36,844 nt of DNA, from NCBI GenBank assembly GCA_013115145.1, contig JAAPAO010000357.1, forward strand, positions 1 through 36,844, in the 5' to 3' direction. Position 1 is the stretch's first letter. Each line of letters starts with the position of its first letter. This stretch comes from Perkinsus chesapeaki. Taxonomy: Eukaryota > Perkinsozoa > Perkinsida > Perkinsidae. The notes under the pieces were generated by a model. It was not told the DNA's origin. It did no database searches and saw only the letters and a program-made list of their open reading frames with translations. Positions 1 through 36,844 of this stretch are shown here, piece after piece. A program made the position numbers and the translations under genes.

Positions 1-321
1 GTCGACATCTTTCAAGAAATGCAGTCCACTGATCCCGAAGAGCCCTGTACAAAGTGTCCTGGTTATCTTGATGAGAAGGTTATTGTTTGTCGTTATCCCG
101 ACACCACTGACTGCGGCTTCCGTGATGACATTCTTCCCGTAACTTGGGATCGCCTCTCTTGGGCTGATTGCAAAGTTCCCAGCCGTCCAGCTCGTACCCT
201 CGAACATCAAATAGGTGGTGACCCTGAGTTTCGTAATTTGCAGAAAGTGCCTGGTAACTATAAATATGGTGAACAGGTACTCGTGGTTGGTCGGCCAGTC
301 GATGACCTTGGGAAAGAGATC
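1..321 (+). repeat. Inverted duplicate, arm 1 (matches 1510-1830 on the minus strand)
   Basis: These 321 bases match the reverse complement of 1510-1830 with no gap and few substitutions. Only about seven amino-acid changes occur over ~107 codons, so the duplication is recent. Beyond position 321 the similarity drops sharply. Confidence 0.85.
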
Positions 322-585
322 TATCTCGTTCACGAACACACTTCTTCAATGAGTCATGAGTCTCAATATACAGTCCTTCCCGCGGATGCTGCCAGCAATG
401 GTAACACTCCTCCTCGTGACCCTTTCTTCGCTATTCACGAAGAGACGAACGTGGCTGGTACTTGGAACTTCAGTTATTCCGTATTGCTTTTTTCCGCAGC
501 TTTTTGCCTAGTTTTTATTGGTTGGATTTATCTCAAGCATCGCTACTATCCGAGTATCTTACCCCTCAGGGGAGTAGTTGAATGA
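1..585 (+). CDS. LicD/fukutin-family membrane protein, C-terminal part (5' end outside window)
   Basis: The frame is open from base 1 to a TGA at 583-585. The first ~107 codons are almost identical to residues of the full copy on the minus strand (1219-2439), starting at its VDIFQEM segment. The LicD catalytic block lies upstream of this segment in the full copy, so it is missing here only because the window starts. After the GKEI residues the two C-termini diverge, but both end in one membrane helix (here around LLFSAAFCLVFIGWIY) followed by a short basic tail. LicD/fukutin proteins act on phosphorylated sugar or choline groups of glycans; the substrate here is unknown. The gene is convergent with its twin. 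Confidence 0.75.
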   Translation, partial: VDIFQEMQSTDPEEPCTKCPGYLDEKVIVCRYPDTTDCGFRDDILPVTWDRLSWADCKVPSRPARTLEHQIGGDPEFRNLQKVPGNYKYGEQVLVVGRPVDDLGKEIYLVHEHTSSMSHESQYTVLPADAASNGNTPPRDPFFAIHEETNVAGTWNFSYSVLLFSAAFCLVFIGWIYLKHRYYPSILPLRGVVE

Positions 586-1218
586 TTCAGGAATCAATCC
601 GATACCGGTTCTCCAATGGGAGATCTGTTCTTGATACAGTATTATTTGAATACTATTACTTGTAGAACGATCTTTTTGTGTTCCAGTATGGCCTTAGGTG
701 AACGGTACACGGCTAAGCTAGGCTATAGGAGGTAGCGGTCGAGTAACGTCGAGTGAAGCGCGTGCGATCTAGTGGCGGCTACTTGACGATAAACCTTACC
801 ATTCAAGGATATCGAGCAAAAACGTGCTAGGATGATTAGTGAGGTTGCAATAATATGGCTCTGCTCGGACATTTCGGAGAAGACGAGTCTTGACACGTAT
901 GTTTGATCAAATGGACACCGAGCCCTGCACGTGTCCATGCAAACTACATTCTAGTGAGGTTGCCGTACGGAGAACCCGGGAAATCTAGAATGCTAGTTGT
1001 TCGACGAGCAGCCTCATTCGTTCGAAGGCTTCCTTACAACGAACGCATGCTCTAACAAAGCTAACGGTTACTTGACGTTTGATGATTGGTCCTGAGTGGG
1101 AGGCCAACTTCCTCACAAGGGGCTGCGAAACATACTATACACAAAAACGAAGGTTGAATAATCATTATTCAATAATGTCAGGTTGTAACAAATGAATAAC
1201 CTACTACATGACGTAGGA
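586..1218. other. Spacer between the convergent LicD-family genes
   Basis: No open frame with protein-like composition is seen on either strand. It is the shared 3' flank of two convergent genes. No long self-similarity between its halves was noticed, so the inverted duplication does not obviously extend into the spacer. Confidence 0.5.
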
Positions 1219-2439
1219 TTACGGCGAAATATAACTCCCTAGCTGGGACATTGATCTCACCTTCATTGCGGGAGACATCATTCGTGTCGTACAGTGATCA
1301 GACCGATACTTAAGATAGCGCCAAATGATTAAAATTAGACAAACAAATATAGACAAGGACATAAAGCCATAACCTAGATTCCAATCGATAACCTCGCTCA
1401 CCTTATGATTAGTATTAAGAAAGTCATGATAGGGAGTGTAAACGGTACCAGCTCCCAAGCTGGCAGAAGCTGGTGGTGGGGAAGAAGACGTATTTTTCTG
1501 GGCAATAATAATTTCTTTCCCAAGGTCATCGACTGGCCGACCAACCACGAGTATCTGCTTGCCATATTTATAGTTACCAGGCACTCTCTGCAAGTTACGA
1601 AACTCAGGGTCACCACCTATTTGATGTTCGAGTGTACGAGCTGGACGGCTGGGAACTTTGCAATCAGCCCAAGAGAGGCGATCCCAAGTTATGGGAAGAA
1701 TGTCGTCACGGAAGCCGCAGTTAGTGGTGTCGGGATAACGACAAACAGTAACCTTACCATCAAGATAACCAGGACACTTTGTACAGGGCTCTTCGGGATC
1801 AGTGGACTGCATTTCTTGAAAGATGTCGACATGACAAGCCGTTCCGTTCAGCCGATGGAAAACGCGAAACTCGGGGTTCTCACAGTCTTCCCATTCATCT
1901 TCCTCTAAGCCCGATCCAACGCCAATCTTAATACCATACACTTCATATAGCTGGTCCTTAGGCATGAGCTCTTGGACAAGGCTGGCGATGTTCTTGTGGT
2001 CGGGGGAGGAGTGTTTCTCGAACGATTTACGACAGTCAGACTTCATTATGGAGATATCTCCATCAACATCCCACGGGACGAAGCCCTTATGATGCCGATA
2101 CCAACCAAGCAAGGTTCCGTCAGATATAGTGGCATCAACACCAATAGAATCGAGAGCATGAGTTGTAATGTTAACAACTTCAGCAAGGCACTCGAAGAAT
2201 ACTCGATTGTCTGCAAAATCTAGAACTTCTTCACTACTGCTACAGAGGGTGCCATTAAGAGTCACCTCATTCCGAGGCCATCCTGAGAGATCTATCTCAC
2301 TCAAGACCTCCTCTGGACAAAGAAAAAGATGTTCATCGGGAGCCGAGATGGGATAACGTTCCGGATATACTCGAATGAAGAGATGGCTCGATGCTGAAAC
2401 GGCTATAAGAATGCTGGACAAAAATAGTGAAAGAACCAT
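1219..2439 (-). CDS. LicD/fukutin-family membrane glycan-modifying protein
   Basis: Single-exon gene of 406 residues. Residues 1-18 form a signal peptide or signal anchor. Residues 107-128 carry the LicD signature: DGTLLGWYRHHKGF followed by VPWDVDGD, with the acidic residues that bind metal and phosphosugar in this family. A cysteine-bearing middle region follows (ending near RTLEHQIGGDPEFRNL), then a membrane helix near residues 360-380 and a basic tail. The protein is likely anchored in the ER/Golgi or cell surface with the catalytic part lumenal. The family transfers or handles phosphocholine or phospho-sugars (LicD, fukutin, FKRP); the exact substrate cannot be told from sequence. The start at 2439 is the only ATG that precedes the signal sequence. 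Confidence 0.8.
   Translation of the reverse strand: MVLSLFLSSILIAVSASSHLFIRVYPERYPISAPDEHLFLCPEEVLSEIDLSGWPRNEVTLNGTLCSSSEEVLDFADNRVFFECLAEVVNITTHALDSIGVDATISDGTLLGWYRHHKGFVPWDVDGDISIMKSDCRKSFEKHSSPDHKNIASLVQELMPKDQLYEVYGIKIGVGSGLEEDEWEDCENPEFRVFHRLNGTACHVDIFQEMQSTDPEEPCTKCPGYLDGKVTVCRYPDTTNCGFRDDILPITWDRLSWADCKVPSRPARTLEHQIGGDPEFRNLQRVPGNYKYGKQILVVGRPVDDLGKEIIIAQKNTSSSPPPASASLGAGTVYTPYHDFLNTNHKVSEVIDWNLGYGFMSLSIFVCLILIIWRYLKYRSDHCTTRMMSPAMKVRSMSQLGSYISP
1510..1830 (-). repeat. Inverted duplicate, arm 2 (matches 1-321)
   Basis: Second arm of the inverted duplication, lying inside the complete LicD-family gene. The unit continues towards 2439, but its partner is off the left edge of the window. 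Confidence 0.85.
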
Positions 2440-4842
2440 TACAAGAATTAGCGGAAACTAAAGAAGGAAGCATGAACCGTTTTTTCCGGCCGAAGTTCAA
2501 CGGTTGAACAGCATCTATTCACTTAGGTGAACTCTTCCGAGCTGCCGGCGGAGCTGTATCGACCGAGTTTTCACTGACACGTTGGTCAGGCTCCACCTTA
2601 GGAACGGCCTCGCCGTATACGATTACTCACAAATGGCAATCAGCATGGATCGGTCTTCGCTCTCCCTTAATCCTCTCGCCTGTCGAGATAGGCGAGACAT
2701 GCAAACTCGTCTCGTACAGTAGTGCCCTCGGCACAGCGTAGCTCTATCTCGTCCGGTGTCTCGTCTCCATTCACACCAACTGCCTAAAGATTGCACGATG
2801 GTAACACAAGTTTGCGCAGAGTGTCAAGTGTCATGCCAGCGCCTACGTTAGGAGCGCTCTTGAGAATCGCGAAAAGTGGCTTTACACGCAGCCTATAGAG
2901 TTTTCTTGCCCCCGCCGTTCAGCTGGTACCACACTCGACTAGTTCAAAGCTCCACATTCTGGCGTGTTCAAGGAATTCCTGCATACTAGTCTTAGTGAAC
3001 GATATTGCTAGGTACCATCATCGTCACTTCTTAATGAGTTATTACAAAACGAGTACAGTAACTTATAAGTAAACTAGCATCGGCCAACTCATTTATTTTG
3101 AGAGAGAGGACTTGCTCAGTTTTAACTCACTGAGTTGTCATTGGCATGCTCCTGGGTTTCAGGACGCTACAGTGTCTACGCTTTTGTAAGTAGCCCTTCC
3201 TTCGTTTCGACCTAACGATGTGTTCTCCTTCCCACTTTGCTCCCTTCTCCGGTTCAAAATGCTCAAGTTTCGGCTCTCACCACACGTCTATACGGCAACA
3301 GCTGCGCCTCAAAGGAGAGGCGGCACACAATGAAGGAGAAGGAAAATGCGATGCTTCTGTGTAGCAAGAAGTGTGCAGACTCGGCACTGCCGAGGATCAC
3401 AACTGGACTGTGAAGCATCCTTTTCTTCAGAAATTGTCATGAATTAGAGGAAGCGTTCTGCCTTTCTAGAGACATGTCTTCCAGTGACCAAGTAATACTT
3501 ATCATATCTATACAGTGTAGCATGTGGAACAATCGCTACAATAAGCTACACACTTCCTCCTAGCTCGGTGATGAGACCATGCGATATAGGCCGGCATATA
3601 AGGACCCCTGCTTTGCTTCGCCACACACGCACGCGCCATGAGCTCCCGATGTAATGTTTGATCCGGTATGATTACGCCTAGTGGCTAAGTGATTCTTCTT
3701 ATTAGAGCTGTCGTGTGAGCATTGCAGTTCACCGAAACTATAGTCAAATGCACTGGAATTGACAAATTTTCATGGTGTTTGATGGCGACAATTTCAGTAT
3801 AAAGACTAGTGCTATTTCACACACTTAATGAATCCTGCTATCACAAGGGGACTCTCTTGTAGTTCGTCCAACAACTGGTGTCACATGATGCCTGCGTAAA
3901 GGGTTTTCCAGAGACATTCTCGCTAGACCATTTCAAGCTGAAGAACAAAGACCGCTAAAACTCTCTCGAATCTATCAACATGACTAAACGCGACCCGCCA
4001 CATCGTTCTCTGAATGACGCGTATCTACGAGGGGGCATCACGCAGTGTTATAGCATCTGTTTGCCGAGTCGAATGAGCACGTACTCCCTATAATTTGTGC
4101 CACTGAACCTCACAAGCAGAACGATTTACAATGAGGAGGACTGACTAGATCAACACTGAGCTGACCGCGAGAGAATATAGTCAAGGCGATGGACAACTTG
4201 GTATGTATCAGCGGTATACACCACATATTATTATCCTTGTTATTTGTGTCTAAAATGAGCGCATCAATAGGATGCCGTAAGTCACGAGAGGACATGGCGG
4301 AGCATGCGACTGTTATGAGGGATTGATCGCATTTGATAAAAGTGAAGGCATTACGATTAGTGTGAACACTTAGCATTGTTCAGTTAATTGAGGATGCATC
4401 ACATTTTAGCCGCCTCAGTGCTGCCGAGCACATCACGCTGCGAGTTACACCAAACATTAAGCATGACACTCCACGTTAATTCAGTGCAATACATGCCGCT
4501 TTTATTTTCCTAAGACTTTCTCTGTGTTATAATGCTAGAGCTACATCATTCCCGATCGGTGGAGCCTCTGGTTTGTAATTGATAGGCTCTAGACTACTTC
4601 TAGATTCGGTTTACCAATGCTGTCATATTACGAGCTCATAGAGTAACTCAACAAGAAACATACGATTAAACAAAGCCCATTGGGTTCTCAGAAAAGGTAG
4701 CTAGGGGAAAGCGAACCTTAAGTCGGGCCACATTGCAGCAATATCAACAAACTCGCTGCTAGTGCCGAATGCGCGAAGTGGAGTCTTAGTGCCGAATCGA
4801 CTCCACCGCGGATGCAACAAAATATGGGATATGATGTAGATA
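2440..4842. other. 2.4 kb without a supportable gene
   Basis: The open frames here are short and have shadow-like composition, and no chain of GT-AG exons could be built. The region is the upstream flank of the LicD gene and the downstream flank of the SOD-like gene. Motif C appears only weakly near 3612. Confidence 0.45.
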
Positions 4843-5691
4843 CTAAGCTGCTCGGCTCTTTGTGATGGCCCCGCAGGCTACTATTTCATCATTGCTAGTG
4901 TCATCACTCAGCACAGTGAGTACAACAGAACGGTTAAGGACAGATAAAGGGCCGTGTAGGACGATTATATCAGAGTAAAACTCAAGGGAACTGCGACCCA
5001 GTATATTGCTGGTGAAGTTGCCCATATCGCCGACTTGTCTGGGGGTATCAGTACGGCCACCGTGAGGATTATAAAAAGGGTTATAGCCTTCACCAGTAGA
5101 CTTGCAACCATCAGGGTTGAATGTAGAGGTCTCGTGGATACTGATCTCGTATTCGGTCCACGGATGGAGCCATTTAAGGGAGTAAGAGATCTTGGTCTTT
5201 TGGTAGTCGTACTGCTCGAATGTGACCTTCCCAGTAGCCCATTTTCCACTTCCATGGCCTTCAATAGTAGCTGTAGCCGTAATGGGAAACCGAGGAGGTG
5301 TATCGACTAAGGTAACCAAGTATTCAGCAGCGGGAACTGTAAGAGCTTACAAGTTGAAATATCTTCACATCGAACGGGGAATGCATTTACGCAATGAGGG
5401 TCGAGCCACACCGTACAAGCAGTAGCATTGTTGCTACCCTCGGTCTTATTCCAGTACCTGGAAGGAAATCAACGAGCTTTACCCAACAGAGGGAGCTTAC
5501 AGGTCTTGGCACAAGCCTTGGCCCTTGCAGTAAGATCCCTTGTATCCGCACTTGGGAATGAGGGAGCAAAGGTCGTTACAGGCATCGCCGGTTGATGTTA
5601 CGTAATCATTAGCAGCTTGCAAGTCCTCGGCGGTGAGGTGGGCCACAGCCAGAGAAAGGAGGACGGTTTTGCAGAGCATGCGAAGATACAT
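4843..5691 (-). CDS. Secreted Cu/Zn-superoxide-dismutase-like protein with degenerate metal site
   Basis: Three exons, 5691-5501, 5457-5351 and 5306-4843, with introns of 43 and 44 nt, give 253 residues with consistent phase (2, then 1). The N-terminus is a signal peptide (LCKTVLLSLAVAHLTA), followed by a cysteine-rich stretch with about eight Cys. From about residue 105 the chain follows the Cu/Zn SOD fold: GKVTFEQ, YEISIHE, NPHGG, PRQVGDMGN, DIIVLHGPLSVLNRSVV and the terminal VACGAI. Set against the family pattern, several copper and zinc histidines are replaced (RHVGD is PRQVGD; the His after RSVVV is gone; only one of the HVH pair remains). It is therefore probably not an active dismutase and may be a structural or binding domain. 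Function is unknown. Confidence 0.7.
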
Positions 5692-7300
5692 TAGAATGGT
5701 GAAGGTTCACTTCTTAGCAAAGGTAACTTTCGAAGCCAATGTTTTCAAAAAGAACGTGACCGTGTCATGGCCGCGCCGCGTGACGTGGTGATCTGTGAGC
5801 GCTAGGGGGGCAGACCGTTGGCCCAGTCATGCTTTCTCGATGCTTTTCAGTCATGCTTTTTTCGTGTACTAAAGACCGTAAATCACAGTATGCTGGACAG
5901 GAGCATGCACTGCTATGCACTACAAGATGGCAGATCGATTTGACCGAGGGAATACAATGTGACCTAACACTAAGGATTAGGCGCCACGTCAGTTGGAATG
6001 GAGAGTATTCAGGAAAATATGGTTCGGTCTATTGACAAAGACAAGAGTAGCTACATCCATGGTTATGTCTATTCGATATCCGTTCCTTCTGGTATTGAGA
6101 TACTTTCAGTCGCACTAATCTCCTCCGTTTACATCCTTACTTTATGAAGATAGACAACTCTAGTGTACGCACGCCCAACTAAATAGACACTTTTCGGTGT
6201 CACGGCCGGTCACATGCTGTTATGCTACTAGTTGAATCGCGAAGCGGCTTCTCTACAAACCACTTCGCCCCTCCACCAATGTGAAACAGTTTCTCGCGTA
6301 ATGGAGGTGTATCTCCAGTGTCCTTAGATAAGAGTGTGGCCTCAGGCGAGTAATACAGCAATAACCTACAGAGCAAGAGAATGGCTGTGATACACGAGAG
6401 GATAACATTGGTGACGAACAGCACCAGGCGTTCTTTGAAAAGGCGTCCACTTCAGTCATTGGCCTAACTAATGGTTACCTGATGGTAGGGCTCGATTATC
6501 CCGCATAAACCCTCCCCGCTTAGGACACGTTAGTGTGAACAAAAACAATAGGGGAGGTGTTTCAACAGTCTATTCTTGCCAATGACATTCACGGAATCAG
6601 GACTAATTTAGAGTGAAGTTGACCTATGAGCGAGGGACTGTTCAACCTAATCTATATGGGCTGCTATCAAGGACTCCGGGACTTTTACTGTTACTGATGG
6701 TCCGTTAGCCGAGCAACACCTTGCCTAATCCAAACTACAGAGTCGAGTAGTAGGAAACAGTTACTCGCAGACTGCTATGAGTCGCAGTCCAGTGGACTGA
6801 GTCCACCACGATATCCAGCTATTAAGCTGCATCCCAAGTAGAATCATTCAAGGGAGCCCTAAGATAGGTCCTCGCTTATCTCTTAACTGATAGAACCGTT
6901 TATCGTGCTTGCTAGAGTCCTATCAAGTGTCATCATCCTCAGCCATTCAACTTCATCAGAGTTCCCTCACCCTGACACATGTCCTATAATTAGACTGCCC
7001 CTTCATGCTTGAGGAGGGGACATAAGTAACAGTTTGCCCAAGTAACCGCTCCGAGTCCTCTCCTGGAGATTTTTTCAGAACTGCCATTGCAACAGTTATT
7101 GCCGTTAGTGAATCTTTATTTACTTAATACGACACAAACAGATAACAGGCTACTAGCCTTGCGTGTTCTGGTTTGCTCTTCCTGGTTTCGGTGGTCGGAC
7201 TTGTTACGCTCTTTTATACTTAACAACGTCAACGCAACTTCATAACAACGACCATAGAAATGCTGCACGAATGTTATTGGTTTAATACAACAACAAGAAG
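5692..7300. other. Intergenic stretch, one weak membrane ORF inside
   Basis: No spliced gene could be assembled. Apart from the small frame at 6200-6424, nothing has protein-like composition. It separates the SOD-like gene from the 3' end of VPS16, both on the minus strand. Confidence 0.4.
6200..6424 (-). CDS. Hypothetical small protein with N-terminal membrane helix
   Basis: An open frame of up to 74 codons whose first ~28 residues form a strong hydrophobic helix (FVTNVILSCITAILLLCRLL), then a mixed polar tail ending in a TGA. No family was recognised. It could be a genuine tiny membrane protein, the first exon of a gene, or chance; nothing flanking it decides this. Confidence 0.25.
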   Translation of the reverse strand: MLFVTNVILSCITAILLLCRLLLYYSPEATLLSKDTGDTPPLREKLFHIGGGAKWFVEKPLRDSTSSITACDRP

Positions 7301-10300
7301 CTATTGGTATCTTGTCACTCCACCACGCATCGCACCGGCAATCGTGGAAGACCAACCTGTGAGGAGGGAGGTACCGCCAACGGTTCGACGTTGTTGCTGC
7401 TCCGCCAGCTGCTGCGCTTTGACTGCCTGACAGATGACGCAGTTAAAGCAACTGCTATTGATTCGCTTTCGAACCTCATCTCTCATCCCAAGTGCTTCAT
7501 AGAAGCTCGCCACTTGTCGCATGTCCTTCTTGCACTTGCCAACGATCCCCTTGGCCAGATCTAATTGCTGATTTTCGATGAGGAGGGCTACGATGGGTTC
7601 GAAGCTGCGAAACGACTGACTAGTAACCTATAGCTTCGCTTACCCCATAGGTGGTCCTCCCGATCGGGCCGATCCATCCGCCAGCCGAACCAATTCAGGG
7701 AATCGCCTGGCCTTCACCAGGCATTCGATTGCAACTCTCCACCACCGCCTGTCATACTCTGGGAGGAGCTTGAATCTTGTAAGTAGCTTTCGAGCTTCCT
7801 CAACCTCGCCGATCGTTACCAGCCTTGCCACAGTCTCCCATAGTGACAAACCGACCAACTTATTCCCACCAGTACTCCACCCACGCATGATTGATTGCTG
7901 CTCTAATTGGCTTTGAATTTTACATAGTTCGCTCTCCGCTTCTAGAATAATCGCCGACTGCTGTGCCGCAGTGTCTCTCGTTAAACCGTACGCTGCTGAG
8001 AATTCCTCTCCAGCGCTTCGGAACATCTCCGTTGCATCCGATCTTGTAAGTGTGCGAATCGAGCTGCCCGAACCTCCGAACCGGCCCCACCAGCCTGCTC
8101 TCCCCTTCACTTCTTCATTTTCCTCAGGGGAGATCGGAGCGGTGATAGCCGTTCGTAGGGCAACAGCAGCTGAGTGCTGGGCACTGGTAGCTGGGCCTTC
8201 TAGAGCCCTCAGCACCGACTTTATGGCATCGTCATCTCGGAGGACTTGTCCTGTGGAATCTTGCTCCTCGCGCCATCGTTCCACGACCAATGTTGCAACC
8301 AAAGCATTTTCCTGGCTCTTTAGATTAGCTTCCTTGCATGCCTTCACCAATTCCTGAGCTGCATCCTCCTTGTGTCCGCTTGTACCGGCAAGGATAGTAT
8401 GAATGCACTGGTGTACCGAATCAGGACTGCCGAGCTCAGTGGCCTTCCTTAGGGCGAGGGCAACACTACCAAGACTGAGCAACAGACCGACGGTCTCGTC
8501 GGAGGCCGCTGGTAGGGCGCTCGACTGTTGTTGCGGTCGAGATTGCTCTTCAGATTGAGGGTAAGTTGAATCCAGTAAGAGATGGGATGCAACTGCGGGT
8601 CTGTTGTAATGCGCACAAAGACGAGCTATTATGGCCAGTGTGGTGACTGAATAGGAATCTTTGGCACTTAGGGATGTAGCTAGACATTGCTGAGGAAGGC
8701 ATCTGAGGTCGGAGACGGTAAGATACAAAATAGGTTAGCTCATGTTCACCTAAGCTTGCCCATGATTGCTGTTAGTATCTCCTTGTCTGTCATTCTAGTA
8801 GTAGATGGCCCTGCCAACAATGCCTCAACCCAGCACTCCACAGCCGGTGACGGATCACATCCAAGCCAGTCAGCTATTCTAATAAAACAAATAAATAAAA
8901 ACTACTATTGCCGTGGACACCGCATCCCTCACCTGAAGGCTAGTAACTGCTGCCCAGGTCTCTCAGCCACTCGAGCCACAACTCCTCTACAATTGGCGGC
9001 CTGTAGTAGCTTTAACTCCATCACCGAGGCTGGCATATACAAAGGAGCTTGTGCCAATGTGGCACTTACTCTAATATATGCTGCAGCTGTCACCATGCAT
9101 TGCGATATAGCTGCCATCCCGCCAGCTGTTGGCGTTGACTGGAGGAACTGCTTCCCAAATTGAGCCGCTTTCATCAGTCGACTGATTCTCTCTCGAGCGG
9201 CGGCAGTCATCGGTGGTGTCTCGGCCACAGCAGCCTCGATACAGCCAATCACCGCACGCTGTAGTTGGGCAGCAGAACGCTTATCACCTCTGAGAGCTCT
9301 AACGGACAGCTCGGCTCGGATGTCACCACTCTTAGTGTATCTTTCGTACGCATACGCCAATGTAGCTGGAGGAGATCTCGAACCAGAAATGAAGCCAAAG
9401 ACCGCCTCTGTAGAGGGGGCAACTCTCTGAATGAACAGTGTCTGGTTCAAGTCAAGTATCCTCAGACCATCAGCTTCTGTTTGAAGATGGACACCAGTGG
9501 GGAAGTCGAATGGTGGATCCAACCAATAGTCCAAAGGGTCCAATGTAAATGCTGGAGCCTGCCCACCAAGATATACAGTGTACCGCTCGTTCTTCAGATC
9601 TGACACACAGACCGCCACGGCGTCGTCGCCACACCAGACGAGTGACACCCTCGTGAAAGTCGACATGGGAGACGCAGCGTCGGCTATAGAAGAAGGGACT
9701 GGCGGACAGAAGGGGTCGGAATTTTGTGGCGCAGTGACTTTTGGCGCTCGTTTTTGGGCAGCCGCGAAATCTCCAGGAGTGATAACCACCGATCCTGTAT
9801 GCGTTGGTTGTTGTTGTGGCTCTGATGAGCCTGTCATTGATGGTAGAGGTTGATGATGATACTCTGGGCTGAGGTCGGGGGATGTCGGTAGGATACGAAA
9901 ACGACCACAATCGGATAGGAGGGCTATCTGAAAAGTAATGATAGCAACTCAGCAGGAGCAGCAGCAGCGCTGTAGAGGTTGATATGCTCCACCGTACTAA
10001 CCTCATGAAAAGTGGCTCTAGCAGAAAGATTGGTAATAACGACGCGGACGAGAATGGATCGACTCCTGCTCACCACCTTACCATGTGGGCAGAGAAGCTC
10101 TTTGCCATTGCAATAACAACCCCCTTGGGTCTCCTCCTCTCTTCATCATCCTCGGTGTTTGGTAATGTTAGGGCACCAGTAAGTATCTCCTCTTGGCGAC
10201 CATTCTTATCCAACAGCAGCAGCCTTCCACTGTTCTCTCCTATACCCCCGATTTTACCCACATTTTTAGATTCTTCCTCAACACTTATCAAACAACGTAT

Positions 10301-11651
10301 ATCATTACTGCCTGGATTTGATGCCTCCAACGGCAGCAAACACACCGGATTGGTCCCCTCCGGCAGAGGCCCGTCCCCTCCGAGATCCACCATGCCCGAG
10401 GCCGTATGCCATCCGCTGCACGCATGCACACGACCTGCTCGAGTGACAACTGCCCAACCGTCCTGCCACGTTTTGATAATCTCCACGCCACCTTCTTGCC
10501 GGAGCAACTGGTCCTGCGGTAAGGTGTATCGATGTATCACATCGGCACAGCTAGAGGTGTCAGAAGTCGAGCTTGGAGTGATCGATAAAAGTGCAACAGT
10601 TAGATCAGAGGCGATAACAGCCAAGACGGTCGGTGCGGTGGTGGACGACGAGCCAGAGGGAGTGTATCGTGCTGCTGCCCATTGCAGAGCTAACACATCC
10701 TTTGTTGGGAGTGGAACACATGCCAGAAGGGACCCTAAATAACATTGGAAGAATAGCTAACAGAAGATGAAGGGAATTTGGCAAAAAGAGCTGGTGAAGC
10801 GCGTAAAAGATGATGAAAAATGAGAAATATATTTCAATAAATTGATGGAGAATAGGAAATGTTGTAATAGACCATGATAGTGATGATGGCTGCTGTAACA
10901 AGATGGCCGTATCTTTGATTAATAACTGCAAAATCGCGAGTACTCTGCCAGCTCCTCTGCCAGATGAGGATTCCATTACAAGCTCTTAAGATTGATTCAC
11001 TGTTAGATAGAATGGACCTATTGCTCTGGGTTGTATTGGCGGTGAGAACGTCCATCTCACAAGAAAATAAACCGGATAATTGCGGCATGAAACTACCTAG
11101 AATTTTTGGAAAGAGTTCGCTACAGATACTCTTAGAACGCTCCAGAAGTATCGAGTATCCAGTGTAATCATTGCAAAACCGCACCGGTATAACATCACCG
11201 CCTCGAGACCGGCTGCTCTGTTAAATGTCTATATGTTACTAATATTATTATGAAAAAAACCAGGCATGAAGGTGTACCACTTTCGATAAGCCCCCCAATC
11301 CTCCATACTACCAGCTGCAGTGTAAATCCTAATAGCTGCTTTACTGCTGCCTTTAACCTCCTGGAGAACCTTATCATTCCGGACAATAGCTACCAAACCA
11401 CCAAAGGAGTCACTCGCCACGATATTCTTATCAGTGAAAGTATCTTTATTGCGTGCTCCAGTCCACATAGAGCTGACAGCTATGCCTGGTTCCCCCAGTC
11501 CTCCTCCCTCTCCCGTAGCATAAAGCTCTCTTGCTCGATACCAGATGCTTTTACTGGGAGCGTGCTGCCCACCACCGATGCCGATTGAATACCAATAGTC
11601 CATCATAGCATCATTGCCAGCAGCAGCATCATCTGGCTGATCGATGGACAT
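7301..11651 (-). CDS. VPS16: VPS16, core subunit of HOPS/CORVET vacuolar tethering complexes
   Basis: Six exons, 11651-11312, 10734-10082, 9927-8933, 8878-8750, 8702-7644 and 7604-7301, join in phase to 1,159 residues. Introns are 577, 154, 54, 47 and 39 nt. The N-terminal half is the beta-propeller region (IYTAAGSLLACVPL, SLVWCGDDAVAV, ADGLRILDL). The C-terminal half is the helical VPS16 domain (GLSLWETVARLVTIGEVEEA, WWRVAIECLVKA, MGFEPIVALLIENQQLDLAKG). VPS16 scaffolds HOPS/CORVET on late endosomes and vacuoles and helps SNARE assembly. Length exceeds the usual ~840 residues because of low-complexity insertions (PQQQPTHTG, SRPQQQSSALPA). It lies 98 nt downstream of the Vti1-type SNARE gene, a partner in the same fusion step. 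The start is the first ATG in frame ahead of the KSIWYRARELY block. Confidence 0.9.
10735..11311 (-). other. Unusually long (577 nt) first intron of VPS16
   Basis: The donor GTAGTATGG after residue 113 and the acceptor TTATTTAG restore the VPS16 frame exactly. Between them is an open frame of ~116 codons (10834-11184) with no recognisable similarity. Most introns here are 39-60 nt, so this one has an insertion or holds an unseen element. Confidence 0.6.
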
Positions 11652-11749
11652 GATGAAAAAGTCGAAACTGAGATACTCGTAAAATGAGCCAGTAATACAA
11701 AAAGCCAATTGGCAATAATGAAAATGTATTTAATGGTACCGAAGGCTCC

Positions 11750-12226
11750 TCAACCGACGACTCTTCTATAAAAAACATACAAAATTGCAAGGCCAATGGC
11801 GATAGCAATAATGGTAAGGACCATACGATTAGCCATCGCCCGACGTGCCATCGTATTGATGGTTCGACGAGCCGTCGTCAAGTTACTATCGACTTCATTA
11901 AGGTTATTACCGGCACGTGATATCACTTCTCTTTGGGACCTGATGATGATGGTCGTGGTCATGGTGCCCATTAATGCATTGTTATTTATTAGTACCGCAG
12001 ATCTGACATAACTCCAACAGCAACATCTTCGGTCTCCAAGGCGGTCCTTTTGGCTTCGTGAAGTTGCTGGGAGCTATCACGCAACCTAGAAAGGAATCTT
12101 ACGACGGTTTCGTGCGTCGACATACATCTCAGTGGAGTCCATCAGCCTCTGTCTGTCCTCTTGGCGAGAACGCCCCTCCTCAAGCCTATTGCTGCCGGCC
12201 GATCCGCTATAACCGCGATTATCCAT
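11750..12226 (-). CDS. Vti1-type Qb-SNARE, compact form without N-terminal Habc domain
   Basis: Three exons, 12226-12126, 12085-11996 and 11939-11750 (introns 40 and 56 nt), encode 126 residues. The order is a short polar N-terminus (MDNRGYSGSAGS), the typical Vti1 entry (QRLMDSTEMLRDSSQQLHEA), a coiled SNARE motif (TEDVAVGVMSDLRSQREVISRAGNNL), then a C-terminal membrane anchor (VLTIIAIAIGLAILYVF) with a few lumenal residues. Vti1 proteins act in Golgi-endosome-vacuole fusion. Usual family members are 210-230 residues with a three-helix N-terminal domain; here the frame begins just before the SNARE motif, and only ~140 nt separate it from the GALNT stop, so no room for that domain is evident. 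VPS16 follows downstream on the same strand. Confidence 0.85.
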
Positions 12227-12302
12227 GTTGAATAGCTCAACTGGTAACTCTCCACGTTAGTATAATGAAGGGCGTTGGTTCGAACCCTTGCACAGTGAAC
12301 AT
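12225..12302 (+). other. Degenerate tRNA-like element in the GALNT-Vti1 spacer
   Basis: The plus strand has an A-box-like TAGCTCAACTGG (12233-12244) and a B-box GGTTCGAACCC (12277-12287) at tRNA-like spacing, with ATGTT/AACAT at the two ends. The D and anticodon stems do not pair, so a working tRNA is unlikely. It overlaps the Vti1 start region and resembles intron family A. Confidence 0.5.
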
Positions 12303-12368
12303 TTATCAACACGAGAATTAGTAATAAGAGAAACTTTCCAAATTCAATTCACTATTCTTTCCAACTAA

Positions 12369-14502
12369 TCAAGCGTAAGGATACGCATCTAGGGTCAGCG
12401 AAGTGTCATAATCTGAAATGAAAAAATGCCTCTCCCGGGATTCGAACCCTGGACCTTCAGCCCTTACCCATCGGCAGCAACCCTCTTGACTTGAAGACAT
12501 CTTCAAATCGGTTCATAAACCAATTGAATGATTTACATTGTAATTCTTGCCTTAATGCCTTCCTCTTAGTCACATCACCCATACCATTTAGCACCTTATA
12601 TGCATGCTCATCCGTTTGATAGTACCTCAACAACTTATTGTCAAACCGCCAAGATCCTCGAAAATCTTACCTATCCTTCCACTCATCAAACCATACCTCC
12701 ACTGTACCTAATACACAATCACTCATTCTCACGCGCCACGAAATTCACCGCGCCTTACGAATCTTGTTAACATACACTGTGGTGTCATTAACCTTATAGG
12801 GGAACTTGGGACGGAAGAGATGTGCAACTCGACTGTCCCGAGCAACAACAATCTCACCACCACACATCCAAACTCGAACCTAACACCAACGAAAACGGTA
12901 TGCATGAATCGCCTCGCTCCGCTTGCTTACTGATTGCTCAATATTTTCAGCACCATATAGAAGCATATCATAGTCATACTCTCCAGACTCATGCCACCAC
13001 TTTTTGGTAATAGCGTAGAGACCGCCACTCATGACAGGAACCTTTATGGAGATATCCAATGACCCAGGTTCGATCCCCGGCAGCGACATACCTCATCATT
13101 ATGATCTTCAAACCAGCTAAACTGCAGCCCCCAATCGAACATCATTTTAACACCTGGCTCATCTCCTTGGACCTGGCAACCCACCCTCTGGTGATGCCTT
13201 TAATGGAATCCTATTACCTCCCACGTATCACCATTAAGTCTCGGTATCAACGGCACGACCAAACGTTTGTAGTTCTCATTCGTGTGTTTGAACATCGGAC
13301 GCTCCCAACCAGGAGAGGGTTTAACATGGCAATCGAGGAACATTACCTGAATTTCGTGGCGCAGTGAAACGAAGGAGGACGCAGTCTTTGAAAGCCAGTC
13401 CTCAGACTGGTATCCGGTAATAAGTATTACCATATCTCCCACTGCAGCATTAGCACCAGCCATACGAGCTCGAATCAATCCTTGGGACTGCTCATGACGG
13501 ATGAGACGGACCTGTTGTTGGAAGTTGTTGTCCGACTGATTGCCGTTAATATACAATCCACATGAAGGTTACGTAATGCTGTCTAATACGATCGGTGATG
13601 CCCACCGAGGTACTTTAAGCCACAGCTGTCCCTCAACACCAATGATGAAATTTACGGATGATAGGGGAATTGAACTACTAGTATTGAGAAACTTGCAACC
13701 GGCGGCACTGGGTTAAAAGATTGCATAACACCGACATGAGGTGCAATGTTCCGTGCGTTGAGCACGAGAGCGGTGCCAATAACACATGCCTGACAAAGGC
13801 TTCCAATTTGTATTAGTTACATCACCAGCAATGAGAAGTTATGATGGCTGGTCCCTTTGATTTCAAGCCCCCTGTCGCCCATAACGTTTCCATCCCCCGT
13901 TACCGAGAGTAAGTATCCCCACGTGAGCGACTGCTGCTGCTGATGGTGGTATCCCCCAAAGGTTATCGGTTCATTACCTTATCCCTATATTCAGCAAGTA
14001 ACGGCTCCATAGGTGGTATAGAACCATCATCCACCAAGATAACCTCCTTCAATCGACGACTTGGGGTATTCTTAAACACCGAATCAACGGTCCCTAATGA
14101 GGGAGGGAGAATGAAAGTGCTTATAGTGCAGAAAGGGGATCATTTCATGGGCCTTCACGAACCCCTGCTTAAAAGGGGCAAGTAACACTCCTATTGCAGA
14201 TAAGTGAAATGATACGAGGAAGAGCAGATGCATTCATTCTGAGCTAAAGATACGTTCTTACTGTAAAGATATTTATGCTCATTCCGTCCGACCAATACAA
14301 CACTCATCGTTTGAATGTGTGTTGGCCAATGTAACGACTGTGCGCCACCTGGAGGAGTCCAAAGGGGCTCGAAGGAGGAGGGTGGTTCGGTGGATATGAG
14401 GGCACGATGAACCCACTCATCTGCGGTAGAGGACATCAGAATCGATGACTGAATGCCGAGGAGGGCTGCTAGCAGGAATGGATAGGGAACTGAAAAGAGC
14501 AT
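12369..14502 (-). CDS. Polypeptide N-acetylgalactosaminyltransferase (GT27), no lectin domain
   Basis: Ten exons join in phase: 14502-14262, 14093-13978, 13511-13431, 13346-13218, 13172-13092, 13041-12931, 12879-12759, 12707-12671, 12625-12468 and 12412-12369 (372 residues). A hydrophobic N-terminus (PFLLAALLGI) suits a Golgi signal or anchor. GT27 landmarks appear in order: SVVLVGRNE, TVDSVF...EVILVDDGS, GLIRARMAGANAAVGDMV, FLDCH (metal-binding DxH, residues 151-153), MMFDWGLQFSW, VPVMSGGLYAI, the VWMCGG block, HLFRPKFPY and LQCKSFNWF. It would start mucin-type O-glycosylation by moving GalNAc to Ser/Thr. It ends without the ricin-type lectin domain found in animal enzymes. Five introns carry repeated motifs (two A, two B, one C), and the 466-nt second intron holds a further A-like block near 13660-13690. 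Confidence 0.88.
12413..12467 (-). other. Family-A intron, sense (GALNT intron 9)
   Basis: 55-nt GT-AG intron carrying GAAGGTCCAGGGTTCGAAT and CCCGGGAGAGGC followed by a six-T run and TTTCAG. This is the layout of a tRNA 3' half: T arm, acceptor 3' strand, Pol III-type terminator. Confidence 0.8.
12708..12758 (-). other. Family-B intron, sense (GALNT intron 7)
   Basis: 51-nt intron with AATTTCGTGGCGCGTGAG in the transcribed orientation. The flanking exons restore the GT27 frame (KIR/TVEVWF). Confidence 0.85.
12880..12930 (-). other. Family-C intron, sense (GALNT intron 6)
   Basis: 51-nt intron containing GCGGAGCGAGGCGATTC shortly after the donor. The exons on either side read IEQS and VRVWMCGG, both conserved in GT27. 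Confidence 0.8.
13042..13091 (-). other. Family-A intron, antisense (GALNT intron 5)
   Basis: 50-nt intron whose B-box runs on the plus strand (CCAGGTTCGATCCCCGG), opposite to transcription. It splices just before the conserved VPVMSGGLYAI. Confidence 0.8.
13347..13430 (-). other. Family-B intron, antisense (GALNT intron 3)
   Basis: 84-nt intron ending in TCACTGCGCCACGAAATT then CAG, i.e. motif B reversed and abutting the acceptor. It also holds a small hairpin (CCAGTC, loop TGAG, GACTGG). Confidence 0.8.
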
Positions 14503-14503
14503 C

Positions 14504-14911
14504 TTAAAGTTGACCGTGCAAGATACAAAAGAGGTTACTTGATGGTTTCTTTAGCCGATAATCATCGGTTTGATTCCAATGTATAGCCAACATAGCATAA
14601 GGTGATAGAGCTGCCAATAACAAAGCAAGTCCTCCAGTGACAGCACCATCAACCTTAGATTCATCCGATAACTTCACAGAGGCCAATCCGACACGATCCT
14701 CAACTGGCAGGCCAGCATCGGCGAACGGTGTGGAGAGCCACCACTCTCTTATCCACATTTTCCAAGCCCAAACAAGCAGCATTGGTATAGCTGGTATCAA
14801 TAGTCGAATGATAAGGTCTTTAGAGGATGCTATATAGGAATCATCAGGCAGGGCGGGCTCAGAGGGCTCGGAGACTCGAGGGCGACGAGCTTTACGGGTT
14901 GAGGGCGGCAT
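14504..14911 (-). CDS. Hypothetical protein with two membrane helices (possible 5' part of the GALNT gene)
   Basis: 135-codon frame: a basic proline-rich N-terminus (STRKARRPRVSEPSEPALP), a helix near residues 33-50 (RLLIPAIPMLLVWAWKM), a polar loop and a second helix near residues 91-110 (GGLALLLAALSPYAMLAI). No family was recognised. The frame stops one base before the GALNT ATG at 14502. Alternatively a 49-nt GT-AG intron (14538-14490) joins it in phase to the hydrophobic start of the GALNT, making one protein with three N-terminal helices. Sequence alone does not decide between the two. Confidence 0.5.
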   Translation of the reverse strand: MPPSTRKARRPRVSEPSEPALPDDSYIASSKDLIIRLLIPAIPMLLVWAWKMWIREWWLSTPFADAGLPVEDRVGLASVKLSDESKVDGAVTGGLALLLAALSPYAMLAIHWNQTDDYRLKKPSSNLFCILHGQL

Positions 14912-15434
14912 GAAAAATTAATGGAATGACTGGAAAAGGTTTACCTCAATAGATTACTACAACGGAGTTCAAGTGTAAAGAATCTGAGGAAAGTCACCCT
15001 ACAACTTTCAATAAGGGCCACCACACTAGCATAAAACTACGCTGGTAATGGAAAGGACTCGGGTTCGAACCACACAGGGGGCATTTCTCTCCCAGAAAAT
15101 CCAACATTGTTTTTTTGCGGTGGTCCGCTGCAAGATACTATAATGGGGCTGCGGATCATCCCGGTACTAAATCCGATCACTCCGGCACTATGACCCTTCA
15201 TGAGCTTCCATGCTGCCGTCAACGGAATGAATTATATGACAATGCTTTTGAATGCACTTTTAACGTGTTTAGTGACAGTTGGCAAATACAACGGGATCGG
15301 CGGCGGCCCGACACTGCAGAGGTACTGACTGCGGGGTTCTGATTAATCGATTCTCGAGAATGTTGGTATGAAGAGGAGGGGAGTACGTAATTGATGCTTG
15401 CTTAGTTTGGGTTGTTTCATTTATTATTATTATT
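14912..15434. promoter_or_regulatory. Divergent intergenic region between minus- and plus-strand blocks
   Basis: About 520 nt between the start of the two-TM ORF (minus) and the start of the Sec16-like gene (plus), hence probably a bidirectional promoter. A B-box-like GGGTTCGAACCA sits at 15061. On the minus strand 15222-15000 contains short frames (GVIGFSTGMIRSPI) that could be exons of a tiny gene; I could not close a full structure. Confidence 0.35.
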
Positions 15435-18400
15435 ATGACGTCGTGGTTGGCTCGACTTGGCGGTAAATCATCCTCTGAGGAGGAAGAGCCAGCAACGGTT
15501 GCACACATGGGGGAGGCTAATAAAATGTAGTATCTAAGGTTGAACCATGCAAGATACGGAACAGCCCAAACTCACAAGGTACTATGATGAGAAACGTAAA
15601 CGATGGGTTGAGCGAGGAAAGGAGGATGAAATTGAGGAAGAAGAGGAGCTGAAGCCTCCCCCACTGGCATTCACCAAACGCGAGGTACGTTAGTGTGTTT
15701 CAGGGCCATAGCACTGGCTTCGGTGTCGGAATATATGATAGCTCACCATATGCGTACACAACCACAAGGGGATAAGACAACTACATATAGTACTGGGTAA
15801 CCAACACTGCAGCAGCAGCAGCCAGCAGATGTTCGTGAAAGTCTATCCTGGAGTCGACGGGGAATACACCACTTCCTCTACGCGCTCACTTTTAGGCTCC
15901 AGCCGACTCGGCACCGGCGACGGGAGGTACCGATTTCATGGCGCAGTTGACAAGACCAGTGGCACTGGGCTCAGGTAATAATGAATCTTAGGTTGAAGCA
16001 TGCACCGTATCTCTTAGCTCGATCACGGTACGTTGATCCCTTTGCGAGTATGGGGGCTGCTAGTTCATCATCGTCTGAGCCCCCGGCCAGCAAAGAGCCC
16101 CCGAAACTCCTGCCTCCGCCCAATCCATTCGGAGGTGAGAGCCTTGTTTCAGTTTCCAGCTTCCAAGTATTTTCAGGACTGTTACCTGGTCCGCCAACTT
16201 TAGCTGAAGAAGGAAATGATGATGAGGTGATAAGAAAAGGGGGAGGGTTGAGTGATGAAATGGGTGACAGGAATCGACCTCACCGAAGATTCACAAGGTT
16301 GAACCGGAAGAAGATACGTCTAAGGTTCATGAAGTAAGGATTCTCGAGGCGAACGGGTATAGTAGCTGTCCGTCAGCTTCCTTGTTTTGGGTCGCATCTT
16401 GGAATCTCGACTGTCAAATTCGTCCTTACTCGTGGTGGGACTTGGACGTAAAATGTTCATTGGAGTTTCATTCGAATCTTCCTGTACTTACATACCGAAA
16501 GCGCGACGTACTCCTCGGCGCGAGTAAAAAAGCAGTATGGATGGGGAAGCATAGTTCCTCGGACTTGTGGGAAGTTTGGTAGAATTTATTGAAACACTCG
16601 TATTCTCGTGATGTTACCCGATTACATATTTTCAGGAAACCGCTCCACAGGCTCCAGCAGCAGCGGAGCCCTCAATGCCCCCAGTGCAGGCTAAGGTAGT
16701 AAGAACGGTATTATGTGGCGCGTGACGATTGGGACCAATGGACACTTGTGATCTACCGAATATTCATCCGGCATTAGGCTGATAAGATACGCGAAAAGAT
16801 GGGATAATTCCCGCGATTCCTCTGCGGTAGTATCTTTGACCACTCCTGACGTACGTCGGAAGGGTAGGTGTTCCTCCTCCTCTTCCGAGGTGAGCCCGAT
16901 CAAACCCACTCCTACTCCAATGGTCTCGTTGCACTCGCAGCTCATCGTAGAGGATGTTGTGGATGACTTAATGGTCATCTGGGATGCTGGAAAATTAGGA
17001 TTATTAACAACAAACTTAAAGCAAAACATCGAGCTGAATGTTAAATCGTTAATAATGAATTTCGGCCGGATTACTGTTTGTAGGAGGCAATTGTGTGTGG
17101 AGTTTTGTGGCGCGCGACTTGGCTGTTGGCAGGTAGAGTCACCTCCGTTGCCACCGCAAGACTCGGAGACCATCCAGCGACCACCGAAGGATGAATCTTT
17201 GGAAGAAGAGCCTGATAGATCTGATGGTGGCGATGATGATGTTTGGGAGGCTCCTGCATGGGGACAGGAGATAACTCCTCCCGCAGCAGTTGTTGAAGAG
17301 GAGGCGGAGCTGGACTTTGACGATATTCTGGGAGGCAACGCTTGGGAGCCCGAGAATAAGATTATGGCTAGCTCACCACAGCTGCGGGAGAGGGAAGCTG
17401 AGGTGCCGAGCAGCCCTGAGAGATTTTCTAATGATAAGGCAACCGCGTCATCACCTTTAAAGGTGCATTTGCGGAGCGAAGCGATTTTTTTTATTTAGTT
17501 GTTTTAGGCGGCTTCTGGTGGTGGGAGAGAGGAACAACTTGGATGGGGCGCGTTATTGTCGAATGACGAATGGGCAGAGCATGAGAGTGGATGGACGGTG
17601 GTGGCTGAAGATAAGGGTAAGGATTGGAGAAGGGGAGACAGACATTGTGTAGCGGATTGCAGGCAACGAAGGACAGGAGGAAGAAGAAAAACAAACGAAT
17701 GACCGCGCGCCAGGTAATTGAGGTTTCTGGTTCGGTGGGGAGCAACGGTATGATCGGTTAATAGGCATTGAATTCAGAGACGTCCTTTCGAGCGATTGCT
17801 AAATAGGATTGTTAAATCGGATTAGAGGGAGCTTACTTTACCGTAGGTGCAGCAGCGTCATCGTCACCCATGGCATCAGAAGTAGGCAAGGAAGAAGGGA
17901 AGGAGGAAGAAGGTACTGAGAGGGAGGCAGGTTAAAGGGAATTTAAGGAGGTTCAATACTCATACTATGACACTGGTTTACCTTTCTATAATTAGCTCTA
18001 TATAATTTCCATTTGCATCTGAAGGGTGTTGTGGGTGGTCTTAGTAAAGAGTAGGGAGCGCTTAACAGAGTAAGGGAAAGGGATGACGGGAATGATAGGA
18101 CTCTGGCCGCAGGGCGATCTCCCGGGATGGTCGGGAAGTCCATCAGGGGAGCTGTGATAAGTTATGAATATTAGAGCTTGGGGGGACCTGCGGCTTTGTT
18201 GATGAAATGGGTTTGTTATTCGGAGGTTGCAGGTGCACCGTCATCACCGACACTAGAAGCCTCTGGAAAATATAGGCAAGAGAAAGAGGGTAGTATCGGG
18301 TGACAGGATGGAGACCGCCGCCGCATTTATTAGTTCACTATTGAAGTAATGTCGTTAGAACTGATCTGATGGGAGGGACGCTTCGGGTATTTTCTTATGG

Positions 18401-21028
18401 CTTGTGTGTAATATTGATCACTCTAGAAGGATAATGTCTGAGGGTCCATCTGCACGTCGAAACTGCAATATCGGGCGGACGTTTACAATCTGGCCGAATG
18501 CTGAAATTGCCTTCTCATTCTTTGGCTGCTAGGTTGAGAAAGCTTGTTAGGATTGCCTCTAGTAGGATTCCCGATAATTATAGATACGACACCACGTCAG
18601 CCTTCAATGGTGGCAGCAGATGAAGAGAAGGAGGAGGAAGAAGAAGAAGGTACTGAGGTCTATACGGGCACTTCGGGGGGATACGAGCAATAGGGAAGTT
18701 CAATAAAATACATGGGGCGTGATGTGGAGGCAATTGCCTAACGAAAGCAGGTATTGGTTAGTGATAAGTTGTTGTTAGTCGTTGCTGAGCCGACTTCTGT
18801 GGAGGTGGATAATCAGCCACGGAATGGTGGCGATGTGAAAGAGAAGGAAAAGGCTGTAGAAGAGAGTGAGGCATCTGAAGGCGAAGAGGAGAAGTCATCA
18901 TCCGATGTCATCGGTGAGGCTATCATGATGATAGGACGGTGCAACGTATGGGACGTAATTTGTGAAATACACCGGGAGTCGGCAGAAGACTGGCACATGA
19001 GAGCGACGAAATGGGAATCAAAATCAGCATGATAAAGAAACATCAGACTCTCAACCACCACTGCTGCAGACTTTAGGGATTAACGTCTCCTGCATCTCAT
19101 AGATCACACTGGTTTGTGGGAGCTCGAATAAGCGTGCTCAGATTCACCTCCTACCTCATCAGTAGTATCGGATAACTCGGGAGTGGAGGAAAGCGGCGAG
19201 GATAAGGAAGGTAGTTTGGAGGAAGGAGCGGTATGGACAAGGGGTTGAATTCAGGGATTGACGAAGAAGTCAAACGGACAACATCTGTCGATTTTTTCGA
19301 TCAAATTCTGGGCGAAGTTGACGAGAAACCAGCAAGTGAGCCAAAACAGGAGGAGGAAGATATGACGCCTAAGAGGGGTAGGACAGGGAGAGGCGGCTGG
19401 AGGAAAGTACGGTTAACAGACATACCTGAAGCACCTCCGATGATGCTGAGAACACCATCACCACCAACGATTCCAGCGCCGACATTACCGTTGATGTTGC
19501 CGAAGACACCGGAGAGCAGTGAGGAAGGGAATAAGGAAGGTTATAAGGGGGTAGAGGGTTAGAGGGATGTTTTAGTGATAATAGAGAGCGAAACTTACAA
19601 TTTAACACTTGGGAGAAATTCTCGGGTATCCTTGGATGAAGTGCACCTTGGTATTAACTAATTTAATCATAGTCGCTTAATAACATGTGTCACGAAGCCC
19701 GGTCACCGAGGGAATCGAATTGAGCATTACCCTTAGCTCTGCTAATTCAGAACTAGACGGGAATAGTCATCGCTTTCGATGAGTAAGTTTGAGGGTATTA
19801 AGCTTGTTGGAGAATCCTCCAAATGCTCCTAAAGGCTGGATCATTTTCCTTTTGCTGCTGTTGCTGCTAGTAGATTGAGGTATCCATCAGGTGCGGCGGA
19901 GGCGGCGGCGGTGGTGACGGATGGTGGGTATTCAAGTGATGGTGGGCATGCTTCAAGTACACCACGAGCAGCAGAGTCTGCAAGCATAGCACCGACAAAG
20001 GCGCCTTGGAGGGTAAAGTCAAGTGATAATAAACGAACTAGACAAAGGAGTGTCTCTGGTAGGGCGGAGCGAAGGCATCTTTAATTCATAATTCAGTTGG
20101 TTCAGATGTTTTGTTACCACCATCGGCGACTGGCTCAAACAGTCCAGATACAGGCAGTCGAGGGGATCTCAGCAGCAGCCGACCACCTCCGTCACCAGGT
20201 ATGGCGAATTTGAGGATCTGACCGTGTAGCTTTTCATCTGTTTAGTTCATTCCACAAGGGATTCATTCGATAGAACATATCGTGCAAGAATAGCTGATCA
20301 CAGCAAGCGGATACAATATATAGAAGAGAAAATGTAATGTGGGCGCGGGGGAGGGGGTTGAGGGGGGATCAGGGGGGTCCTCTATGGGATAATAAGAGGG
20401 GTTGCTATGCCGAATACTCACATTTACAGCTCGCTCACTCTCAGCTTTATTTTGCAAGGGTCTCTTGATAGGGTACAGTCCCAATGACGACTCATTTTGT
20501 ACTTCAAAGGGCGGCTATTGTTGAGTGATTGGAGTCCACGAAGGGTTTTACAAGAACAAGCAAGCTTTGCTGCAAGCTTCTAGACAAACACGCAACCTGT
20601 TTTGCTGTACGATCCTGAAATTTACTTGATAGGACGGAGGGTTCCCATAGGCTTTAGCGATTGTATTCACGAATTATGATATTGATGTAAGCTGGATGAT
20701 GATAAGGTATAAGGCTGCTGTTAGGTGTGACCATGGTAATGCATTCGAAGAGTTTATTAAAAAGAATTCTGATATGATGATGGAGATGAAAGATAACATA
20801 AAGGAGTTGCGGGATGAAGTTGATGGGCAGCAGAAGTCAGTGAATGAGGAGCTACGAGGGAAGATAGAAGAGCAGAGGAAGCAGTTGGTGGAGGTTAATG
20901 AGGCGAAGGAGAAGCAAGAAGAAGTACTTAATGAGTTGAGGAAACAGGTAAATAATAGAGGGAGAAGCTTTAGGGAAATAGAGGGTGGGGTGATGGGTAT
21001 AGTGAACTTATTGATAGTACTTTGGTAA
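15435..21028 (+). CDS. Long disordered protein resembling the C-terminal tail of Sec16; coiled-coil end
   Basis: Begins with MTSWLARLGGK, an acidic linker and GEANKMYYDEKRKRWVERG, then ARSRYVDPFASMG and proline-rich NPFGG. This order matches the tail of Sec16, the COPII scaffold at ER exit sites. Phase-consistent exons include 15435-15526, 15579-15684, 15896-15974, 16018-16134, 16177-16226, 16271-16333, 16636-16695, 17133-17462, 17508-17616, 17663-17713, 17847-17912, 18601-18649 and 19891-20058. Most encode Glu/Ser/Pro-rich sequence with WGAL and WTVV-type patches. The last part (20700-21028) is a charged coiled coil (MEMKDNIKELRDEVDGQQ). The globular central domain of Sec16 was not found. 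Exon joins between 16696-17132 and 17714-20740 are incomplete, and two adjacent genes remain possible. Confidence 0.5.
16696..16778 (+). other. Probable family-B intron start (Sec16-like gene)
   Basis: After exon 16636-16695 the donor GTAGTAAG is followed by TTATGTGGCGCGTGACG (16711-16727), motif B in sense. A plausible acceptor is the TTAG near 16777, but the next exon is not secured. Confidence 0.5.
17080..17132 (+). other. Probable family-B intron, sense (Sec16-like gene)
   Basis: Motif AGTTTTGTGGCGCGCGAC lies 17 nt before the acceptor TTGGCAG, after which the frame VESPPLPPQ begins. The exact donor is uncertain (GTAGGAGG or GTGTGTGG). Confidence 0.6.
17463..17507 (+). other. Family-C intron, sense (Sec16-like gene)
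   Basis: 45-nt intron with GCGGAGCGAAGCGATT followed by a T-rich tract and TTTTAG. Flanking exons read TASSPLK and AASGGGREEQLGWG in one frame. Confidence 0.75.
20059..20105 (+). other. Family-C intron, sense (Sec16-like gene)
   Basis: Donor GTAGGGCGGAGCGAAGGC, acceptor at 20096 or 20105 (both keep the frame). Flanked by exons RQRSVSG and DVLLPPSATG. Confidence 0.65.
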
Positions 21029-21300
21029 CGTAACTCATTAACTACTAATAATTTTATTTATAATAAAAATCTCTATTTATATATTAATAATAGACTTATA
21101 AGTATATACATTATATATTGCCTTTATATTGATCTTCATATTATTAATAATCTACTAAGATGTAGATATTTATATAAGTATTTAATAGATAGTTTATACT
21201 AAATTAATACAATACATTATAGTATTTAATATTATATAATGTAATCCTATCATATATAAATGTTATAGAGTTAAGTAGTTTAAAAGTTGAAATAGAGGAT
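21029..21300. other. AT-rich island
   Basis: Roughly 270 bases of strongly A/T sequence (TATATATTAATAATAG-like) starting immediately after the stop of the coiled-coil exon and ending before the armadillo gene. Coding sequence around it is near 45-50% GC. No open frame; possibly a 3' flank, an AT-rich insertion or a matrix/origin-type region. Confidence 0.5.
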
Positions 21301-21509
21301 GTGAAAGAATAGTCACTCCCGTTCTTTCCCGTTTGGTCTGTCTTTGAGCTCAAGTTGCTCTACTCGGTAAAGTGAATCCTAATTGGAAAATTGACGAAAA
21401 ATTATGAAAAATTTTCCCGTAATTTCCTCCTCTGGTCGACACTGCTTTATCTGGATCGATGGGCTTTCATTAGGTGGCAGAATTGTCATCGACTGTAGCA
21501 GCAGCTAAG

Positions 21510-23297
21510 ATGGCTAATGAGGTCGATGATGATACTCTAATGAAAGATTTGCCGGACTTCATTCGAACTCGCGACAGAGAGGATATCCTGGCATTTGTAC
21601 AGAACTTACTCAAAGCAAAGAAGAAGCAAGAGGCGATGGTAACTTATAATTTTGAGGCGCGCGGTTTTTATTCATTTCCTTTGCTAGTATCAATCTCGAA
21701 TGGAAACTGGTTCGGTGTATTCCCAGAGGTCACGATCGGTGATGCAAACTCGAAATGCCGGCGGACGAGGCCAACAGGGGGGAGACTCCTCATCGCCGGC
21801 ATCATCGATAAGCAGGATACGTCGAGCCGGAAGCAGTACTAATAAATGGTAGCGAGTCATCATGCTTCGCTCCGTCGGCTCCGTATTTTTATTTTAGGCA
21901 ATCCAAGAGGGGAAATCGGTCGTTTATGTCGGGGCCAAGTCGATCATATCCAGTTCGATCATTCCATCGGTTGATGGAAGAATATGATAGCGACGATGAT
22001 GATGCTGGCAGAGATGATCTTATTTGCTCACCGGAGGGGGGTGCCGACACTGCTGCAGCATCGCCTACGTCCGACATGGACGATAGTCATCTGTCCGAAA
22101 TTCACAGCAGTTCAGGTAGATCAAACGTAGCGGCTTATCGAGAATTGATTATTTTTGGTTGTTATTCCTCAAATAATACTATTTATCAACCTTTGTGAAT
22201 TATTATCACCTTTCCTTGTTAGCATTGATTGCTCGCCTCGACTATCTCGGTAACCAGTGCCAGTACTCGGTACCATCATCGACGGGTAGAGAGGAAACAG
22301 AAGCAGCAAGAACGACGCTTGAGGATGGTGCAACATCGACCGATCCAGCGGTTGCTTCGGCTTTCGCCAAGGTGAGATGCCGCCGCTGGGAATTTAACTC
22401 GGATGGTTTATTTTTAGACTATGGAAGTGATATCGTTTTCGTGGGACTCGTCGGCGTTGCCACGAAATCCCCTTTTGACGAAATCGACGCTTTTTAAGGC
22501 CTTCTCGTATATGCCTGCCAAGCTGGAGGAGGTAGAAGTGTGCGCATGCGTGCATAATACCATACTTCCCTTCGCTGATAACGTCAGTTACTGAAAGGCT
22601 CTACAAGGTCACCTTTGTCGAGTGGGATGCAGCGACAGGTTCGAGCGATGCTGGGCGCCATGTGGAATATCACTTTAAATGAGGATTCATCAGAAAACCC
22701 GATACTTATTCAAGGTTACATCTCTGCCTCCGTCACTGCGCCACGAAATTCCTTCAGGATCCGAGCTGCTGCCGAGTTTGGTACAGGTTCTGGCGCGTTA
22801 TTCGGTCGATGATCGTGACATATGCAAGAACGCATGTGGCTTGTTATTAACACTCATGACGAATGATAGCAAAGTGAGGGGAACGCTGCAAAGAAAGACA
22901 CTTTTCTTGCGGGGTGATGGCGTTCCGTAATTGTGTTATTATTTCAGTTGTGTCGGGATTTCCTCGCAATCGACGGAGGGCTCAGCGTCCTTACTTCAGT
23001 ACTCAGAACTCACAAGTTCGAACAGGAAGATGCAGCAACTGAGCAAGTAAGTCACGCGCCAGGAAATTATATCTACGATGTCTTCCTTGTCAGGCGTTGC
23101 AATGTATTTTCCTCCTCGCTACGGTGGTGCCCGAATGTCGTCCAACGATCGCTAGCCAGATTGATCGATTCACTCTCGATCGGTTGCAGGGCATCAGGCA
23201 TGCCTCGAGGCTTAGAGATATACTATATCGATCGTCATCCTCGTCGAACTCGAAATCGAAGTTTTTGGCGCCCCCGGTGCCGCCGCGTCACCAGTGA
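21510..23297 (+). CDS. Armadillo/HEAT-repeat protein with disordered N-terminus
   Basis: Nine exons join in phase: 21510-21638, 21688-21848, 21898-22115, 22223-22371, 22418-22531, 22588-22714, 22758-22873, 22948-23046 and 23094-23297 (438 residues). The first ~150 residues are charged and low complexity (RMETGSVYSQRSRS, EEYDSDDDDAGRDD). From about residue 255 helical repeats of ARM type follow: RQVRAMLGAMWNITLNEDSS, ELLPSLVQVLARYS, CKNACGLLLTLMTND and ATEQALQCIFLLATVVPECR. The C-terminus is Ser-rich, ending PPVPPRHQ. Such proteins act as binding scaffolds; the partner is unknown. Four of its eight introns carry motif B or C in both orientations, and a fifth folds into a hairpin. The start is the first ATG after the acceptor-like ATTAG at 21473. 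Confidence 0.75.
21639..21687 (+). other. Family-B intron, sense (armadillo gene intron 1)
   Basis: 49-nt intron with AATTTTGAGGCGCGCGG starting 9 nt after the donor; acceptor TTTGCTAG. Confidence 0.8.
21849..21897 (+). other. Family-C intron, antisense (armadillo gene intron 2)
   Basis: 49-nt intron with CATGCTTCGCTCCG, the reverse complement of motif C, then a T-rich tract and TTTTAG. Confidence 0.75.
22715..22757 (+). other. Family-B intron, antisense (armadillo gene intron 6)
   Basis: 43-nt intron with TCACTGCGCCACGAAATT next to the acceptor CCTTCAG, almost the same end as GALNT intron 3 on the other strand. Confidence 0.85.
22874..22947 (+). other. Hairpin intron (armadillo gene intron 7)
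   Basis: 74-nt intron in which GGAACGC (22880-22886) pairs with GCGTTCC (22920-22926), and inside it GCAAAGAAAG pairs with CTTTTCTTGC with two mismatches. The splice signals lie outside the stem. Confidence 0.75.
23047..23093 (+). other. Family-B intron, antisense (armadillo gene intron 8)
   Basis: 47-nt intron beginning GTAAGTCACGCGCCAGGAAA, motif B reversed directly at the donor; acceptor CTTGTCAG. Confidence 0.8.
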
Positions 23298-23656
23298 GAT
23301 ACTTGGAACATTGAGGGATATGTACAGTGTGTCGTTGTTTTTTCTCTATCGCTCCTCCTCCTCCTCCTCCTCAGCCTCTTCGAGGCAGCCACTGAACATA
23401 CAGTGTCTCTTTAAACACTCTGTTGTGTTTACCAAGGAGTATTTTACTCGATAGTGATGATTGCTTTACCATTTTTGTTTCTATTAGTGCGTATTGTTTA
23501 AACCTTCAAATCCTCTGCTTCGGAGGTCTACATTGATTAAATCACTGCTACTATGAATTGAAAGCGAATGCATTCCCAATGCATCATCTTGACCTTATGT
23601 GAGCTTTAGAATGTTCGCTCTTTGACCCGATTCACTATCAGCTATTGGTTTGACTA
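23298..23656. other. Spacer between the armadillo and Trf4-like genes
   Basis: About 360 nt with a CTC-repeat tract (23350-23372) and no coding evidence. It should hold the 3' flank of one gene and the promoter or splice-leader acceptor of the next. Confidence 0.45.
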
Positions 23657-25241
23657 ATGTCATCATCATCATCATCCTTGATAGATGATCTCCTACACGA
23701 TCCGGTATTAGAGGCAGATCTCAAACGTCAACAAAAACAGGTCACAAGGTGATGAAATTGTATTTTTCCATTTTCTTCTTAGATAGTCTTCAATGACAAT
23801 TTTCGACATGCTCTAGCGGAGCGACGCAAAGCACTTCCCCCCGTCGAAACGTCCTTTCCAGAGATTCCTCCAGATTACGTATCAGCTGACAAGTTCGAGG
23901 AAGCTGGTGGAGCTCCCTGGCAAACGCCCGATCCTTCCCTCCCCACACTTCTGGCACTTCACCAAGAGTTGGTCGCCTTTGGCAAGTGGTTGAATGCAAC
24001 GCCGTTGGAGAAGGCAGAGCGTCATGGTGTCGTCCTTGATGTGAGGAGGATCACCAGCGCACTCTGGCCCGAAGCAGTGGTGGTGGAATTCGGCTCCAGT
24101 TGGACTGGACTCAATCTGCCCGACGGCGATATTGATCTGGCGATTCAGCGATTACCGGGCCCCAATCATGTTAGAGAGAATCTCAAGGTGTTGATGAACC
24201 AATTTGCCAAGGCTTTGCATGCATCTAATATAGCCACTCATATTCACGTTATTGACACGGCGAGAGTTCCTATTGTTAAATTCATCGATCGTCGTAGTGG
24301 CTTCTCTGTTGATGTTGCATTTGGCTTGCAAGGAGTGGTCACCAAGAGCGGGGAATGGGTGTTGGCCAATTGCAAAAAGATGCCACAATTGAAACCTTTG
24401 TTGATGGTAATCTACTTTGCCTATATAATGAGATGATGAGCATATCTTTTCAGTTTCTCAAACTGTTCCTTTCTATACGTGGTTTAAGTGAGCCATATAA
24501 GGGTGGCATCGGCAGTTATATGTTGTTTACGATGCTGCTATGTGTACTACACCTTAGTGATGGTAACACAACCGCCGCCGCCGCAGGCGGCCCATGCTGC
24601 TCGCCATGTTAATCAGTTCTACTGTTTTAGGTGCTAGAAGTCCTGAACATTGGCGCAAAGCCTCGCTCGGTCACATCCTCTTCGAATTCTTTCGTCTTTA
24701 CTCGAACGATATGAACTACAAGAAGCTTGGTTTACGTCCACCAAATGGCGCCTCCAAGCAAGCCAGTCTTTTCCCTCGTGAGAATCCTTCGTGGGCCATC
24801 AGTATCGAAAGCCCAGAGGATTCCTCCATCGATTTGGGTCGTGGCACGTTTGATTACCATCACGTTCTACAAGCCTTCGATAACGCATATCTCACCATCT
24901 GCTCTGGCGACCGAAACGGTCGGAGTTTGTTGTTGGTCAGCGGCCTGCTTGGTCAAGGTAGAGGCTTCATTGATGCTCGAGCAAAGCTGGAGAAACGGCT
25001 GAAAGCTGAGCCGAGGCCAGATGTACCAACAGCTGGATTAAAAGCGTCCAGCGTCGCACCGGAGAAAGGTCAACTCTTCTTCGACGATACAAGTGATTCT
25101 GACAGCGCAAGTGATAACACGGAAGAGAGCGCTGTGACACCATCTGAGGAGTCTACAGCAACTGATCAGCCACCGAAGAAGATACGAAGAACGGTGAGAC
25201 TTGAAGACATTGGCGGCTGGAGCGATGATGAAGATGATTAA
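23657..25241 (+). CDS. Trf4/PAPD5-type non-canonical poly(A) polymerase
   Basis: Four exons, 23657-23740, 23783-24406, 24454-24562 and 24631-25241 (introns 42, 47 and 68 nt), give 475 residues. The nucleotidyltransferase block GSSWTGLNLPDGDIDLAI (about residues 131-148) supplies two catalytic Asp, and the third lies in FSVDVAF (about residue 203). The PAP-associated domain follows (FLKLFLSIRGLSEPYKGGIG, SYMLFTMLLCVLHLSD, GHILFEFFRLY), with the nucleotide-contact segment NPSWAISIESPEDSS and FDYHHVLQAFDNAY. The tail is acidic with a basic patch (PPKKIRRTVRLED). Members add short A-tails to nuclear RNAs for exosome decay (TRAMP complex). The start is the first ATG ahead of a poly-Ser stretch. 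Confidence 0.9.
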
Positions 25242-25668
25242 TGAAGTTGACCACACTAACTGTTCTTTACGATTGTAATTATTGTCTCGAATAGAATTAT
25301 TGGGTTGTTAGTAGGATACCAAACGCTAGACGAAATAAACAAGCACGTCCTGACTCCGGACTCCTGAGATATGATTCAAGCCTTGGAAGCCTGCCGCTGT
25401 GTACCCTGTGATTTCACTTCCCAGTCTGACAACTTTGAAAGTCAACTGAGTCATCTAAGTTAGGTGTTCGCTGGGTGAAGGGCCTCATTCAGGGACATCA
25501 AACGCAATCATAGAACATATCGACAATGCTTTCGCAGAATTAATAACCGTATTAAAAATTCACAAAGCAAGAATGATCGCTTGAGACATTCGACTTCTCA
25601 GCGCCGCTGGATAGCTTTACCAGCGACCCTTCATTCGTCGTCAATCTAATCGCGAACTAGCAGAACTG
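25242..25668. other. Spacer between convergent genes
   Basis: About 430 nt between the stop of the Trf4-like gene (plus) and the stop of the membrane-protein gene (minus). No coding signal seen; no clear polyadenylation motif stood out. Confidence 0.5.
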
Positions 25669-26590
25669 TTACGGCAACAGGGGTTCGGCGGTGTTCTCAT
25701 GCCTGGTCGGGAATATCTGTCTCCATTGTGCAGCTAACTTCTGAGGGAGATTGGTATACCACAGTATACCAATGAACATTAACAAGAAGCCTGTCCACGT
25801 CGCCACTAGAGTGAACCAGATTCCGTAAAAGGAATATGATCCATCAGGATTATACCTGACAACATCACCTCAACAAAGGCATCTAACAATCCTACATCGG
25901 AGCATTTATCCCCAAAGCGTTCTCCTCGGTGACTGTCAGAGGGCCTCGGCCAATATCGGCACACTGTCCTGGTGTTCCCTCAACTTGATTGATTCGGTAC
26001 TTGCAATCGTCAAAGTCAAACTTGACACGCTGACCATTGGCGTCTGAAAGAGAAGTATATCAAACTAGTAATAGGAAAGGTGGTAGCGTACCGTCAGTCA
26101 TGAACCAGTTGTTTGAGTCAATAAGAACATGTCTAGTGAGGTCCATCATAACACCAACAGTCGCCAATAGAACGCAATAGAAAGGCCCCCATTTCCTCAG
26201 GTGTGGCTTAACATTCTGTCGACGATTCTTAGTCCCAACATAAACAAACTGGCATAAGTTGGTGAAGATTGCCAGATTGATACCGAATGTTAAAGTGTGG
26301 GAGAAACCGTTGAGCCCAGCTGTACTGGCGAGGCCTAGTAAACCGAACACGAGCACCGGCCAACATCAGGCACCCAACTGAAGATGAAGTTGGCCAAGAT
26401 GCTATGAGCGATTTCCTTACCAATGCTGGTATTGAAATTAGGAGGGTGATGATAGATACGATCATTGGCTTCCTCACCGATGTCGAGTCCTAACCATCAA
26501 TCCATTCGATACCTTATAGCCCATTCGTGCTTACCACACCGGAACGAGCCTCCTCCAACTGCTGCTGCTGCTGCCCGTCCGTGACATGAC
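25669..26590 (-). CDS. Multi-pass membrane protein with an in-frame TGA in the best splice model
   Basis: Exons upstream of 26535, then 26489-26421, 26377-26092, 26043-25896 and 25855-25669, with introns of 45, 43, 48 and 40 nt, all keep phase. Helices: RKPMIVSIITLLISIPAL; PVLVFGLLGLASTAGLNGF; a third (LTFGINLAIFTNLCQFVYVG); a fourth (FYCVLLATVGVMMDL); a lumenal loop with two Cys (DDCKYRINQVEGTPGQC); a last helix (FTLVATWTGFLLMFIGILW); then a cytosolic end with EPLLP. In this model codon 26368-26366 is TGA, between LLGA and CWPV. An alternative 86-nt intron (26420-26335) removes it but needs another reading frame in the preceding exon. No family was recognised, and the 5' end is not fixed. 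Confidence 0.55.
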
Positions 26591-27254
26591 CTACTTGGGG
26601 TGTATCTCAGGTACTACATTCTTCGATGTCTTCTTGAGGAGGGTGATGATGCACCTCAGCACCTGGTCGGGATACATAAACAACCTAGTCGAATGCAGCT
26701 AACCTTCAAGGCTTACTCCCTCCAAGCGCCATGTATCCTTTTGGAGCGTCGAGCAAAGCGAGTGAAAGTGAAAAGTCTACAAGAGATATCATTTCCCCCT
26801 TTAACGTAGCCTCCTCTTATTATATCGTGTGACCATCTCGATCTCTTTTTACCATCTATCTTCCCACTCATCTGGACAAACTCGAGACACACTTCACCGA
26901 AACGTATGAAAAAAAAGAATATGATTTGATTATGAATAACAGGGAAAGGTACAATAGTTCATGTTATCTAAATGGGCTTCAGCCACGTTATTCAACAAAC
27001 GATAACCTATGCCTGCCTGTAACTCTCATAATTAATAACCTTATATAAACGCCTATGTATAGGTAATAGACGAGATGCGGACCCGTCTCATTAACCAGTC
27101 AATGTTAAATTGAACTTCGCCACTGTGAATAGCAGGCTTGTCACGTCTGAAGAATACGGCAAAGCAGAATAATAGACCTCATCAGAGAAAGTCTCCTCAG
27201 GAATTATCAAGTCTTTGACTCCTTGTTTAGTTAACGAATTCTTTGCTTTCGAGA

Positions 27255-27410
27255 ATGCCTCTTCGGCTGAGGGGACGGGATTTTACTTCTGTATCGACCA
27301 CACGGGAAGGTGAAGGGTTCAAGGAGACGGCATTGACCACCGAGACTACCGGCGAGAAGGGTCGTCACGAAGAACAATATGGGGCAGATCTGGGACAACC
27401 GAAACCATAA
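27255..27410 (+). CDS. Small hypothetical ORF (51 codons)
   Basis: Open frame from an ATG to TAA with polar, Thr/Glu/Gly-rich composition (TTREGEGFKETALTTETTG). It may be a small protein or an exon. No relative recognised and no neighbour supports it. Confidence 0.2.
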   Translation: MPLRLRGRDFTSVSTTREGEGFKETALTTETTGEKGRHEEQYGADLGQPKP

Positions 27411-27609
27411 TGTTCTTCGTCATGTTCTACGTATGCGGCGTAAGTTACGCTCTGATCAGTTATATTATAAAAATGAGAAAAAGAAAGAAATGCAAGCGGC
27501 GACGCTGCTGCGGCTTTTGCTCAGCTATATGAGCACGAGGAGAGGACTGGCAACTAAATTTTCTAAGGTATAGTTCCTCAATTAGGAATCCTTATTTTAC
27601 TGTGTATTG

Positions 27610-27634
27610 CTTAAACATGTCGAACATGTTTAAG
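27610..27634. repeat. Perfect palindrome, 11-bp arms
   Basis: CTTAAACATGT, spacer CGA, ACATGTTTAAG. No coding context. Confidence 0.85.
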
Positions 27635-27664
27635 TAGACTAGGAGACTCAAGATCCCACACATC

Positions 27665-27685
27665 AGCACCGGGACTCCCGGTGCT
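27665..27685. repeat. Perfect palindrome, 10-bp arms
   Basis: AGCACCGGGA, single C, TCCCGGTGCT. It lies 30 nt after the previous palindrome and is GC-rich, so it could form a stable hairpin in RNA. Confidence 0.85.
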
Positions 27686-27837
27686 TCCCCTGACGTCGAT
27701 CCTGTCCATTTTTAATTTCGACAATCATCCCTGGCATGGCATTCCAGTGGATGGCATTCCAGAAAGCAGCCACCTTAGTGACATGTACATTACTATTTGA
27801 GAGCCTACGATGGACCAACTCTATTCGGGAATCATAT

Positions 27838-27861
27838 ATATTCCGGGAGACCCCCGAATAT
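27838..27861. repeat. Short inverted repeat (ATATTC/GAATAT with GGG/CCC core)
   Basis: ATATTCCGGGAG followed by ACCCCCGAATAT; nine of the outer pairs match around a small bulge. Confidence 0.65.
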
Positions 27862-28729
27862 AATTCAGGCACATCCTAGGCAAGGATACATCGAGCCTCA
27901 CGGAACAGTCTTCTTCTAGTGCCGAATTGGGAAATATAATTTTTTGATCGAAAATGTATTTAAGGAGCAAGAACAAACATGAAATCCAATTCTCCCAGGA
28001 ATATTTGGCGTCCCCCATGAATCATGGGCCATGATCCCCGAATTGCTCCGAAACCCCAGAAAACAATTAGGAAACATTTAGAATATTTCGTCGGTGCCAG
28101 TTTCGACTCAGACCACACTGGTTTGAAACCTCATTTTCTCACGCCCTTCATAAGACGCCATTAACATGAGTATGTATAATCTTTTTTTAGAGCAAGATGT
28201 TGCAAGATGTTTCCATGCGCTTGTTTTTGTATTTTTTTTCAAAATTATTAGGACCATTATCAATGCGTTATATGATAAAACTACGAAACGTAACTTTCGT
28301 TATTTACTATATAATCGCTACGCAGCAAACGTTAAAATTAAAGATGTGTGGCCAAACAAATACAATTTGTAAAATAAAAATTTGCCAAGTAAATGTTGAC
28401 TCACGGATCATTATCTATTCCTCAGCCCATAAATTTTTTGGTTTAAAACGGTTGTAGAGTTTAGTCCAGTCCTCAACTGTCATGTCTCGGAAGGCATTTA
28501 ACTAATAAAAGATTCTAAATTGGTTAACTCGCGATCCTACAAGATAACTTAAATTCGATATACTCTTAATTTTATTCTTCCGTGGAGGCTTTTAGTTTGA
28601 CAGAGCCGCGTGGATCAACCATATTAAGCAAACGATAAGACAGCATATTGATAAAATTAGGAAGTAAGACACCTAAATCATCAGCTCCATGTACCACGCT
28701 GTCTATTTCATCGATTAAGCATAGATCGT

Positions 28730-29299
28730 TCACTCCCCCAACTCTTCTATCTGGTTTCCAACTTCGTGGAACTGCGAAAAGGATCCAACGTTCGTCGCAA
28801 CCAGGAGCCAGTACGAATGGCGACACTCGAGCAATGAACAACTCAACAACATAGGGCTTAAAATAATAATAATGTCTCCACATGATCGATAACACAGAGG
28901 GAAAACAGAAGCTTCCACGGTGTGCAGAACGACTATGGGTACCTGAATTGAGCCGACTTGGATGGGCAGCTTTGAAACAATGCTTACCATCCCTTGTCTC
29001 CACCAGAACGTGTAGGGTCCCAGAAGTATCTGAGAGAAAGGAGTTAAGGAGATTATAAAGTAACGTCTCCCTACAGGGAACGTTTAGATACATTCCAAAC
29101 ACCGAGGGTCATGGCTTCCTTGTACGGATCATCGAACCAACCGAAGAGGTACCACATTAGGCTCGGATAGAAGGCGATTTGGAATGGTAGCATACGATGG
29201 TAGACTTGCCTCCAACCCCACCTAAGGGACATTAGAGGATCTCAGTGCATCGTAGTAGTTCTTGGCATACTTCTTTCTGGCGGCATACTGCTCGGTCAT
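28730..29299 (-). CDS. Small multi-pass membrane protein, TMEM254-like
   Basis: Four exons, 29299-29271, 29221-29092, 29029-28988 and 28942-28730 (introns 49, 62 and 45 nt), give 137 residues. Start MTEQYAARKKWGWRQ, then PFQIAFYPSLMWYLFGWF, GVWNILLGPYTFWWRQGM and VPIVVLHTVEASVFPLCYR, the spacing and the His-x3-Glu helix being reminiscent of TMEM254-type proteins. After LCYR the sequence loses similarity and may include an unspliced tail: another frame stays open to 28572. Function unknown. Confidence 0.5.
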
Positions 29300-29818
29300 G
29301 CCCCATAATTTATGATAGACTGCAAGTGTCATTAGTAGATACCAAACTCAGCTGTTAGACTTCGCCGACGAGACGAAGATGTAAAATAAAGATAACAAGC
29401 TGACAAAAACTCGGAAGATTCAACCCTAATAGACCGCGGTGTGTGAGCACACGTGCACATTGCGCGACAAGCGCGCACGCCCAAGTAATCGATTACTGTG
29501 AAGTTGCGATGATGTTGATCATTGGCTTGAGCATCGATAGACAGCACTGAGGGTTTTGAGGCTATGGTCCGATGACCCCGACTGGGCTAACAAGACAGGC
29601 AATAGGCAGGAGCTAGATAGCTCAACAAAACAAAGAGGCATCATGAGAAACAATGAGCACCTGAGGCCAGTCGCATGGGCCAGTCATGTCGGGCGTGTAT
29701 GAGTGTCATAAACCAAGTACATCGGCCACTTACAGTGACCGGCTATTATACTAGTCGACCATCCTAAAATGATAAGTTACTTTCGGCAAGAGCTCTATCT
29801 TTCACCCAGACGTACTTC

Positions 29819-29963
29819 CTAAGCAAGCTCTAGATCGAAATCGAAAGCTTCGTCATCTGACTGATTGGAAGCCAGCCTCTCTCTTGTGTTTGTTTCGGCC
29901 AAACGTCTTCGTAATGAAAGGTTGGCGGCCTTTCCTGCGTCAAGTTCTGCCTTCGCGGAATAC
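29819..29963 (-). CDS. Probable last exon of an unrecognised minus-strand gene
   Basis: After an acceptor CCTTTCAG the frame reads YSAKAELDAGKAANLSLRRR and ends in an acidic tail DDEAFDFDLELA before TAG. The composition is protein-like and basic then acidic. The upstream exon, which must end in phase 2, was not identified with certainty. Confidence 0.35.
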
Positions 29964-30721
29964 CTGAAAGGAGGCCCATATCCCCGCCGCACCCAACATG
30001 GACAGCAAGCGTAGCTTGCTGGAAACACCACGATTGAAAGTCTTTCCTGGTGAGTTGGTGATGAAGGAATGGTTTGAGATGCATAATATTATTTAATCTA
30101 TCTGCACCATCCAAGCTGTATAATACAGTTGTCATATTTCATGGCACGAAGCTCGTGAACCAATATCGAGCGCATCAAAGTTCATTAGGTACTGCGACCA
30201 ATCAACTTACACTTCACCTCTCACTTCTTCGACACGTCCTTTGAGCTTTGAGATTAACGCATCTCGTCTACAACATCTCATCGTACAAGCACCTAATAAG
30301 CCCCGTCAGCTCCCACCTGGCTGTTGCTCGCTCATCAAGGTCTATTCCGCGGTGATAGGCAGTGAGCCGCTGGACCTCCTGAGCTCGATTAGTCCCTCTT
30401 AAACATTCCGACAACTAGCCGTACCCAAAACTGAGCAGCCTCCGCAACACGTGACGTTAGAGATGGAAGAGGCAACGCGATAAGCCAACTGGCAGCTCCT
30501 GTTCCACGGGAAGTGGCGCGAGGGTCATCTGAAACTTTCGGATTGAAAACGCCAATGTTACGAATTCATTTCACTAAGGACCTATCTCTCTGAGTGAACG
30601 CTACCACATGAGCCGACCGTACATTATTCTCCTTGAGGACATTACGGGTGATTAAAATGCAGGTCGAACAGTGGATTGTTAGAACTGAAACGGCGCTCCA
30701 GAAGAGACGAGTTTTATCTAC

Positions 30722-30833
30722 ACCATTTCAAGATCTGATTAGCAAAATCCCCGAACAAGTTAATATAAGCCGGAACAAAATAGTAAAAGCTCAGATTTTA
30801 TTCTGGGCTTCTACTAATTAGATCTTGAAACGG
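30722..30833. repeat. Fold-back (MITE-like) element with ~25-35 nt inverted ends
   Basis: The left end ACCATTTCAAGATCTGATTA (from 30722) is repeated in reverse at 30814-30833 (CTAATTAGATCTTGAAACGG, two mismatches over 20 nt), and the similarity continues inward through AATCCCC/GGGCTT. The interior is ~40 nt. No open frame of its own, and no clear target-site duplication. Confidence 0.65.
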
Positions 30834-31515
30834 TCTAGAGTGCGGTCCCTCTTAAGCACGAGGCCGACTGCGGAGCAAAGCATCACTTACCAGACCCAGT
30901 TGGGCATTGGATGACCTTATCGGTATTCTGTCTGCTAACTACTGGTGTCCTACACACCGGGCAGCGGCCAGCTCGCGGCACATGTGCCATACAGACGATA
31001 TGATGACATGTTTTCAGATGTACCAATCTTCAAAATGAGGCTACTCGGCGAGTTGTGTACTGCTTAACGTACCTCTCTGTTGATGAGCATCTCGTAACGT
31101 TGCATTGAATGACTATAGAATCCGGGGTGTGTCCGGTCATGGGATATAACAATCTCAGCACGTTAATTAGTCATGTCATCGACGAGCTGTTCGTCGCTTT
31201 ACAACACGACAATTTCAAGTGTTGCTTTCACGGCGCAGATTGCAAGGGATCTTGTTATTTGTTCAAGTCGTGAATTCCTGTAGCATGACTACTCAACACC
31301 ACACCTATCTGAATAGTAGCAATGTAGTTTATTGTAATGTAACTGCTGCTGCTGCCGATAGGTTGCTCCACGTAGAACAAACGATGAGGTTGACCCTCGG
31401 AAAACATATATTCGATCTCGGTGCGGTGATTGTCATATTTGATCTCAGTGCACACTGATCGTCACTTAGTCAATGCTTGATAATATGCCACACTGAAATG
31501 GGGTAATCATAACAC

Positions 31516-32137
31516 TTAATTCGACGCTGTCTTCTGGCTTATGTGGAATGCCAAGTAGGTTGATGTCAATAGCGGTGGGCAAACTCGTGACGGCCCAACC
31601 GTTTCGTATTTTGGGGTCTTCTTCATTCGCCTCGATGAGGATATAGACAAGGTCGAATCGGAGCTCTTGTTGTTGGTCTCATCATCGTCATTGTCATCGT
31701 CTTCATTGAAATATTTGTTGGCTGCAGTAGCGACGGCCCAGCTGCCGGCCAAGCCAACTAAACTCGAACTGATCCATGATGTCAGCAACCGTGCGACAGT
31801 CCCGCACGAAGATGGCGACGACGAATTAACTGAGACAAGTTAAAGTTCGTGATTGGTCACGTGAGTTGGTCACATTAAATCTACCTTGAACTCCGAAAAC
31901 CGTTCAAGTTGTTATAAACTAAAACACTTGGTACCGTTTGTTAATGGATTGAATTCTCAAGACGGTTCAATTATTCCATACTCAACCTCCAACAAAGCAC
32001 AATCGATACTTTATGGGGAAAGCTGCGTCGAGATGACGATGGAAATGAGGAATTGGAGAGAGGCCCGAGGAGTGACTTACCGTGGGTAGCCAGTCTTCTC
32101 ATAAAACCAACAGTTACTGCGCAACCTACTGCTGCAC
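31516..32137 (-). CDS. 3' exons of an unrecognised membrane protein
   Basis: Exons 32137-32081 (GAAVGCAVTVGFMRRLATH) and 31757-31516 (VGLAGSWAVATAANKYF, then an acidic NEDDDNDDDE and a basic SSSRRMKKTPKY tail) join in phase 1 across a 323-nt intron, giving a Gly/Ala-rich helix pair. They probably continue the frame at 32368-32619 (PFYKAIGIVAQPTIVVVTGK), but that join is out of phase in my reading. Confidence 0.4.
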
Positions 32138-32367
32138 CTGAGCAAACGATGATGGAAAAATGCAGAGGTCAAATTGACTGATGAAAAAGGTAGACTTCAT
32201 GAGTGCTGGCAGGTGCGGAGGATGTATTGGAAAATGATTAATAAAGAGAAGTAATAGTTCGATGCATTTTATAGTATTCATCTACTGTATTGAAACAGGA
32301 TAATAAACAGCAATTTAACTAGATATTATATTAGTATTATTTTTAGTAAATATCACAGCAGCATTAG

Positions 32368-32619
32368 TTACCTCAACGTGAGTGGATTATTCTCAGTGAA
32401 TCTCAAAAGCTGGAAGCACCCCATGAAGAGTAGTCTAATGCGCTGGACAGCATCATGGTGCTGACTTCGGACAGACGTGTAATGGCCTTCAGCAATTCGA
32501 AGCCGAGCCACCAAAGCGGCTACCCGGAGCGTGGCATAGTAGGCGAACACCTTACCAGTGACAACAACAATGGTCGGCTGAGCAACGATACCAATAGCTT
32601 TATAGAAGGGCGGTGGCAT
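32368..32619 (-). CDS. Hypothetical membrane-protein exon or short ORF
   Basis: The frame starts MPPPFYKAIGIVAQPTIVVV and carries a hydrophobic helix, then an amphipathic Arg-rich region (LRVAALVARLRIAEGHY). It ends with TENNPLTLR at a donor-like GTAACT. Possible first exon of the membrane protein continuing at 32137. No family recognised. Confidence 0.35.
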   Translation of the reverse strand: MPPPFYKAIGIVAQPTIVVVTGKVFAYYATLRVAALVARLRIAEGHYTSVRSQHHDAVQRIRLLFMGCFQLLRFTENNPLTLR

Positions 32620-32656
32620 TCGCCTACTGGCAACGTTATCGCCCTTGTGCCGTCTT

Positions 32657-33365
32657 TTATACCTGATAGAATCCCATTATGTAACGGATGAAGTGGTGAT
32701 GTCGAGGGAGGCTTACTCGATGATATCCCCAGCCATCCGACGATCGATCCGAACGCTCGGTAAGGCCGTTGGTTGCTAATGATTTGAGATATGACTTCGG
32801 AGATGTGACAGTAGTAGACTTACTCTGTACTCTTTGCTTAACCGTGAAGGTGGCATCAACACTCTCTGCACTTTCCGCGGTAGCAGATGAGCTAGTCCGG
32901 GTTGTAGAACCCGTTCCAGAAAGTCCTAAAACAGCACTGAGTAAGCCAAGTCGAGTGGAGGAGAATATAGCACTGCAAATCATTTGAACTGTAGTTCACA
33001 AGCCAAGGCATTCCCCGGCCATTTTTCTGAGCGACACAAGTATTAAGCCGGGATATGGGAAGCGAGAAATATCTTACAGTGGCCCAGTTGAAACTATAAG
33101 CCACTTTTCCAGTGAAATATAACAAATCGCAGAAGTGAAGTACGGAAAGTTACCATTGATACTTAAATCCAACTCTCTACTTTCTTTTATAGTACTTCTC
33201 AATAGCTCTACTAAGAACTACGAGCTTCCCTCAAGTCATATCTCAAGGCGGAGAGATGTGCAGTGATATGCAGTGGTAACCCACCTCATCCATGCCTAAC
33301 AAGCATTCCCTTATAGATTCATCCGACAAGTGTGGATTAAAGGCAATAAATAGTAATCTTTGCAT
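32657..33365 (-). CDS. Unrecognised gene, N-terminal exons
   Basis: Exon 33365-33285 (MQRLLFIAFNPHLSDESIRE) joins via a 67-nt intron to 33217-33154 (FLVELLRSTIKESRELDLSIN). After a 154-nt gap the frame VQMICSAIFSSTRLGLLSAV and a Ser/Thr-rich region follow (to about 32850), then TTNGLTERSDRSSDGWGYHR. Phases agree up to that point; the 3' end is unresolved. The start codon lies only ~60 nt from the stop of the upstream 83-residue gene. Confidence 0.45.
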
Positions 33366-33423
33366 CAACCTAAAGATACCACTATCACAGCGGAGCGAAG
33401 CGATTCACGAATACACATTTTCA

Positions 33424-33788
33424 TTACCGTGACAGTTTGGTGACACCTTTACGATCAACCAACAAATCAAACACTGAAGAATGCAGTAATAAATTTTGCA
33501 TGCTTTCTGGGAGATACACCAAAAGCCCTCTTGACCGAACCTGCCAATAATTCCCCATGCCGGGTTCGAACCCGCGACCTTTCGCATGAACTTACTTTGC
33601 AGTATATCCCGACCATCATAACACTCGCACCAACCATCACTGCAATCACTAGAGGGTAATTCACGACTATCTAATCATCACACACAGACACGATTATCAT
33701 ACCAATTCTCGCGCGCCACAAAACTGACTTTAGCCAATACTCCCAAAACTCCTGCAGCAATCGAACCGACTCCAATCCACTGGAGCAT
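33424..33788 (-). CDS. 83-residue membrane protein split by one B and one A intron
   Basis: Exons 33788-33729, 33670-33596 and 33540-33424 join with both introns in phase 0. Residues 1-20 (MLQWIGVGSIAAGVLGVLAK) and about 26-43 (PLVIAVMVGASVMMVGIY) are membrane helices, followed by a short soluble tail (LPESMQNLLLHSSVFDLLVD). No family recognised; the helix pair and size suggest a small organelle membrane protein. The intact frame and closed phases make the gene and its introns believable together. Confidence 0.7.
33541..33595 (-). other. Family-A intron, sense (83-residue gene intron 2)
   Basis: 55-nt intron with CGAAAGGTCGCGGGTTCGAA and a perfect 12-nt palindrome GGGTTCGAACCC. The donor is GTAAGTTC, the acceptor TTGGCAG. 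Confidence 0.85.
33671..33728 (-). other. Family-B intron, sense (83-residue gene intron 1)
   Basis: 58-nt intron starting GTCAGTTTTGTGGCGCGCGA, i.e. motif B begins at the donor itself; acceptor ATGATTAG. Confidence 0.85.
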
Positions 33789-34207
33789 TGTTAAATCATC
33801 AACCACAGGAAATAGCAAACTTAATGACACTATACCTGTGAAAATATGGCATTACCAACAAGATCTATGACAATGGGGCATTCAGCAAGAGTTATATTAT
33901 GATGAAATGGATAATATATATTAATTTTTATTACAATTGATCACTAGTCAGGATTATGACCTAGATGAAGCTAAACATCGGTGGAGATCAGCTTCCGAAT
34001 GGTATGAGTATCGAGTTCAACAACCCGTTCGCGATAACAAGTTATAGGGGGTGCATCTCAACTGAATGAACGCCCCGAATTGTATAGAGAAAGAGAGGTA
34101 GAGATTAAATCGAAAAAATACTGTTATTAAACTAACATCACATTGGTAGTGTAATAACGTATGAAATATGATACATTTTACACTGCAAGTCGCAATAATC
34201 TCCAAGT

Positions 34208-34703
34208 TCATAGTTCATCCGCCCTTGTCCTATTACTTCGTCTTTTTTTATCTTCATTAAACCTACCGCTCCTCTCTGCAACCACCACCTGTGAGCTACT
34301 TCTTCTTGGGATGGTGGTGGTGGTGGAATCTATCGATGAACTTGGCGAATTCATCACATCTATCTTTGGTGGCATAATAATCTTAGAATGCTCTCCCGAG
34401 GCCACGCCGAACTCAAGAATTTGGAAGTCAGAAAAACAACTGACCGGTGGTGGGTTACATCAATACTGAGGGTTAAAAGGAGGTGGGCGCGCACTTTGAT
34501 TGGGGTCGAATTGCGGAGCGGACGGAGGACGCTAAGAGGGCAAAAGATGATGCTAGGATAATAACTGTAATGAAATGGAATATAGAAATCCAAGCCCTTG
34601 GAGAGAGTGTCGAATTTAAGAGTTCATTCGGGTCTGTTCGAGAGGGGCGGCAGCTGAAGTTTGAAGCCGTCTGATACTACGGGATACAAATTCCCCGATT
34701 CAT
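34208..34703 (-). CDS. Putative secreted or anchored 105-residue basic protein
   Basis: Exons 34703-34688, 34564-34495 and 34439-34208 (introns 123 and 55 nt) keep phase and give a signal-peptide-like start (MNRGIF, then IILASSFALLASSVRSA) followed by FSDFQILEFGVASGEHSK and a Ser/Thr- and Arg-rich tail (RSGRFNEDKKRRSNRTRADE). The third exon is the best supported part. The proposed ATG overlaps the stop of the preceding gene by ATGA, so the first exon needs transcript proof. Confidence 0.4.
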
Positions 34704-35135
34704 GGTCCAATGGTCCATTGCCTACTGTGTAATTGCTGTTCCCCCCCGCTGATGGCCATTGTTGTGGGCCGCCGTAAAGGACCTTGAAGTGGAATTGTGT
34801 GAGGCGAGTCCAGTGAATCATTTACTATGTATTGAGTCGTCTGTGGATGATGAACCGGTCGAGTGTGGCGTCGACGACGATGGCAGCAGCAAACTATAAG
34901 TATAACCAAAAGTAACTAATTAATTTCGATGCCGAGGAACGAACCCACGACCTATCGATTACCAGCAGGAACCCGTCAAATCGCTTGTCTTCCAAAGGCT
35001 CCAACAAATACGCCAATTGCCCAGCACGTACATCTATCATCGTCACAGTCACGCGCCACGAAACTACCCATCACTACCTTCATAGGCTCCTCTCACGCTT
35101 GTCTTGTCTATTCCTTCAATCGCACTTTCAGTCAT
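34700..35135 (-). CDS. 114-residue single-pass membrane protein split by one B and one A intron
   Basis: Exons 35135-35078, 35033-34963 and 34915-34700 (introns 44 and 47 nt) give an N-terminal soluble part (SVRGAYEDVRAGQLAYLLEP), a membrane helix assembled across the second intron (FDGFLL + LLLVILIVCCC), a stop-transfer run HRRRRH and a polar tail. No family recognised. The Leu/Ile/Val/Cys helix followed by basic residues predicts the C-terminal tail is cytosolic. The gene lies 126 nt downstream of the FkbM-like stop. Confidence 0.65.
34916..34962 (-). other. Family-A intron, sense (114-residue gene intron 2)
   Basis: 47-nt intron with AGGTCGTGGGTTCGTTCC, then AAATTAATTAG. Removing it fuses the two halves of a single membrane helix. 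Confidence 0.8.
35034..35077 (-). other. Family-B intron, sense (114-residue gene intron 1)
   Basis: 44-nt intron with GTAGTTTCGTGGCGCGTGAC and acceptor GATGATAG. Confidence 0.8.
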
Positions 35136-35233
35136 GAAATCATAAGAAAGGAAATTAACAAGCTAAAGCAGCCTCGTCAAGTGAAGTAACACAAGGATAT
35201 GTGCTGGTTACGGAAATGAGGCCAAATCACGGT

Positions 35234-35249
35234 CAGCATGCTTCGCTCC
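35234..35249 (-). other. Motif C in the spacer after the FkbM-like gene
   Basis: CGGAGCGAAGCATG in the 126-nt gap between two minus-strand genes. The same block lies in a spacer on the plus strand at 33388-33402. Confidence 0.6.
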
Positions 35250-35260
35250 GCTGTATAGCC

Positions 35261-36707
35261 TTAGAAACCCCATTGGACGTATTCGATACCTTGATCAAGC
35301 AGATCTTTGATGATGGCATCTTGGCGAGCCTTGTGGTCAACTAAAAGATATTTTAAAGGTCAGAGTGATGCCCTCTATAATTACACCCTTTGATTTTCTT
35401 TACGATTTTTCCATGCCATTCGATCGCAACCCACTTGACTCTCCCCCTCAAGACGCCCGAGTCCAGCAGGTGCCTTACGACTGTATACCTAAAAACGCCG
35501 CTTAGGGGGATTGAACCCACGACCTTCCCCTCCATAAACCAGCACTACTCCGCTCCCTCTATGTCGACCTTCAGAAACACCGTCTGACGATAACCTTCTA
35601 GAATAACCCTTTTGATCCATTCGACGAAGTCAATAACGCAGCCGTCGGTCTTCCATTCACCTACGAGAGACGGCTACTACGCAAAAGTGTAACTACTGAC
35701 GGCCCATCAGACGATAAGACCAAAGTAGATGCCACTCAGGTAGAACTAGAACTAATCCAACAATGAACAAAGTACCACTACTGACATACAATAATTTGAG
35801 ATCAAGTACATTTAACTGGTTGAATTAGTTCATCCGTCCCTAGTGAAACTGACCTTGTTTTTTCTCCATAGATATCCTATCATACAAGCTAGTACCAACA
35901 GACTTATCCTTTCTGGCATTCACATCTTTTCTATCACTTCTATCACGCACAGTAATGTCATAAAAGTACCTACACCGAAAAGTAGGAGTTAGATTTACCA
36001 ATTGCATCTATGATTTCTAAGGAAAGATATTATAAATCGGGTCCTATTGAACCGCCAGCGATATTAAGCCATATAGGTCAACACGAGGATGCCAGCACTA
36101 CTATAAAGTAAAATAGTAAAATTATTGTTCCAATATACCGCCTTATAGTAAGAAAATCTACACAGTGCGATCGCTTATAAGATTCTCCCCTCACCCGACG
36201 GTCTTGGTAGCATTCCAAGCTCCGGCTAGGACGACATCGCAACGAGCAAGTTGGGCAAAAGAGTCACATCTGGCTTGGAGGTCGTCCTTCCATAAAGGGT
36301 TGAGCTCGAAAAGATACGCCTCCCACTCGTTAAGCTTAAGATCTTTCTGAGGTTAACTTGGCAATCCCTTGCTGAAAAGATATAATCACCTCGCCGAGTT
36401 TGTTGGCGGAAAACTCCTCGAAGAAATATTTAAGAGATGATCCATCGTTGGCGCCAAGGTCTATGTAAACCTTCCGGCCACGTGAGCTCACGGAATCCGC
36501 TGTAGGGCCGATCAAGGCACGGGAGCTACACTCGTCTAGAGCATCTTGAGGTTGATTCGCGTAAGATACAAAATAGGTCGAGTTCAGAGAGAAAGTTTTG
36601 AGGTAAGTGAAGTCTGGTCGGTGATAATTCCATACAATGCAGATGCATCCAATGACCCCCAGAACTATCGTCAAGGGGCTCACAAATGTCGAAGGTCCGT
36701 TGGACAT
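35261..36707 (-). CDS. FkbM-family methyltransferase-like membrane protein
   Basis: Six exons, 36707-36390, 36346-36195, 35969-35854, 35660-35549, 35488-35385 and 35340-35261, join in phase to 293 residues. Residues ~8-27 form a signal anchor. The SAM-binding motif is KVYIDLGANDGSS (residues 79-91). It is followed by EWEAYLFELNP, VVLAGAWNATKTVGYFYD, VGTSLYD, the family hallmark VFLKVDIEGAE then YTVVRHLL, and VKWVAIEWH. FkbM enzymes O-methylate sugars and similar groups; the acceptor is unknown, and a Golgi-lumenal role is inferred from the anchor. Introns are 43, 225, 192, 60 (family A) and 44 nt. The ATG at 36707 is the first in frame. Confidence 0.85.
35489..35548 (-). other. Family-A intron, sense (FkbM-like gene intron 4)
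   Basis: 60-nt intron containing GAAGGTCGTGGGTTCAATCC, then CCCTAAGCGGCG and TTTTTAG. It splits the hallmark VDIEGA-E-YTVVRH, so its limits are certain. Confidence 0.9.
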
Positions 36708-36746
36708 GTCAATTAAAAAACCGTCAACTTTCACGATTCACTTCGA

Positions 36747-36833
36747 CTACGGCGCACATTTGCTTCGCTCCTGCTGTTGATCGCCGGTTCCCCCTTCCCC
36801 GCTAACTCCTGGAACACTAGAACTTGTAGACAT
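36747..36833 (-). CDS. Very short ORF or exon (28 codons)
   Basis: ATG to TAG reading MSTSSSVPGVSGEGG then DQQQERSKCAP. Ser/Gly/Gln-rich; it may be a first exon or chance. It lies 40 nt upstream of the FkbM-like start and contains a motif-C-like GAGCGAAGC as coding sequence. Confidence 0.2.
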   Translation of the reverse strand: MSTSSSVPGVSGEGGTGDQQQERSKCAP

Positions 36834-36844
36834 TACGAAACAGT

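Follow-up and report, generated by a model that had tools for sequence, protein, structure and literature searches.

A set of predicted spliceosomal introns in Perkinsus chesapeaki, a member of a single-celled genus related to the dinoflagellates, probably descends from short tRNA-derived elements that match the 3′ half of a tRNA gene. These introns, here called family A, were studied in a window of 36,844 nt (the whole of contig JAAPAO010000357.1, assembly GCA_013115145.1), in which one protein has its best named match in P. olseni (87% identity over 64% of the protein), and through copies of the same block elsewhere in the genome. Judged from sequence, the best reading of family A is an old, diverse, introner-like family that would have arisen from tRNA 3′ halves.

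All five GT...AG segments proposed for the window were confirmed, and all lie on the minus strand. The original prediction had all of them share AAGGTC and a T-arm block, which applies to three sense copies: 12413-12467 (55 nt; T-arm 12435-12451, then GAGAGGC, A, six T and CATTTCAG), 33541-33595 (55 nt; T-arm 33559-33575) and 35489-35548 (60 nt; T-arm 35504-35520 with loop TTCAATC, then an acceptor-like 7-mer and GTTTTTAG). In contrast, the sense copy 34916-34962 (47 nt) reads TAGGTC, its T-arm (34932-34948, loop TTCGTTC) being decayed, and 13042-13091 (50 nt) is an antisense copy with its T-arm on the plus strand (13064-13080) and ATGAC as V-loop. A T-run before the AG, predicted to be frequent in the sense copies, is clear among the five only in 12413-12467 and 35489-35548; it is absent next to the AG of 33541-33595 and not clear in 34916-34962. 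The strict search pattern described below matched 12413-12467, and 33541-33595 was found as locus L003 among the matches of the V-loop plus T-arm word. A loose T-arm definition yielded five blocks in the window, four of the five introns (34916-34962 was missed) and 15058-15074. First-order resamplings, 20 in number, averaged 1.6 blocks; as one of these 20 also reached five, the window by itself is weak evidence. A putative sixth block, GTAATGGAAAGGACTCGGGTTCGAACC...ATTTCTCTCCCAG, lies at 15045-15095 on the plus strand, where the intron scorer favours an antisense reading.

Two of the five introns interrupt the C-terminal part of a polypeptide GalNAc-transferase gene (12369-13529, minus strand), 12413-12467 being the last of its seven predicted introns. 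Besides these two, the gene has two introns with the word GTGGCGC, one with GCGGAGCGAGGC and two others; for the predicted intron 13173-13217 an alternative end further on is possible. Short GC-rich words of other kinds are also present in other predicted introns. The intron 35489-35548 lies in an FkbM-methyltransferase-like gene (about 35261-36707, minus strand), whose exons were drawn by eye with approximate ends and of whose exon model an automatic check recovers the start only.

Secure reading-frame joins had been claimed for all five introns. Predicted P. olseni proteins bear this out for 13042-13091 and 35489-35548, whereas the joins at 33541-33595 and 34916-34962 keep open frames without homology support; across 12413-12467 the GalNAc-transferase frame runs on to its stop. 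At 13042-13091 the window frame reads WFEDHNDE/VPVMSGGLYA, and the P. olseni proteins have WFEDGNDEVPVMSGGLYA, with a one-letter difference and no gap. A predicted Symbiodinium protein also aligns across this join without a gap, and a solved GalNAc-transferase template has extra residues there in the alignment. The join KVDIEGAE/YTVVRHLL at 35489-35548 is unbroken, up to one later letter, in the predicted P. olseni proteins P0043 and P0046, while P0044 and P0045 diverge upstream of it. In a 72-aa fragment the FkbM domain (PF05050) spans this join with 23.1 bits and so passes the cut-off of 22.7; a longer fragment scores 21.7 bits and falls short of it.

Elsewhere in the genome, 20 spliced fragments that looked protein-like on inspection, out of 46 candidates, were compared with Pfam; 10 of the 20 had no match at E values up to 0.1. 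The fragment of locus L078 contains a Sec7-like domain (HUS) at 8.6e-20, above the cut-off. Below the cut-off, L110 matched Response_reg (5.4e-5) and L111 zf-MIZ (5.1e-7); the better-scoring splice of L111 stops upstream of its T-run. The matches of L070 to XPG_N (0.0024) and L089 to PIF3 (0.0023) are equally weak, and at least the PIF3 match was taken as chance. Many predicted introns fit family A, and among their joins three are firm (GalNAc-transferase and FkbM in the window, L078 elsewhere) and two, L110 and L111, suggestive. From sequence we infer that family A introns are spliced in RNA.

The blocks are real. The V-loop plus T-arm word has 79 matches in the whole genome, against none with the reversed pattern. 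The same contrast holds for the strict pattern (69 vs 0), for B box plus T-run (575 vs 0) and for a further pattern (147 vs 0), all these counts taking in true tRNA genes, and the B-box word alone gave 2,432 matches vs 566 with its reversed control. AG directly follows the T-run at 31 exact places in the genome, 20 of which were sampled. Sampling of the 79 word matches covered 65 loci (30 + 35) and left out 14 whose words resembled those of previously identified tRNA genes for Leu or Asn. From the strict pattern there were 27 new matches (25 sampled, C368 left out and one in the window), and another word search found 34 places, against five in the reversed control, of which 20 were sampled. 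In sampled DNA, 77 of 90 distinct copies are not ARAGORN tRNAs.

The 3′ half of a tRNA is marked by the invariants C48, T54-T55-C56, R57, A58 and C61. The copies carry these invariants and, past position 73, a T-run, in the predicted order of a tRNA 3′ end, with V-loop, T-arm, a 7-nt acceptor space, A73 and T-run. Positions T54-C61 were part of the search word in most sets but not in the set of 20 loci retrieved solely through an upstream word, in which TTC(G/A)A is in place in 16. Among 210 non-tRNA B-box blocks, 20 loci of which had been selected by the word ATTTTTAG, TTTT starts at offset 31 in 74 and at offset 32 in 56, compared with at most 10 at any other offset between 20 and 49; the T-run therefore starts at the tRNA 3′ end. 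We also assembled a cleaned incidental set of 53 blocks, none of them in the window and none matching a whole-element search word, reduced from 69 by removing window copies, pattern matches at neighbouring loci and double readings. This set has C48 in 42/53 (p 2e-17), A73 in 36/53 (p 4e-10), Y60 in 49/53 and Y72 in 46/53, and TTTT starts at offset 31 in 11 blocks, at offset 32 in seven and at any other offset in at most three.

Signs of the anticodon loop at positions 33 and 37 are weaker. U33 occurs in 41 and A37 in 48 of 77 copies; A37 is still found in 35 of the 62 in which positions 35-36 are not GT, so it is not due only to the 5′ splice site. In the cleaned set, U33 is weak (22/53, p 0.013) and R37 is at chance (27/53). 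Antisense copies exist beside the sense copies.

The copies depart from true tRNA genes in several respects. A full cloverleaf with A and B box was not found in them, apart from exceptions that look full-length, namely L117, perhaps L098, and an intergenic, degenerate tRNA-like sequence at 12226-12301 on the plus strand (extent by eye), which has an A box with 0 mismatches and a B box, yet is not called as tRNA. With up to two mismatches, an A box is present in 18/131 copies, 41/42 tRNA genes and 14/224 shifted controls of the copies, and given the slight excess over the controls (p 0.016), some copies could be what is left of longer elements. Four or five of the five T-stem pairs can form in 57/81 sense copies, but positions 49 and 65 pair in 35% of 130 copies vs 100% of 45 tRNA copies; G49 (59/81) and G65 (51/81) are a non-tRNA feature common to the sense copies. 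Pairs 49-51:63-65 lie within the range of 300 shuffles, and a conserved, paired T-stem is thus not a property of the copies. None of 40 loci reached the threshold of the Rfam tRNA model; one locus had a sub-threshold tRNA match and three others sub-threshold tmRNA matches. In the window and six further 10-kb stretches, Rfam gave a sole tRNA gene, truncated where L061 ends, the rest being sub-threshold.

Many copies sit in predicted, very short introns in which the T-run can serve as polypyrimidine tract, as had been proposed. Their sense intron scores exceed those of 360 random places (77 copies, p 5e-10) and of 42 tRNA-gene copies (p 0.001); for 23 cleaned incidental copies the corresponding values are p 0.002 and p 0.013. 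Since the score favours T-rich 3′ sites, part of the excess over random places is the T-run itself, and the comparison with tRNA genes is the fairer one. Antisense scores were not above random (p 0.97). YAG follows soon after the T-run in 48/104 copies vs 10/45 tRNA genes (p 0.004). Frame openness was rejected as a test because it did not separate copies from random places, and a codon-usage model was dropped as too weak.

Among 123 copies the best listed pair agrees at 38 of 46 positions, which is unlike a recent burst, and the near-identical copies of a recently active family were not found. In the list of places from the pattern with 147 matches, two pairs have all variable letters from B box to T-run identical. 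No target-site duplication beyond the 95% shuffle limit of direct repeats was detected in 28 introns, and no sequence downstream of the T-run is shared among the copies. A mixture model suggests several lineages (three classes by AIC), although BIC prefers one class. As the stems do not pair, we considered an origin of the 5′ and 3′ parts from different tRNAs; linkage between segments 49-51 and 62-65 (r 0.197) speaks against it.

We propose that the ancestral element spanned approximately the anticodon loop, V-loop, T-arm with its B box, the 3′ strand of the acceptor, A73 and a Pol III-type T-run. Inserted in sense into a gene, it would be an almost ready-made intron: the T-run and a following AG would form its 3′ splice site, and its 5′ splice site would be a GT that lies at the anticodon arm or close by; in some antisense copies the AG would be the complement of C32-U33. 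After insertion the copies would have diverged over time. The introns would accordingly have originated by insertion of the elements, and these presumably formed a repeat family that spread in several lineages, instead of tRNA genes being converted one by one. More tentatively, ready-made spliceosomal introns of about 45 nt, sense or antisense, may repeatedly have been made from tRNA 3′ halves in a eukaryote. The Pol III terminator would then serve as polypyrimidine tract, and the anticodon-loop end would supply a splice site, the 5′ one of sense copies and the 3′ AG of some antisense ones.

An unlikely alternative is that each intron goes back to a separate capture, either of one of many different functional tRNA genes or of a pre-tRNA 3′ half cleaved within its anticodon loop and with the 3′ trailer still attached. 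Such a half would start near position 33 and end at the T-run, as the copies do; they vary where tRNAs vary among themselves, near-identical copies are lacking, and at free positions three loci resemble tRNA-Leu 3′ halves of this genome (L015 and L092 21/26, L068 20/26). Some copies are also tRNA-Ser-like, as we take those with a GCAGG stem to be. However, G49/G65 mismatches are common, and the pairs 49-51:63-65 stay within the shuffle range. Nor did the copies match individual tRNA 3′ halves, as the original prediction would have it, better than halves with swapped acceptors: such decoy sets matched as well or better in 152 of 200 cases, with an incomplete set of 19 distinct real halves. Isotype assignment with these halves was negative, and a tRNA-Ser 5′-end word gave 26 matches, all with two mismatches, several of them Leu genes. 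The proposed route from tRNA 3′ halves to introns therefore survives in its geometry and genome-wide recurrence but not as conversion of individual functional tRNA genes, and a tRNA-derived repeat family fits better.

We likewise doubt that tRNA-derived repeats entered pre-existing introns whose later shrinkage left little but the repeat. In favour of this reading, introns of such small size make shrinkage plausible; the copies also lack the 5′ side of the tRNA, and their predicted 5′ splice sites fall at varied positions (about 25 to 42 in tRNA numbering, by hand count). Predicted introns of 40-46 nt (L010, L014, L091, L095, L106) barely leave room for older sequence, and the AG directly after the T-run recurs at the 31 exact places given above. 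Far less probable is retention of the blocks as B boxes that bind TFIIIC and are tolerated in introns. Extra-TFIIIC sites are known in yeasts, the stems vary around a conserved B-box core, and TTC(G/A)A is in place in most upstream-word loci (16/20), but this reading predicts neither A73, Y72 and a T-run spaced exactly as in a tRNA nor the coincidence of block and intron ends. A chance or convergent T-arm look, arising because short introns favour small hairpins, is the least probable origin and already contradicted: the loose T-arm count is weak in the window alone and other predicted introns have their own short GC-rich words, yet the genome counts stand against 0 in controls, the spacing is exact, a hairpin has no need of the loop and flank letters, and pairing is not conserved.

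The origin of new introns is a long-standing open question. If family A is what we propose, Pol III signals can act directly as splicing signals, and a source of introns unlike a DNA transposon exists beside the known introners. We found no report of tRNA-derived introners in the open-access literature, of which our coverage is incomplete.

With tRNA genes and pseudogenes, family A shares V-loop, T-arm, A73 and T-run, but it mostly comprises the 3′ half only, has an unpaired T-stem base and is not called by ARAGORN or Rfam. tRNA-derived SINEs are similar in tRNA descent, conserved B box, lost cloverleaf pairing and high copy number. SINEs usually have a 5′ tRNA part with both boxes; in contrast, most family A copies lack an A box, and a SINE-type head with A and B box, followed by a body and a tail past the T-run, was not found in them. 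The intron of rice catalase reportedly involved a SINE.

As described in a review (PMC3443670), which cites rice catalase and maize Dissociation, single introns have come from transposon insertion. Family A would likewise be an insertion spliced out as an intron, its splicing being predicted, but with hundreds of candidates in one genome vs the 35 events in four genera in the table of that review. The closest parallel may be introners or introner-like elements (Gozashti et al. 2022, PMC9860276; for Amoebophrya, PMC7789003). Most introner families are interpreted in PMC9860276 as products of DNA transposition, and the words tRNA, SINE and Perkinsus are absent from its main text. Unlike introners as portrayed there, family A has a tRNA 3′ half as its unit, highly diverged copies and no target duplication found. 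Duplications of the target site or terminal inverted repeats are frequent in introners, though not in all. Like them, family A would consist of many introns genome-wide that share sequence nearly up to both splice sites, and introners, too, occur as several families per genome and in aquatic hosts including alveolates.

The five predicted introns of family A, which carry a tRNA T-arm/B-box block, all lie on the minus strand. That they share AAGGTC and a T-arm stands for the three sense introns (12413-12467, 33541-33595 and 35489-35548), each reading GT...AAGGTC, T-arm, seven letters and a stretch to the AG; 34916-34962 is a decayed copy and 13042-13091 holds an antisense copy. The five joins were originally called secure. 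Comparison with other proteins supports two of them, and the remaining three are open frames, predicted only. The spliced protein of 12369-13529 is a polypeptide GalNAc-transferase; predicted Perkinsus olseni proteins are among its nearest relatives, with 87% identity across 64% and 51% of the query. The join WFEDHNDE|VPVMSGGLYA of this protein is gapless in predicted P. olseni proteins, with one letter different, and in a Symbiodinium alignment; a GalNAc-transferase of solved structure carries additional residues here. The second join, VFLKVDIEGAE|YTVVRHLLDSG, belongs to an FkbM-like protein with four relatives, all from P. olseni (62-79%). It is unbroken in two of them (P0043 and P0046), with one letter different past the join, and in P0044 and P0045 divergence begins before it. 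The FkbM domain crosses this join with 23.1 bits in one fragment and 21.7 in a longer one (cut-off 22.7). The P. olseni comparison proteins are gene predictions, not RNA. As relatives of both proteins come from P. olseni, the source is a Perkinsus species, a genus placed among alveolates by taxonomy.

The window has further features. A tRNA-like sequence, degenerate but full-length and with both boxes, A and B (12226-12301, extent judged by eye), adjoins the 3' end of the GalNAc-transferase gene. At 1-582 and 1222-2457, opposite-strand open frames encode a near-equal protein stretch (VDIFQEMQSTDPEEPCTKCPGYLD...), i.e., an inverted duplication.

An excess is weakly supported within the window alone, which has five loose T-arms; 20 resamplings averaged 1.6, and one of them also reached five. 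Genome-wide counts covered the 35.4 Mb assembly of 884 contigs (the window being one of them), with the same pattern read backwards as control and true tRNA genes included in the counts. Here, the case for an excess is no longer weak: the B box followed by eleven letters and TTTT had 575 matches vs 0 reversed, and the B box alone 2,432 vs 566. With one mismatch permitted, AAGGTCGNGGGTTCGAACCC had 79 matches vs 0, and GGTTCGANNCC plus ten letters plus ATTTTTAG had 147 (31 exact) vs 0; AAGGTCNNGGGTTCGANNCC had 69 vs 0.

Other words recur as well. TTT(C/T)GTGGCGC occurs at 9722-9732, 12733-12743, 13352-13362, 17103-17113, 22738-22748, 33713-33723 and 35053-35063, with at least two copies inside predicted GalNAc-transferase introns, and may mark another intron family; TTTYGTGGCGCG had 718 genome matches vs 5 reversed. 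The word GCGGAGCGA(A/G)GC (12911-12922, 17471-17482, 33390-33401, 35240-35251) lies within the predicted introns 12880-12930 and about 17463-17507, and elsewhere; GCGGAGCGAAGCG had 410 matches vs 0. In the GalNAc-transferase gene, predicted introns of each of the three families lie side by side. Finally, AAGATACAAAA followed by (T/G)AGGT was seen at about 8720-8735, 14520-14535 and 36563-36578.

In the fetched DNA, tRNA genes called by ARAGORN (Asn, Leu, Val) hold 13 of 90 distinct copies, and 77 lie outside; 14 pattern places left unfetched resembled Leu or Asn genes. One or two of the 77 (locus L117, perhaps L098) look like full-length tRNA-like sequences not called by ARAGORN. An A box (at most 2 mismatches) preceded 18/131 copies, 41/42 tRNA genes and 14/224 shifted controls. 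Given its rarity and the slight excess of copies over shifted controls (p 0.016), most copies are 3' halves, and a small number may be longer elements.

The anatomy of the 77 copies is described by tRNA numbering and invariant positions. Information begins near positions 33 (T, 53%) and 37 (A, 62%), spans V-loop and T-arm, almost vanishes at 66-69 and reappears at 70-73 (G, G, C/T, A) before a terminal T-run; before 33 and beyond about 79, the copies have little in common. U33 (41/77) and A37 (48/77) both persist after removal of the copies that have GT there (33/69 and 35/62). Because these copies were pattern-selected, a second set was tested: 53 B-box blocks from outside the window that match no whole-element word. 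They retain C48 (42/53, p 2e-17), Y60 (49/53), Y72 (46/53) and A73 (36/53, p 4e-10), with Ts at 74-77 in 29 to 34 of 53; the commonest start of TTTT is offset 31 (11 blocks), then 32 (7 blocks), against at most 3 blocks at any other offset from 24 to 45. U33 is weak in this set (22/53, p 0.013) and R37 at chance level (27/53). Among 20 loci found only via the upstream word TAANCGAAAGGTC, 16 have TTC(G/A)A in place.

The order of a tRNA 3' end is kept in C48, A73 and the T-run at tRNA spacing, but not in the T-stem. Pairs 49:65, 50:64 and 51:63 are formed in 45/45 real tRNA copies and in 35%, 66% and 65% of 130 elements, inside the shuffle range (means 40%, 60% and 59%). G is the commonest letter at both 49 (59/81) and 65 (51/81) of sense copies, 50/81 of which form exactly four of five pairs. 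Alignment to individual tRNA 3' halves gave no excess over decoys: copies matched 19 real halves, a set lacking many isotypes, at 15.65 of 26 free positions and swapped-acceptor decoys at 15.71, and 152/200 decoy sets equalled or beat the real ones. None of 40 loci scanned with the Rfam tRNA covariance model reached its threshold. In T-stem mispairing and decoy-level matches, a simple tRNA story fails.

As predicted introns, the copies stand out by a simple splice-site and open-frame score. In sense, the 77 copies exceeded 360 random places (p 5e-10); in antisense they did not (p 0.97). Since T-rich 3' sites raise this score and tRNA genes also have T-runs, the latter are the fairer control, and the copies (median 4.25) exceeded 42 tRNA-gene copies too (median 3.42, p 0.001). 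The 23 cleaned incidental copies (median 4.30) scored above random places (p 0.002) and tRNA genes (p 0.013). C or T plus AG shortly past the T-run occurred in 48/104 copies vs 10/45 tRNA-gene copies (p 0.004); frame openness by itself did not discriminate. A sense candidate intron of 40-62 nt scoring at least 4.2 was found in 28/77 copies, and some predicted introns are nearly all element (L010 and L106, 44 nt; L091, 42 nt; L014, 40 nt).

Twenty spliced fragments were scanned against Pfam (E up to 0.1), and ten had no match. A Sec7-like HUS domain spans the join of L078 above cut-off (8.6e-20). Response_reg in L110 (5.4e-5) and zf-MIZ in L111 (5.1e-7), both below cut-off, are suggestive; the L111 splice stops before the T-run, and one including it gives 4.4e-6. 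L070 has a weak XPG_N match (0.0024). Domains end two residues past the join in L093 (ABC, 4.1e-12) and lie beside it in L090 (5.9e-19). The weak PIF3 match of L089 (0.0023) was taken for chance, and across-join matches of L067, L010 and L076 (0.06-0.07) are at chance level. Overall, including the two in the window, three predicted joins are firm and two suggestive.

Neighbouring element segments are linked along the copy, and two place pairs in the 147-match list are identical in every variable letter of the 3' part; therefore, lineages exist. Among 123 copies compared, no whole pair was closely similar (best listed 38/46), and a scan of 28 introns gave no duplicated target. Three B-box places (C74:18561, C94:29594, C236:81) share ...CCNACA(A/T)CAAA(C/T)ATTTTTCG and possibly form a separate tRNA or repeat lineage.

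The analysis shows the sequence pattern, copy number, geometry and predicted intron ends, together with the three firm and two suggestive joins. From them we infer splicing, intron origin by insertion and family spread: an old, diverse family of tRNA 3'-half-derived elements would have spread through the lineage. Upon sense insertion, T-run and AG would provide a ready-made 3' splice site, with the 5' splice site supplied by a GT in or close to the anticodon arm; the AG of some antisense copies (L005, L015, L016) would be the complement of C32-U33. Copies would later have decayed, retaining features needed for splicing. The 3' halves could stem from anticodon-loop cutting or, alternatively, from truncation of a longer repeat. 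Mature tRNAs have no T-run, and its presence points to DNA or a precursor transcript as the origin.

A review (PMC3443670) gives transposon insertion among the known routes of intron gain. No tRNA-derived introner family was found in the open-access literature searched. The closest kind to family A introns are introners (PMC9860276, PMC7789003), and judged from sequence family A is a candidate introner family.
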